A stretch of DNA of 64,000 nt from Humulus lupulus (lineage: Eukaryota; Streptophyta; Magnoliopsida; Rosales; Cannabaceae): NCBI RefSeq assembly GCF_963169125.1, contig NC_084798.1, positions 169,165,980 to 169,229,979 of the forward strand, given 5' to 3'. Both the position numbers and the translations under genes were made by a program. Shown here one piece after another: positions 1 to 64,000 of the stretch. Within the stretch, counting starts at the first letter, position 1. Each line of letters begins with the position of its first letter. Below the pieces are notes generated by a model. It saw nothing but the letters and a program-made list of their open reading frames with translations, was not told the DNA's origin and did not search any database.

Positions 1-1436
1 ACTTGGGGATTAACAAAACTTCCTTCAGGAAAGAAGATTGTGGGTTGTAAATGGATATTCTCAGTTAAACAAAAGGCAGATGGACGTGTAGAAAGATTCA
101 AAGCTCGACTAGTGGCTAAAGGGTTCACTCGATCATATGAGATTGATTACCAAGAAACTTTTGCTCCAGTGGCTAAGCTTAACACAGTTCGTGTCTTATT
201 GTCTATTGCAGTTAACCATGATAGGCCATTGTTCCAACTTGATGTCAAGAATGCATTCTTAAACGAAGACCTAATCGAGGAAGTCTATATGGATATACCT
301 TCTGGCTTTGAGACTGAGGAGACACATGGGAAGGTTTAAAAGCTGAGAAAGGCATTATATGGACTTAAACAGTCTCCTAGAGCTTGGTTTGACAGAATCA
401 CCAAAGTTCTTAGGATGGATACTCCCAGGCATAGGCAGATCATACCCTATTTGTTAAACACTTCTCAAATGGGAGGATCACAGTTTTGATAGTCTACATT
501 GATGACATAGTTCTCACAGAAAATCATGAAGAAGAAATGAGGAGGCTGAAGGTGCAATTGTCTAAGGAATTCGAGATTAAAATCTTTGGTTTCCTAAAAT
601 ATTTCCTAGGAATGGAAGTGGCACGAAGCAGTCAGGGAATCTCAGTTTCTCAATGCAAATATGTTTTAGATCTATTGCGTGAGACCAACATGGTTGGGTG
701 CAAACCTGTTGATACTCCTATGGATTCTAATACCAAACTGATGCCTTGAACAGATGAATTGGCAGTCGATAAGGGGTGATACCAACGCATGGTGGGTAAG
801 CTGATATATCTAACTCATACACGTCCAGATATAAGTTTTGTTGTCAGCATTGTTAGTCAGTTTCTTAGCAACCCTTCAGTAGATCACGTGGAAGCAGTCT
901 ACCGCATCCTAAGATACTTGAAGAAGGATCGAAGGAAGAGACTTGTGTTCAAAAAAACTATCAATTGAACCTTGGAAGTTAATACTGATGTTGATTAGGT
1001 TGGATCTCTTTCTGACCGAAAATCTACATCGGGATACTGCTCATTTATTTGGGGTAATCTAGTGACATGGCGCAACAAAAAGCAAGCAGTGGTAGCACGT
1101 AGTAGTGATGAGGCTGAGTTCCGTGCCTGTGAAGGAATTTGGTTACGACGACTGCTAAACGAACTTAAGATTGGAACTTCAGATTCTATCAAGATCATGT
1201 GTGACAACCAATCAGCAATTGCAATTGCCAAGATTCCGGTCCATCATGATCGAACTAAGCATGTGGAGATTGACATACATTTCATCAATGAGAAAATTGA
1301 AAGCAAGACAATCTCACTCAACTATGTTCCATCTGGACAAAAAGCAGCAGACATCCTAACTAAAGCTTTATTTCGGCCCAATCTCACCAAACTAAGTACT
1401 ATACTTGGATTGGAAAATATATATCGCCTAGCTTGA
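1..1436 (+). pseudogene. Ty1/copia pol fragment: reverse transcriptase and RNase H
   Basis: This is the 3' half of a copia polyprotein, which copies element RNA into DNA inside virus-like particles. The window opens inside the reverse transcriptase. [16 protein letters not shown] and the catalytic LDVKNAFLN are readable from 40 on, then YIDDIV from 486. RNase H follows, with STSGYCSFIWG near 1027, SSDEAEFRA near 1100, CDNQSAIAIAK near 1201 and the terminal ADILTKAL near 1350. Stops near 338, 748, 777, 966 and 997, plus a frame change near 480, make it non-functional. It is followed directly by a polypurine tract and an LTR, so it lies in its natural order. The 5' half is outside the window. 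Confidence 0.95.
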
Positions 1437-1442
1437 GGGGAG

Positions 1443-1687
1443 TGTAGAATATCAACCTAGGCGTATGACTAGCTGTATAGCTGATTCTTAGGGATTAGTT
1501 TCCTAATATATTGATTATTTAGGTCCTAATTTACAGCAGATATTTGAGGTAATATGTACTGGATACTTTGTATATATGTATGTACTCATCTCACGATAAA
1601 AATAAAAATCAGTTTTTCCAAAATATAGAAAGCTTCACACCACTATAACTTTGTGCTACTGCTAGCTCTACTTCTGTTGTACGTTCA
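1443..1687 (+). repeat. 3' LTR of the copia element at 1-1436
   Basis: The purine run GAGGGGAG (1435-1442) is the expected polypurine tract, and the LTR begins right after it with TGTAGAATATC. The segment is AT-rich, about 245 bp, and ends near TGTACGTTCA, a plausible CA end. The right edge is an estimate, because the other LTR and the left target duplication are outside the window. From 1688 the sequence is host intron leading into the NUP205 exon at 1811. Confidence 0.6.
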
Positions 1688-1810
1688 ACTATTCATCTTA
1701 ATGAAATTTAAGCAGCTGGTTTTGGGTATTGAAAGTTCTGAGTCGAGCTTTTTAATTTTTGTTAGAAATTTCATTAGCAGCTTACTCATAATTTCATAAT
1801 GAATCTTCAG

Positions 1811-4800
1811 GTAATAAAGGATGCAACTCAGGGTGGTGAACCTGGAAAGACTATTGCACTTTATGTTTTGGATGCGCTCATTTGTGTGGATCATGATAGA
1901 TATTTCTTAAGCCAACTTCAGAGCAGGGGTTTTCTAAGGTCTTGCTTATTAAGCATCAACAGTGCTTCATTTCAGGTGCTCCATTTGTTGACGTTAAATT
2001 GCTGCTACTTCTGGAAAACTATTTTACATAGCTGTGCATAATTTATACTCTTATGATGTCGGGGGTCTTAAGTGAATTTTGTTAACTCCTACATTCTTAC
2101 TTGTTTACTAAGATCATGTGGCCTTTATTTTTATTTTTATTTTCCTTTGACATTTGAAACAAATTATTCGGCAAGCTTCACTAGCAATGATTTGTTTTCT
2201 CATCCTCGGTTTTCTTTTCCCAGTTAAAAAGAAGCATGGTTCCTACCTACTTTAAGATTGGTTTTTGTATTAATCCTGAATAAATAATGGAGAAAGAAAA
2301 AATTTATGATGTATTAAATATTAATTTCTACTATATGAACTTACAAATAATCTAAGCCACTTTGCAATTGATAATCCAACTAAAATAACCCGGCGAGCTT
2401 AGGTGTACTCTTCTCTAGGAAGGAAAAAAGTGATGTCTTTGAGATCTACTTTGATTTTTTCACTGTACTTTTTATTTGATACATAGCAGCTTGCATAACA
2501 TCTTGCACTTGTTTTAGGATGGTGGGCATTTCATGAATTCGTTGCAGCGAGCCTGTACCATAGAGGCTGAGCTTGCCTTAATCTTGAGAATTAGCCACAA
2601 ATATGGGAAGTCTGGAGCCCAGGTTCTTTTCTCCATGGGTGCTTTGGAACATATTGCTTCATGCAAGGCTGTCAGTTTTCTGGTAAAAAAACTCTTTGCT
2701 CATTTAATATGCGATTGCTTGCATTTTATCCACTTTTGACTTTAAACCAATTACCAGGGAAGTATGAGGCGGGTTGACACTAAGCTGAGAAGGGATGTGG
2801 CTTCGGATTTTGATAAGCAACGAATGATCACAACTCCTGTGCTGAGATTAGTATTTTCTCTAACATCGTTGATTGATACATCTGAATTTCTTGAGGTCAG
2901 TCTTCATGTGTATTTTATTCCTTTCTTTTCAAGGAAAATTTTAGTTTGCATCAGACATTGGGTTGGTTATCAGTAGACAGTAGTTGATGTTTTGCCTTTA
3001 GAACCTGGCTCTATTTGTCCTCGAAAATTTCTGAATTCTTGGTTTCTAGTGAATGATTCTCTATTTAATATAATATGCCCTCCGTTGACAAAAGGGTTGA
3101 ATTTTACCAGTAAACTCTCTTTAACTACTGATTAATTTCTGGATCAGCATTACATCAAAAGTTATGGTAATTTTTTTGTTTGTTAAATTCATTCTTGTTG
3201 ACCCACAATTGTAGTTGTGCCTTTTATTTTGCCAATATTAGTTAATGTTTTCAATCAGTCCTCTCTCTTTTAAGTTCCAAGCTTTCTTTGCTCTTTCAAT
3301 TTCTAGTGCATGGATGATGGATGTTACCTAATTGTAGTTTAGTTTTCTAATAGGTAAAGAACAAAATTGTTCGTGAGGTCATAGACTTTATCAAAGGGCA
3401 TCTGTCCCTCTTTGATAAAGTTCTTCGGGAAGACATTTCTGAAGCAGAGGAATTAACAATGGAACAGATCAATCTTGTTGTTGGTGTACTTAGCAAGGTA
3501 TGACTCTTTTTTCAGTTTCCCTGATCTTCAAAAACGGAAAAGGAAAGAAGGAAGCACTAAGCTAAAAGCTGAGTGCTTAGCCTTCTTCCCTTGATTTAGC
3601 TACAATACTTCAAGTAATATCCGATTAAGATAAGCTCAGCTGCAATGTTTGGCTTATCCAATGGCATTTGGAAGCGGAATAGTCTATGTACAACTAGTGA
3701 TTTATGAATTATTTTAGTGAAATACTAAAGGGTCTAATTAAGTTCTATCCCCCTTTGTTTTGATTGGATAAATAACTGGTGGGTTATTTCTTTGACTGGT
3801 AACTATTTTGGTTTTTATATTTACTTGTGCTTTTCAATAGTAAGATGGCACATTCTTGTTTCTCGTTCTATTTTAATTTTTTTCCCTTCTTATTTTTGCT
3901 TTAGGTTTGGCCTTACGAAGAGAGTGATGATTGTGGTTTTGTTCAAGGGCTTTTCGGTATGATGCATGCCTTGTTCTCTTGTGAGGCTCCTACTTATAGT
4001 CAATCAGTTCGATCTCTGGAGGTATGATGATTCTTCAAGATTTATTTATTTCTTTTAGAAGAAAAAAAATTGTTCAATAAATGTTACTTCTCATCTATAT
4101 CTATACTTTCTTTCCTTTCATTGATGTCGAAAACCAGAATCAGAGGAAGTCAGAATTAAACAGATTTCGGTTATGCTTCAGCCTGAGCTCGTATCTATAT
4201 TTTCTCATCAGGAAAAAATCCCTGAGACTGCAGGTATAATTAATTTTGTTTGCACTAGTTAGTATACCTTTTATTCCATTCATAATTAACTTCTCCAATC
4301 AAATCTTTGCTTTACTGCAGATTTCAGATGTTGTATCTGATTACCATACTTCCGTGCAAATTCAACAGCCCACATTAATTTTACTTGGTTCTCTTCTTAA
4401 TTCTGTGACAGTTGCTCTTGAAAGAGCTGCAGAGGAAAAATCCCTATTACTGAACAGGGTAAATATTGATTTTGGGCTTGCATGCTTAATCCTTTTTTCA
4501 CTTGGTCATTTACGAGTTAAATGTTCATAATTTTCAGATTCGAGACATTAATGAACTATCAAGACAGGAGGTGGATGAAATTCTCACTATGTGTGCTCGG
4601 CAAGATTGTGTTTCCTCGTCTGACAATATACAGAAACGGTGCCTCCTTTTTTTTTTTCCTTGTCTCTTCTTGTATTTGCTTTGTAACATTTTGACAAATA
4701 TGCTCCTTTCTTTTGGCTGTGTTTATTTTGGCCTAAATAAATTGTTCTGGTTCATAACCAAAAGAGGTTGAAGCTTGAAGTTTTTCCTCATAAGGATAGT

Positions 4801-6038
4801 TTAGTGACTACTGCTTGTAACTCATCCTTTTATTTTTAGGTTGAAATAAAACAGTATGATTTATTCAAAGATAAAGCAACGCAAAAAACATGATATCTTT
4901 CTCAGATATATGTGTGTGTATTTAAAATGACCAACGCCCAGTCAAAAGTCAAAACTGTCACATTCCAGAAAACTAACTCATTGAAGCCATACCTCGAGAT
5001 TGATTTACTTCTATGCCATTAAACAAAATTTTTCAATTTACAAAATGTACATATGCTTCATGCAACTTGTGACATCGTGAGTGCTTTGCTAGGTGTTGCA
5101 ATCATAGAATGATTCACTTTGTTGGTACTTGGTTGTAGTATCATTTGCAATGGCCTATGTTTGTGCAGCAGTTTGTTGGGAAGCTATCTCGATTGTTTGT
5201 TCCATTTTTTTTTATGTCAGCCTGTCTCTTCTAGACATTGGCTCTTTGTAAAGAAACAAGTTAAAAGTCCTCAGTAATTTTTTCTTCTTAAATGTCTTTA
5301 TTGCTAGGAAAAGTTTGTGATGCTTTTCTTTCTCTTTTCTCTCCCTATTTTGGCAGGAGGTATGTTGCAATGGTGGAAATGTGCCAGGTCGTTGGCAATA
5401 GAGATCAGTTGATCACCTTATTGCTCCCTGTTGCAGAGCAGGTTCTAAATATCCTGCTCATTCATTTCCAGGATAGGTATGAGCTTTTTCTCTCTCACTC
5501 AAGTATTGTTTTAGTTTTGGTGGTTTAGGAGTTGATCCACGTGAGAGTGCTATACTCTGTTGATTTTAACCACTATATATGTTAGTGAGCTTGAAGTATC
5601 CCCTCAAAATTGGGAGAACTGAAAGCTCCTACCATTCGAAGTCTATTTGTTGGGTTAATTTATTTTCTGATTATCTGTTAATTTTCTCTTATGTTAGTCC
5701 CCTTCTGTTTATTTTCCCGTTTGGCAGTTCCATTACAAATGAGGCCAGTGGGGCTATGAGAACAATTACTTATGGTTCTATGACTGAACCAGAAGATGAA
5801 ATTTCTTTGATCAGTGCAAAGTTACTTCCAAATTTAGAAAGACTTGAGTTACTAAGTGAGGTGTGATTCTTATTGTAGCCATCCTTGTTATGCCTGCTCT
5901 GATTATAATTTTTATTTGTGAATGTATTTTGAATGTGGTTTCTTGGTTTCTCAGGAAAAAGTAGGCCACAATCTTAAGGTATTTCGAAGATTGGTAACTT
6001 CACTCAAGGAAATGACGATTCAAAAGTTAGCCTCATGA
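1811..6038 (+). CDS. NUP205: NUP205 nucleoporin, C-terminal 11 exons (partial gene)
   Basis: NUP205 is a large alpha-solenoid scaffold of the inner ring of the nuclear pore; plant forms are near 1,800-1,900 residues, so this is roughly the last quarter. Exons: 1811-1975, 2518-2682, 2758-2895, 3354-3497, 3905-4021, 4138-4233, 4321-4458, 4538-4638, 5357-5476, 5728-5860, 5955-6038. Every intron is GT-AG and the phases agree, giving 466 residues without a stop. Recognised family segments include KYGKSGAQVLFSMG, RRVDTKLRRDV, RDINELSRQEVDEI, MVEMCQVVGNRDQLITLLLP and KVGHNLKVFRRLVTSLKEMT. The protein ends QKLAS with TGA at 6036. Upstream exons lie outside the window, beyond the copia element. Family assignment is from memory of plant NUP205. 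Confidence 0.93.
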
Positions 6039-6240
6039 GAATGTTCCGGGTGACATAAAAGTTTTGTTTTATTTAGCGTCTGTAAATTTCAGGCCTCTTG
6101 TTATTTTGTATTTAATTGTTATAGTTTTGTATATTATGATACCAAGTGTAGCAATCATTACATATAATTAATTTTGTAAAATCAGGCTTCAAGCATGTTT
6201 TACTAATTACTACTGCCTGCATTATTTCATAAAATTTTGG
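6039..6240 (+). other. Probable NUP205 3' untranslated region
   Basis: AT-rich sequence directly follows the NUP205 stop, with T-rich and TATA-rich stretches typical of plant poly(A) regions. No single poly(A) site can be fixed. Around 6240 the sequence changes to long T runs, which I take as the start of the MULE or its flank. Confidence 0.5.
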
Positions 6241-7848
6241 GAAAGCATCAATGTGTTTTTTTTTTGCAGAAATGGCCACAAATGTTTTTTTTTTTCACGT
6301 CACTATAAAATTGCTCACTTTTTTATTTTTCCTTACAAATAAATACCTGTTTTTTATAGTAAAATTCTCAAATTGTCATTTTTGAATAGTTTAATTGTTT
6401 CAAACTCACATTTAGAATTTCTATCTTCCAAATTTCTCAATTCTATACTCTCTCGTAATATCTCAAATAAATGTAATTTATTTATTCACACTTTTAAATA
6501 TAAATTATTATTATTCAACTTTTTTCAAAAATTATAGTGAATTTTTCTATATCAATTGATACTAAATTTTTTAAATATAATGTTAAGAAAGTTCAGGATT
6601 TTTTAAAAATAAATTATTGCAAAATAAACTCATTTGTTACAATTTTGTTTAAATAAGGATTTTTTATATATATATATATATATGATTTTTTTAAAAACCA
6701 TTCACGTATATATGGTTTTTTTTAAGTTTTTGTTTAAAATCTGGAAATAAGAATAATTTTTTTTTAAATATGGAAACTTTTCATTCTATAAGTTTAATTT
6801 CCATAGTGCCCTAATAAGAAAATTAACTATACTTTCTATAAATATGGATAAAAAAACAATTAAGAAAAATATGGAAATAGGTGCCTAACAAAAACTACAA
6901 AATATGGGATTCCCAAAACTGAGAAACTAGATTACCACATATTAGTAAATTTGCTCTAAACTGCCGACTACAAGATTCTAACCAAGAAACTAAATTGTTG
7001 ATCACCAAATCTTCCTTATCCAGCTACTGCAACTCGTTTTCCATAGTTTTACAACCATCACATTATCTTCTCCGGTAACAACACACGAAACTCTTCTCCT
7101 CCGATCAAGAATTTAAATTTCCGATCGCCTGCTCTTCTTTTTCTCTGGCCTTCTACAGTCATCGAATTAAACGTAGAATTCAATTTTCGATCACTTGCTC
7201 TTCCTCTCCGGCAACTCAAATAGAATTTGGATTCTTTTTCAACAATCACATCTTCTTCTCTGACAACATCATCTGTTTTTAGCTTCGTTTAAATCAGGAA
7301 AAACACAAATCCATCGACTTTTACGATTTCTCAAACAGGTAATATTTAAACTAAACAAAATCTTCTTTGAAATATACGATGTGGAAAATAATTACACAAA
7401 GAACCAGGAAATTAATTTTTTATTTACTCACATGAAATTACATCACATAATTTGAACATTTGCATAATTCAAATATTACAACAAAAAAAAAGACAAAAAA
7501 TTAAATAATGTAACCAGTTACACACGCAAAATAATAATAATAATAATAATAATTTATCATGAAACATGAAAATTAGATCTTGTTGTATATGTCTTGAACA
7601 TTTACATATTTGAAATATTAAAAAAAAACAAGAAAACACATTCACTAAGTTAACCATTTACACACTCAAAACAAACTGAACATTATGCAAAATAATTAAA
7701 CATAGAACTTGGAAATTAGTTCTTGATTTACTTGAAGGAAACCGATCACATGATATATTTTCAACATTTGTTAATATTCATTCACTAACGTTACATTTGA
7801 ATTAATAAAGCAACAACACTAAAAATTATGTCGTGCTTTATTGCAGAT
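6241..7848. other. AT-rich left end and leader of the MULE; no gene seen
   Basis: The stretch contains long T and A runs and a (TA)n run at about 6663-6683. A C-rich leader-like part at 7000-7330 precedes the transposase start and ends with a donor-like CAGGTAATA near 7340. The first palindromic word of the MULE appears at 7510-7521. I could not find a convincing terminal inverted repeat, so the exact left end is unknown. The short minus-strand frame near 7058-7249 has no family features. Confidence 0.4.
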
Positions 7849-8445
7849 ATGGAATCCATAATGACATTGATCCATTTTGAAGGAAAATTGACAGACAGAT
7901 ATCTATATGATGACTACACCATGACTAGATTGCTAATACCAACAAATTGTTCAGAGAACAATTTGGTTCATTTAGTAAAAAAATGAAATATGCAAAATAT
8001 TGAGCTGAGTTACCAGTTATTGACAGGTATGCCACCAATGAAGTTGCTCACTAAAAACTCATTCCTATTCTACATTGAGTTGAAAAAGAAGCAAAATGCA
8101 GTTACAAAGTTACCACTATACATCACAACTTTTGATGAAACACTAGCTGAAACTATTGAACACAATACATATGAAGAAGAAACACAAATACAAAACACAG
8201 ATATAGAAATGCTAGTTCTTCAACTAAACAACCAGCAATCAGTTCCAGAGTTACAATATGAAGAAGCAACCTCCACGACAAATAACTAGGTACAAACCTT
8301 CCCAAACATTACAGACATAGCTGATAATGTAGCAGATTTTATCATAGAGAGAATAGAAGAAAACAAAAGAAAAAGAGAAGATGGAACTTACTTGAAGACA
8401 TCATGGCTATGGTATTTTAAAAAACTAAAAGAGACATATGGATAA
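7849..8445 (+). pseudogene. MULE transposase N-terminal region, broken
   Basis: A start codon at 7849 follows an acceptor-like TTGCAG. The frame runs to TAA at 8443 with TGA at 7984 and TAG at 8287. The readable protein begins MESIMTLIHFEGKLTDRYLY, and a middle segment reads LLTGMPPMKLLTKNSFLFYI. This resembles the amino-terminal region of plant Mutator-like transposases. The zinc-finger and the first catalytic-Asp parts that should follow are missing, so an internal deletion lies between here and 8635. Confidence 0.65.
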
Positions 8446-8634
8446 AGAGACTGTATTGTTTTCCTTTTTATATTTTTATTCAAACAAACTAAACACATAA
8501 AGGAAACTGTTTAATGATGATTCAGCAATACAATAATAAAATCAGTGTAAAAAATAATAGTCATTTAAATTAATGAAATTGGTTACTTAATTTGGAAACA
8601 ATAACCGATTACATAATCATGATTTTACAAACAG

Positions 8635-9144
8635 GTCTAGCAATCATTTCAGACTGGCATAAAAGCATAGAAAACGTTGTAGACAATGTCTACCCAAAAG
8701 CTTTCCATGGAGCATGTATAGTCCACCTACTAAACAACATCAAAGTGAATTTCGGTGTCCATGGTGAGGACCTAAACATAAACTTTGTGAAGGCAGCAAA
8801 GGCATACAAGGTAAAATCATTTGACCACTACATCCACGAAATAGACAAGATTGACACTCGCATAAGACCGTATTTACAGAGAATTGGATATCACACTTGG
8901 TCTAGATGTCATGCTCCAACAAGAAGATATACAAAGATGACATCAAATATAGAAGAATCAATAAATGCTGCATTGAAAGTTGCAAGAACGCTGTCAATCA
9001 CTACAATGATGGAAGACTTTCAAAGTTTAGTTCAAAAGTGGGTATGGAAAAATGGTAACGAAGTGAATGGAACATTCACACAAGTAACAACAGATGCTGA
9101 ATTGTGCTCAGAGAAAACTTTGTTTGGGCAATTAAATTTCAGGT
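8635..9144 (+). pseudogene. MULE transposase catalytic core, second half
   Basis: The exon starts after TTTACAAACAG and ends at a GTAAC donor at 9145. It contains IISDWHKSIENVV, where family members usually have SDRH (second catalytic Asp kept, Arg changed to Trp). The HGACIVHLLNNIK Cys/His motif follows, then SNIEESINAALKVAR carrying the likely catalytic Glu. This fits the Mutator transposase DDE fold. The part holding the first Asp is absent upstream, so it cannot be active. Confidence 0.85.
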
Positions 9145-9257
9145 AACTAACATATATTCTGCACTAAATATTATTTCCTAAGACATTCGGTAACCAGTTA
9201 CTAATAATTATCACGGTAACCAGTTTCTAACATGTATTCCTCTACTAAAAAAAACAG

Positions 9258-9733
9258 GTCTTCCCACTAAACATTCTACTGTACCAAGTTGTGGTAGAAG
9301 ACAAATGAAATTTTCTGTTCAACCTAATGGAGAAAACATGCGAGTGCAAAAGATTCCAACAAGATGAATACCGTTTGCACATGCAATACCAGTATTTGCA
9401 AAAACACGACTGAAAACATATGATTATGTTGCTGATTACTACAAAACTACAACTATGAAAGCAACATATGAGTCAACTGTTCATCCCTTTCCAAATGAAA
9501 GTGATTGGACACTACTAGAGACTTTACACAAAATTTTCCTACCACCAAAAACAAGAAAACCACCAGGTCGCCCTAGAAGGAAAATAATCAGATCTAGAGG
9601 GGAACCAAAAGTGCAGACTAAATGTGAACGATGCGGGCAACCGAGACACAATAGAAAAACATGTAGGAATGAACCAATCCCAAAGGTGCAAAACCCAAAA
9701 AAAGTCAAAGAAATTAGACAAATAAATTTGTAA
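9258..9733 (+). pseudogene. MULE transposase C-terminus: SWIM and CCHC zinc motifs
   Basis: After an acceptor at 9257 the sequence continues VFPLNILLYQVVVED. A SWIM-type finger follows, CECKRFQQDEY then a PFAHA-like end, with in-frame stops and a frame change near 9370. The open part (9455-9733) carries a basic KPPGRPRRK stretch and the zinc knuckle CERCGQPRHNRKTC, standard at the end of plant MULE transposases. It is the third surviving piece of one transposase gene. Confidence 0.85.
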
Positions 9734-10497
9734 AGACTACACAGACTACACTTTCAATTCATTCAATCGATATAATAAAATTGTATCCTAATGTTTTCCC
9801 AATTATTGAAACTACTGTCTTTTCAGGCATTTAACATTTTATAAACTGGGGACTCAAGTTCCTGGTTACCACACAAGTTATTCAAAGCCGGAGACTCAAG
9901 TTCCTGGCTACCACACACATTAATAATAAAAGCCAGTTACTATAAAAACATGTAACAAACCACTTATAAAAACCAGTTACTTAATCACATATATTTCACA
10001 AAAAAAGATAAATATATTAAAATAATTAAAAAATAATAAAAATACAAAAAATGTAACCAGTTACCTGAAACATCTGGCTTACACTATCAAAAACTGAAGT
10101 AACCGATTACACCATCCTCATACAAACCTATTTTGAAAAAAAATTAACATTTACAAACTAGTTACATAATAAAACATCTCTTACAAATACATTAAAAATT
10201 CATGAATTAAAAATTATTATAATTTAACAAAAAATAATTCAAAAATTAAAAATAAAAATAAAACTGTTCCCAGTTACCTGTAATGTAAGACTGATCATTT
10301 CAAAGACTGCAGTAATCTTTATCCATTAGCACACAAACTTCTCTAAAAATGATTGAAACCTATATGAAAAAAAAAACATATGCATAACAGTAACTTCAAA
10401 CTTTTTTTTAAAAAAATCTCCAACTCTATTGAAAAAAATACACATTAATATAAAAAATAAATAAAAAAAACTTTATATTAAGCCAAAAGGTGAAATG
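9734..10497. other. Central noncoding part of the MULE, left of the nested LTR
   Basis: Very A-rich sequence between the transposase relic and the inserted LTR. It has the densest run of the palindromic word (9861, 9932, 9971, 10053, 10099, 10156, 10268) and a short direct repeat of a GACTCAAGTTCCTGG word (about 9851 and 9892). No coding frame has family features. Confidence 0.6.
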
Positions 10498-12750
10498 TGT
10501 CACGCCCTACTAATCCAGGGTCATTACACTATGTGTTTAAAATTGTGCTTAACTCGTTAAGCGAGTTGTTTAGACTCTAAAGTGTAATTTAAATAACATA
10601 TAGGCCTAGGCAGTAAAATTTTTGGATAAAAAGATTTAACTTTTCATTAAGTCTATAAAAGAGTTTACATGGGATCCCAAAAAATTCTTTAAAAACATAA
10701 TTACAATTGCAGTTTTACAAACAGTCGACCTAAGCGACAAAATTCAGACTTTTACATTGAGTCCCTCAATGAATCTCGATCGTGCACCGCTCCCATGCCC
10801 TCTAACTCATGGTTGATCATCATTCACATTGCCCTTACTTGCACCACAGAGCACCCATGAGCTGAGGCCCAGTAAGAAAACCCCACATGGCATAACAAAT
10901 ATCCAAATAATTATAAGTAATAAACAAAATGCTTCCTAGATAATAAATGAATTCATTCCAAACATACAAATCATAAAAAAATTCACATTAATTTTCCAAC
11001 CAGTATAACGACTCATGCCGAGTAGATGCATATCGCACCCCTATAATGGCCCCGCCACTACGACACACATCACACCCCTGCCACTACGACCTACATTACA
11101 TATGTAGTTTCAATAATGACCTCAAGGCCGATAACGACCTCCCGACCGATCAATAAACAACAACAATCACTCATTACAAGTGTTTATAACAACAGATGCC
11201 GATATAGAGCAAACATTTACTTTAAACAGATTCACAACACATCATACTCATGTTTAATAATCAAGGCGGATCGATCATGATCACAACCAATCAATACAAG
11301 TAGTTATAACAATATAGGTTCATGCAAAGTAAACATTAATTTAAATAGATTCATGACACGGTCATTCTCGTGCCCTACAATTGGGGCGCATGCCTTACAC
11401 TCGGTGCAAGTGTCAGTTTTCTTACCTTAAGTCCTGAGCGATAGGATAAAGCGACAACGAGCACGATCCTCAACTCTCGAGCCTTGCGGTACCACTAGTC
11501 ACAACATATTAACGGATATCCATCAAGAACTAAACCAATTAAGAGCTTTGGGATTGAGTCCTAGCCTTCGGCACCTCGAATTCTACTAAATCGGGAAGTA
11601 GAATCCTGCCCAAGCCATTAGCTTTGAGTCCCCACAACTTAAAACATCATTTGGCCACTTTCCCCAATTAGAGTCGCGGCCCGCCCCTGAAGGGCCGCGA
11701 CACGCCTCTAGGCAGAGAGCCCACAACGCAGCCTACCAAGCATCGCGACGCCAAGGCAGTTCAGGGACCACAACGCCTCTGAGTTCATGTGAGTCGTGAC
11801 GCTCCAAGAACAGCACCTCACGCAACCCCGCAAACTAAGAAATTCCAACAATTTCAGAAACCGCAACTCCTCCCAAATCCACCCCAAACTCGAATTTTTT
11901 AACCCAATTCAACCACACAATCACACCAGCAACACAGAACACACTAAACCACCTTTAAAACTCATTAGGACAACACCAAAATCCAAAAATTCACAAACTC
12001 GTTAGGATCACCCAAAAACAAAAACTAAAAAGCTTAATAAACTGAAGTTCCCAGTCCTCCACAACATCTTAATCCCCAAGTCAAATCACCTCTAGGTTTG
12101 AATTCAAGGCTTCCTTTAATGTATATATGATTTCCTTCTTAAGGCTTCTACTCGACTAAGCTATTCCAAGACTAGGGAAAATACCAAAATACCCATTGCC
12201 CAAACCTTAGCTCTTTAATGCCCTCAAGGGCAAAATGGTCCTTTGCCACCATTTCCCATTAATACTCAAATTTCACCCATAATCCCTAATCAATTCTAAT
12301 AATCCCAAAATACCAATATTTTTCCCAAGTATAACTCATATCCCAATGAGTCTCGATAACTCACCAAATTGCCAAAATATCCCTAGGCTCATCCCGAGCT
12401 GGGTATTAATCCCCTTTGTGACTTTTCTGTAAAATTGCTCATTAGGATCGCCTCGTGCCGAATATCTCAAATATATCCACATAATATTGTGGTCCCACTC
12501 ATAAAGCATATATAATTACAAATATACCCTCAGCGGGTCAAAATTACGAAAATGCCATTTTTTAACAAAAACAGACATATAACCACATTTAATACACTTA
12601 AACATGCATAAGTAGTCATATCATAGTATAACTCATATAGTTCACATAAATAATCACAATTAAATCATATTAATACATAAACATCCAGTTATGCCCTCCT
12701 TGCACAGTAATCAAGGCACTAAGCCTTATTAGCAAATTTGGGACGTTACA
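10498..12750 (-). mobile_element. Nested LTR-like element (probable gypsy solo LTR)
   Basis: The ends are TGTCACGCCC at 10498 and GGACGTTACA at 12750. It is clearly homologous along its length to the solo LTR at 41833-44241; both share a block reading CCGAGCTGGGTAT and a similar start and end. Base composition is far less A-rich than the MULE around it, and it lacks the MULE word. The minus orientation is inferred from a GTAAG donor-like leader readable on that strand. The flanking five bases (AAATG and AAACC) do not match well, so a clean target duplication is not visible. A GC-rich hairpin block lies at 11660-11800. Confidence 0.7.
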
Positions 12751-12908
12751 AAACCAGTTCTTTACATTAACCAACAAACTAAAAAAAAGAAGTACCCACA
12801 AACAACTACAGTACCAAACCAGTATCCAGTTACAAACCACAAATTCACTTTTAAAAAAGAAAAAAAAAGTCAAAGTCATTAATACAACTTAAAAAACTAC
12901 AAATATCT

Positions 12909-13710
12909 CTAGTTATTCTTCTTCTTCCTCTTTGATTTCTTTGACAAACCATCATCTTTTGTCTTGTACCCACCAATCTGCTTCTTTTTCCCATGAGTAT
13001 ACAAGTTAATGGCAAGATAACTGCAAAAGGTAGCTACTTTGGTAGCCATGTTCTTTGGGATGTCATCAATCTTCCCATGGATAAACAAATCAACATACTT
13101 GATAACAAATATTCCACAATCACTGAAAAAAAAAACAAATGTAAATAATAAAAAAAACAACAACATATCACAAAAACTAGTTACTTGTCCTCTTGAGAAG
13201 GCAAGTCTTTGGCAAACCTAAATCAATTGGTTCCTTCTTCCCAATAGAATATGGACCAACATTTAAGTCCAGATCTTTCCTAGAAACATAAAAATCAAGA
13301 AAGTCTAGAAAATATTGTAAAACAACAGAATAAGCATTCACATAGGGCAAAGCAACACTCTCATTCTTCTTCCCCACCAAAGAGTTCTAGATAGTTAACA
13401 TCCTATTATTTATGCAAAAGAGGATGAAAATCCAATGCAAGTGAACCTTCACATGCACCGGAAAAAGAACACGATCTACATCCACCCAAGGAGTGTTACA
13501 AAACAAATATTCACCAATAATATAATATGAAACCAGGTTATCAAAATGAATGCTGCTTGGATTACATTTGGCTGCCAAAAAGTTATCATATAGACCCTTG
13601 ATAGTTCCATCAAACTAGGAGTCTGTAGTTGTAACCCTCTTGTTCAAACTATCACTCTACTTAATCTTCTTCCTCAAGTAATAAAAACAAACATTGATTT
13701 GCTACAAAAA
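12909..13710 (-). pseudogene. Ulp1-like (C48) protease domain of the MULE-borne gene
   Basis: Ulp1/SENP-type proteases cleave SUMO-like tags; plant MULEs of the Kaonashi kind carry such domains. On the minus strand I read FDGTIKGLYDNFLAAKCN, then VDRVLFPVHVKVHLHW with the catalytic His. The DLPSQED oxyanion Gln region follows, then a spliced DCGIFVIKYVDLFI with the catalytic Cys. The intron runs from 13184 down to 13123. The YDSL motif, which should give the catalytic Asp, reads stop-NSL near 13385. A frame change precedes DLPSQ. The C-terminus is Lys-rich (SKKSKRKKKNN). The domain is recognisable but dead. Confidence 0.85.
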
Positions 13711-13892
13711 AAAAAAAAATAACAAACAAAAGTCAGAAACTTGGTTACTTGTCAATTTTTTTTTATGAGAACTAGTTACACACAATACTACAAGAACCTT
13801 GTTACTTGTCGTAACCATTATCAAAAAAATAACTAAACATCTAAACAAACAAAGAAACCTGTTACACAATATTATACAAAGAACCTGGTTAC

Positions 13893-14490
13893 TTACAGTG
13901 TCCATAAGCTCTTCCCCACAAGTTTGAAGCTTGTAAAATCACATCTTCTCATCAATTTTAACAAAATTATAATCCATCGGGGGATTGATAGTGTTATCAA
14001 CATCAGAAAACTTCTTCTTCCTTTAAAAAAAAAAAATCATATTAACAAACATTTACATAACAAAAAAAATATTAAACAAAATAAAAAAAAAACTTACTTG
14101 TTTCTAAAATTCATCTTATCCTCAATCCATGCATTCATCCTTTGAAACATTTTGTCCAATCTCATCTTTAAATGGAAGCAACCCTCTAAAAATCAACACT
14201 TCGTCTACCTTCCTCTTCACATCTTCTTTTACTTCAGATGAACTAAACTCAGTAACAAAAGAAGATTTAACATGAGTACTAGGTTTAGACTCCCTCTTTT
14301 CAATAGCAACAGGAACTTCATCAACATCACCAACCAACCCAACTTTCCAATCATCCTTACTGCTGCTTAATCTCTTTTGTCCTTCTGCATACTCCATAGT
14401 TTTATCAATAACCTTCAAAATCTTTGGATCCAAAAAAATTTGTTCAAAACTTAAACCATCAGAACTGAACTCGGGCTTCTTTGAATTATC
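13893..14490 (-). pseudogene. Linker exons of the DUF1985-Ulp1 gene
   Basis: The exon 14490-14098 is open for 131 codons and bounded by TTATAG and GTAAGT, encoding a charged segment that includes MDPKILKVIDKTMEYAEGQK. The next exon (about 14025-13893) carries a TGA near 13950. Such low-complexity acidic and basic linkers between DUF1985 and the protease are usual in this family. No motif gives a separate function. Confidence 0.6.
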
Positions 14491-14579
14491 CTATAATAAA
14501 GAACAATAAAACCAGTTACAAAAAATTCCCTTTTAAATAAAATAATACAAAGAAAAAAAAATGATTTCAATATCTTAGT

Positions 14580-15382
14580 TCCAGCCACAATATTTGACAA
14601 CTACAACCCAATATAAACACCATCAAAATCTTCACTTAAATCATTCCCAGAACCCTAAACAAAAACAAAAACGAAATTGATTACACAAATAATAGGTTAC
14701 ACTAATAAACTTACATATAACAACATACTGTTATGTAAGAGAAACCAATTACCTTACTATCATCAAAATCTTCACCTAAATCCATCCCACAAGCCTGGAC
14801 AAAAAAAAAAAAAGAATCTGGTTACAACAAACAATGGTTACAAAAAAACAAAAATACATAGAAGAAACCAGTTACCTTAGAATCAAGAGAAACATGGCTA
14901 GAAACTTTATCAAAATCAACCAACTTTTTCACTTCATTAAATCAAGTAGTTTCATCACCAGAACGTCCAACTTTTTATGAATTTTTTTCAACTATACCTC
15001 CAATCATTGCAGACAACTCACAGAGTTTCCCCATGAACTCAGACCTCATATTTGCAATATCATCAATAATAGCTTGTTGGTTCTCTTTTATTGAAGAAAA
15101 TGTTTCACAAATCAATATCAAGTTTTCACTATCAACCTAAACAAACATAATCAAATACATTACAAAACATCAAAAAATAAAAATAACAACAAACCTATAA
15201 ATTTCAAACAAAATAATATATTTTTAAAAAAAATCACCAACACTAACAAGTACCTGGGTACCCGAACCATCATCTCCATTATCAGGACACTCCTTGGGCA
15301 AATATATAGGCTCAAACTTAAAGTTCTTCACTGTCGGTTTCTGCTTCTCCCCAGAATTTTGATAAACATCCAAGATAGTCAA
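14580..15382 (-). pseudogene. Middle exons of the DUF1985-Ulp1 gene
   Basis: The exons inferred from acceptor and donor sites are 15382-15254 (reads KPTVKNFKFEPIYLPKEC), 15136-14876 (a predicted helical stretch including IIDDIANMRSEFMGKL), 14794-14753, and a related small exon near 14656-14580. The last two look like a tandem duplication of exon plus intron with a period of 140 bp. Two in-frame stops occur in the 15136-14876 exon. The donor of 14876 is itself a copy of the palindromic word. Confidence 0.55.
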
Positions 15383-15558
15383 CTATGGAAATAAAAAAAA
15401 TATATAAATACAAACCAAGAAACTGGTTAACATGTTCTGTAATCAGTTACATAAACAAAAATACTAAATGATTCAAACAAATATACATACAATAGCCAGT
15501 TACAAAAAAAATATTATACCTTTTTGCTATTAAAAATCTTTGTCACCAAGTTGGAATA

Positions 15559-16300
15559 TGTTGTACCCCAAAATAAGCATGGACTCAATCATTCAGCTAG
15601 GGGTACAACTGTCAGATAAACACATGGAAAAAGAAAGCGAGTGGAACATCTAGCTAACGTCGATGTGAGCAGCTCGAGTTAATACTTGGAAGTGCGACAT
15701 GTAGATAATCTCCAGATAGCCTTTCAGGATAGTAATCCAGTTCGAGACATGTTATGGCTAGATCGGCTTCAGAATGCTCTGAACCTAATCTGAATTAAAG
15801 TCTGTTCACTCTTCGATCTCCAGCTCGAGGAAGATGTTCTGCTCATGGAAACCTGGTCATGATGCACAGTGAAGGATCCCGAAAGACTTGGAAGTTCCTT
15901 ATATGCTCATTAATGCCTAGGCTGTATTACACATTTATTGCCCGAGATAACGGGAGTATTTTCCATAGGCAATCATATCCCCATGTAAATGTGAGTTATC
16001 TTGATTGATTGTTTACCATATTTATGCACACGGTTACCCAAACCTGTCCAGGGATATCCACTATAAATATCAGGGATAATGGACAGGAAAAAGGACGAAT
16101 TTTTGTGATACAGATGCTCTGCAGCAATTGTAAGAGATTAATAATACTGCCTCATGGACTAGGTGGATTTTAACCACTGAACCACATAAAATTGTGAGTG
16201 TGAGAAGTTGTTCATATAATTCATTACAATTTAGAAAAGAGCACTAATATCTTTGTTATTGGATTTCTTAATCCACTGTTGGCGAAAAACTGTGTCAACA
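15559..16300 (+). mobile_element. Solo LTR, 742 bp, target duplication GAATA
   Basis: The element begins TGTTGTACCCC and ends GTGTCAACA. It is flanked by perfect 5-bp copies GAATA at 15554-15558 and 16301-16305. A TATA box (TATAAATA, 16062-16069) shows plus orientation. No internal coding part is present, so it is a solo LTR left by LTR-LTR recombination. It interrupts the DUF1985 exon of the minus-strand gene. A relative begins at 63761. Confidence 0.92.
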
Positions 16301-16305
16301 GAATA

Positions 16306-17147
16306 AAAAGCATTATTAGAACTCTTTTAATTCAACAAATGGGTTTACTTTTTACCAGCCCTCTGACAAAACTTAGGATGCAAATCGGATATAGTTTCAT
16401 ATATCCACACCATAAAAGCAACAGGAAAACCAAGAAGTTTATAAGGATGAACCCCAACCTTCCCATCAACAAAAAGACCATAAAGTTTTTTATTACTACC
16501 CTTTAAAGCAATTTTCATATAATGAAAAGTCCTATCCCAAACGAACATCCCAAAACCAATACTTCCAAACTTAGACAGATCATGATCAACCATCTCAAAA
16601 AAAAAAAGTCATCAACCAATTTCTCACTATTATATCCATAGAAGTAGTTTCCTAAAATATGAACTATCCCCAACTTCACAACAACATCATCATCTACTAT
16701 CTCCTTACTATTGAAAGCATTACACAATTCTGCCTTTAACACTTTACCACCAAAACGACCAAATATTTTAGGAAACTACTTCTATGGATATAATAGTATT
16801 TTAGGAACTTTCTTTTTTATGAAAAAGACTTAAATCACAAAGACCAAGATAGTTAAGACCTGTAACAAGGGAAAACTCTTCAATAGAAAACCTACAAGCC
16901 CTATGACCCAACTTAAAACCACATCTCCTCATCCCCCCTCTCATAATACACCTTGAAAAAACAGTTGTGCAAGTTGGGTTTGAAAATGAATATCAAAAAC
17001 TTCTAAGAAGTGCCTAAGTGGCGTCTTCTTAAACAATTATTTTTTACTTTTGGTGAACTTAGCTTTCAAGTCTTTAATGACATTCTTGTCATTGAAATGT
17101 TGTACCTTACTTCCAAACCTTTTAGAGGGATTGATCGTTAAATGAGC
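16306..17147 (-). pseudogene. DUF1985 domain exon of the MULE-borne gene
   Basis: DUF1985 is a plant domain found in transposon proteins including, as I recall, the VANC anti-silencing factors of VANDAL elements. The exon starts after TTCTGCAG and reads AHLTINPSKRFGSKV. Further on come PLRHFLEVFDIHFQTQL, then RFSIEEFSLVTGLNYLGLC (the hallmark). KLGIVHILGNYFYGYN and YKLLGFPVAFMVWIYETI follow. It is broken by TAA near 17040, a frame change near 16930, a 35-bp inverted duplication (16626-16660 against 16763-16797) and the solo LTR. Its end continues at 15558-15520 beyond the LTR. Confidence 0.85.
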
Positions 17148-17386
17148 CTGCAGAAGAAACAAACAAACAAATTACACAACATGTAATTAGTTTCATAAAA
17201 TAAATAATTGTAAACTTATCTACCAGTAACCAGTTACACATGTAACCAAAAACAGAGAAACAAAACACTTTAAAAAAATCCCATTGATAATAATAAAACA
17301 AACACAATCCCCCGAATGTGAACCCGGTTACGGTAACATCACCATATGAACATTTTTTTATTAAACTTAAGAAAATAAACACATAC

Positions 17387-17734
17387 CACAACATGCTTCA
17401 TCTCAATAGTATCAACTTTGGCATCCTTACTTCCTGATGCATCAACATTATCCTTCTTATTATCAGTTGCACATGATTTCCTCTTCTGTTTAAAAGTTGA
17501 AGGAGATTTACTCTTCTTCCTTGCAACAGACTTTATAGGAGAAATGTTACTCCTCCGAGGAAGAACTTCACCAATATCATTACCAACATCACCAACCTTC
17601 GAAACATCCCTTACAACTTCAGAAAATTTATTCTCAGAATCAAACACATTCTGAGCAATATTATCAGAACCAGAAGCACCACCAACTTCACCAACTCCAG
17701 CAACAACAACACTAGAGAACTCAGACTGTTCCAT
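17387..17734 (-). CDS. First coding exon of the DUF1985-Ulp1 gene
   Basis: This exon is open for 116 codons from the ATG at 17734 to a GTATGTG donor at 17386. The product begins MEQSEFSSVVVAGVGEVGG and then has a basic, nuclear-signal-like segment (ARKKSKSPSTFKQKRKS). The next exon starts at 17147, and the intron between them carries a perfect GTAACCAGTTAC word at 17226. The start is chosen because it is the first ATG after an AT-rich leader. The whole gene is a pseudogene downstream. Confidence 0.65.
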
Positions 17735-18395
17735 CAGAATTCTTTGAACTTAAAATATAAAATGCACTGCAAAATAAAAAAACAAACAACACAAAAGAAA
17801 ATGAAAAACAGATATATATATATATATATAGAGAGAGAGAGCACAAATTCCAAATAACTACCATAAAATTTCCCAAAAAAACTGATAAAAAACCGCCAAA
17901 ACCCCCACACTAAAAAAATAACCATCAAAACGTTCATAAAAAACAAAAACCAACCATTAACACCTATTCAAAATAAAACCACCTACAATTGGAAAAATCA
18001 ACCACCCACGATCGAAAAATAGATAATCCAAAGCAATATCAACAAAATTAGACCAAAAAAAATAACACCACAAAATCGCGACAAAACCATGAACAAAAAT
18101 GTTACCAAACCCTAAAAAGAAAACAAAAAAGAAGAAACGATTCAGAAAAAAATGACTGAAGCATAGGAGTACGAAGAAATGGTCAAAATATAAAAGCGTG
18201 GTAAGGAAGCAAGCTAGAAAAAATGGAGGCTATAGGTATTCGAGTACCTGCATGGTAGAAATGAAGAGACACACGAAACATGTCTCATTTAAAAAAAAAC
18301 GTTTTCCAATATCTGAAAAGAGAAATAAATGAAAAATATTACTACAATTATTGAAATACCCTCACAAAAATTCAAAATTAGCAAAAATAATCTTA
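17735..18395. other. Right end of the MULE, leader of the minus-strand gene; no other gene
   Basis: A-rich on the plus strand with a (TA)n(GA)n run at 17815-17841. It probably contains the promoter and 5' leader of the DUF1985 gene. I found no clear terminal inverted repeat matching the left side. The copia LTR-like repeat starts at 18396, so the MULE end may be cut here. Confidence 0.4.
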
Positions 18396-19285
18396 TGTTA
18401 GGATTAATGCCCTAAAAGCATATAAATACATTTTATTGAATTAAATAAAAAGAACAATTTTATTATATTTGAATATTATAATTATTGTTTGAATTAATTA
18501 TATGATAATGTCAAGGAAATTCCTTATTAATTCATGAGAATATGATCTTGTATTAGTATGAGAGAATTAAGATAATATATAATAAATAAAATAGTCAGTA
18601 ACATATTAAAGTAAGAAATCTTTAATGAATGGTCACTAGTGTAGTTTACTAAGAATACATGATGCAATTGATCTAGATTCAGATTACCGTTGAGCCCGTG
18701 CCCCTGCGCACCTGTGCCTATGCGCCGCTGGTGTCGTGCCCCTACGCCTGCGCCCCTGCACCCATGCATTGCTGATGTCGCGCCCTTGAGCCGTTGGTGC
18801 TCCGCACCGCTGCACACCCATGTGCCTTGCTCACTACTGCGCCAACCACCATGCAGAGGCCACTTGAGCTCATGAGGCTCTATGTGCCATCGACCCTAAT
18901 GGTCTAGGGCACCAATCTTGGTGTCCAAAGCTAGATCCTAATTTTGTGCAATTAATTTTTTATTTAATTAAATTTTAAATTATTTGAATTTAAAGGTTTA
19001 GTTATCTTAGTTTATTTTTATTAGAAAAATAAAATATCTTTTAGTTGGTTAAGATTTTATCTTAAGTTTAAATAATTATTTGAATTTGATTCTTTAATTA
19101 TTTAAATTCAACTAAATTAAAAAGATCACAACATGGGTATTTAATTAAAATATAGTTTTAATTAAATGAATTAATTTGAAAGTTAGTTTCTAATTCATTA
19201 GTTGGGTGTAACAAATTCCTAAAGATTTGAAAGAAAGTCTAAAAGAGAGGAGAAGCATTCTTGGAGTCTTGAAAACAAGTCAAAG
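18396..19285 (+). repeat. Copia LTR-like repeat, copy A (truncated)
   Basis: It begins TGTTAGGATTAATGCCC, the same start as the LTR at 49958, and stays similar to that LTR for about 300 bp. It then enters a GC-rich block (18690-18890) not present in the 49958 LTR. The remainder matches copy B (22143-23025) with only scattered differences. Homology stops at CAAAG at 19285, where unrelated DNA starts. Confidence 0.8.
18690..18890. repeat. GC-rich block with repeated TGCGCC words inside an AT-rich LTR
   Basis: This segment is rich in CGCCCCTGCGC-like words and CpG, in a repeat that is otherwise strongly AT-rich. It recurs at 22425-22635 in copy B, where an extra CTACGCCTGCGCACC-type unit is present. 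The related LTR at 49958 lacks it, so it was gained or replaced as a unit. Confidence 0.7.
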
Positions 19286-19912
19286 TTTAACGCTAGTAAG
19301 GCTAGACCTGCTCGCATCTTCGGAAGTGCCGGAGGTTCTCTTCGGCATCTCTGGTACCTGGACAGAGACAGGAAATTTGTGAGCTATAGACTTTCTCAAG
19401 GTCCTGGAAGATCTCCCACGCATCTTATATCTACCATCACTTTGCTTGACCATAGGGTGTAAGACCGGGGGCAGGAGAGGAAGCGTGGGTGGGATCATAG
19501 AAAGAAACTCAGGTTCAATTGATTCACAGTCAACGCCCTCAGGGAGGGGACCACTACGACTGGAAGTCTCGTCACCATAGAAAGAAAAAGGCTTGGGGAG
19601 TAAGTTTTCCTCTAGGCAGGCGGTTTCAGAAAGACAATCCTGAAGGGCTGAATGTAGCTGGGAAACGTATGTCGCATGCCATGGGGAGAAACTTAAACCC
19701 TCATCACTAGTAATAGATTCTAGTTCCTTCTCTAGGCCGCGCGCCTTTTGCCTGAGGTAGGACAGTCTTTGTAGGTAGAGCATTCGCACACCCCCACAAT
19801 TGGAGGGCCTGTGAACATTGGCCTCAGAATCGGAGGATGACAACTCAATGAATTCAACATTAGAAGAACCTTCGGGACATCGCCTAGACGCCATAGGCCA
19901 GCTAAGACTCAA
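19280..19912 (-). CDS. Antisense ORF of a Tat-like retrotransposon block
   Basis: An open frame of 210 codons begins MSLSWPMASRRCPEGSSNVE and has a probable coiled coil (RLSYLRQKARGLEKELESI) at residues 49-67. A Ser/Thr- and Pro-rich C-terminal half follows. Upstream on the same strand are a TATA box (20419-20426), a leader with a donor near 20306 and acceptor-like TATATCAG near 20243. This suggests a spliced transcript of its own. Antisense ORFs between pol and the 3' LTR are known in Tat-lineage gypsy elements; position beside tandem repeats and an LTR-like end fits that. The last codons cross the junction with copy A, so the natural C-terminus is lost. I do not recognise a function. Confidence 0.55.
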   Translation of the reverse strand: MSLSWPMASRRCPEGSSNVEFIELSSSDSEANVHRPSNCGGVRMLYLQRLSYLRQKARGLEKELESITSDEGLSFSPWHATYVSQLHSALQDCLSETACLEENLLPKPFSFYGDETSSRSGPLPEGVDCESIEPEFLSMIPPTLPLLPPVLHPMVKQSDGRYKMRGRSSRTLRKSIAHKFPVSVQVPEMPKRTSGTSEDASRSSLTSVKL

Positions 19913-20418
19913 GGACGTATGTGCGTAAGGATAACCCTATATCTACAACATGAGTATGAGGGGTATAAGAAAAGGGCCTATGCGTATGTACTTGAAGGGC
20001 CATAAGAAAAGAGAATGACTACCTCTAAAGAATAAGTGCATTATAGCTAATGACCCTACCCCCGTGTAATAGATAAGGGAAACATGCATATCATTGGAGG
20101 AAAGAGGTATACCTGAAGGTATATGTATGGATCCACAGGTGCGCGAGGACAGACTTGTGGGGGCGTATGGTCGGTCGAGCAACAAACAAGGGTGGGTCCT
20201 TAGCAACAAGAGAATACCTAGTGCCACTACAATGCAAACCTGATATAAAGAGAAATAAGTAAAAAAAAAAAGGAGGAAGAATAAATGAAAGGAAGAGAAA
20301 ATTACCTCAAGAATGCTTCTATGGAGGATAGAACCTTTGAGCTCTTGGAAGTGGCTTAGAGGGAATACCACTAGGCTAAGCAAGTCTTGGTGTGGAGAAG
20401 TGGGTTCAAGTCTTGGGG

Positions 20419-20426
20419 TATTTATA
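20419..20426 (-). promoter_or_regulatory. TATA box for the antisense transcript
   Basis: TATAAATA on the minus strand is followed by a C/T-rich leader and a GT donor about 115 bp downstream. It is placed correctly for the antisense ORF at 19912-19280. No experimental support. Confidence 0.45.
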
Positions 20427-21049
20427 AGGAAAGTCAAGGCTTCCTAGCCATTGGATCAAATCTACATGAATGGTGGAGATCAGAAGCATTGGCAACCTTG
20501 GGATCCGCGCTTAGAAGTGGTTGGCCCTTATTCAATCTTAGGGACACACTTGGATCATCACAAAAGTTAGATGGTTTTTGTGTTTCTTTGGACACTATAA
20601 AGAAACACAACATCTAAACCCACTTTGTGTTTCTTCAAGCAACATTGGATAGCGCACCAAGGTTGAGTCTCCCAAAACTTGCCATCCATATCAAACAAGA
20701 GAAGAAGAAAAAGTCTACAAGCACACTTAAAAGTGTACTTATAGACTCAGGGGCAAGTGTGAATGTAGGATAATTTCCCAAGAAATATTTAAAGTAGTGT
20801 TCATTCTTGAAGGCTTTGTATATGGAGGCATCTCGCTATGCGAAACACTACTTGCCAAGGACACCTTGCTTAGAAGACCCGATGCGAGACCCTCATGAAG
20901 CTTCCCATGCGTCATGCGGAGAGGTCTCTAGACGAAGCCACCTCAATGAACCTCCCACGCGTGCCTAAGGACCCGCTCACAGGTCCCCTGAGAAGTCACC
21001 CTCGCTATGCGAGGGCCGTGACGCAAGGGGTCACTACGTGAGACTTGAT

Positions 21050-21350
21050 GCGCGAAGGGCCGAGACACGGGCATGGCTCACTGCATGAGGGGCCGAGGCG
21101 TTGGGATGGCTCGCTGCGCAAGGGGTTGAGGCGCTGGGATGGCTCGCTGCGCGAGGGGCCGTGACAAGCGGGCATGGCTTGCTGCGCGAGGGGCTGAGGC
21201 GCTGGAATGGCTCGCTGCGCGAGTGGTCAAGACATGCGGGCGTGGCTCGCTGCGCGAGGGGCCGAGACATGCAGGCATGGCTCGCTGTGCGAGGGGCCGA
21301 GGCGGATAAGGGTGGCTCGCTAAGTGAGGGGCTGAGACACGCCAGGGTGA
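21050..21350. repeat. GC-rich minisatellite, unit about 34-40 bp, roughly 8 copies
   Basis: Each unit carries GGCTCGCTGCGCGAGGGGC or a near form. The word CTCGCTGCGCGAG is itself an inverted repeat (CTCGC/GCGAG). Spacers between units vary. The open frames on both strands here are products of the repeat and are not counted as genes. Tandem repeats between the last ORF and the 3' LTR are typical of Tat/Ogre gypsy elements. Confidence 0.85.
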
Positions 21351-22142
21351 CTTGCTACGAAGACCTCCACAGGGTCCTCCATGCGTCACGCATTGGGGTC
21401 TTTGGATAGAGGCACCCCTGAGGGCCAGTCTAGCTATGCAAGAATTGGGCTAGGCCCCTTGGGCACCAATGTCACCCACCAATGGATGGGCCTGAACACA
21501 TGTGCATCCCCAATGTTACGAACTCCTCCCATGACATCCAGGGGAAACCCACTATACCGTAGAGATGAATTCCCAAGATCAAGAACACTTAGCAGAATGG
21601 GAGAAAACTTGGAAAGATGATATGTCTCAGATATATAAGAAGGACGATTAGTTACAAGGCATGTATAGGAGTACAGGATGTACAATCATGAGGAGGACAA
21701 AGGCATGGCCTTGGTATCCGCGTCTGACAATTAGTGGTAGTACGAACCTGTACGGAGAGTGGAGGCACTACCTAAGCACTCTCGACCATATGCCATAGTC
21801 GACAGTACGATGTCCTGTGCCACTACTCTGGCATTGTTAGGGTAGACACCACAATGTCCTGAGCCATTACCCTGGCAATGTACCTGCGTACGCCCTTGTG
21901 CCCTGGGACCTACTTGTATCAGGGGCCAATAGAGCTCACCTATAAATAGGCTTCGACCCCTCAGGTTGAGGGGTTGGAAAGTTCTTTGTATGCACAGACA
22001 ATTAGGGAATATATGATCTTTGCTCCATTATAGTTCTGTATTTTTGGCTCTTTCAAGTTCTTTCCATCTTCTTCCTAGCTATCTTTCGCAATATAATTGG
22101 AGTTTTCTGACCTTATATCATTGATGAGTTCTCACCGTCAAC
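21351..22142 (+). repeat. LTR-like segment ending CCGTCAACA
   Basis: It contains a TATA box (TATAAATAGG, 21941-21950) followed by a leader. It ends GAGTTCTCACCGTCAACA at 22142, exactly where copy B begins. The promoter position and CA end support a plus-oriented LTR or its 3' part. I could not fix its left edge. Confidence 0.5.
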
Positions 22143-24102
22143 ACCCTAAAAGCATGTAAAGACATTTTATTGAATTAAATAAAAAGAACAATTTTATTAT
22201 ATTTGAATATTATAATTATTGTTTGAATTAATTATATGATAATATTAAGGAAATTCCTTATTCATTCATGAGAATATGATCTTGTATTAGTACGAGAGAA
22301 TTAAGATAATATATAATAAATAAAATAGTTAGTAACATATTAAAGTAAGGAATCTTTAATGAATGGTCACTAGTGCAGTTTACTAAGCATACATGATGCA
22401 AGTGATCTAGATTCAAATTACCGTCGAGCCCGTGCCCCTACGCCTGCGCACCTGTGCCTATGCGCCGCTGGTGTCGCGCCCCTGCGCCTGCGCACCTGCA
22501 CCCGTGCATTGCTGATGTCGCGCCCTTGAGCCGTTGGTGCTCTGCACCGCTGCACACCCATGTGCCTTGCTCACTGCTGTGCCAACCACCATGCAGAGGC
22601 CACTCGAGCCCATGAGGCTCTATGTGCCGCTGACCCTAATGGTCTAGGGCACCAATCTTGGTGTCCAAAGCTAGATCCTAATTTTGTGCAATTAATTTTT
22701 TATTTAATTAAATTTTAAATTATTTGAATTTAAAGGTTTAGTTATCTTAGTTTATTTTTATTAGAAAAATAAAATATCTTTTAGTTGGTTAAGATTTTAT
22801 CTTAAGTTTAAATAATTATTTGAATTTGATTCTTTAATTATTTAAATTCAACTAAATTAAAAAGATCACAAAATGGGTATTTAATTAAAAGATAGTTTTA
22901 ATTAAATAAATTAATTGGAAAGTTAGTTTCTAATTCATTAGTTGGGCCTAACAAATTCCTAAAGATTTGAAAGAAAGTCTAAAAGAGAGGAGAAACATTC
23001 TTGGAGTCTTGAAAACAAGTCAAAGGCTATTTTCAAATTTTATTTCTATTTTTTCAAAGGTTGTAAATTTAGAAATACCCAATAGCACTCGGTTCATCAT
23101 TTATTATTTATTTAAATAACTATTAATTAATGTTTTATTGATAACATGATCATGCATTAGTCAATTACATGCCATTCATGAAACCCCACACAATTTTTAT
23201 TAATCATGTATCTTATAGAAACATGATTATTTAGGATTGTCCTAATTGTTTATGTTAATTGCTTTGGAGAAATCAATTGCATCTAAACTACTAACTATTA
23301 AATTAGTTAAAACTTGGTAACTCACACCATAATAAAGACAATAATTTTTATAGGCCTTTAAGATAACGAACTTTATTTAAAAAAGTGTTTAGTAAAGTTA
23401 GATGAATGTAATGGATAATTATCTAGATCACATTAATTGTAGAAATATGCTCTTTTATAATTAAATGTATTTTGTAATTAATTCCATTCAAAGGTTATTT
23501 ATAAAATAGTAATTAATTTATAATTTATTGATTAGTTTAATAAAACATATTTTTCTAAAATAGTAAGTGGGAGAAGGAGGACATCTCAATGTGACCTACG
23601 GTCTCCATTATTCGTACAACATCGTGAGATATGAATAGGGCCTCTAGGCGGCTTTGTTTCCACCCCCCAAGGAAGGTTTCTAGACATATTAATGCCAAGT
23701 TTGGCTTCTTACGAAGAAAGGAAGGAGTGATGTATTTTAGGCTTGACCGACCCTAAGGCGACACTCTCTAAGATAAGTCATGAATTATGAAATAATGGGT
23801 TACACTTACAAAGATACAATTAATTTCATCTTGACCAGACTAACGGTACTTTATTTTTAAAAGAGAAAATAAATAGTTATTTTGAGTAATAAATTATAAA
23901 GAAAAGATTGTCTTATAAGCTATTTGAATTTAACTTGACCGTCCCTAAGGCGACACTTTATTTGTTGAGTAGTTTTATCGTGGAAAAGTAAATGTTTATT
24001 CATGTGTTTTAATTGTTGCATTCATGCATCATATTTACTTTCCAAATAATTGATATTTTTTCAAATAGTAATATTATTGTATTTTATTCCTTTCAGGTAA
24101 AA
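22143..24102 (+). repeat. Copia LTR-like repeat copy B and leader
   Basis: It lacks the first 17 bases present in copy A but then follows copy A closely to about 23025. Unlike copy A it continues past that point. A phrase with CCCTAAGGCGACACT appears twice (about 23742 and 23943). Just upstream of the gag start is TTTCAGGTAAAA. The primer-binding site is not clear. I treat it as the 5' LTR plus leader of the copia whose gag starts at 24103. Confidence 0.6.
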
Positions 24103-24319
24103 ATGTCTGAAAACGACTACTATATAGTGATTGAACTTAATGATGAAAATATAGTATTTTGGAGACATGATATCAATATATTATTGCTAAGTGGGAACTT
24201 GATGGAAGTTGTTAAAATACCACCAATTCAAGAACCACCAGTAGAAGCTTCAATGAATGATCAATTTGAGTATGCCAAGTGGTTGATAATAAATCATATG
24301 GCAAGGTATTATTTGCTCC
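24103..24319 (+). pseudogene. Copia gag N-terminal fragment, cut by gypsy 1
   Basis: Copia gag coats the element RNA. The frame from 24103 begins MSENDYYIVIELNDENIVFW. The NxxNFxxW-like pattern is usual at the start of copia gag, here with NDENIVFW. It runs 72 codons and is then interrupted by the gypsy 1 LTR at 24320. The rest of this copia may be the pol at 48106-49957, but most of gag, protease and integrase is missing. Confidence 0.6.
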
Positions 24320-24861
24320 TGTAGCGCAACAATTTTTGTTTTTATTTTAATTAATTTTGTGCTTTATTTTATTATTAATTGTTAAGTGTTAGGAAATTAT
24401 TTTTAATTGTTGAATTTTTTGGTAGAAATTATGTGAATTTAATTTTTTAATTGTTTTATTGAATTATTTTAATTTGTAAGTTCATGAGTTTTGGTTGTGT
24501 GCACCAAGGTGCATGGTTAGTAGAGACGCACTTGAGCACTTGTGTGTGTGCATGTGCATGGTGAGCATACAATAATTTTTCCTATGCATTATTTCTTTTT
24601 ATTTTTATTTATTTAAGTAATTAAAAAGAAAAAGAAAAGAAAGGAAATAGGGAGAGGGGCGTGTAGTGTGAATGGGCAAGGTTGGAAGAGTGAAAACTTT
24701 CCTTTTTCCTCATTTGTCATCTTTTCTCCAATTTATGATTATAGAAAAACCAATATATTTTAAAGGACTTTATTACATTAAGGAAAATGGCAATAGTTGT
24801 CTTATTATTATTTGGGTAAGTAAGTGAGAATTGATAGAGAGAATATGTGGTCTTGGCCGAG

Positions 24862-24864
<3 letters not shown>

Positions 24865-24939
<75 letters not shown>
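24865..24939. repeat. (GA)n microsatellite, 75 bp
   Basis: Uninterrupted GA dinucleotides lie inside the gypsy 1 5' LTR. Open frames across it on the minus strand encode only Ser-Leu repeats and are not genes. Confidence 0.98.
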
Positions 24940-24944
<5 letters not shown>

Positions 24945-26573
24945 AGTGGTGAGGTCAACTAGGAAGATGACTCTCCTTTCTTTAGCCAATCGCTTGATCT
25001 TGGGGAGGAAATCAAGGGTAGGATTGGAAGTATGATTTGGGCAAGTGAATCAAAGGGGGGCTCAACTATACTAATAAAGGGAAACAAGGAGGAGCTTGGC
25101 CCATTTGTTGTGGTGGCTGCTGAATCCTAGAGAGAGAAGGAGGAGTGAAGGGCTCGTGAGGCTAGGAGAAGAGGAAAAGAAGAAAGAAGAAGAAAGGGAA
25201 TAGGGTTCAAAATTCATGATGATTTTGTTAGTTTCTACTTATTCTTCTTGAATCTAAGATCATGTTGTTTTTGTCTCCTTTTGTGGTGTATTCGAAAATC
25301 CTAGGGGTTTGATCAAAGCTGGTGGCTAGCAAGAGAGGTAATGGGAAACTTTGTCTTATGGTGGTTGTTCTTGCCATTTTGGTTTTTATTGTTTTGTTAT
25401 CATGAGGATATTGTTTATGAATGTTGGATTTTTGTGTAATTGTGGCGTATGACATTATTTTATTGTTGTTGCTATGAAGTATACATGTATTGGTAAGATA
25501 TTTTGAATAGAGGCATGTTGGGTTTCAATTGAAAAATGGAAAGAAGAATGAAATTGTTGTATGTTTCAACCTAAGTGTATGTTTTAGGGTTTATGTTGTT
25601 TTCTTTTATATTCTTGTAAGCATGCAAAATGATTTGAGTTGTTTGACCATGAGTATAGGATTTCGGCCTAGGGATCCTTTTTGCATTTTGGGTTATTTTT
25701 ATTTTTATTGAATTATATGTTGTCATTGGTGATCATAGGGGCATGCTAGGCTTTGTTTTGGGTTTGGAAACAACAAGAGATAAAAACATGTTGTAGGTTT
25801 CGACCTAGTGCTTTAATAAAAAGGTTATGAACTTTGTTTGTTTTTCTTAACTTTACTATACTATTTTGGGTCAATGAGCATATTGTTAAATGTGATATTT
25901 CATGTTATTAGGTTGTATTAGGATTCAACATGTGCATGCATTATGGTGTAAGTTTGTTTTGATTTTGATGATGGTTTTGCATGATTAAATGTATTCTTGA
26001 ATTGTTCAAGTGTAGAAACATGTGAGGTCATGTGTTAGCATGATTAAAGGTGCAATTTTGATAAATATAAGCTTGCTTATTTATTTATTTGGTGGTGATG
26101 ATATAAAATAATTTTAAAATGCACAAGAGAAGCCTCAAAATAATGTTTTGATTTTTATATAAGCAAGATGCATTTTATTTCACATGATAATATGTTTTTA
26201 TTCAAAATAAGAACATGCAGTTTTTTATTTATTTTGTGAAAGAAAATATGGTTTTAATTCAATTATGTGATTTTAATTAAATAAAATGCTTGCTGGAATT
26301 TTTGGATTATTAAGAGAAAATATCTTTTAAATAAGATAAGTAAAACATATGCTCAAATGAATTAAGTCTTAGATCTTATATATGTTAAATATGATTTTTC
26401 CACACTTTAAATATATGTATTTTCTCATTTTTAATTATTAGTTTTTTTTTATGATAAGTAAAATTATTTTTCTAAAGGCGATCAAGAAATTCATTTAGTA
26501 ATTATAAGTAACTACAAATTTTGTCACATTCTTTTTATTTGTTATTTAATAACTTGTTATGTTGCAAGAAATA

Positions 26574-26712
26574 AAGTGTTATGGAAAGTGTAAATTCTAT
26601 GTTATGTTATGTCATGATAAGTCAAGTGTTATCGAAAGTGTAAATTCTATGTTTTGATATGTTGTGATAAGTCAAGTGCTATGGAATGTGTAATTTCCAT
26701 GTTTTGATGTGA
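26574..26712. repeat. Tandem repeat in gypsy 1 LTR, about 3 copies
   Basis: The unit is about 50-60 bp and contains GTGTAAATTCTATGTT, followed by a GATAAGTCAAGTG word. Copies differ by several substitutions. Confidence 0.75.
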
Positions 26713-27480
26713 ACTGTGATACATGCGCTTGTATGATGAGTGAAAAGAAAAGGTTGCTAGCGTGCTGAACACAACGCAACAAAGGAGTTACTAAGGAAAT
26801 GACGTAATTGAAAGGGCAGGCGCGCCAAGATTATTCAAGGACCTGAGATCTTGTTTACCTCATAGAGGAGGTCTTACCAGCTTATGTTTTTACTGGTTAC
26901 CTCAAGATGTGACATGGATAATAGGTGTGCCATGATCACAAAGAGTATAATTATGATGTGTGATTGTGATGTATCACTATGATTACGATTATGATTATAA
27001 ACTATGAGTATGAAGATGATATGTTTTGCCCTAAGTTACGATACATGCTCTTCTTGTGTTTTCTTTGATATTGTTGTGTTTGTTGTACTTCCTTACTAGA
27101 CTTTTAGCTCACCCCCTTACTTCCCCCCTTTCAGGTAAACAGTAGGGTTTCTCCTTGGCTCGTGCAGTGATGTGGGGAGTTTTGATGTCTGAGTATGTAT
27201 GGCGTGGGGTGTCCTATGAATGAACAACGGTCAAGTTGAGAGCCAAGAATAAAAGAACCTATGTTATGATTTTTATTTCAATTACGTCAGTGGGACTTAA
27301 AACTTTATTTCATTTCTGAATACTGCATAAGGACGCATTATTATATTTTTCAACTATTGGGCCCAATTTGCATGTTTTATCAATGCCCCACTAAATTTTT
27401 CCTTAAAGTGGTATTTTTATAATAACTATGAGTTGAGCGATGTTTATATTAAAGAATAGAATTAAGGCACGTTTTACAAA

Positions 27481-27492
27481 TGTTATCAGAGA
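27481..27492 (+). other. Primer-binding site of gypsy 1
   Basis: TGTTATCAGAGA lies two bases after the 5' LTR and resembles the TGGTATCAGAGC complement of initiator Met-tRNA, with changes. It marks the start of the internal region. Confidence 0.6.
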
Positions 27493-27632
27493 CGATCATT
27501 CATGTTTCCAAGGACCCTCCACATACGCTAAAGACGGGAAAATCTCACCTCACTGTGTCGTAAGTACTTGCTTTAATTGTTATTTGTTTTCTCTATTTTA
27601 AATATTTAGTTTTGTGATTGCAGTATAGAAAG

Positions 27633-27872
27633 ATGCCTCCTATCATTAGGACCACTAAGAAACAATTTCTTAAAGAGATCTACGCTATACCTAAAATACA
27701 ACTCGTGGAGGAGAATGAAGATTGGAGGATCGCAGTACTTAAGATGACTGCAACAGTATGTGAGCGTATTTAGGGAATGATTGATAAGGGAGGAGCGCTG
27801 CTTTGGCCCATTGAGCAATACTGGGTGTTGAGGGAATCACTGTCAATATATCCCGAGGCTTTCCTTCAGTTG
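27633..27872 (+). pseudogene. Pre-gag ORF of gypsy 1, first part
   Basis: A frame begins MPPIIRTTKKQFLKEIYAIP, has one TAG near 27771 and stops at the minus-strand copia insertion. It lies between primer-binding site and gag, where chromoviruses normally have only leader. The second part seems to resume at 31537-31697. Gypsy 2 has an ORF in the same place (38032-38503), so this is a feature of the lineage. The function is not known to me. Confidence 0.5.
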
Positions 27873-29954
27873 TGTTAGGAACTGTTCCTAGTGCGCAGCA
27901 GAAATTGCGGTAATGGTAGCATTGTATACAACAAAAATTTTCATATAAACAACTTTATATGAGGATCCTTTAATATGCAATATTAAAATCAACAAAATAT
28001 GTATATGTAAAAATAATACGAAATGATTTACCTCTTGTAGTCTATCAAGAATCCTTGAATCTTTTCGTATATATTTCAATCTTCCTATCCTTGTTAGAGT
28101 ACTCACACCAAGATCTTCCAAGACATTCTCTACACCTTAAGATGTGGGTGGGCACATAGAGAGCACGAATCAAATTTGTAAATCAAAAGTATTCTCAACA
28201 CATAAGACTCTTGATTATAGGCTAAAAAGAAATGTTTATTTTTTGTGAGAAAAAGATGATTTCTTTTCATGATGCTTCTTGTAAAACTTCTATATTTCTA
28301 TTTTCTATCATATAGAATTTGTAGGTATTATTATTATTATTGTTATTATTATTATAATAATAATAAAATAAAATTGATCATATTAATAATAATAAAATGA
28401 AATGAAAATTAAAGACAAAGTCTTATATTCCATTTTAAAACCATTTTCAAAATGTTTTATTAATTAATTAAATAAATGAAAAAAACCAATAACTAATCAT
28501 TATCATTGGTGGTACACGTATAGGGCAGTCCAGGAAGCCCTATGCGTGTAACACCTCCATAAAATAAGGGGATTTGATTTTTCATACATATTTATTTTAA
28601 TTAATTAATAATTAGAAATTCAAATAAGGTATCATCTTTTTAAGGAAAAGATAACAACTTAAATTTCAAATTTCAAAATTCAAAATTTAAATTTCCATTA
28701 TCATCTTATTATTAATTAAACAAATATAATATTCAAAACCAATTTTCACTATCCATATTTATCATTTCTCACTTAAATAAAATAATTGATTAAAATCAAT
28801 TTATTTTATTTCCACACAATTTCGAAAATTGCATTAATGCAATAATAAATTGTACAACTTCAATTATCACATAATTATAAATTTATCTTGAATAATAAAT
28901 ATTCTCTCAAATAGTCCATTTACAATTTGACCCTTGTATCAACTCTTACCTTGAATAGTGTTGATAGAGCCGCCCCGGGGACATTTGGACCAATAATTTT
29001 AAGCTCCAATAAATAAAAGATTATTAACTAAAACTCTTTGATTCAATAATCATATTTATTAATCTCATGATTACTCCACTATAAATTTGAGACTGCAGTC
29101 TTGAGAATTAAAGACATACATTTAGTGAGTACTTTATTGTAACCATAAAGTGTCCATTGATATAATCATTACATACAAATTAATCTTCTATTGATGATTC
29201 ATAATTAAGTGGAAATAAAATTACTGTTTTACCCTTTTAATTATATCTTGATTCCTAGTGTACCATTGACTTTACTAGTGAAGGTTCAGTGATAATCTGA
29301 TTATGAATTTGATGTCAATAACCTTTTCAGTTCCAAAAGCCAACCCAATAGGGAACAACCATTCAATCTATAAGAATGTATAGATTCCATATACATCATT
29401 GAGTCCCCAAAAAAATAGTTCTTCGCCTGATCATTTTGACAAACTGTAACGCATGAATCAAATGATCAAATGACATATATAGAAGTTTAAAGTAACTTCA
29501 GGATTAAGATTAGTTTATATATGATCATCAGTTGATGTGTTTTATAACACTAGGAAATTGTATTTAAACAAGTATTATCAAATCACACGTGGTCCAGTTC
29601 TACATACTCTCAGTATGCAAAGTACCTCTACTAAAGTGTCCTACTACACTAGTAACCCAGATCTAGGTCACATGTATTCATAATACTAGTGGATCGTACT
29701 AGCAGTAATTAATCTAAAGATTCCACAACTTTATTTCACTGCAAACTATTTAAGTCCATATCTCAATCTCGATCCTCTCATACCAATATGAGATTTAGAA
29801 CACATAGATGAACTTGGGAATTTTATGATATTTACTTAATATTATTAACAATAATATATTACATAAGCTACATATATACAATAATTCAATTCATTTATTC
29901 ATTTCATTAAAACCATTGTCAACTACAATTGCTTTAAGGGCACAATTCCCAACA
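27873..29954 (-). repeat. LTR of minus-strand copia (its 3' LTR, 2.08 kb)
   Basis: On the minus strand it starts TGTTGGGAATTGTGCCC right after a polypurine tract and ends CCTAACA. It shares stretches with the copia LTR at 49958-51707, for example TTTATAGTGGAGTAATCATG. An (ATT)n-like run lies at 28328-28372. No second LTR of this element is present, so the insertion is 5'-truncated. Confidence 0.82.
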
Positions 29955-29989
29955 ATCTCCCACTTTCCCTAAAGAAAAGGAGGCATTTC

Positions 29990-31509
29990 CCTTAACCCCA
30001 TGCTTCTTACATGACCGTAAAAAGATTTAATAGATAAAGTATTCGTGAACAGATCTGCAAGATTTTCTTCAGAGGCAACCTTCAAGACAGTAACATCTCC
30101 TCGATTGACTATCTCTCAGATCAAGTGATATTTCCTCTCGATGTGCTTTCCCCTCTTGTGACTTGTGGGTTTCTTTGAATTAGCTATTGCCCCACTGTTA
30201 TCACAGTACAGAACAAATGGCTTATCCATGCCTGTAACAACTTCCAGATCAATATATAACTTCCTGAGCCACACAACCTCTTTAGCTGCTTCACAAGCTG
30301 CTATGTATTTAGCTTCCGTGGTGGAATCTGCAATATTGGATTGTTTAATACTTCTCCAAACTACAACACCTCATCCAAGTGTCAAAACTGATCCAAATGT
30401 CAACTTTCGACTATCTTTGTGTGATTGAAAATCAGAATTAGTATATCCATTGGGGTTCAGGTCTCCACCTGAATACACAAGCATGTAATCTATAGTAAGT
30501 CTGAGATACTTAAGAATATTCTTTACTACAGTCCAATGACTCAATCCATGATTGGATTGATAATGACTGGCTATCTCTACTGCATAATAGATGTCAAGTC
30601 TAGTGCACAACATTGCATACATTAGAGTGCCTACCGCAGAGGCGTAAGGATACTATCTCATGTCCTCCTCTTCCCGAGGTGTTTGTGGACATTGTCATTT
30701 AGACAATTTAACTCCTAACCAGGTAGGCATAGTGCCTTTCTTGGAGTTTTGCATGCCAAAGCATTCTAGCACTTTATCAATATAAGTTGCTTGAGATAGT
30801 GCCAAAGTTGTGTTCTTTCGATCTCTACAGATCTGAATTCCCAAAACATATTTGGCTTCTCCCAAATCCTTCATTTGGAATTCTTCAGCTAACCATTTCT
30901 TTACTTTTGATAATGTTTCTATGTCATTCCCAATAAGTAGAATATCATCAACGTAAAGAATGAGGAATACCACAATCTTATCTTTGATTTGTTTGTAAAC
31001 ACAAGGTTCATCAACGTTTTGATTGTTTCATCAAGTCTGAGATTCCAAGATCTTGAAGCTTGTTTAAGTCCATAAATAGACTTAAAAAGCTTGCAAACTT
31101 TTTGCTCCTGACCTTTAACTTTGAACCCTTCTGGCTGAGATATGTAAATGGTTTCGTCAAGAAAGCCATTCAAAAAAGCTGTTTTAACATCCATTTGCCA
31201 AATCTCATAATCCATGCAAGCATCTATGGATAAGAGTATGCAGATAGATTTAAGCATGACCACAGGTGAAAAAGTTTCTTCATAATCAACTCCTTCTTTA
31301 TGTGTGTAGCCTTTTGCTACTAGCCTTGCTTTGAAAGTCTCTACTTTCCTATCTGCTCCTCTCTTTTTCTTGAATATCCATTTGCAACCAATAGGTTTAA
31401 CATTTTCAGGTGGATCTTCAAGAGTCCAGACAGAATTGGAATACATCGATTCCATTTCAAGGTCCATGGCATTTAGCCATTGTTCTTTGTCAAAATATTC
31501 CATTTGCAA
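29990..31509 (-). pseudogene. Minus-strand copia pol: reverse transcriptase and RNase H
   Basis: Read on the minus strand: [58 protein letters not shown] with the first catalytic Asp, and [12 protein letters not shown]. RNase H follows, with CDNSGAIANSK and a terminal KRGKHIERKYH. A frame change near 30990, stops near 30690 and 30655 and a TGA near 30370 disable it. Gag, protease and integrase are absent. It sits inside the leader of gypsy 1 in opposite orientation. Confidence 0.95.
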
Positions 31510-31536
31510 CCAATAGGTTTAACATTTTCAGGTGGA
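31377..31536. repeat. 38-bp direct repeat at the copia/gypsy 1 junction
   Basis: Positions 31377-31414 and 31499-31536 are the same 38 bases, starting TCCATTTGCAACCAATAGG. The first copy is in its natural place in the copia reverse transcriptase. The second is out of context and abuts the resumed gypsy 1 sequence. It marks a repair or template-switch junction. Confidence 0.9.
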
Positions 31537-31697
31537 GGAATGTTATGAGACGGTACATGAAGCGTCAAGAAGCAATACGTGCCATAGCAAAAGTGAACGT
31601 TAGGATGAGGGTGATGGCTAGAGCCCCTGACTACTTCCACATCTTGGAAAACATCTTCGACTACGATTCAAGGGACAAGTCCATGATCGAGGATTAG
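31537..31697 (+). pseudogene. Pre-gag ORF of gypsy 1, second part
   Basis: A plus-strand frame reads RYMKRQEAIRAIAKVNVRMR and ends acidic (FDYDSRDKSMIED, stop at 31695). The acidic end resembles the end of the gypsy 2 pre-gag ORF (DEGSDVEGLDF). It is followed by 300 bp of T-rich leader with no gene, then gag. Confidence 0.5.
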
Positions 31698-32002
31698 AAT
31701 CCATCTTAAATTTCCATCAATAAATCTTATTCAAATAAAATGGAACTTCTTTTGAAAACTCCTTAAAAACCTATGGATTTTTTTTATGGTTTTATTTAGA
31801 CACTTTATTGGATGTTTGATTTATGGGGTAATTTTGAGAAAACTTTGGATATTATAGTTTTATATTTCTCTCTCTTGCAAACTCTAAATGCTTTGTGGAT
31901 CTGGGTATGTATGACAACTTTCATGATTAACTTTAAGTAACCAAAAACATGATGCGTTTTATCTCCTCATATGATTTTCTTTTGGTGACTTAGAATTTCA
32001 TA

Positions 32003-33089
32003 ATGTTGCCGAGAGGAAGAGGAACAAGAGGTGGAAGGGGAAGAGGTCGAGGAAGAAGTGCCTCTGCAAATCTGAATGTTGCAGAAATCCCTGACTCAAG
32101 GATGCCACCACCCCAACCAGTAGCCCCAACTACACCAACTATGGATTTGGCTGCAGAGATAGCAAGATTGAGGGAACAATTAAGGCAGAGGGACATGGAG
32201 TTGGTCCAAGCCAAAAAAGCACCCCAAGTACCGCTGGCACAACCTGAGCCTCCAGTACCACCACCTGCACCATTACCAATGGCTTATGGTTTCGAGCCAG
32301 TTTATGAACACTTTAGGAAGCAAGCCCCGCCTAGTTTTGAAGGGAAAGCCGACCCTATGGTGGTAGTAGATTGGCTGAAATTAGTAGAAGCTATTTTGAC
32401 CATATAGAGCTGAACGACCATCATGGGGTTTCATGTGTAACTCACCTACTTAAGATGGATGCAAGGATATGGTGAGATGTGGTGAAGCAGACTCGTGACT
32501 TGAAAACTATGACGTGGGCATATTTTTTTTCAAGCGTTTGGAAAAAAATTATTACAATGCAGCTGTACTGGCAACCAGAGTGGATGAGTTTGTGACTTTT
32601 ATTCAAAGGAACCTTTGTGTTACTGATTACACTCAGAAGTTTGGCAGGTTGGCTAGGTTTGCACCTGAAATAGTACCAATTGAGGCCATGTTGGTCCAAA
32701 GGTTTATGAAGGGGCTTAAGCTAATGATTGCTAGAGATGTCAAGATGACTAGTGCTAATGTGGTTAGTTACACTGAGGTTTTGGATAAGGCACTTGAAGT
32801 GGAATATTTGGAGGGCCACTTATGGAAAGACAATGCTGCAAGAAGGAAGGCTAACAGGAACAAGAGCTTTCATGAGGGCAACAAGAGGAAGGCCCATGAA
32901 GGACAAAGCAGTGGCAATGATAAGAGGCCTGGACCCCCGACCATGAATGGAAACAATCATAACAACCATAACCACCACAACAACCGTAACATTCACAACA
33001 ATGATCATCACGGCAGAAACCACCAAGACAACAAAGTAAAGCGCCCCAGCTGCCGTAATTTCTCACATCAACATTTGGGGGAATGTTAG
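32003..33089 (+). pseudogene. Gypsy 1 gag
   Basis: Gag builds the particle. The start at 32003 gives MLPRGRGTRGGRGRGRGRSA (Arg/Gly-rich), then a Pro-rich stretch and YEHFRKQAPPSFEGKADPM. A stop at 32405 and a frame change to 32514 follow. Next come KNYYNAAVLATRVDEF and the capsid helices with YTQKFGRLARFAPEIVP. The C-terminus is Asn/His-rich. The order and motifs are those of chromovirus gag. Confidence 0.9.
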
Positions 33090-33659
33090 GCCGATACCAA
33101 CAAGTGTTACAAGTGCGGTCAGGTAGGCCATCCGAAGAAAGATTGCCGACAGTGGAAAACAAGAGCAAGGCAGGGAAACAATAGCGATCTAGTGCCCGCA
33201 AGAGTCTTTGCATTGACCCAAAAGGAAGCAGCCAACAGTAACACCATGGTGACATGTCAGCTCCCTATTTTTGGTATGATATGTAGAGTCCTCATTGATT
33301 CTGGAGTGATTCACTCTTATGTTGCTATGAATGTAATTGATAAACTAGGTTTGCCTTGTAAATTGTTTGAGCGTAGTTTTAGTACCATGTTACCATCATG
33401 AGACATTATGTCGTCAACTAGGTGGTTACAATCAGCTTCTATAATAGTTGAGGGCAAAGAGTGCCCAACAGACCTCATAGAGTTAGACATACTAGACTAT
33501 GACGCTATACTTGGCATGGATTGGTTAGCAAAATATGGAGCAACGATAGACTGTCAGCGAAAGACAGTAGAGTTTAGACCAGAGGAAGGAGAACTCTTTA
33601 CTTTTAAGGGAGAAGTGACAGGATTTTGTATACCCATTATATCAGCATTGGAAGCTTAG
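33090..33659 (+). pseudogene. Gypsy 1 zinc knuckle and aspartic protease
   Basis: A CCHC knuckle CYKCGQVGHPKKDC is at about 33100-33141, then the linker VPARVFALTQKEA. The protease has VLIDSGVIHSYV; the usual DSGATHS is altered, although the catalytic Asp is kept. A stop near 33401 splits it. The second half carries YDAILGMDWLAKYGATIDC. Together they form the usual gag-pol bridge. Confidence 0.88.
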
Positions 33660-33662
33660 AAC

Positions 33663-35155
33663 ATGATGCAGTATGGGTGTTCAACATATTTGGCAAATGT
33701 GGTGGATAAATTTAAGGAGGCGGAGTTAAAATCAGAAAATGTCCACATTGTTTGTGAGTTTCCGGAAGTGTTTCCCAAGGACTTATCAGGTTTTCCCCCA
33801 TACAGAGAAATTGAATTCGTGATCGAACTTGCACCAGAAATAACACCAATATCCAAAGTGCCCTATCGAATGGCACTTATAGAGTTGAAGGAACTCAAGA
33901 CCCAGCTACAAGAATTGTTAGACAAGGGGTTCATACGACCTAGTCATTCGCCATGGGGGGCACCAATCCTGTTTGTGAAAAAGAAGGATGGAAGCATGGG
34001 AATGTGCATCGATTACCGAAAACTCAATTAGGTCACGATTAAGAAAAAATATCATTTTCATAGGATAGATGACCTCTTTGATTAACTACAAGGGCCAGCA
34101 ATGTTCTCAAAGATTGATTTGCAATCCGGGTACCATCAGCTTATAGTGAAGGAAGGAGATATTCCTAAAATAGCTTTTAGAACTCGCTACGAACATTATG
34201 AGTTCCTAGTGATGTATTTTGGACTCACTAAGACCCCAACAACGTTCATGGACATGATGAAAAAATTATTTAAGGACTACTTGGATACATTTTTTGGTGG
34301 TGTTTATAGACGACATCCTTATCTACTCAAAGACTAAGGAAGAGCCTGATGAGGACTTGAGGTTGATGCTCAATAGACTACAAGAGCATAAACTATATGA
34401 TAAGTTCTCTAAGTGTGAATTTTGGTTGGAACAAGTGACCTTCCTAGGGCATATAGTGTCCAAGAATGGAATAGCCGTGGATTCAGCAAAGATCGAGGCC
34501 ATTAGAGACTGGCCCCAACCCAAGAATTCCTCGGAGGTTCAAAGCTTCTTAGGGTTAGTGGGTTATTACTGAAAGTTTGTTGAGGGTTTTTCTAAGATTG
34601 CCACACACTTGACCAACTTAACCCCCAAACACCAAAATTTCACATGGACGACGAAGTGTGAAGAAAGCTTTCAGACTATGCAGGATAAGTTGATCTTTGC
34701 TCCTGTCCTTTGTGTTCCCATAGAGGGCGGGAAGTTCGTGGTGTATTGTGACAAATCTAAGAATAGCTTAGGTTGCGTGTTGATGCAGAATGAGGAGGTG
34801 GTAGCCTATGCCTCAAGGTAGCTCAAGGACTATGAGCAGAGATATCCCACCCATGATCTTGAGTTAGCAGCAGTGATGTTCACACTAAAAATATGGAGAC
34901 ATCACCTTTATGGATATAAGTGTGAAATTTACACCAATCACAAAAGTCAGAAGTACTTCTTCACTCAGAAAGAGCTGAATATGAGACAGCGGTGATGGTT
35001 GGAGTTAATGAAGGACTACGATTGTGAGATTCTATACCACCCAGGCAAAGACAACGTGGTGGCTGATGCATTGAGTAGGCGAGGACCTAGGAGTGTCTCA
35101 GCTCTGAGCACAATAGAGGCACCTCTCCAGAAAGAGATTATAAACGCCGGTATTT
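33663..35155 (+). pseudogene. Gypsy 1 reverse transcriptase and RNase H
   Basis: Readable motifs in order: [41 protein letters not shown] with the first catalytic Asp, [12 protein letters not shown] with the active DD pair, [32 protein letters not shown] starting RNase H, and [14 protein letters not shown] at its end. There are stops near 34031, 34084, 34570, 34820 and 34995 and a frame change near 34300. Dead, but clearly chromovirus type. Confidence 0.95.
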
Positions 35156-35788
35156 AGTTAGTAATAAGAGGCCTAGCAAACCTCACTCTACAATCCTCCC
35201 CATCGAAACAAATTAGAGAAGGGCAGAAGGTGAATGAAGCCCTAATGAAGAAAGAGGCTTTGATACAGGAAAGTGGTAGTGATTACTTCACTATGTCCAA
35301 CGGGGGATTTCTGCGATATAAGGATAGGATCTGTGTGCCTAACAATGATGATATTAAGGCAAGTATTATGAAATAGGCACATACAACACCCAATTCCTTA
35401 CATCCAGGGTCAACAAATATGTACCAAGAACTTAAAGTGTTGTATTGGTGGCCTGGAATGAAGAAAGATGTTGTTGAGTTTGATACCATGTGTTTGAGAA
35501 GCCAGAAAGTCAAAGCAAAACACCAAAGGCCAGCAGGGCTACTTCAGCCACTCTATATTTCGGAATGGAAATGGGAATACATAGCGATGGATTTTAAGGT
35601 AGGGTTACCTAGGAACACAAAACAACATGATTCTGCTTGGATAATAATGGGCAGGTTCACTAAGTCCGCCCATTGTCTACCAATTAAGACCACTTACTCG
35701 GCGGATCAATATACAGAGTTGTATTTGAGCGATATAGTGAGACTTCATGGGGTTCCAAAGTCAATTATTTCTAATCAAGGGTCAGTGT
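35156..35788 (+). pseudogene. Gypsy 1 integrase, first half
   Basis: The integrase zinc region (YWWPGMKKDVVEF, then a Cys pair partly lost) is followed by WKWEYIAMDFKVGLP with the first catalytic Asp and IVRLHGVPKSIIS. The second catalytic site reads SNQGSV where SDRG/SDQG is usual, so Asp is replaced by Asn. The frame is cut at 35788 by gypsy 2 and resumes in frame at 46957-46961. Confidence 0.93.
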
Positions 35789-37880
35789 TGTAGTGTCCCT
35801 GAATTTGTACTTAGCTAGATAGTAGTAGTAGTTAGTAGTAGTTTGTAGTATGTTAGATTCTGTGGATTTTGGTTTAAGCCGGGACTTAGTTGGAAACTCA
35901 TAGCAACAGTTATGGATTTTATAAGTTTAACCTATATTTTAGAAATATTAATTATAACATAAGGTTTGAGTAATATTGCTGGTTCTAGAAATATTATTAA
36001 TTATAACCTAAGGTTTAGATAGAATTAATAAGAGCATGACACTTGTCTTAATTATGTTTATTAAGGATTTAAGTATTTTTGATGAATAGTTTAAATAAAA
36101 GAAAGATCTAGAAGCTATAGAACCTTCCAGAAACTGTTAGGATCACATTAAGACTCAGTCAAAGCTGTTTTATCAATTCAAAATATGTTGAAAAAGTGAA
36201 AATACGTGTTTGATATATCAACGTATGCCGATATATCACAGCTATAGGGGCCGATATATCGCCTACGGAAGATACGGAAAACACGTCGACTTCGCACGAA
36301 CTATCGAACGGGGCTCGGGAAAATGGTCTAGGCGATATATCGCCCAAGGTAGGCGATATATCGTCCCTGGTGCATCATTTTTGAATCTTGAGGATTTTTA
36401 AATTTAAAAACAACCTTAACCACTTGGACCTGCCTTTGAATGATTTTGACCGAGTTCTGGGCATCTGTTGAACAAAAAATCAAATCTTTTTAATTTTATA
36501 TTCATTTATTTATTCAAATTAAAAGGGATTAGCTTCACTCCTTGAACTCTATAAAATAGGACCTAGTACTAAGCCATTTTCTTCATTCTTCAAGCATTTG
36601 TTCAAAGCCTCCAAGTTGCTAAGATTTCTATAGAGAGAAACACTTGGGTTTTAGGTTAAAAGCTTTATCAATCTAAGCTTTTCTAAACACTTGGGAAGTG
36701 AGATATAGTGAGATTTTGGTATCGAGGTTTAGATCAAGTCATAAGATCATTCAAGATATTCTTATCCTTAAGTTCAGATCTTCATGGTTCTTTAGTTTTC
36801 TTTTATTTTCTTTCAGAACCTAACTCTTGTTTATGATTCTTGGTTAGGTGTTTAAGTTTCTTGAAAACTTAAGGTTTTTCTCGGTAAGTGTCTTCTTTGA
36901 TGATTTAGTACTCTTTTTCATCTCCTTTCTTTAGAAATACTCATGGTTTGTGCTGTTGGTTTTTAGGAGTTTTCTAATTCCGTTCTTGTTCTCAAATATC
37001 CCGGTTTGTGGTAAGGAAAATAGGATAGATTATATGTGTTTATATGTTTATGTTATGATATGTTTTATGCTATAATATGTGTATGTATAAATATGTTTTA
37101 TAGTCCTTGGGCATACAACTTGTTTAGATAACAAGCCCCAAGAATATGTTTTATAGTTGCTTGGGCATATGACTTGCTTAGATAGCGATCCCCAAGAATT
37201 TTTATCGTTTTCATGGTTTAGAGTTATGATTTACCTTACCTCGATTAGTAGACAGAGGACATAGATGGGTTATCATATACTACCATGTGATCTAACCTAC
37301 CTCGATTAGTAGACAAAGGACCTAGATGGTTTATCACATGCCATGTTAATGAGTTAATGGCCATTAATATTGTAGTCCTATATGATATATGTTTTTATAG
37401 TCATATGTTTTATAATATATGTTTATGATATAGTCTTATGTTTATAATTCATGATATATGTTGTTAGTAGATTTTCCTTGTTGGGCATTAGGCTCACTCC
37501 TTTATTTTTTTAGCTTGATGTAGGAAAATGAATATGGAGGCGGAAAGATTCTTGGCAGCTTGGCTTGTGTGTTGAGGATGAATTGATTGAATGGATTACG
37601 TGGCGATCGAGGATGACGTTGTTTTTAAGTCTTTTTATTTATTTCCGCACTTAGTTTTTAAACAATTGATTTAAGTTATGTTTTATGTTTTTTTTTTATG
37701 TATTAAACAATGGGTACCCATACCGTATTTTATATTTCATATTTTACTTTGTATTTTGCACAATATTTATTTTGGGGTATTAAATAAAGTTATGTTATTT
37801 CTTATGTATGTTTCCTAAAATAGTAGCTATGTCTAGTAGTTTTAATGGTCTGAGGTCTTAGAAATAGTCGGGGCATTACA
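35789..37880 (+). repeat. 5' LTR of gypsy 2 (2.09 kb)
   Basis: It begins TGTAGTGTCCC and ends GGGGCATTACA just before the primer-binding site. A TATA box TATAAAATA lies at 36550-36558. The overlapping part of the 3' LTR (45322-46956) differs by about 30 substitutions counted by eye over 1.6 kb, so the insertion is fairly young. A target duplication AGTGT (35784-35788 and 46957-46961) flanks the whole element. Confidence 0.95.
36217..36367. repeat. Cluster of GGCGATATATCGCC palindromes in the gypsy 2 LTR
   Basis: CGATATATCG-type palindromes occur at about 36230, 36251, 36333 and 36354, and a weaker TGATATATCA near 36215. They lie some 200-330 bp upstream of the TATA box. The 3' LTR repeats three of them (about 45332, 45411, 45432). 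The density is well above what surrounding sequence shows. Confidence 0.85.
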
Positions 37881-37882
37881 AT

Positions 37883-37894
37883 TGGTATCAGAAC
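37883..37894 (+). other. Primer-binding site of gypsy 2
   Basis: TGGTATCAGAAC lies two bases after the 5' LTR and is close to the initiator Met-tRNA complement TGGTATCAGAGC. Confidence 0.8.
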
Positions 37895-38031
37895 AACAAT
37901 TCATATGCATGAAGTTCTCCTTGACACACACGTACAAGCTCCGAATCTAACCGCCAATGTAAGTGTTTATGTTATAGTTATTATGTTTATGTTTATAGCT
38001 AACGTTTTAGCCCTTATGTTTTCAGTTAAGA

Positions 38032-38503
38032 ATGGATGGAGCCTTGACCTATGAGGATATCCGAGCCATTAAGGAATTGAAAAGGATTAGAGAGCCAAGG
38101 AATACAGCAGGAGTGTTAGAAAGAATCACTCAGAGATTAATCTTATTCCACAAGGAGATAGTTCATCTTCAAACTACTAAGCAAATTATGATGAGAGCTA
38201 TGAAGCAATATGTCTTAGTAATTAGGCTTTTTAAAGATTGATTTTCCTTCTGTAATTTCAACTTTAGAAGAAATATGGGAGACTATAGATGATGAAGATG
38301 ATTTACCGGTAGCCATGAGATATTATTTTCTCATACATAGGTTCACCTCTAAGTTGGAATTTCAATTCACTAATGAGCAAAAACATAGAATCTTTATGAA
38401 TCTTCCTCGAGGAAATTTTGAGGCCCAAGATAATGATGAGTATGAAGAGATAGATGAAGATATGTTAGATGAAGGGTCAGATGTAGAAGGTCTTGATTTT
38501 TAG
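38032..38503 (+). pseudogene. Pre-gag ORF of gypsy 2
   Basis: The frame from 38032 begins MDGALTYEDIRAIKELKRIR and continues for 69 codons. After one frame change near 38240 the reading goes on as FPSVISTLEEIWETIDDEDD, and to the stop at 38501 it ends DEDMLDEGSDVEGLDF. Joined conceptually it is a small, charged, helical protein of about 155 residues with an acidic tail. It lies between the primer-binding site and gag, as in gypsy 1. I do not recognise a known domain. About 500 bp of leader without genes follows. Confidence 0.55.
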
Positions 38504-39021
38504 ATTCACCCTAGTTATGTTAGTTTATTTATTTATTATTGTACTTAGTGAATTTTTTTTTCCAAATGAATATTATTGTTATTTTTGATAACATGTATGA
38601 GTTTGATTTTTTTTACAATCATAATAAATAATAAATTTAATAAATAATGACCAAGTTCGGTGAGGGTGGATACAAATTAATGGATCGGGTTCTATATTGA
38701 GTGTTAGGGGGCCATAGTAGTGGGATCGATTTTATTGATCCCAACCCTCCCTCAATATGGTTAACTTTGGAACAACGACGAGTTTCGAGCCTGAGAATTA
38801 AGTCATATAGGATGATTAGAAACAGACTTAGAAAATAATAATGATAGCTGATTTTCTAAGTATAGAAACACATCCTAATTATAAAGAAGGCTTACATAAT
38901 TCTTCATAAGAAATCATAACTAGTAGGTTCGAGTTATGTTTGCTTAGATTAAGTTTTTGCCTTAGAGCCTATTAGGATAAGTTCTAACATGTTTTTCTCG
39001 ATTGTTAGAACTCTGCTGAAG

Positions 39022-39924
39022 ATGTCGCTCAGAAGGTCTGCACGCACAAACGCCAATGCCTCCAGCGTCGCCCACGAGGCTAATGAAGCCCCTCCAGTTC
39101 GCAAAAGGGGAGCGCGTGCTACCAATGCTGCTGCTAACAGAAGTGCACCGCCGCCTTCGGTTGACAACACTGCAGAAATTGTCAGGCTACGACAACAAGT
39201 GGAAGAGTTGTTGCAGCAACAATGACAACAGGCTCAGCCGCAGCCACAGAATTAGACTCAGCTGCAACCGCAACCTCAACAAATGGCTCAAGCACCCCAA
39301 CAAGTAGGTCCTTATGGGGGGTGGCCAATGGAGAACTATGCGCCTTACCCAACTCAGTACATGGAGCCAATCTATGAGCAGTTTCGTATGCAACACGCTC
39401 CAAACTTTGAAGGAACAACGGACCCCTTCGAGGCGGAAGAATGGCTCAAGAATGTAGAGCCGATCCTAGCACACATGAACCTCGGCAACGCGGACCGCAT
39501 ATCCTGCGTTATGTCTCTTCTAAGGAAGGATGATAGAATCTGGTGGGATTTAGTTCAGCAGACTCATGACGTCGCCACCATGACATGGACTAGATTTGTG
39601 GAGCTGTTCCACAAGAAATATTACAACTCAGCAGTCATTGCTATGAGGGTAGAAGAGTTCACCAGTCTGAAGCAGGGCAACTTAAAGGTAGCAGAGTATG
39701 CTCGACAGTTCGACCGACTAGCCAAATTTGCACCAGAGTTGGTTCCAACCGAATTTTTTAGGGTCACCAAGTTTGTTAGAGGACTCAGGCCAAATATTGA
39801 GCTAGGAGTCAAGCTAGCAAATCTTGGAACCACTACTTATGCCGATGCTCTAGAAACGACTATAGAAGTAGAAAGGCTTCAGGCGAATGTTAGTAAGGAG
39901 GAGGAGGAGGCCAGTAAGCCTTAA
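39022..39924 (+). pseudogene. Gypsy 2 gag
   Basis: It begins MSLRRSARTNANASS, has a short coiled segment (IVRLRQQVEELLQQQ), and then stops at 39223 and 39252. After a Gln-rich stretch the main capsid part reads YEQFRMQHAPNFEGTTDP, DDRIWWDLVQQTHDVATMTW and YARQFDRLAKFAPELVPTE. It ends KEEEEASKP with a stop at 39922. This is chromovirus gag with two nonsense changes. Confidence 0.93.
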
Positions 39925-40079
39925 CCTAAACAGCACCTCAGAACGGTCGAAACCACAACAACAACCATCAACATAGATACAATAATGGTGATAAGAGAAG
40001 GCATCCTGACAACAAGCAATCCGACAATGACAAAAAAGCACGGAAAAATAATGGAGGCAATAGGTCGGGTTATGTAGAA

Positions 40080-40970
40080 TACCCGTAGTGCTCCAAATGC
40101 CAAAAGAAACATCCTGGTGAGTGTCTTGCAAACTCCAAGGGATGAAATAATTGTGGCCAGGAAGGTCATCGGAAGAGGGAATGTCCACAAATCAAGAAAG
40201 AAGAGAAAAGGGATAACAAGATGGTTCCTGCCAGAGTCTTTGCCTTGACCCAGGGAGAAGCTGAAGCTAGTAACAAAGTGGTCACAGGTCAGATTCCTAT
40301 CCTCGATAATATATGTTCAATATTATTTGATTCGGGAGCAACACACTCATACATCTCATTAGGAATGATAAGGAAATTAGAAAAACCTTGTGAAAGATTT
40401 AGAACTAGGTTTGTGACAGAATTGCCTTCGAGCGAAGTAGTCCTATCATCACGGATAGTACGAGGCAGACTGATCAAAATTGAGGACATAGAACTAGAAG
40501 GTGACCTGATAGAGTTAGAGATCAAAGGATTTGATGTAATACTGGGAATGGATTGGCTAGCAAGGCATGACACAACCATCGACTGTAGGCGCAAGAAAAT
40601 GATGTTCGAAACTCCTAACGTTCAGAGACTATGTTTTATGGGGAAGGTTTCAGGTTTACGAACACCTCTATTTTCATCCCTCAAAGCGCAGAGGATGATA
40701 GAAAAAGGATGTCACACATTCTTAGCTAGCATCATAGACATGGTAAAGGAAACACCACTAAAGGTTGGAGACGTCCACATCATTAAGGAATTCCCAGAAG
40801 TATTTCCTGACGACTTACCAAGGTTGCCGCCGACTCGGGAAATTGACTTCACAATCAAACTAGTACCAGGGACCGAGCCTATCTCAAAGGCACCATACCA
40901 GATGGAACCTACTCAACTGAAGGAAGTTAAAGACGCAACTACAAGAACTCTTAGACTTGGGTTTCATTAG
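40080..40970 (+). pseudogene. Gypsy 2 zinc knuckle, protease and start of reverse transcriptase
   Basis: A degenerate double knuckle (NNCGQEGHRKREC at about 40148-40186) precedes an intact-looking protease with ILFDSGATHSYIS and VILGMDWLARHDTTIDC. The frame then runs through FPEVFPDDLPRLPPTREIDF and stops at 40968 after a small insertion shifts the frame. Reverse transcriptase continues in the next frame from 40957. Confidence 0.92.
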
Positions 40971-41832
40971 ACCGAGCCATTCGCCATGGGGAGCAACAGT
41001 TCTATTTGTGAAGAAGAAGGACGGAAGCATGCAGATGTGTATAGATTACCGCGAGCTGAATAAGGTGACTATTAAGAATAAGTACCCGCTACCCCAGATT
41101 GACGACTTGTTCGATAAACTCCGAGGAGTGACTGTGTTTTCAAAGATTGATCTACGGTCCGGGTATCACCATCTCAAGGTACGGGAAGAGGATATTCCCA
41201 AGACAACTTTTAGAACTTGATATGGACATTACGAGTTACTAGTTATGTCTTTTGGTCTTACCAACGCTCCAGCCGCATTTATGGATTTAATGAATCGGGT
41301 CTTCAAGGATTACTTAGACAAATTCGTCGTAGTGTTCATCGACAATATTTTGGCGTACTCAAAGGACGGAGTTGAGCATGAGGAACAATTAAGAATGACC
41401 ATGTTGTGACTGAAAGAGCATCAACTTTACGCCAAGTTCAAGAACTGCAAATTTTGGCTTTTGCAAGTAGCGTTCCTCGGCCACATAGTATCCAAGGATG
41501 GAGTTGTTGTAGACCCAACTAAGGTAGAGGCTGTGAAAGATTGGCCAAGACCTACGAATGCGTCAGAGGTTAATAGTTTTCTTGGGCTAGCAGGCTCTTA
41601 TCAGAGGTTTGTAGAAGGCTTTTCTAAGATAGCCACTTCGCTTACCAACCTGACCCGGAAACAAAAAAAGTTCAACTGGACAGACAGATGTGAAGAGAGC
41701 TTCCAGTTTCTTAAGGATAAGCTATGCTCAACACCAGTACTTTGTGTACCAACACCTAATGACAAGTTTGTAGTCTACTGTGATGCGTCAAAGCAAGATT
41801 TGGGTTGTGTGCGGATGCAGAATGACAAAGTA
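40957..41832 (+). pseudogene. Gypsy 2 reverse transcriptase and start of RNase H
   Basis: Motifs are [51 protein letters not shown] and [13 protein letters not shown], where the second Asp of the active-site pair is Asn. [14 protein letters not shown] and [19 protein letters not shown] follow. There are stops at 41218 and 41408. The frame is interrupted at NDKV by a solo LTR and resumes at 44247. Confidence 0.95.
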
Positions 41833-44241
41833 TGTAACGCCCTGGATAGCCAAGACCGTTACACTGTGTGTTTATAAAGGTGCAAGACTTGCAAACCAAG
41901 TCAATTAGTTAGAAATGTGTCACTGAAACTACAGTTGAACTAGGGTGAAAAGATTTTGGTCCCAAAAGCTTCATTTCTTATAATCAAACATTTTACATGT
42001 GATCCCAAAAGTAGTAAAGTTAAAAGACAGTTTACAAAATTTTAGGATTAAAATACAATTACTAGCCACTCTAAGGCAAAATAGACAATTAGGCTCTTCT
42101 CGTCCTGTACCATTCCTCGGCCGTGGCGTCCGATCAGCTGACTATGTACATTCAGCCCCAAAGCTCTCCATCTCAGGACTGGTCCACCTTGCCTTTGCTC
42201 TTACCTACACCACGTAGCACCTGTGAGCCAAGGCTCAGTAAGAAAACACAACAATAGAGCACAATCATCAAGCAAACAACCAAATAACTTATGCAGTATA
42301 ATCATATACTCAACAGTCCAAACATTCAAGTTATTCAAGTATTCAGCATACCAATTACATCATTTCATATTAATAATCAATTTACACATGATAACCAGGG
42401 TTAACTCCCTTAGACTGCACCCTCTATTTATCCCATTGACTCCGGCCCGCTTAAACCGAGCTCAGTGAATATTAAGCTCTCCTCAGCTACCAGTGGCAGA
42501 GCCGCGCCCTGTGCGCAAGTATTATTCACGACCCTCTTAGGCCATTTGTCACATTTCCCATGGCATAATACCATCTATGACATCATACAGATACAGGGAG
42601 ATCTTAGTCCCAACAAAATCACATAACCGGGTGCAATTTTCTTACCTTTAGATTCTGATAGCTTTGTTCAATTCAACCCTCAAGCACGATCCCGTCTGAG
42701 CCCTAGCGTACACCTAGTCATAGTCACAAGTTAGAACCAACTCCAAACTTCAATTCAAAAACTTAGCCTCGAGACCAATCCCGAGCCCTCGGGAAGCCCT
42801 AATTCCACCAAACGGGGTGGTGGAATCAAACCCCGAGCCCCCGGCAAAAACCCTAAGAAATAACCCAAAAATCCCTTTCTGGGAACAGGGTAGTGCTACA
42901 ACACCCTAAAGTGGGCGCTACAGCGCTACAAACAGAGCCAACAGGCTCCCAGACACCCAAGCCTAGCGCTGTAGCGCCCTAAGGCTATCGCTACAGCGCT
43001 AGTCACAGCCAGACAATACCCAGACTTCTCCTCTTTGAACTTCCTCGAGCCAAAACCTTCCAAAACCCTTCCAAACCTTAACCAAACTCCAAAACAAACC
43101 TACCAACATCTATATCTCACCCCATAAGTCCCAACCATACAAAACTCAATCACATGCACCCCAAAACAAAGAAATCACCATAGCTATACTTAGAGCTCAA
43201 AAACTCAACAAGAAAAACAAATGAAACCATAGAATTCAAGTGACCAAGTTCAGAACTTCTTACCTTCAACAGAGAAGTTCAACCTTAGGCTATCCTCCAC
43301 TCTTCCTTAGCTTTCACTCCTCAAAACTTCAGCCTCAATTCCCTAGAATTCCCACCAAAACTCAGCTCAAAATCCATATTAACACTAAGAACCAGAAACT
43401 GAGTAACAACCTCAAAACCTTACCTTAATTGGATGCCTAACCCCTGTTGAACTCTCAAACTTGATCAAGGTCTCAAGTGCAAAGCCTTAGGCAATAGCTC
43501 CTCTTAATTTTAGCTCCAAAAGACCCCAAGGATTGAAGAAGAAACCCCAAACCGTGAGAGAGAAAACTCATTCTTTTCCCTTCTTTCTTTTCTCCTTCTT
43601 TCTTTTCTTTTCTTTTTAATTCAGACTTCTACCACTTTCTACATATCCCACTAAGGTATAAAGCATTTTAATACCTATCCCTACTTTTAACTCAGATGAC
43701 CAATTTGCCCTCCCATAAACCCTAAGCCAATAAATCATTCTACAGTCATTTTGGTCATTACGCCCAATTCCTGCTAATTCCTCGAATGTCTCTAATATTT
43801 ACCGCTTACTTCCCGACACCTAAATAATCACCAATTATATTCCTCAATATCAAAATAGACTCCAATATATTTCCTAAATTCCCAGAAATACCCCCAGGCT
43901 CGCTCCGAGCTGGGTATAAATCCCCGCCGTGACTTTTTCGCTAAACCGTTCACTAGGACCGCCTCGAGTCACAAGTTACAAATATATCCACATAATAATG
44001 TGGTCTCAACAATTTATCATAGATATATACATTTATGCTCTCAATGGGCCAAAATTACGAATATGCCCTCTAACCTAATCAGGGCCTACATGCATACTAA
44101 TACACATAGTCATGCATCACATGTATTCAAATAGTCATATAAACGTGCTTTTAATCATTTAAATCACATATAATCCAGTTGTGCCCTCCCGACACACTAA
44201 TCAAGGCCCTTAAGCCCTATTAGTAAAGTTGGGTCGTTACA
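41833..44241 (-). mobile_element. Solo LTR, 2.41 kb, target duplication AAGTA
   Basis: Plus-strand ends are TGTAACGCCC and GGGTCGTTACA. The flanks AAGTA (41828-41832) and AAGTA (44242-44246) are perfect, and removing the element restores the RNase H reading NDKVIAYASR. It contains no gag or pol, hence a solo LTR. The minus orientation is inferred from a leader with a GTAAG donor readable on that strand. It is homologous to 10498-12750. Confidence 0.93.
42890..43010. repeat. GCGCTACAGCGC-type palindromes in the solo LTR
   Basis: The words CGCTACAGCGCTA and TAGCGCTGTAGCG occur several times. One pair (42964-42976 and 42989-43001) forms a perfect 13-bp inverted repeat with a 12-bp loop. The homologous place in 10498-12750 holds different GC-rich words, with a hairpin GTCGCGGCCC/GGGCCGCGAC at 11673-11701. 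Confidence 0.85.
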
Positions 44242-44246
44242 AAGTA

Positions 44247-44640
44247 ATAGCCTACGCTTCAAGGTAGCTGAAGGAATACGAGCAACGCTATCCAACGCAT
44301 GATATGGAGTTGGCAGCGGTGATCTTTGCATTGAAAATCTGGCGCCATTATCTTTATGTAGAATGGTGTGAGATTTATACAGACCACAATAGCTTAAAGT
44401 ATTTCTTCACACAGAAGGAGCTCAACATGTGACAGGGCAGGTGGTTAGAATTAGTAAAGGATTATGACTGTGAAATCCTTTACCACCTGGTAAAAGCAAA
44501 CGTAGTTGCTGATGCGCTAAGCAGGAAGAGTTATGGAAATCTAGCAGCGTTAGTTGGAATAGAAAAGCCACTTCAGCAAGAGCTGATCAATGCCGGAATA
44601 GAAGTAGTCATTGGTAAACTGGCTAACTTGTCCATCTAGT
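44247..44640 (+). pseudogene. Gypsy 2 RNase H, second part
   Basis: This continues across the solo LTR: IAYASR, a stop, [39 protein letters not shown], a stop, and [15 protein letters not shown]. These are the standard RNase H end motifs of chromoviruses. The stops near 44265 and 44430 are private to this copy. Confidence 0.92.
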
Positions 44641-45321
44641 CAAGTCTGTTAGAAGATATACGAATCGAACAAGGGCATGATGACACATTAGTATCTCACA
44701 TAGCTGCAGTTAAAGAAGGCAAGGCCATTGATTTCTCGATATCAAGACAGGGGTTTTTGAGATATAAGGACCGGGTATGCATGCCGAATGATCATGGGAT
44801 TAAGATGAAGATTTTAGAAGAAGCGCACAATACCCCATACTCAGTTTACCCAGGGTTGACCAATATGACTCACAACTTTTTGGCGTTGTATTGGTGGTCG
44901 GGAATGAAGAAAGACGTAGCAGAATATGTGTCTAAATGCTTAGTATGCCAGCAAGTGAAAGCAGAACTCAGCGCCTTGCAAGCTTGTTGCAACCGCTTAG
45001 TATTCCAGAATGGAAGTGGGACAATATAGCCATGGACTTTGTGATAGGATTTCCACAAACAAACAAGCAGCACGACTTGGCTTGGGTAGTAGTAGATAGA
45101 CTAACCAAGTTAGCTCACTTCCTGCCTGTCAAGACTACGTACACAGCAGATCAGTACGCAGATGTTTATGTCCAAGAAATAGTACGACTGGATGGAATCC
45201 CTAAGACCATAGTATCCGATAGAGGATCGGTGTTTACATTGAGATTTTGGGGAAGCTTGTAGCAAGCCATGGGTACCAAGTTAAGTCTTAGTATGACATT
45301 TCATCCTCAGACTGATGGTAT
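44641..45321 (+). pseudogene. Gypsy 2 integrase, truncated
   Basis: The HHCC region (YWWSGMKKDVAEYVSKCLVC) is followed after a frame change near 44975 by WKWDNIAMDFVIGFP with the first catalytic Asp, then IVSDRGSVFT with the second. A stop lies near 45260. After FHPQTDG the sequence jumps directly into the middle of the LTR at 45322. The catalytic Glu region, the C-terminal domain and the start of the 3' LTR are therefore deleted. Confidence 0.93.
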
Positions 45322-46956
45322 CGAGGGGCCGATATATCGCCTACGGATTATACGGAAAACACGTCGACTTCGCACGAACGATCGAACGGGGCTCGGGAAA
45401 ATGGTCTAGGCGATATATCGCCCAAGGTAGGCGATATATCGTCCCTGGTGCATCATTTTTGAATCTTGAGGATTTTTAAATTTAAAAACAACCTTAACCA
45501 CTTGGACCTGCCTTTGAATGATTTTGATCGAGTTCTGGACATCTGTTGAACGAAAATTCAAATCTTTTTAATTTTATATTCATTTGTTTATTCAAATTAA
45601 AAGGGATTAGCTTCACTCCTTGAACTCTATAAAATAGGACCTAGTACTCAGCCATTTTCTTCATTCTTCAAGCATTTGTTCAAAGCCTCCAAGTTGCTAA
45701 GATTTCTATAGAGAGAAACACTTGGGTTTTAGGTTAAAAGCTTTATCAATATAAGCTTTTCTAAACACTTGGGAAGTGAGATATAGTGAGATTTTGGTAT
45801 CGAGGTTTAGATCAAGTCATAAGATCATTCAAGGTATTCTTATCCTTAAGTTCAGATCTTCATGGTTCTTTAGTTTTCTTTTATTTTCTTTCAGAACCTA
45901 ACTCTTGTTTATGATTCTTGGTTAGGTGTTTAAGTTTCTTGAAAACTTAAGGTTCTTCTCGGTAAGTTTCTTCTTTGATGATTTAGTACTCTTTTTCATC
46001 TCCTTTCTTTAGAAATACTCATGGTTTGTGCTATTGGTTTTTAGGAGTTTTCTAATTCCGTTCTTGTTCTCAAATATCCCGGTTTGTGGTAAGGAAAATA
46101 GGATAGATTATATGTGCTTATATGTTTATGTTATGATATGTTTTATGCTATAATATGTGTATGTATAAATATGTTTTATAGTCCTTGGGCATACGACTTG
46201 TTTAGATAACAAGCCCCAAGAATATGTTTTATAGTTGCTTGGGCATATGACTTGCTTAGATAGCGATCCTCAAGAATTTTTATCGTTTTCATGGTTTAGA
46301 GTTATGATTTACCCTACCTCGATTAGTAGACAGAGGACATAGATGGGTTATCATATACTACCATGTGATCTAACCTACCTCGATTAGTAGACAAAGGACC
46401 TAGATGGTTTATCACATGCCATGTTAATGAGTTAATGGCCATTAATATTGTAGTCCTATATGATATATGTTTTTATAGTCATATATTTTATAATATATGT
46501 TTATGATATAGTCTTATGTTTATAATTCATGATATATGTTGTTAGTAGATTTTCCTTGCTGGGCATTAGGCTCACTCCTTTATTTTTTTAGCTTGATGTA
46601 GGAAAATGAATATGGAGGCGGAAAGATTCTTGGCAGCTTGGCTTGTGTGTTGAGGATGAATTGATTGAATGGATTGCGTGGCGATCGAGGATGACGTTGT
46701 TTTTAAGTCTTTTTATTTATTTCCGCACTTAGTTTTTAAACAATTGATTTAAGTTATGTTTTAGGTTTTTTTTATGTATTAAACAATGGGTACCCATACT
46801 GTATTTTATATTTCATATTTTACTTTGTATTTTCCACAATTTTTATTTTGGGGTATTAAATAAAGTTATGTTATTTCTTATGTATGTTTCCCAAAATAGT
46901 AGCTATGTCTAGTAGTTTTAATGGTCCGAGGTCTTAGAAATAGTCAGGGCATTGCA
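45322..46956 (+). repeat. 3' LTR of gypsy 2, left 455 bp missing
   Basis: It aligns to 36245-37880 of the 5' LTR from GGGGCCGATATATCGCC to the end, GGGCATTGCA. It is followed by the target duplication AGTGT. It retains the TATA box (45628-45636) and three ATATAT palindromes. Confidence 0.95.
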
Positions 46957-47841
46957 AGTGTTCACATCGAAATTTTGTAAGGGATTGCAAAATGCTATGG
47001 GTATAAAGTTGAAGTTTAGTATCGCTTTTTATCCCCAAACTGATGGGCAGTCTGAGAGGACTATTCAGATTCTAGAGGATATGTTGAGATGTTGTGCGTT
47101 GGAATTTTCGAAGTCTTGGAGTCGATATCTACCTCTGTTGGAGTTCTCCTATAACAATAGCTATCAGCCCACTATTGGGATGGCTCCCTATGAGATGCTT
47201 TATGGGCACAAATGTAGATCTCCCTTGCACTGGTATGAGGTTGGGGAGAAGTATATTTTAGGCCCCGAGGCGGTTAGGGAAGCCAGCAAGGCGATTGAGA
47301 ATATTCGCCAAAGGATGCTTACCGATCAAAGTAGGCAAAAGAACTACACCGGCCTTAAGAGAAGAGCCATCGAGTTTTCAGTTGGCGAGTTTGTATTCTT
47401 GAGAGTCTCGCCAATGAAGGGTGTTATGCATTTTGGGAAGAAAGGGAAATTGAGCTCGAGATTTATAGGTCCATTTGAGATTTTGGACAGGGTTGGGCAA
47501 GTTGCGTACCGTTTAGCACTGCCCCTAGCACTAGTTGAAACACATAACGTCTTCATATCTCAATGTTGCGTAAGTACGTGTTAGATCCCTCTCATGTTCT
47601 AAGTTATGATTCATTACAGCTGAAGCAAGACCTGCGTTACGATGAACAACTAGAGCGTATCATCGAAAAGGGAATCAAGGAACTCAGATCCAAAAGGATT
47701 CCATTAGTTAAGGTCCTATGGAAGAATAGCATGGAAAGAGAAGCAACATGGGAGCTGGAGGAAGACATGACAGCAAGATACCCTGAGTTATTTGGTAAGA
47801 AAGAATTTCGGGATGAAATTCCTTTTAAGGAGAGTATATTG
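46957..47841 (+). pseudogene. Gypsy 1 integrase second half and chromodomain
   Basis: The gypsy 1 frame resumes after gypsy 2: VFTSKFCKGLQNAMGIKLKF, FYPQTDGQSERTIQILEDML with the catalytic Glu, and EFSYNNSYQPTIGMAPYEML. The GPFEILDRVGQVAYRLALP domain follows. After a frame change near 47570 the chromodomain reads PLVKVLWKNSMEREATWELE and ends near YPELFG. Chromodomains guide integration to heterochromatin in this group. Pol ends with TAG just inside the 3' LTR start. Confidence 0.95.
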
Positions 47842-47999
47842 TAGCGCACCAATTTTTATTTTATTTTAATTAATTTTGTGCTTTTTTTTATTATTAATTG
47901 TTAGGAAATTATTTTTAATTTTTGAATTGTTAGGTAGAAATTATGTGAATTTAATTTGTTAATTATTTTATTAAATTATTTTAATTTGTAAGTTCATGA
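47840..47999 (+). repeat. 3' LTR of gypsy 1, only the first 160 bp
   Basis: It begins TGTAGCGCACC and follows the 5' LTR (24320-24485) with small indels to AAGTTCATGAG, then breaks. About 3 kb of the LTR and the right target duplication are missing. Confidence 0.9.
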
Positions 48000-48105
48000 G
48001 GATTTGGATGCAGAGATAGCAAGATTGAGGGAATAGTTAAGGCAGAGGGACAGGGAGTTGGCCCAAGCTAGTCAAGTACCCCAAGCGCCCCAAGTACCAT
48101 TGGCG
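48000..48105 (+). pseudogene. Stray gypsy gag fragment at a mosaic junction
   Basis: These 106 bases match the gypsy 1 gag around 32138-32245 (coding LAAEIARLREQLRQRDMEL), with a stop replacing one Gln codon. They lie after the broken gypsy 1 LTR and before copia pol. A gag piece downstream of its own 3' LTR cannot arise by simple insertion. Confidence 0.85.
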
Positions 48106-49957
48106 GTATTTGTTTCAACAAATGTGACATTCCTTGAACACGAATATATGAATAATTATAAACATCAGAGCAAAATAGTTTTGAAGGAACTTATAGCTGA
48201 TAAGATTTCATCACTTTCATCTTCATCATTAAATGATAAATGACAAACTGAGGAAATCACTATTCTTGGAAAAGTAACCCCGGTGCAACGTTGTAATGGG
48301 AAGATTGTGAGACAATCTGTTCGCTACGAACATGAGGCACATGTCCTTGTTTTTGATACAGACAAGGATGATCCATTAACCTTCAAAGAGGAAATGGATG
48401 ATCCTAAAAAGTAGAAATGGCAAGAAGCCATGAACCAAGAAATGGAATCTATGTAAATTCTATCTGGGAACTTGTTGATCCACCTGAAGATGTTAGGCCC
48501 ATTGGGTGCAAATGGATATACAAGATGAAAAGAGGTGTAGATGGAAAAATGGATACTTTCAAAGCAAGGCTAGTAGCCAAAGGCTACACTCAGAGAGAAG
48601 GTGTTGATTATGAAGAAACATTTTCTCCTGTGGCCATGCTTAAACCCATTTGCATCCTCTTATCCATAGTTGCCACCTATGACTATGAGATATGACAAAT
48701 GGACGTCAAGACAACTTTTCTGAATGGCTATCTTGATGAAAGTATCTATATGGTCAACCAAAAGGGTTCATCAAGAATGGGGAAGATCAAAAGGTGTGTA
48801 AATTGCTGAAATCCATTTATGGATGAAAGCAAGCCACTAGATCTTGGAATATCACCTTTGATGAAATAATTAAAACATATGGCTTCGAACAAAATGTCAA
48901 TGAAGCATGTGTGTACAAATACATCAAAGGAAACGTAGTGGTTTTCCTAGTTCTTTACGTGGATGACATTCTTCTCATTAGCAACAATGTAGAGAGATTG
49001 TCAAACGTGAAGAAGTGGTTAGCCAAAAAGATCCAAATGAAAGATTTGGGCGAGGCGAGCTATGTTTCAGGAATCCAAATCCTAAGGGATAGGAAGAACA
49101 CACTCTTGGCACTTTCTCGGGCTAATTATATGGATAAGGTGCTTGAAAAATTCTCTATGGAGAATTCCAAGAAAGGTCAGTTACTGACCAGACATGGAAT
49201 TAATCTCTCCAATGAACATTGTCCTAAGGCACCTCAGGAGGAAGAGGATATGAGAAAGTATCCCTATGCTTCAGTAGTTGGGAGTCTAATGTATGCCATG
49301 TTGTGTACTAGACCTGACATATGCTATGCAGTAGGGATTGTGAGTCGTTATCAATCAAATCCTGGTTTAGAACACTGGATTGTAGTAAAGCACATTCTTA
49401 AGTATCTTAGGAGAACAAGAGATTATATGCTTGTATATTCAGGGGTTGAGCTGAACCCCACTGGATACACTAATTCTGATTTCCAATTAGACAAAGACAG
49501 TCGAAAATTGACATCTGGGTTAGTGTTCACTCTTGGTGGAGGAGCTATTTTCTGGAGAAGCATTAAACAATCCAACATAGCTGATTCAACCATGGAAGTC
49601 AAATACATAGTGACTTGTGAAGCAGCTAAGGAGGCGGTTTGGTTGAGGAAGTTCTACATTGATTTGAAAGTTGTTCAAGATATGGATAAGGCACTAACCC
49701 TGTACTGTGTTAACAATGGAGCAGTAGCTAACTTCAAGATACCAAGAATCCACAAGAGAGGAAAGCATATAGAATGGAAATACCATCTGGTTAGATAGAT
49801 TGTACACCGAGATGATGTAACTGTTATGAAGATAGCGTCGTAACAGAACCTGCCAGACCCGTTTACCAAGACACATCCTGGAATGTCATTTATAGGTCAT
49901 GTATGCAGCATGGGATTAAGGAAGATGCCTCACATTCTTTGGGGGAAAGTGGGAGAT
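48106..49957 (+). pseudogene. Copia pol fragment: reverse transcriptase and RNase H
   Basis: It starts in the linker between integrase and reverse transcriptase (FVSTNVTFLEHEYMNNY). GCKWIYKMKRGVDGKMDTFK, FSPVAMLKPICILLSIVA, MDVKTTFLNGYLDESIY and [12 protein letters not shown] follow, then RNase H to KRGKHIEWKYH. The RNase H CDN motif reads CVNNGAVANFK. Stops near 48240, 48413 and 48693 and frame changes near 48750 and 48820 break it, but 48911-49798 is open for 295 codons. It is followed by a polypurine tract (about 49941-49957). Confidence 0.95.
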
Positions 49958-51707
49958 TGTTAGGATTAATGCCCTAAAAGCATGTAAATACATTTTATTG
50001 AATTAAATAAAAATAACAATTTTATTAAATTTGAATATTCTAATTATTGTTTAAATTAATTATATGATAATACCAAGAAAAATCCTTATTCATTCATGAG
50101 AATATGATCTTGTATTAGTGCAAGAGAAATAAGATCATATATAATGAATAAAATAGTCAGTAACATATTAAAACAAGGAATCTTTAATGAATGGCTACTA
50201 ATGCGGTTTACTGAGCATACGAGATGCAAGTGATCTAGATTCGGATTACTGATGTGGATAGACATCTTAGTAAAGGTGTTGTATATAATAGAGATTATAT
50301 ATGAAAGGATTGATAATAATTAATTATCTTTATAAACTTGTCATTTGACATAAAGATTTGATTCTTATCATAATAGATGATCATTTGTAGATCAGTCTGA
50401 ATCCCGAGTATTCATGAACTCCTGTTTGTGTTTATTGCATCTTTTATAGATTAATTATTTGCTAGTGAATTAATGGTACTTAAGGATCGAGAGGTAATTA
50501 GAAGGGTAAAACGGTAATCTTGACCAGCTCTAATTAACGAACCAATAAATGGAGGATATAACTACATTTATTGATTATATCAATGGACTACAAGAGAAAA
50601 CTCTGTAAATATAATTGTATAAATACTTAGAGTGCAATTCCATATTTATAGTGGAGTAATCATGGAATTAATAAATAATATTATTGGATTAAAGACTTTA
50701 ATTAATAATCTTGTTTATTGGAGCTTCGTATTATAGGTTCATGGTCCCTAGATCACCTTTGTCCTACACTGTCAAGGGTAAGGATGTCGAAAGAAAGATT
50801 TGTAGAGAGAATGACTTAATTGCAAATGAATTAATTTTCCAGGGCAATGAAATAATTATGTGATAGTTATGGGCAATTGATTAATTATTTAACTATATAG
50901 TTTTTATTTTGAAAAACTACAGGTTAAAATAAATATTAATCTTGTTTGGATTAATATATATAGAGAGATTAATAATTATCTTATTTTGAATAAGATATTT
51001 ATTTATTTAAACTGATATTTTTAAGATAAAGTTAATTTTGAATTAACTAATATTTATTTTGGGATAAATATAGTCTTAAATATTAATTACATAAACAAAT
51101 GAGAATATTAGAGATAACCCTAATGGTGTGGTCGACACACATGGATTTCCTATCAATGCGATTTGAATTTTGAATTTCAAATAATTTTTTTTATTTAATT
51201 ATTATTTTTTAAATATGATTTAAATTAAATAATTAAATAAGGTTATAACTAATCATTTTTATTTTAATAAAATACAGAATAATTAAATTAGTTAATTATC
51301 TTTATAAACCTAAAAAGAAGGTTATTGTTTTACACAGACTCTCTCTCAGAAACAGATTTGATAGTTTTCCTAAACCTGAAAACTATTCAATTTATCTTCT
51401 CTCTATCAAACTTCTCTAGATCTCATGTGTTAGTACATATAGAGAGTCATAAATCAACATTTTGACTCCGATGTGCCCACACACATCCTTATGTGTTTGA
51501 GGATTGATCTGGAAGATCAAGGTCTGAGCTTTCAGGACTTGGATAAGAAGATCGTTGATTTTATACAAAAAGATTCAAGGACACTTGATAGGCTACAATA
51601 GGTAATCTCTAATCTGATTGTATGTGATTTAATATATATACATGTGTGTGTGTGTGTGATCTTGGCTGAAATTAATAATCATTAAAAAAGGTCAATTCCC
51701 CGCTACA
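49958..51707 (+). repeat. 3' LTR of the copia at 48106 (about 1.75 kb)
   Basis: It begins TGTTAGGATTAATGCCC after the polypurine tract and probably ends CCCCGCTACA. The first 300 bp match copies A and B at 18396 and 22143; later parts match the minus-strand copia LTR. A (TG)n run lies at about 51643-51658. The right end is an estimate. Confidence 0.75.
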
Positions 51708-52727
51708 TATCTTTGATTTGCTCTTTTATTACAAACATCTTATACAATTAAATATGGGACACCTAATAAATTATTGCACAAATATGGGAAAAGATATCCC
51801 ATAAAAAAGTAAAACAACAAAAAAAACCATAAAAAAATGCACACACACAAAAGAAGCCATATATATCAAAGTTTATAAAATTTTCCCATATTTCATGTAA
51901 ATTCCCTCTTTTCCTCTCTCCATCTTCATATAGCGATCTCCATCTCTCTCTCTCTCTCATCTATTCACGTTATCTCTCTCTCTTCATATCTTACTACGCA
52001 TCTTCATCATCTCCATGCTCACCATTGATTTTGATCTAGGCTGTCATGGTGCTTAAGAAGTCATCCAACAGTTCAACGAAGTGGTGGGTTTTACATTTTG
52101 GGCTTGTGGGTAATGTTATAGCTGATTTATTTTTGAGCAATTTAGTCAGAGGTAAACAAATTAGGGAAAAAATTCACATTGTGAAGCTAAGAACCTCCAT
52201 TTTTCCCCTATCCAAGATTCTCCATTTTTCCCATGGTGTTATTTGTTGTAGCAAATTCATGTTGCTAGAGAAAATGATTTCCACTCATCTTCTCTGATAG
52301 AGATATAGGTTGATTAGGAGTACACAAATAGGTAAGAAAGATTGAAATTGCAATTTTGTATGAGTTAGATTTGATCTGAACTCTTAATTATATTGATTGA
52401 ATGTTTGCTATGTTGGTTTAATTTTGCTTGATTTCACATGTTTGTATCGACATTTCTCTAGTTTTATGTGTGTTGCTCTATTTTGTTGATTGTCTCTAAA
52501 TAATGTAACCTGGAAGATAACTTGCTAGTCCACCAAGGGCTATGAAGTTACTTGTCACTTGATTCTTTGCTATATTTGTTGCAAAAAGTAATCTTGTAGT
52601 TATTATTTTTATTGATTGAATAATGTAAGGATCAATTGATTTTGGCAAAAGTAACCACGTACTAGAAAAAGCAACCTGTCATTAGATTTTTTTTTTGAAT
52701 TTTTTAGCAACTTAATGAAGTAACATG
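51708..52727. other. AT-rich relic, possibly of the same MULE family; no gene
   Basis: It contains AAATATGGGACACC and ACAAATATGGGAAAAG phrases like those of the MULE left end (6840-6910), a (CT)n run at about 51942-51985, and weak forms of the MULE word (GTAACC near 52505, GTTACTTGTCAC at 52547-52558, GTAACC near 52650). The short frame 52046-52297 shows no family features. The right end is cut by gypsy 3. Confidence 0.35.
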
Positions 52728-54411
52728 GCTGGAGCTGTTCAAAAACCATGACTACGACATTCTGTACCACTCGGGAAAAGCAAACAAGGTGGCAGATGCA
52801 TTGAGTCGACAACCAAGGGCTTATGTGATGACAGTGAAAGAGGTTCCGCAACAGTTACATGCTAACCTTGCTACCTTGGATTTGGAGATAGTAGTTGGTC
52901 AACTGGCTAACCTCTCTATAGAGCCTACACTTATGGAGGCTATAAAGGGGGGGGGGGGGGGGGGCAGTTAGTCGATCCTTGGATACAAAGACTGATGTGC
53001 GAAGTGAATAAGGAGGAGTGACAAGGATTCCATATCTTTGATGACGGAGTACTGGGGTTCAAGGGCAGAATATGTGTTCCGGACGATGACGAAATCAAGA
53101 AGTAGATCTTTTTCAAGGAACATAATGCTCTTTATGCCATGCATCTGGGCACCATGAAAATGTACCAAGACTTGAAGAGGTATTTTTGGTTGCCTGGGAT
53201 GAAAAAGGAGACAGCAGAATATGTGGCACACTGCTTGACTTTTGAGCAGACAAAGGTCGAGCATCAACAACCAGCCAGATTGTTGCAGCCCTTAGAAATT
53301 TTGGAATGGAAGTGGGAGATGGTCACTATGGACTTTTTCACAGGTCTGCCAACTACTCCCAAGGGGCACGATGCCATTTGGGTTATCGTAGATAAGCTGA
53401 CTAATTCTGCCCACTTCTTTCCGATCAAGGTAACTTATGGGGCACATAAGTTGGCCGATATCTACATTGTAAAAATAGTGAGACTGCATGGTGTACCCAA
53501 ATCCATCGTATCTGATTGCGACATACATTTCACCTCAGCATTCTGGGAGAGAATCCAAATGAGGTTGGGTACTAAATTGAAATTCAACACCTCTTTCCAC
53601 CCGCAAATAGACGGTCAAAGCAAACGAACAATTCAGACCTTGGAAGATATGCTAAGAGCCTGCGTGTTGGACTTTCAAGGGTCATGGAATGAGAAGCTTC
53701 CACTGATAGAGTTCGCTTACAACAACTTTCATGATTCCATCAAGATGGCTCTGTATGAGGCTTTGTATGGAAGGAAATGTCAATCACCGATTCACTGGCA
53801 CAAGACCGGTGAAAGAAACTTTCTTGGATCTGATGAGGTTGATCAGGTTACTGAGGACAACCGACAGACAAGGAAACACTTGCAAACTTCAGTTGATCGA
53901 TAGCGAAAATATGCTGACTGACACAGGAGACCCTTGGCATTTGAGGTTGGCGATAATGTACTGCTAAAGGTAGCTCCGCTACGAGTGGCTATGCAGTTCG
54001 GGAAGAAAAGAAAGCTTAGCCCAAGGTTTGTTGAACCTTTTGAAATCATAGAGAGGATCGGGGAAGTAGCTTATCGTTTATCTCTTCCACCCGCCTTGTC
54101 TAAGGTGCATGACGTGTTTCATGTATCCATGTTGAGAAAATACATGCATGATCCCTCGCATGTACTCGACTATGAGCAGCTGAGCGTTGATCCTCAACTC
54201 GTCTATGAGGAGAAGTCGATGAGGAGAAGTCGATGAAGATTCTAGATTGGAAGGAAAAAGTGTTGAGGAACAAGATCGTGCCCCTGATAAAGGTGCAGTG
54301 GTGTAACCACGACATAGAAAGGGCAACCTGGGAAACAAAAGACAAGATAAGGGAGCTGTGTCCTCATTTATTTTAAGTTTCGAGGACGAAACCTTTATAA
54401 ATTATAGGTAT
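52728..54411 (+). pseudogene. Gypsy 3 pol end: RNase H tail, integrase, chromodomain
   Basis: It starts inside RNase H (WLELFKNHDYDILYHSGKAN, VADALSRQ). It then has an 18-base G run at 52947-52964 that shifts the frame. The integrase shows FWLPGMKKETAEYVAHCL, WKWEMVTMDFFTGLP, IVSDCDIHFTSAFW and the SKRTIQTLEDMLRACVLDF region. It continues to PFEIIERIGEVAYRLSLPP and a chromodomain (IKVQWCNHDIERATWE) ending with TAA near 54376. A 14-bp tandem duplication (54205-54232) shifts the frame just before the chromodomain. The 5' part of this element is absent. Confidence 0.93.
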
Positions 54412-55611
54412 TATAACGCCCTGCATTTCGAGTACCTTTAAACAACTCTGGTCAGGATTGTTTTACCAAAGTTAAGAATATTATTTTAAATAATATTATA
54501 GTTGTTGGAGTTTATTTCCATGAGTTATTGCTAGCCAAAATATGAATTGTGTGATTAAAAGTCAAGATAAGACTTTTGGTCTTGGACCGATATAAAAACC
54601 CTAATAGTGTAAAAATCTCATAAAATAAAATGAAAAACTATGGAAAAAATATTTTGGTCATAAAATACATTCATAAAAATTTAAGTTTGGTAAAAAATAA
54701 TAAACCTAAGAGGAAATGGATATTTTAGGGCATTTTATGTTAAATGCTTAATTTTTGTCGAATTGTGGAATTTTATTTCATAAATGGACCTTAGGTTAAA
54801 TTGTTTTGTGTGATTAATTAAATTAAATGTGAGGGACATTTAATTTAATTATTATGTGTTAACTTTTTTTTTTAACTTTATAAGAGTTAAAAATGTTATA
54901 CAAATTTATTTTTGGATTTTTGGAAAAAGACAAATTCTTAGGAAATGTTTATTATCCTTTTATAAATATATATATATATATATATATACAAACTAAAACA
55001 AGGGTGGCTTGGCCATGAGGTGTTAAAATGGTGTGGTTCAAAAGAATTTTAAGCTTTTAATCACATCTCATTAATGTTAATGACACCAATGTGACATAAA
55101 GTAAAAACACTCAAGTGTTTAGATTTTTTTTAGTTGTTATACTCTTCCATTGACCTCTCCCAAACCACCCACTCTCTCTACTCTCACTCTCATCTTCTTC
55201 AAAAATTTCCTGTCACGTTTCTCACAATTTTCAACTACCAAGTACACTAAGAAAACTTGGAATCTTAAGCTTTGGTCTTGGAAGAGTTTTTCCCTAAGGT
55301 TTTGAAAGAGTTTTTTAAAGTGATAAAGCTAGTAGAAACACCAAAAACCCAAGCAAGAACAACAAGAGTATTGGCTAAGCATAATTGGATTGTACAGTGA
55401 AGGGTGAAATCCTGCTAAGAGCTAAGGACTCCAAGTAAGTCAACTTCTATTGTGTGGCTACAACATGGAACGACTAGTGTAATGTATGTTAGTATAGAGA
55501 CACATGGACATGTATACACTTCCGTAGAAATTTTACATAAAGACGTTAGTATAGTAGGTGCTGATTCAAAAAATATGACCAGTAGATATCCGTCATATCC
55601 TAGACGGCTGA

Positions 55612-55858
55612 TCCCCATCACACTGCTTGTTTGACTTTTTTATGTGTGGTTCACTATCGCGACGAGTGGCCAATAGGTGAGGATTGCTGGTTTAAACCTA
55701 AGGGCGCCAAAATGAATAGGACTGACGGGCCCTCACTGTCACACTACTTCTTTGATTTTAGTATGTCCAGTTCACTACTGGAACGAGTAGCCAAGAGGTG
55801 AGGATTGCTGGTTTAAACCTAGGGGTGCCAAAATGAATGGGACCTAGGGGCCCTCATG
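55612..55858. repeat. Direct tandem duplication, unit about 121 bp
   Basis: Two units share GGTGAGGATTGCTGGTTTAA and GCCAAAATGAAT, and both end near a GGGCCCTCA word. They differ by scattered substitutions. The block lies inside the gypsy 3 LTR. Confidence 0.85.
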
Positions 55859-56999
55859 CTTACTTACTCATTGAACGGTTTGAACCCAAGCAAGTGCTCT
55901 GATAAGTTATTCCCAGATAGTAGCCATGAATATTGGCCATTCTGTGAGAGTGTTTAGAGATACTAGGGATTGCCAAGTTTGAGTGAGGTTAAATACCCTA
56001 GGGGAAGCTACTCGCCAGCACCACTGATTAACATAGAAGTCTCTGTAAACATGTGTAACTTCGATTAAACTCTTGAATAGTAGTAATGCCCTAGGGTTAC
56101 CTTTGTGAGGGATTTACTTTTGGATAAGTATCGATGCCCTAGGTAACTCAATAGTTACCCTTGAGGGGGGTATTTATTGGCTAGATCTTAGTGTTGAGAC
56201 TCAGTTCTCCCCTATTGATTAGAAAATATGTTGGAGGGCATGGTACGCCCAAATTGCCAGAAATTGTCGAGCGTTGGTCTCAAATCATATTGTGATATAT
56301 TATATCTTTTTGCTCTGGGATTTTCTGAATGCATGGATTTATCTGTTTATCTGAAATAGTTTGTCATTGGTTATCAGGCATGACCATAAGTTTGCCAGGA
56401 TGCTTTTGCGTTCTTGAAATTGATTATTTAGGGTCTGCATGGATCCGGAACCCTAATTCTGTTGAGATATTGTTACCAGTGGTCAGTGACTTGGTCAGTG
56501 ACCACCTGCCTTCTCTACATGATCTACCCTAATCCTTTTCTTAAAAATCTTCATGTGGAACTTGGGGCTCGATTTTGAGAGTTTAGAGCACTAAGGGAAG
56601 GTGTTGAAGAGCTAAGGAACACATCTCCAAGCTAGAGCTTCGAAAGGTAGAATCTATGGTTGAGTTCTTTATGTATTGTGGTGATTCTTGTAGATCTAGT
56701 TGTATAGGGTGTTTCAATAGATTTTGAGCTTATTTTATGCATAAGGTTGAGATTTATGTGTGGTATGATGATTTTTATGCATGCATGTGGCTAGGGCTAT
56801 GCTAGAAATGCTTATTGATGTTAGGTTGTGTAAAAAAAAAATGTATGCTGCCGAAATTTCGTGGTTTGGATTCCAATGGGTCAGATCGCACTCTACTGCC
56901 TCTATCTTTGAAAAATATTTATGTATTTTCATAGTTCTTGGTTATTAATTGATGATAGGATTTGGAAAATCGCAAAAAGATATTTTTAAACCCAAGTTA

Positions 57000-57597
57000 T
57001 GAACGTTTTGACATTTTGATGTAAATCTGGAAAATTTCTGAGCAGCATGCACTGCCAAGATTGTTTTGACTTTTGAACGATTTTTACTAATAAAAAAACT
57101 ATGAAATTTGGTAGGGTGTTATTTTAAACATTTGTAAGGGTTACTATAAATTTTTAGAGGAAAATGTGTTAACATATAATTGATATGATTTTTCAAAATT
57201 TTCCTTAGAATATGGAAACAAAACTTCTGGGCAGCAAGCACTTCCCAGATTTATTTAAAAATTTTGACGAGATTTATTATTACAAAAATTATGAAATTTT
57301 TAAAGAAGCTAATATAGACATGTATAAATATTCCTGTAAACTTTTAGAAAGAACTGGGCTATGGTGTAAAAGAAGTAAATTTTCAAAGTTACCTTAAAAT
57401 CTGGTAAAAACTTCTGGGCAGTAGGCACTGCCCAGATTTCTTTAAATATTTTAATAGCTTTTGCCATCACAAAAATTATGAAATTTTGAGGAGAATTAGT
57501 TAATATGTGTATAAGGACTCCAGTAAAAATTTAGAAAAAAATGTATCACGGTTTAAGAGACAATTTTTCTAAGTTGTCCCTAAAATCTGAAAAATAG
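57000..57597. repeat. Three diverged tandem repeats of about 190 bp with a hairpin each
   Basis: Each unit begins near AATCTGG or ATATGGAA and carries a TCTGGGCAGT...ACTGCCCAGA hairpin. The third is perfect, with 10-bp arms and loop AGGC (57413-57436). The first two (about 57040 and 57226) have one or two changes. Downstream in each is an AAAAATTATGAAATTTT phrase. Confidence 0.85.
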
Positions 57598-58399
57598 TAA
57601 TTTCGAACCTTAACAAAAATGATTTTCGGGAGGTTAGTTCTCTTAACCTAAAACAAGTTTTTGATGTGAGGCTTTCACCTAGTTTCCATCCTTATGACAC
57701 AGAATACATGAACGATAGTTTAAGGGGTTTTTCTCAAAACTCAACTTAGGGCAAAAGTTTAAAAATGAGACTTTACCACCTTATGTTGAATAGAGGAAGT
57801 AAAGTCTTGGAAATGAAAAGAAATAGTTCCTTGCAAAGATAACTAAGGATTTTGAGACTTAACCAATCCCAAATCATCTTGAGTTAATTTAAAAGTTGAT
57901 TTTTATCATTTTTAAGTTAAGGGTCCAATTGCCCTTCTATTCAAAAGTAACATAAAAAAGAGATCCTAGGTTATGGATTAAAATGGTAAGAATGGGAGTT
58001 GGGTTTTGTAGAATCTTTAAGAGAACGAGATAACTTTGTCATATATTATTTGTAAAGGGTCAAAAACCAGTATGATGGTAAATGATAGAAAACGACAAAC
58101 TTTCGTAAGAGGACGCCAAGTTGGTATTTTTCTAAAGATAGGAGTTGAGTAAATCTCCTTTTCTTAAAACCAAAAAACAAGTTATCTGATAAGAGAGTCC
58201 TTTAGTTAAAGAATATTAAGATGCATGGCACGAAGAGCGTGTTGCGGTGAGGTCAATTTTCTCATGTTACTGTAAAGATTGAAACGAAATCTGGCCTTAT
58301 ACATTGTAAGGTGTAGGAGAGGCTATGGTATAGAGTCTCTAAGAGAACTTGATTACATGTAGCTATCACAAAATATTGTCTATAAGAGTATGACATAGT

Positions 58400-58700
58400 T
58401 TAATCTGCATACTTAATAGATCCAAAAGAATTTTGGAGGGAAATTCAGGTATTCCTCCGACCAATCAGGGAACAAACTTAACCAACTAACCACCTAATAT
58501 TTTTTATTCTATAAATACCGAGTTCTCATTCAGATGAGGGGATCAAAATTTGACTTAAACATCGGAGTGTCTTTCTTACAGGTACTCCCCGACGGTTCGA
58601 CGATCAGCAGAGTCATCTTCATTGACGGAGAAGCACCAGAGAACCGGAGTTCATTGACAAGTACCTCCAGACTTAGAAAGACAAAGTTGTTGCATCAACA
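58400..58700 (+). repeat. LTR 1 of the tandem non-autonomous element (5' truncated)
   Basis: It matches the last 300 bp of LTR 2 and LTR 3, includes TATA box TATAAATA at 58510-58517, and ends TTGCATCAACA. It is followed by a primer-binding-like AATTGGCGCCGTCTGTGGGA, common in Tat-lineage gypsy elements. The first 130 bp or so are missing. Confidence 0.85.
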
Positions 58701-58795
58701 AATTGGCGCCGTCTGTGGGAAGAATTCACTCTCTAGGAACATCATTAAGTCAAGAAAATTCCCAAACAATCAAGATTCACTCGAACACAAAATCC

Positions 58796-59068
58796 ATGCC
58801 ACCCAAGAACAATGGAGCACCAGGTCCAGTCATCCAGATCGCCTTCGCAACGGATGTCGGCGATCAAATTGATAGGATTTGTCGACTACTGGAAGCCAGT
58901 CAGCAAAGATCTGATGAAGCTATCAAGACACTGATCGAAGCTCAGGCCAGGCTAGAAGCTGAGATCGCCGAATTGCAAAGAACAAACGAAGCAACACAGA
59001 GGACCAGATCAATGGACAATCATTTAAACACAACGTATTTACACGAAAGAAGGGAAAGAACAAAGTAA
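58796..59068 (+). CDS. Short gag-like ORF, copy 1
   Basis: The ORF is 90 codons, beginning MPPKNNGAPGPVIQIAFATD, with a probable coiled coil (LIEAQARLEAEIAELQ) and a basic end (HERRERTK). It starts about 95 bp after the primer-binding site, the usual place for gag. It is truncated compared with any full gag and lacks capsid and zinc motifs. Copy 2 at 60504-60776 is the same length, so the truncation predates the tandem duplication. Confidence 0.6.
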   Translation: MPPKNNGAPGPVIQIAFATDVGDQIDRICRLLEASQQRSDEAIKTLIEAQARLEAEIAELQRTNEATQRTRSMDNHLNTTYLHERRERTK

Positions 59069-59590
59069 GGATGAAGCTCACCTCTTATGAAAACTCTGGC
59101 CAGAGGGAAGATCTCTTGGGGAATGAATTCAGGGTACCACACACCTCCGACTGCAAAGAAATACTTGTCCCAATTCCAATGGGAGCTTTCGAAATCAGTG
59201 AAAATTGTTCGATCTTTTTTAGGAGAGAGGTAGAAGGTCTTCCAGGGCTTTCCTTCTATTGCTTTATTTGTTGATTTGGTAAAGCACGTGTAGATATCAT
59301 CTGACATTCCCGAGATCTCCGATCATCTGAGCCCCAACTATTGATTGAATGGCATTTGGGAGAAACTGAGAAATGTGAGCCCCAGAATTTGAAATTATCT
59401 GGACCAGCAAAGCAGGAAGAGGAAACCAGAGCCATTCAATATGTCTCAGGCTCATAACAATCTCACCAGGCTTGACCACATCTTTAAATCGCCATTCTCT
59501 TAGCTCAAAGTCCGTGAGCATTCTGACTGTAATGTTGTCTGGGACGTCAAATGATTTGCATATACGATCAAGTGCAACTTACCCCTCGCG
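59020..59590 (-). pseudogene. Antisense ORF of the non-autonomous element, copy 1
   Basis: On the minus strand two frames read MLTDFELREWRFKDVVKPGE, then after a stop YLSPKKDRTIFTDFESSHWN and YFFAVGGVWYPEF. The pattern of a Trp near FFxVGGxW resembles plant retrotransposon ORFs of the KGWKxRFFFV type. Antisense ORFs of this kind are described in Tat-lineage elements. The same frames occur in copy 2 (about 60728-61300). Function unknown. Confidence 0.45.
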
Positions 59591-59985
59591 GTCCACTGGT
59601 TCAGGAGATGAACAAGAAGACATGATTAGGAAGATTGAGGGATTGATTGCCTACAAAAGTGAAGGAGAAATGATCTTAGGGTTTTTCCTATGTTCTTCTC
59701 TAAGAAAATCAAAGTACGAGTTGAAAGATTTGAAAACGAAGTAATTTGAATTGAAACAAAAGAGTGGGAGAGGAAATATCGTAATTGAGTGCAATACTCG
59801 GTAATAGTGTTCACATTTAATTTGGAATGACGTTTGTTAGGGGAAAATGTGATCATGCGTCTGCAACCCACCTCGATTGACGGGAAGCGACGACTTTAGG
59901 CGAAAATTTTGGAGATGAAGAGTCGGCCCAAGGTTCGAACGGTTTGACGTGCATACCACATTTGAAACTTGAGCCAGGGTGCATC

Positions 59986-60408
59986 TGTTGGGCCCAAAAT
60001 ATTCGGCCCAAAGGGCTTTTCCATTTTAAGTAAGTTGAAGCAGAGCATTCTGGCCCATTCAGAAGCTCTAGAATCAGAAGCCGCGGGTCAAAGGTGGTCT
60101 ACGCCTCTGTCCTCTGCATACTTAATAGATCCAAAAACATTTTGGAGGGAAATTCAGTTATTCCTCCGACCAACTAGGGAACAAACTTAACCAACTAACC
60201 ACCAAATATTTTATATTCTATAAATACCGAGTTCTCATTAGATGAGGGGATCGAAATCTGACTTAATCATTGGAGTGTATTTCTTGCAGGTACTCCCCTA
60301 TGGTTCGACGATCAACAGAGTCATCTTCATTGACGGAGAAGCACTAGAGAACCGAAATTCATTGACAAGTACCTCCAGATTTAGAATGAAAAAGTTGTTG
60401 CATCAACA
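59986..60408 (+). repeat. LTR 2 of the tandem non-autonomous element (423 bp)
   Basis: It begins TGTTGGGCCCAAAATATTCGG and ends TTGCATCAACA, with a TATA box at 60219-60226. It serves as 3' LTR of internal unit 1 and 5' LTR of internal unit 2. Confidence 0.92.
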
Positions 60409-60503
60409 AATTGGCGCCATCTGTGGGAAGAATTTCCTCTCTAGCAACATCGTTAAGTCAAGAAACTTCCCAAATAATCAAGATTCACTCGAACACGAAA
60501 GCC

Positions 60504-60776
60504 ATGCCACCCAAAAACAACGGAGCACCAGGTCCAGTCGTCCAGATCGCCCGCGCAATGGATGTCGGTGATCAAATCAACAGGATGTGTCGACTACTGG
60601 AAGCCAGTCAGCAAAGTTCTAATGAAGCTATCAAGACACTGACCGAAGCTCAGGCCAGGCTAGAAGCTGAGATCGCCGAATTGCAAAGAACAAACGAAGA
60701 AACACAGAGGACCAGATCAATGGACAATCCTTTAAACGCAACATATTTACACGAAAGAAGGGAAAGAACAAAGTAA
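60504..60776 (+). CDS. Short gag-like ORF, copy 2
   Basis: This 90-codon frame is nearly the same as 58796-59068: MPPKNNGAPGPVVQIARAMD at the start and the same coiled segment with LTEAQARLEAEIAELQ. The open frame survives in both copies. It is too short for a complete gag; I do not assign more. Confidence 0.6.
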   Translation: MPPKNNGAPGPVVQIARAMDVGDQINRMCRLLEASQQSSNEAIKTLTEAQARLEAEIAELQRTNEETQRTRSMDNPLNATYLHERRERTK

Positions 60777-61300
60777 GGATGAAGCTCACCTCTTATGAAA
60801 ACCCTGGCCAGAGGGAAGATCTCTTGGGGCAAGAATTAGGGGTACCATGCACCTCCGATTGCAAAGAAATACTTGTCCCAATTCCTATGGGAGCTGTCGA
60901 AATTGGTGAAAATTGTTCGATCTTTTTTAGGAGAGAGGTAGAAGGTCTTCTTGGGCCTTCCTTCTATTGCTTTATTCATCATTTTGGTAAAGCACGTGTA
61001 GATATCATTCGACATTCTTGAGATCTTCGATCATCTGAGCCCCAACTATTGATTGAATGGAATTTAGGAGAAACTGAGAAATGTGAGCCCCAGAATTTGA
61101 AATTATTTGGACCAGCAAAGCAGGAAGAGGAAACCAGAGCCATTCAATATGTCTCAGGCTCATGAAGATCTCACCAGGCTTGACCACATCTTTAAATCGC
61201 CATTTTTTAGCTCAGATTCCGTGAGCATTCGGACTGTAACGTTGTCTGGGACGTCGAATGATTTGTGTATATGATCGAGTGCAACTTTGTACCCCTCATG
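60728..61300 (-). pseudogene. Antisense ORF of the non-autonomous element, copy 2
   Basis: It repeats the minus-strand frames of copy 1 (MVKPGEIFMSLRHIEWLWFP and following) with different stops. Both copies carry the same exon-like segments, so the ORF was in the element before tandem duplication. Confidence 0.4.
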
Positions 61301-61697
61301 GTGCACTGGTTTAGGAGATGAACAAGAAGATATGATTAGGAAGATTGAGGGATTGATTTCCTATGAAAGTGAAAGAGCAAATGATCTTAGGGTTTTTTCC
61401 TATGTTCTTCTCTAAGAAAATTGAAGTACGAGTTGAAAGATTTGAAAACGAAGTAATTTGAATTTAAACAATAGAGTGGGAGAGGAAATATTGTAATTGA
61501 GTGCAATACTCGGTAATAGTGTTCACATTTAATTCAGAATGACGTTTGTCAGGGGACAATGTGATCATGCGTCTGCAGCCCACCTCAATTGAAGGGAAGT
61601 GATGGATTTAGGCGAAAATTTTGGAGATGAAGAGTCGGCCCAAGGATCCAACGGTTTGATGTGCATACCACATTCGAAACTCGGGCCGGGGGGCATC

Positions 61698-62117
61698 TGT
61701 TGGGCCTAAAATATTCGGCCCAAAGGGCTTTTCCATTTTAATTAAGTTGAAGCGGAGCGTTCTGGCCCTTGCAGAAGCTCCAAAATCAGAAGCCGTGGGT
61801 CAGTGGCGGTCTACGCCTCTGTCCTCTGCATACTCAATAGATCCAAAAGTATTTTGGAGGGAAATTCAGTTATTCCTCCGACCAATCAGGGAACAAACTT
61901 AACCAACTAACCACCTAATATTTTTTATTCTATAAATACCGAGTTCTCATTAGATGAGGGGATCAAAATCTGACTTAAGCATCGGAGTGTCTTTCTTGCA
62001 GGTACTCCCTGACGGTTCGACGATCAGCAGAGTCATCTTCATTGACGGAGAAGCACCGGAGAACTGGAGTTCATTGACAAGTACCTCCAAATTTAGAAAG
62101 ACAAAGTTGTTGCAACA
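61698..62117 (+). repeat. LTR 3 of the tandem non-autonomous element (420 bp)
   Basis: It begins TGTTGGGCCTAAAATATTCGG and ends TTGTTGCAACA. A TATA box lies at 61931-61938. No primer-binding site follows; instead the sequence returns to gypsy-like LTR DNA, so this is the outer 3' LTR. Confidence 0.9.
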
Positions 62118-62344
62118 ATAATTACAGTAACGGCGAAAGGGAAAACGAATATCGGTGTTAAAGATCCAGCTGGGAGCTAAGGACTCCAAGTAAGTTAGCC
62201 TTTCTCTTTCTTGGCTACAACATGAATATACTAGTGTGTGCTTGTAGTAGTAGATTACACTAGTTTTGTTTGGGTCATTAAGACTAGGGTATGCTTAATA
62301 CTTACTATTGCAATGCTTTTGCATTCTGCGGCTAAATGGTAAGC

Positions 62345-62600
62345 AGGTTCAGGTTGAAGCCAGAACCTTAGCATAATATAGTCCTGGTTGGAGCCAGGAC
62401 ACGGTAATAATATATAGTTCGGGCTGAATCCAGGACCCAGTAAGAATATATGGTCCGGGTAGAATCCATGACATGGTGAATATATAGTCCGGGTTGGAGC
62501 TAGGACATGGTGAATATATAGTTCGGGTTGGAGCCAGGACAATGGCAATAAAGTTCGGGTTAGATCCAGGACATTAACAGTGGAACCGGGTTGAGACCTG
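62345..62600. repeat. Minisatellite, unit about 36-40 bp, 6-7 copies
   Basis: Units contain a GGTTGGAGCCAGGACA-like core and a GAATATATAGTCCGG-like spacer with variation. The long minus-strand frame over it is a by-product. Confidence 0.85.
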
Positions 62601-62689
62601 TATCCCTTGTTTATGATTTAATTGCTTAGTCATGATGTGTGTTAAATATATTTGAATATTCTGATAATCTTTTGAGTGCAGGATATTAC

Positions 62690-63080
62690 GATATGAGTGA
62701 TATATTGTATGTTCTGGGAATTTTCTGAGTGCAGCTTATCGTGCTATGTGTGAACTTGGTTGTTAGAAACAACCAAAGTTATTGTTCGGTTATGGTTATC
62801 CATATTGTATGTTTTGGGAATTTTTTGAGTGCAGGTTATCGTGCTATGTGTGAACTTGGTTATTAGAAACAACCAAAGCTATTGTTCAGGTATGGTTATC
62901 CATATTGTATGTTCTCGTAATTTTCTGAGTGTAGGTTATCGTGTTATGTGTGAACTCGGTTGTTAGAAACAACCAAAGTTATTTTTTGGATATGGTTATC
63001 CATATTGTATGTTCTGGGGATTTTTCTGAATGGAGGTTGATATGATATGTATGAAAATGGGTTGTTGGGCGCAACCAATG
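62690..63080. repeat. Tandem repeat with 100-bp period, about 4 copies
   Basis: Each unit has ATATTGTATGTTCTGGGAAT, GTTATCGTGCTATGTGTGAA and TTAGAAACAACCAAAG. Starts near 62703, 62802, 62902 and 63002. Confidence 0.88.
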
Positions 63081-63571
63081 TGCTTGATTTTCTGTATGGA
63101 TATTATTAAGAATTGGATAGGGTTGGAATTTTTCCAATACCCTAGTGATCGATAGTGATACCTACCTTAGGTCAACATGTTACTGGGTTTCGTATATTTG
63201 TGTGCAAGGCTATTCTTCCTAAGCGTTTTCACTTATCTAGTTGTTTCATGTTGTAGGTAAGTGCAAAAGCAAAGTGGAGCAGTGAGCGTCAGAGTCTGCT
63301 TGTGGATATGTACATGTAGCCTAACCTGGGGCGGTTTTTGATGGATCACCATTTTGAAAAGAAAAAGCTGGAAGTTTGTTATTTCTTTTGGGATAATTGT
63401 TTTGTTATAACTCTGTGGAATGGACGTTGTATTTATGTTCGCTAAACTAAAAGTGTGCGCACACGACCTTTTCAAAAGTTTTTTTTATATGGATTTTTTT
63501 GGTACAATGATTTAAAGTAAATGTTTAAATTTCCACATGTTTTGGTCTTTTATGTTTTGAGGGTCGTGACA

Positions 63572-63760
63572 TCAATTTTGTAGGAAAATAGCCCAACTAC
63601 CTTCTTAATATTATATATTATCAAATATGCTCTTTAGCAAATTGTATTGATACAATTTCATTCTAAATACTTTAGTATCATGGTATATGTATATTAATTT
63701 TGTTTAATTAGTTTTTATTTTAAAGTTATGTTGATTTTTTTTCTTCATTTTTATAGGTTA
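63572..63760. other. AT-rich flank between two LTRs; nothing recognised
   Basis: This is 189 bp of AT-rich DNA between the GTGACA end at 63571 and the LTR start at 63761. It might be the original target DNA or leader sequence. Confidence 0.4.
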
Positions 63761-64000
63761 TGTTGTACCCTAAACATTAGCACGAGTTTATTCACTCAGC
63801 TAGGGTTACAACTGGCAGATGGATAAGTGAAAAAGTAGCCAAGTAGAACCTCTGGTTAACAATCATGTGAGTAGCTCAAGTTGGGACTTGGCAGACCCGC
63901 ATTCGGGTTATTATCAGATCGCCGCTTAGGATAACGATCCAGTTCGAGACCAATATTCCTTTGGGCGCTCTGAAGGTATTACGAACTAAGGATCAGATAA
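63761..64000 (+). repeat. Start of an LTR related to the solo LTR at 15559
   Basis: It begins TGTTGTACCCTAAACATTAG and follows 15559 onward (TTCACTCAGCTAGGGTTACA, GATCCAGTTCGAGAC) with substitutions and small indels. It runs off the window, so solo or full-length status is unknown. Confidence 0.88.

Follow-up and report, generated by a model that had tools for sequence, protein, structure and literature searches.

A near-palindromic word repeated in the noncoding DNA of a hop Mutator-like element as probable target of a VANC-type protein of the same lineage

Results

A Mutator-like element (MULE) of hop, Humulus lupulus, carries a short word repeated through its noncoding DNA, which is probably where a VANC-type anti-silencing protein of the same MULE lineage binds. 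This is based on the observed repetition of the word, on its confinement within the DNA that was compared, on the presence of the gene, on a fold that matches VANC21 and on the agreement of words with the DUF1985 tree.

In the window, the whole stretch of 64,000 nucleotides analysed, the exact word GTAACCAGTTAC was found four times (Table 1), whereas 0.01 occurrences were expected from 100 dinucleotide shuffles. When one mismatch to GTAACNNGTTAC was allowed, there were 12 matches compared to 1.39 expected and a shuffle maximum of 5, and 10 of these fall within 7510-17237. At up to two mismatches to GTAACCAGTTAC, 29 distinct sites were counted, 23 of them in the element span (set by eye at 6920-18350), none in the two insertions and six elsewhere. 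The perfect copies and their concentration in one MULE, outside its insertions, were thus as the sequence-only reading had described them. Two of the 23 sites lie inside coding blocks, as drawn by eye. When all k-mers of the element minus the insertions (8,424 b) were ranked without bias, CCAGTTAC came out as the top 8-mer after an A/T run, with 11 occurrences against 0.185 expected and none in the remaining 55,576 b.

All 11 copies of CCAGTTAC are in forward orientation and GTAACTGG was not found in the element; the element therefore does not use the word as a perfectly symmetric palindrome. The two central bases are mostly CA, and these keep one orientation in the window. In a palindrome scan GTAAC-N2-GTTAC was nevertheless enriched, in group I (17 against 0.032 expected) and in L039, an intact relative (10 against 0.007), with copies that are not independent. 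The word of the window family is a clear near-palindrome, and of the palindrome proposed earlier this part stood while full symmetry did not.

The enrichment survived a check for tandem duplicates. After copies with like flanks were dropped, 25 of 54 sites were left in the window and L042-L044, and 31 of 40 in L039, L001, L003, L005 and L008, with flanks carrying little information in both sets. It also survived a check for splice donors, since likely donors, judged by eye, overlap few word sites. In a cruder test on 7-mers in tiles, again without like-flank copies, the window element did not stand out (5.3 and 4.8, compared to 2.8-8.0 in 15 control tiles). Word identity in group I was 0.861 compared to 0.770 for the flanks in 129 non-independent directed comparisons, an excess that could stem from having chosen near-intact words.

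Table 1. Features of the MULE copy in the window
Feature	Position	Strand	Basis
Decayed MULE copy, group I	at least 7247..18396		homology to related hop copies; BLAST of L042, L043, L044 against window; left end not located
Exact word GTAACCAGTTAC, upstream of transposase	7510..7521	+	
MULE transposase exon	8577..9143	+	PF10551 E 4.1e-06 (ORF 8592-9146)
Exact word, presumed transposase intron (about 9143-9258, by eye)	9190..9201	+	
One-mismatch word, presumed transposase intron (about 9143-9258)	9216..9227	+	
C-terminal transposase exon, possible zinc knuckle	9368..9730	+	weak zf-CCHC_2 match, E 0.51, below cut-off
Exact word, spacer separating the two genes	10053..10064	+	
One-mismatch form of GTAACNNGTTAC, spacer	10099..10110	+	
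First insertion, without word	10496..12750		alignment break; missing in L042, L043, L044
One-mismatch word, spacer	12822..12833	+	
Ulp1 (Peptidase_C48) region, broken, presumably of the DUF1985 gene	12912..13614	-	PF02902 fragment E 0.0044, under cut-off (12912-13217); rest by eye
One-mismatch form of GTAACNNGTTAC, presumed DUF1985/Ulp1 gene intron	13854..13865	+	
One-mismatch word, overlapping likely splice donor of minus-strand gene	14864..14875	+	donor by eye
One-mismatch word, presumed intron	15439..15450	+	
Second insertion, without word	15553..16302		alignment break; missing in L042, L043, L044
Broken DUF1985 (VANC-type DNA-binding) region, pieces in two frames	16303..17147	-	PF09331 fragment E 0.0029
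Exact word, presumed intron	17226..17237	+	
Presumed N-terminal exon of minus-strand gene	17339..17734	-	without Pfam match

The MULE copy in the window is dead, and intact relatives exist. Its transposase exon gave 150 matches scored among 3911 candidates in the genome, and the C-terminal exon sits in a block common to L042-L044 that aligns with L039 2947-3316. Four pieces of DUF1985 match the A2 profile, with E-values between 1.2e-20 and 9.5e-08; the last one extends past 16303 into the second insertion. In L039, DUF1985 (PF09331, E 7e-18) is followed downstream on the same strand by Ulp1 (PF02902, E 4e-11), and the transposase has MULE, DBD_Tnp_Mut and SWIM domains. Six sites at up to one mismatch lie upstream of this plus-strand transposase (151-570), and presumed introns of both genes as well as the central spacer hold further words. 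Comparison of the window flanks with each other gave no long terminal inverted repeat (best match 19 b, E 0.026), and the search for such repeats did not reveal the left end of group III.

The exact word is present in 12,586 copies in the 2.5 Gb hop genome. It is dense in both MULE groups that have this element's type of DUF1985 gene, two lineages that can no longer be aligned in their noncoding DNA, and does not occur in the rest of the DNA compared. L003, L005 and L008 match L039 only over its last ~200 bases and have words no more than about 900 b away from this end. Helical periodicity is a feature of Arabidopsis VANC targets. On C1, apparent peaks of adjacent distances at 43, 53 and 74 were gone once unique distances were used, and no periodicity of 10-11 b was seen (R 0.17 compared to a jitter mean of 0.23, with 79% of trials as high).

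Each of four DUF1985 groups in hop has a word of its own, and the words sort by DUF1985 clade; their forms are GGTTAC, GGTTGCT, GGTTGCA and GGTCGCA, the last known from a single locus. Two neighbours on the DUF1985 tree have words that are one base apart. The fit of the words to this tree is inflated, because its labels are near-copies within clades. In context, the words of clade A (GGTTGCT) and clade B (GGTTGCA) are one-sided and occur in the sense of the DUF1985 gene in 156 of 170 and 90 of 94 cases, respectively. For L076 this is 10 of 23; here both orientations are present and GCGAC-N7-GTCGC is found five times inside a tandem array. L058 also has tandem word arrays. We rejected the clade A and B words as palindromes, since other words, probably conserved coding copies, topped the scan. 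Among the 32 DUF1985 loci read, six gave no clear word of their own (L063 of clade B, L064, L072, L073, L074 and L075); CTCCTAG of L074 belongs to a repeat of ~24 b and was discarded as target word. For L060 and L070 of clade B, a different word ranked first after like-flank copies were dropped. The first-ranked word of L060 lies in an apparent further insertion.

By model and by profile, hop DUF1985 matched VANC21, whose structure has been solved together with its target DNA (9lnj), and had no second clear match in the PDB. Passages of Hosaka 2017 (PMC5735166) describe experimental work on VANC in Arabidopsis, where VANC21 and VANC6 are DUF1985 proteins encoded by the Mutator-like transposons VANDAL21 and VANDAL6. 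According to these passages, VANDAL families repeat a short word in their own noncoding DNA and related families differ in the word. The hop MULE likewise pairs a DUF1985 gene with a short word in noncoding DNA of its own family. The words described there for VANC21 and VANC6 (YAGTATTAY and AGTTGTCC/AGTTGTAC, respectively) differ from that of hop: YAGTATTAY was not found in the window element, L042-L044 or L039, and the VANC6 words were not found in the window element. Compared to these systems, the hop element has Ulp1 and its word is mostly dispersed instead of being arranged in tandem units. DUF287, which a figure legend of PMC5735166 places in Arabidopsis VANC, was absent among the Pfam matches (E up to 1) of eight L039 ORFs, a set that leaves out short exons.

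Ulp1-carrying VANC genes of non-TIR MULEs, called KIU (Kaonashi), recognise motifs in their own kind according to passages of PMC13317346, which cites Sasaki 2022, EMBO J 41:e110070. According to PMC10398659, KIU-type MULEs have degenerate or no terminal inverted repeats. The hop MULE resembles them in having DUF1985 with Ulp1 and no visible long terminal inverted repeat, and differs from the KIU described there in its host, which is not Arabidopsis, and in its words. Ulp1-carrying MULEs are also named in grapevine, melon and rice, with no target word in those passages (PMC13317346); the hop MULE shares the Ulp1 sequence with them. Judged from its sequence, the hop element is probably of this KIU type.

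Discussion

We propose that the DUF1985 domain of the presumed DUF1985 and Ulp1 protein would bind copies of GTAACCAGTTAC in the introns, promoter side and spacer of autonomous elements, as well as arrays of it in apparently nonautonomous relatives. Binding would mark the word-bearing copies for loss of DNA methylation, so that the family would escape host silencing while other transposons stay silent. Ulp1 may have some part in this. Related families would have other words, each read by its own DUF1985 protein. The earlier suggestion of a VANC-like factor from the element's own gene gains support from sequence comparison and modelling: the word is dense in both gene-carrying MULE groups and missing elsewhere in the DNA compared, L039 encodes DUF1985 together with Ulp1, the domain matches VANC21, and the words of other families follow the DUF1985 tree.

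The linkage of word and gene alone fits either DUF1985 or the transposase as the reader. If the MULE transposase itself bound the word, as a subterminal repeat required for excision and hence kept in nonautonomous copies, this would agree with the DBD_Tnp_Mut domain of L039 and with relatives that share only the end of this element and have their words near it. We consider this unlikely, since L039 has words in presumed introns and the central spacer as well, the words follow a tree (of DUF1985 only, without the transposases of the other families), and the fold of DUF1985 is matched by a protein whose structure was solved with its target DNA bound. A host transcription factor recruited by the family, with the DUF1985 gene being incidental, is suggested by cores within the word, as CAGTTA is a MYB-type and GTTAC a GT-type core. 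However, with four clade-wise words in one host, a single host factor is not expected as the cause, which makes this explanation very improbable.

Neutral amplification, in which local duplication and transposition multiplied the word without any reader, is in line with the tandem arrays in L058 and L076 and with a word identity in group I that is not clearly above chance given the site choice. Still, 25 and 31 sites with unlike flanks remained and the word persists in two lineages that no longer align outside their genes, so that we give this little credence. An RNA-level element, or a by-product of splice donors in introns of the minus-strand gene, would account for the strong sense bias in clades A and B and for the few sites that overlap likely donors. 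Against it stand the L039 sites upstream of the plus-strand transposase and in its presumed introns, and words at loci with homology to the family at one end only. It appears the least credible of these explanations.

The target-site reading thus remains preferred. That the word is read by a dimer is weakly supported, because the clade A and B words are mostly one-sided and the CA centre keeps one orientation. More tentatively, and with some doubt on our side, hop might harbour several parallel, mutually blind anti-silencing systems, in each of which a DUF1985 protein would read a word of its own. As variants of one half-site theme, the words together with the DUF1985 tree would then give a readable code of protein-to-DNA recognition. 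In one lineage, it would have turned from a half-site into a nearly palindromic 12-mer, which a dimer might read, and would have reached >12,000 sites, many of them belonging to short parasites of the autonomous element.

With hop, a single genome provides four candidate pairs of protein and word. Together with VANC21 solved on DNA, these allow a direct test of which bases are selected by which DUF1985 residues. The 12,586 exact copies indicate how far such a word can spread in a crop genome. If binding is true, such words could be used to steer demethylation to chosen places.

The repeated word in the window element

The MULE copy in the window has decayed, and the DUF1985-type gene that the sequence-only reading had ascribed to it was recovered in broken form, together with Ulp1 (see table). 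The four exact 12-mers of that reading were found at 7510, 9190, 10053 and 17226, where shuffled sequence would give 0.01. GTAACNNGTTAC matches the window 12 times when one mismatch is allowed (1.39 expected), and with up to two mismatches GTAACCAGTTAC occupies 29 distinct window sites, 23 in the element and 6 elsewhere. Coding blocks, drawn by eye, contain two of the 23 element sites. As had been claimed, both insertions in the element are free of the word (0 sites at up to two mismatches to GTAACCAGTTAC); these insertions are absent from all three group I relatives of the window copy (L042, L043 and L044). In a ranking of element 8-mers made without prior knowledge of the word, CCAGTTAC came first after an A/T run (11 versus 0.185 expected), and its count in the remaining 55,576 bases of the window is zero. 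The copies are one-sided, with CCAGTTAC found 11 times and GTAACTGG not at all.

Features of the window and of hop DUF1985 loci
Feature	Location	Strand	Remark
MULE transposase	window	plus	PF10551
DUF1985 and Ulp1 region	window	minus	broken
Perfect 35-b inverted repeat	window 16626-16660 / 16763-16797		102 b apart, within the broken DUF1985 gene
Two like stretches with palindrome GGCGATATATCGCC	window 36257-36352 / 45335-45430		9.1 kb apart; palindrome once plus two near forms in each
Palindrome GGCGATATATCGCC again	L060, 3239-3338		
Two very similar 121-aa ORFs	window 58703-59068 / 60411-60776		1.7 kb apart; by eye
Dense GGTCGCA array	L076, 735-1150		both orientations, spacing often 10 or 12 b
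DUF1985 match	G000:C8:188618436-188618888		in a 1,922-aa open frame, far longer than the other listed matches

The inverted repeat in the DUF1985 gene might be the kind of trace that a template switch leaves. The two stretches with the palindrome may be the paired LTRs of a single element.

Relatives that share the word without alignable DNA

When the genome was searched with the transposase exon, the matches (150 scored of 3,911 candidates) fell into two main identity classes, at about 71-82% and 57-60%. Three members of the second class, L039, L040 and L041, are about 99.3% identical across 9.5-9.7 kb, which indicates recent movement of that family; their likeness stops near L039 position 9690, beyond which the flanks are unrelated. 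L039 has long open exons, with DBD_Tnp_Mut, MULE and SWIM encoded on one strand. The opposite strand encodes DUF1985 (E 7e-18) and Peptidase_C48 (E 4e-11).

At E 1e-10, L039 aligns with the group I copies in blocks on the transposase exons alone, and L040 and L041 align additionally with L043 inside the DUF1985 ORF, over about 200 b. L039 nevertheless harbours 16 word sites at up to one mismatch, 15 of which lie outside the aligned blocks and 15 outside long ORFs. Duplication as the source of the enrichment was checked by removing sites with like flanks, which left 25 of 54 sites in the window and L042-L044, and 31 of 40 in L039 and four further places with words (L001, L003, L005 and L008). 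The enrichment withstood this check: in both filtered sets the word is retained while the flanks hold little information. Of the 31 sites left in the L039 set, 19 have a G before the word and 20 a C after it, extending it towards GGTAACCAGTTACC.

The hop genome (2.48 Gb, 121 contigs) contains 6,241 + 6,345 exact words, versus 168 + 160 for the word read backwards. The first 100 of these 12,586 places, all on C1, form 35 clusters (10-kb gap); 25 clusters have at least two words, 20 of them within 600 b. Eight loci fetched from these 100 represent four distinct places. L003, L005 and L008 share about the last 200 bases of L039 at 69-71% identity, and L001 is linked more weakly, to group I copy L043, over about 230 b near its right end (79%). 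From the 3 kb viewed per place, the four may be short nonautonomous elements.

Other DUF1985 families carry other words

A genome search for DUF1985 scored 150 of 3,972 candidates, of which the best 30 (L045-L074) were examined together with L075 and L076. CCAGTTAC was found in none of these 32 loci. The 17 loci of clade A contain GGTTGCT 170 times in 57.8 kb (6.0 in shuffles), the nine of clade B GGTTGCA 94 times in 30.7 kb (5.0), and the single locus L076 GGTCGCA 23 times in 3.4 kb (0.1). Unlike the L076 array, words in the window family are scattered. Outside ORFs of at least 120 aa lie 159 of 170, 84 of 94 and 22 of 23 words, respectively. In the DNA of other families the words occur in low numbers with small excesses: GGTTGCT in clade B (10 versus 3.4 expected) and the window element (2 versus 0.5), and GGTTGCA in L039 (3 versus 1.2) and clade A (12 versus 7.5).

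Since copies within a clade are related, a per-locus 7-mer ranking with like-flank copies dropped carries more weight; 15 control tiles score 2.8-8.0. Best scores in clade A are 6.4-12.8, with 14 of 17 loci above 8.0. In clade B the clade's own word ranks first in seven of nine loci (3.5-8.7, three above 8.0), and a different word tops L060 and L070. L076 reaches 8.5. The window element (5.3, 4.8) and the L039 pieces (6.4, 5.9) stay within the control range and are marked out by their longer word, not by 7-mer score. No clear own word was found in six of the 32 loci (L063, L064, L072, L073, L074 and L075).

The words follow the DUF1985 protein. Of the 45 DUF1985 rows placed in a tree, 10 have no known word; every word with more than one row occupies one side of a branch (100/99). 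The labels require four changes in all, the minimum possible, versus 16.2 in shuffles, a fit inflated by near-copies among the rows. GTAACCAGTTAC rests on three rows because the window copy and L044 were omitted as too fragmentary, and L075 and L076 form long branches. Clades A and B, with words one base apart, join in a single group (100/99). Judged by eye, a common theme seems to run, with variations, through the half-sites GGTTAC, GGTTGCT, GGTTGCA and GGTCGCA.

Relation to VANC systems

Sasaki 2022 reportedly deals with the sequence, density and helical periodicity of motifs and with DUF1985, DUF287 and Ulp1 domains. The hop family has the word, the gene and the homology to VANC. Clade A also has an excess of YAGTATTAY (14 versus 2.4 expected, among L045-L074), perhaps one inherited site. 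According to PMC5735166, Arabidopsis VANC21 binds this word, whereas VANC6 acts in DNA dense in AGTTGTCC/AGTTGTAC. The VANC21 and VANC6 words each recur in noncoding DNA, both proteins cause methylation loss in their own families, and a figure legend in that paper gives the VANC domains as DUF1985 and DUF287. According to a 2026 review, which cites Sasaki 2022 for eudicots, Ulp1-carrying VANC genes (KIU) act likewise (PMC13317346).

Neither the 12-mer nor its complement occurs in the 20 papers listed out of 905 that matched a full-text search for either of them or for CCAGTTAC, with most subscription papers outside its reach, and no paper on such an anti-silencing system in hop appeared by title or abstract start under VANC, Ulp1, MULE anti-silencing or hop topics. 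The kind of system is already known; new here are several candidate DUF1985 protein-word pairs. The earlier proposal of a VANC-comparable factor gains from word, gene, homology and word-protein correlation. The hop family fits the VANC/KIU anti-silencing kind. Its candidate DUF1985 protein would bind the word, and this putative binding may lead to demethylation in the family.
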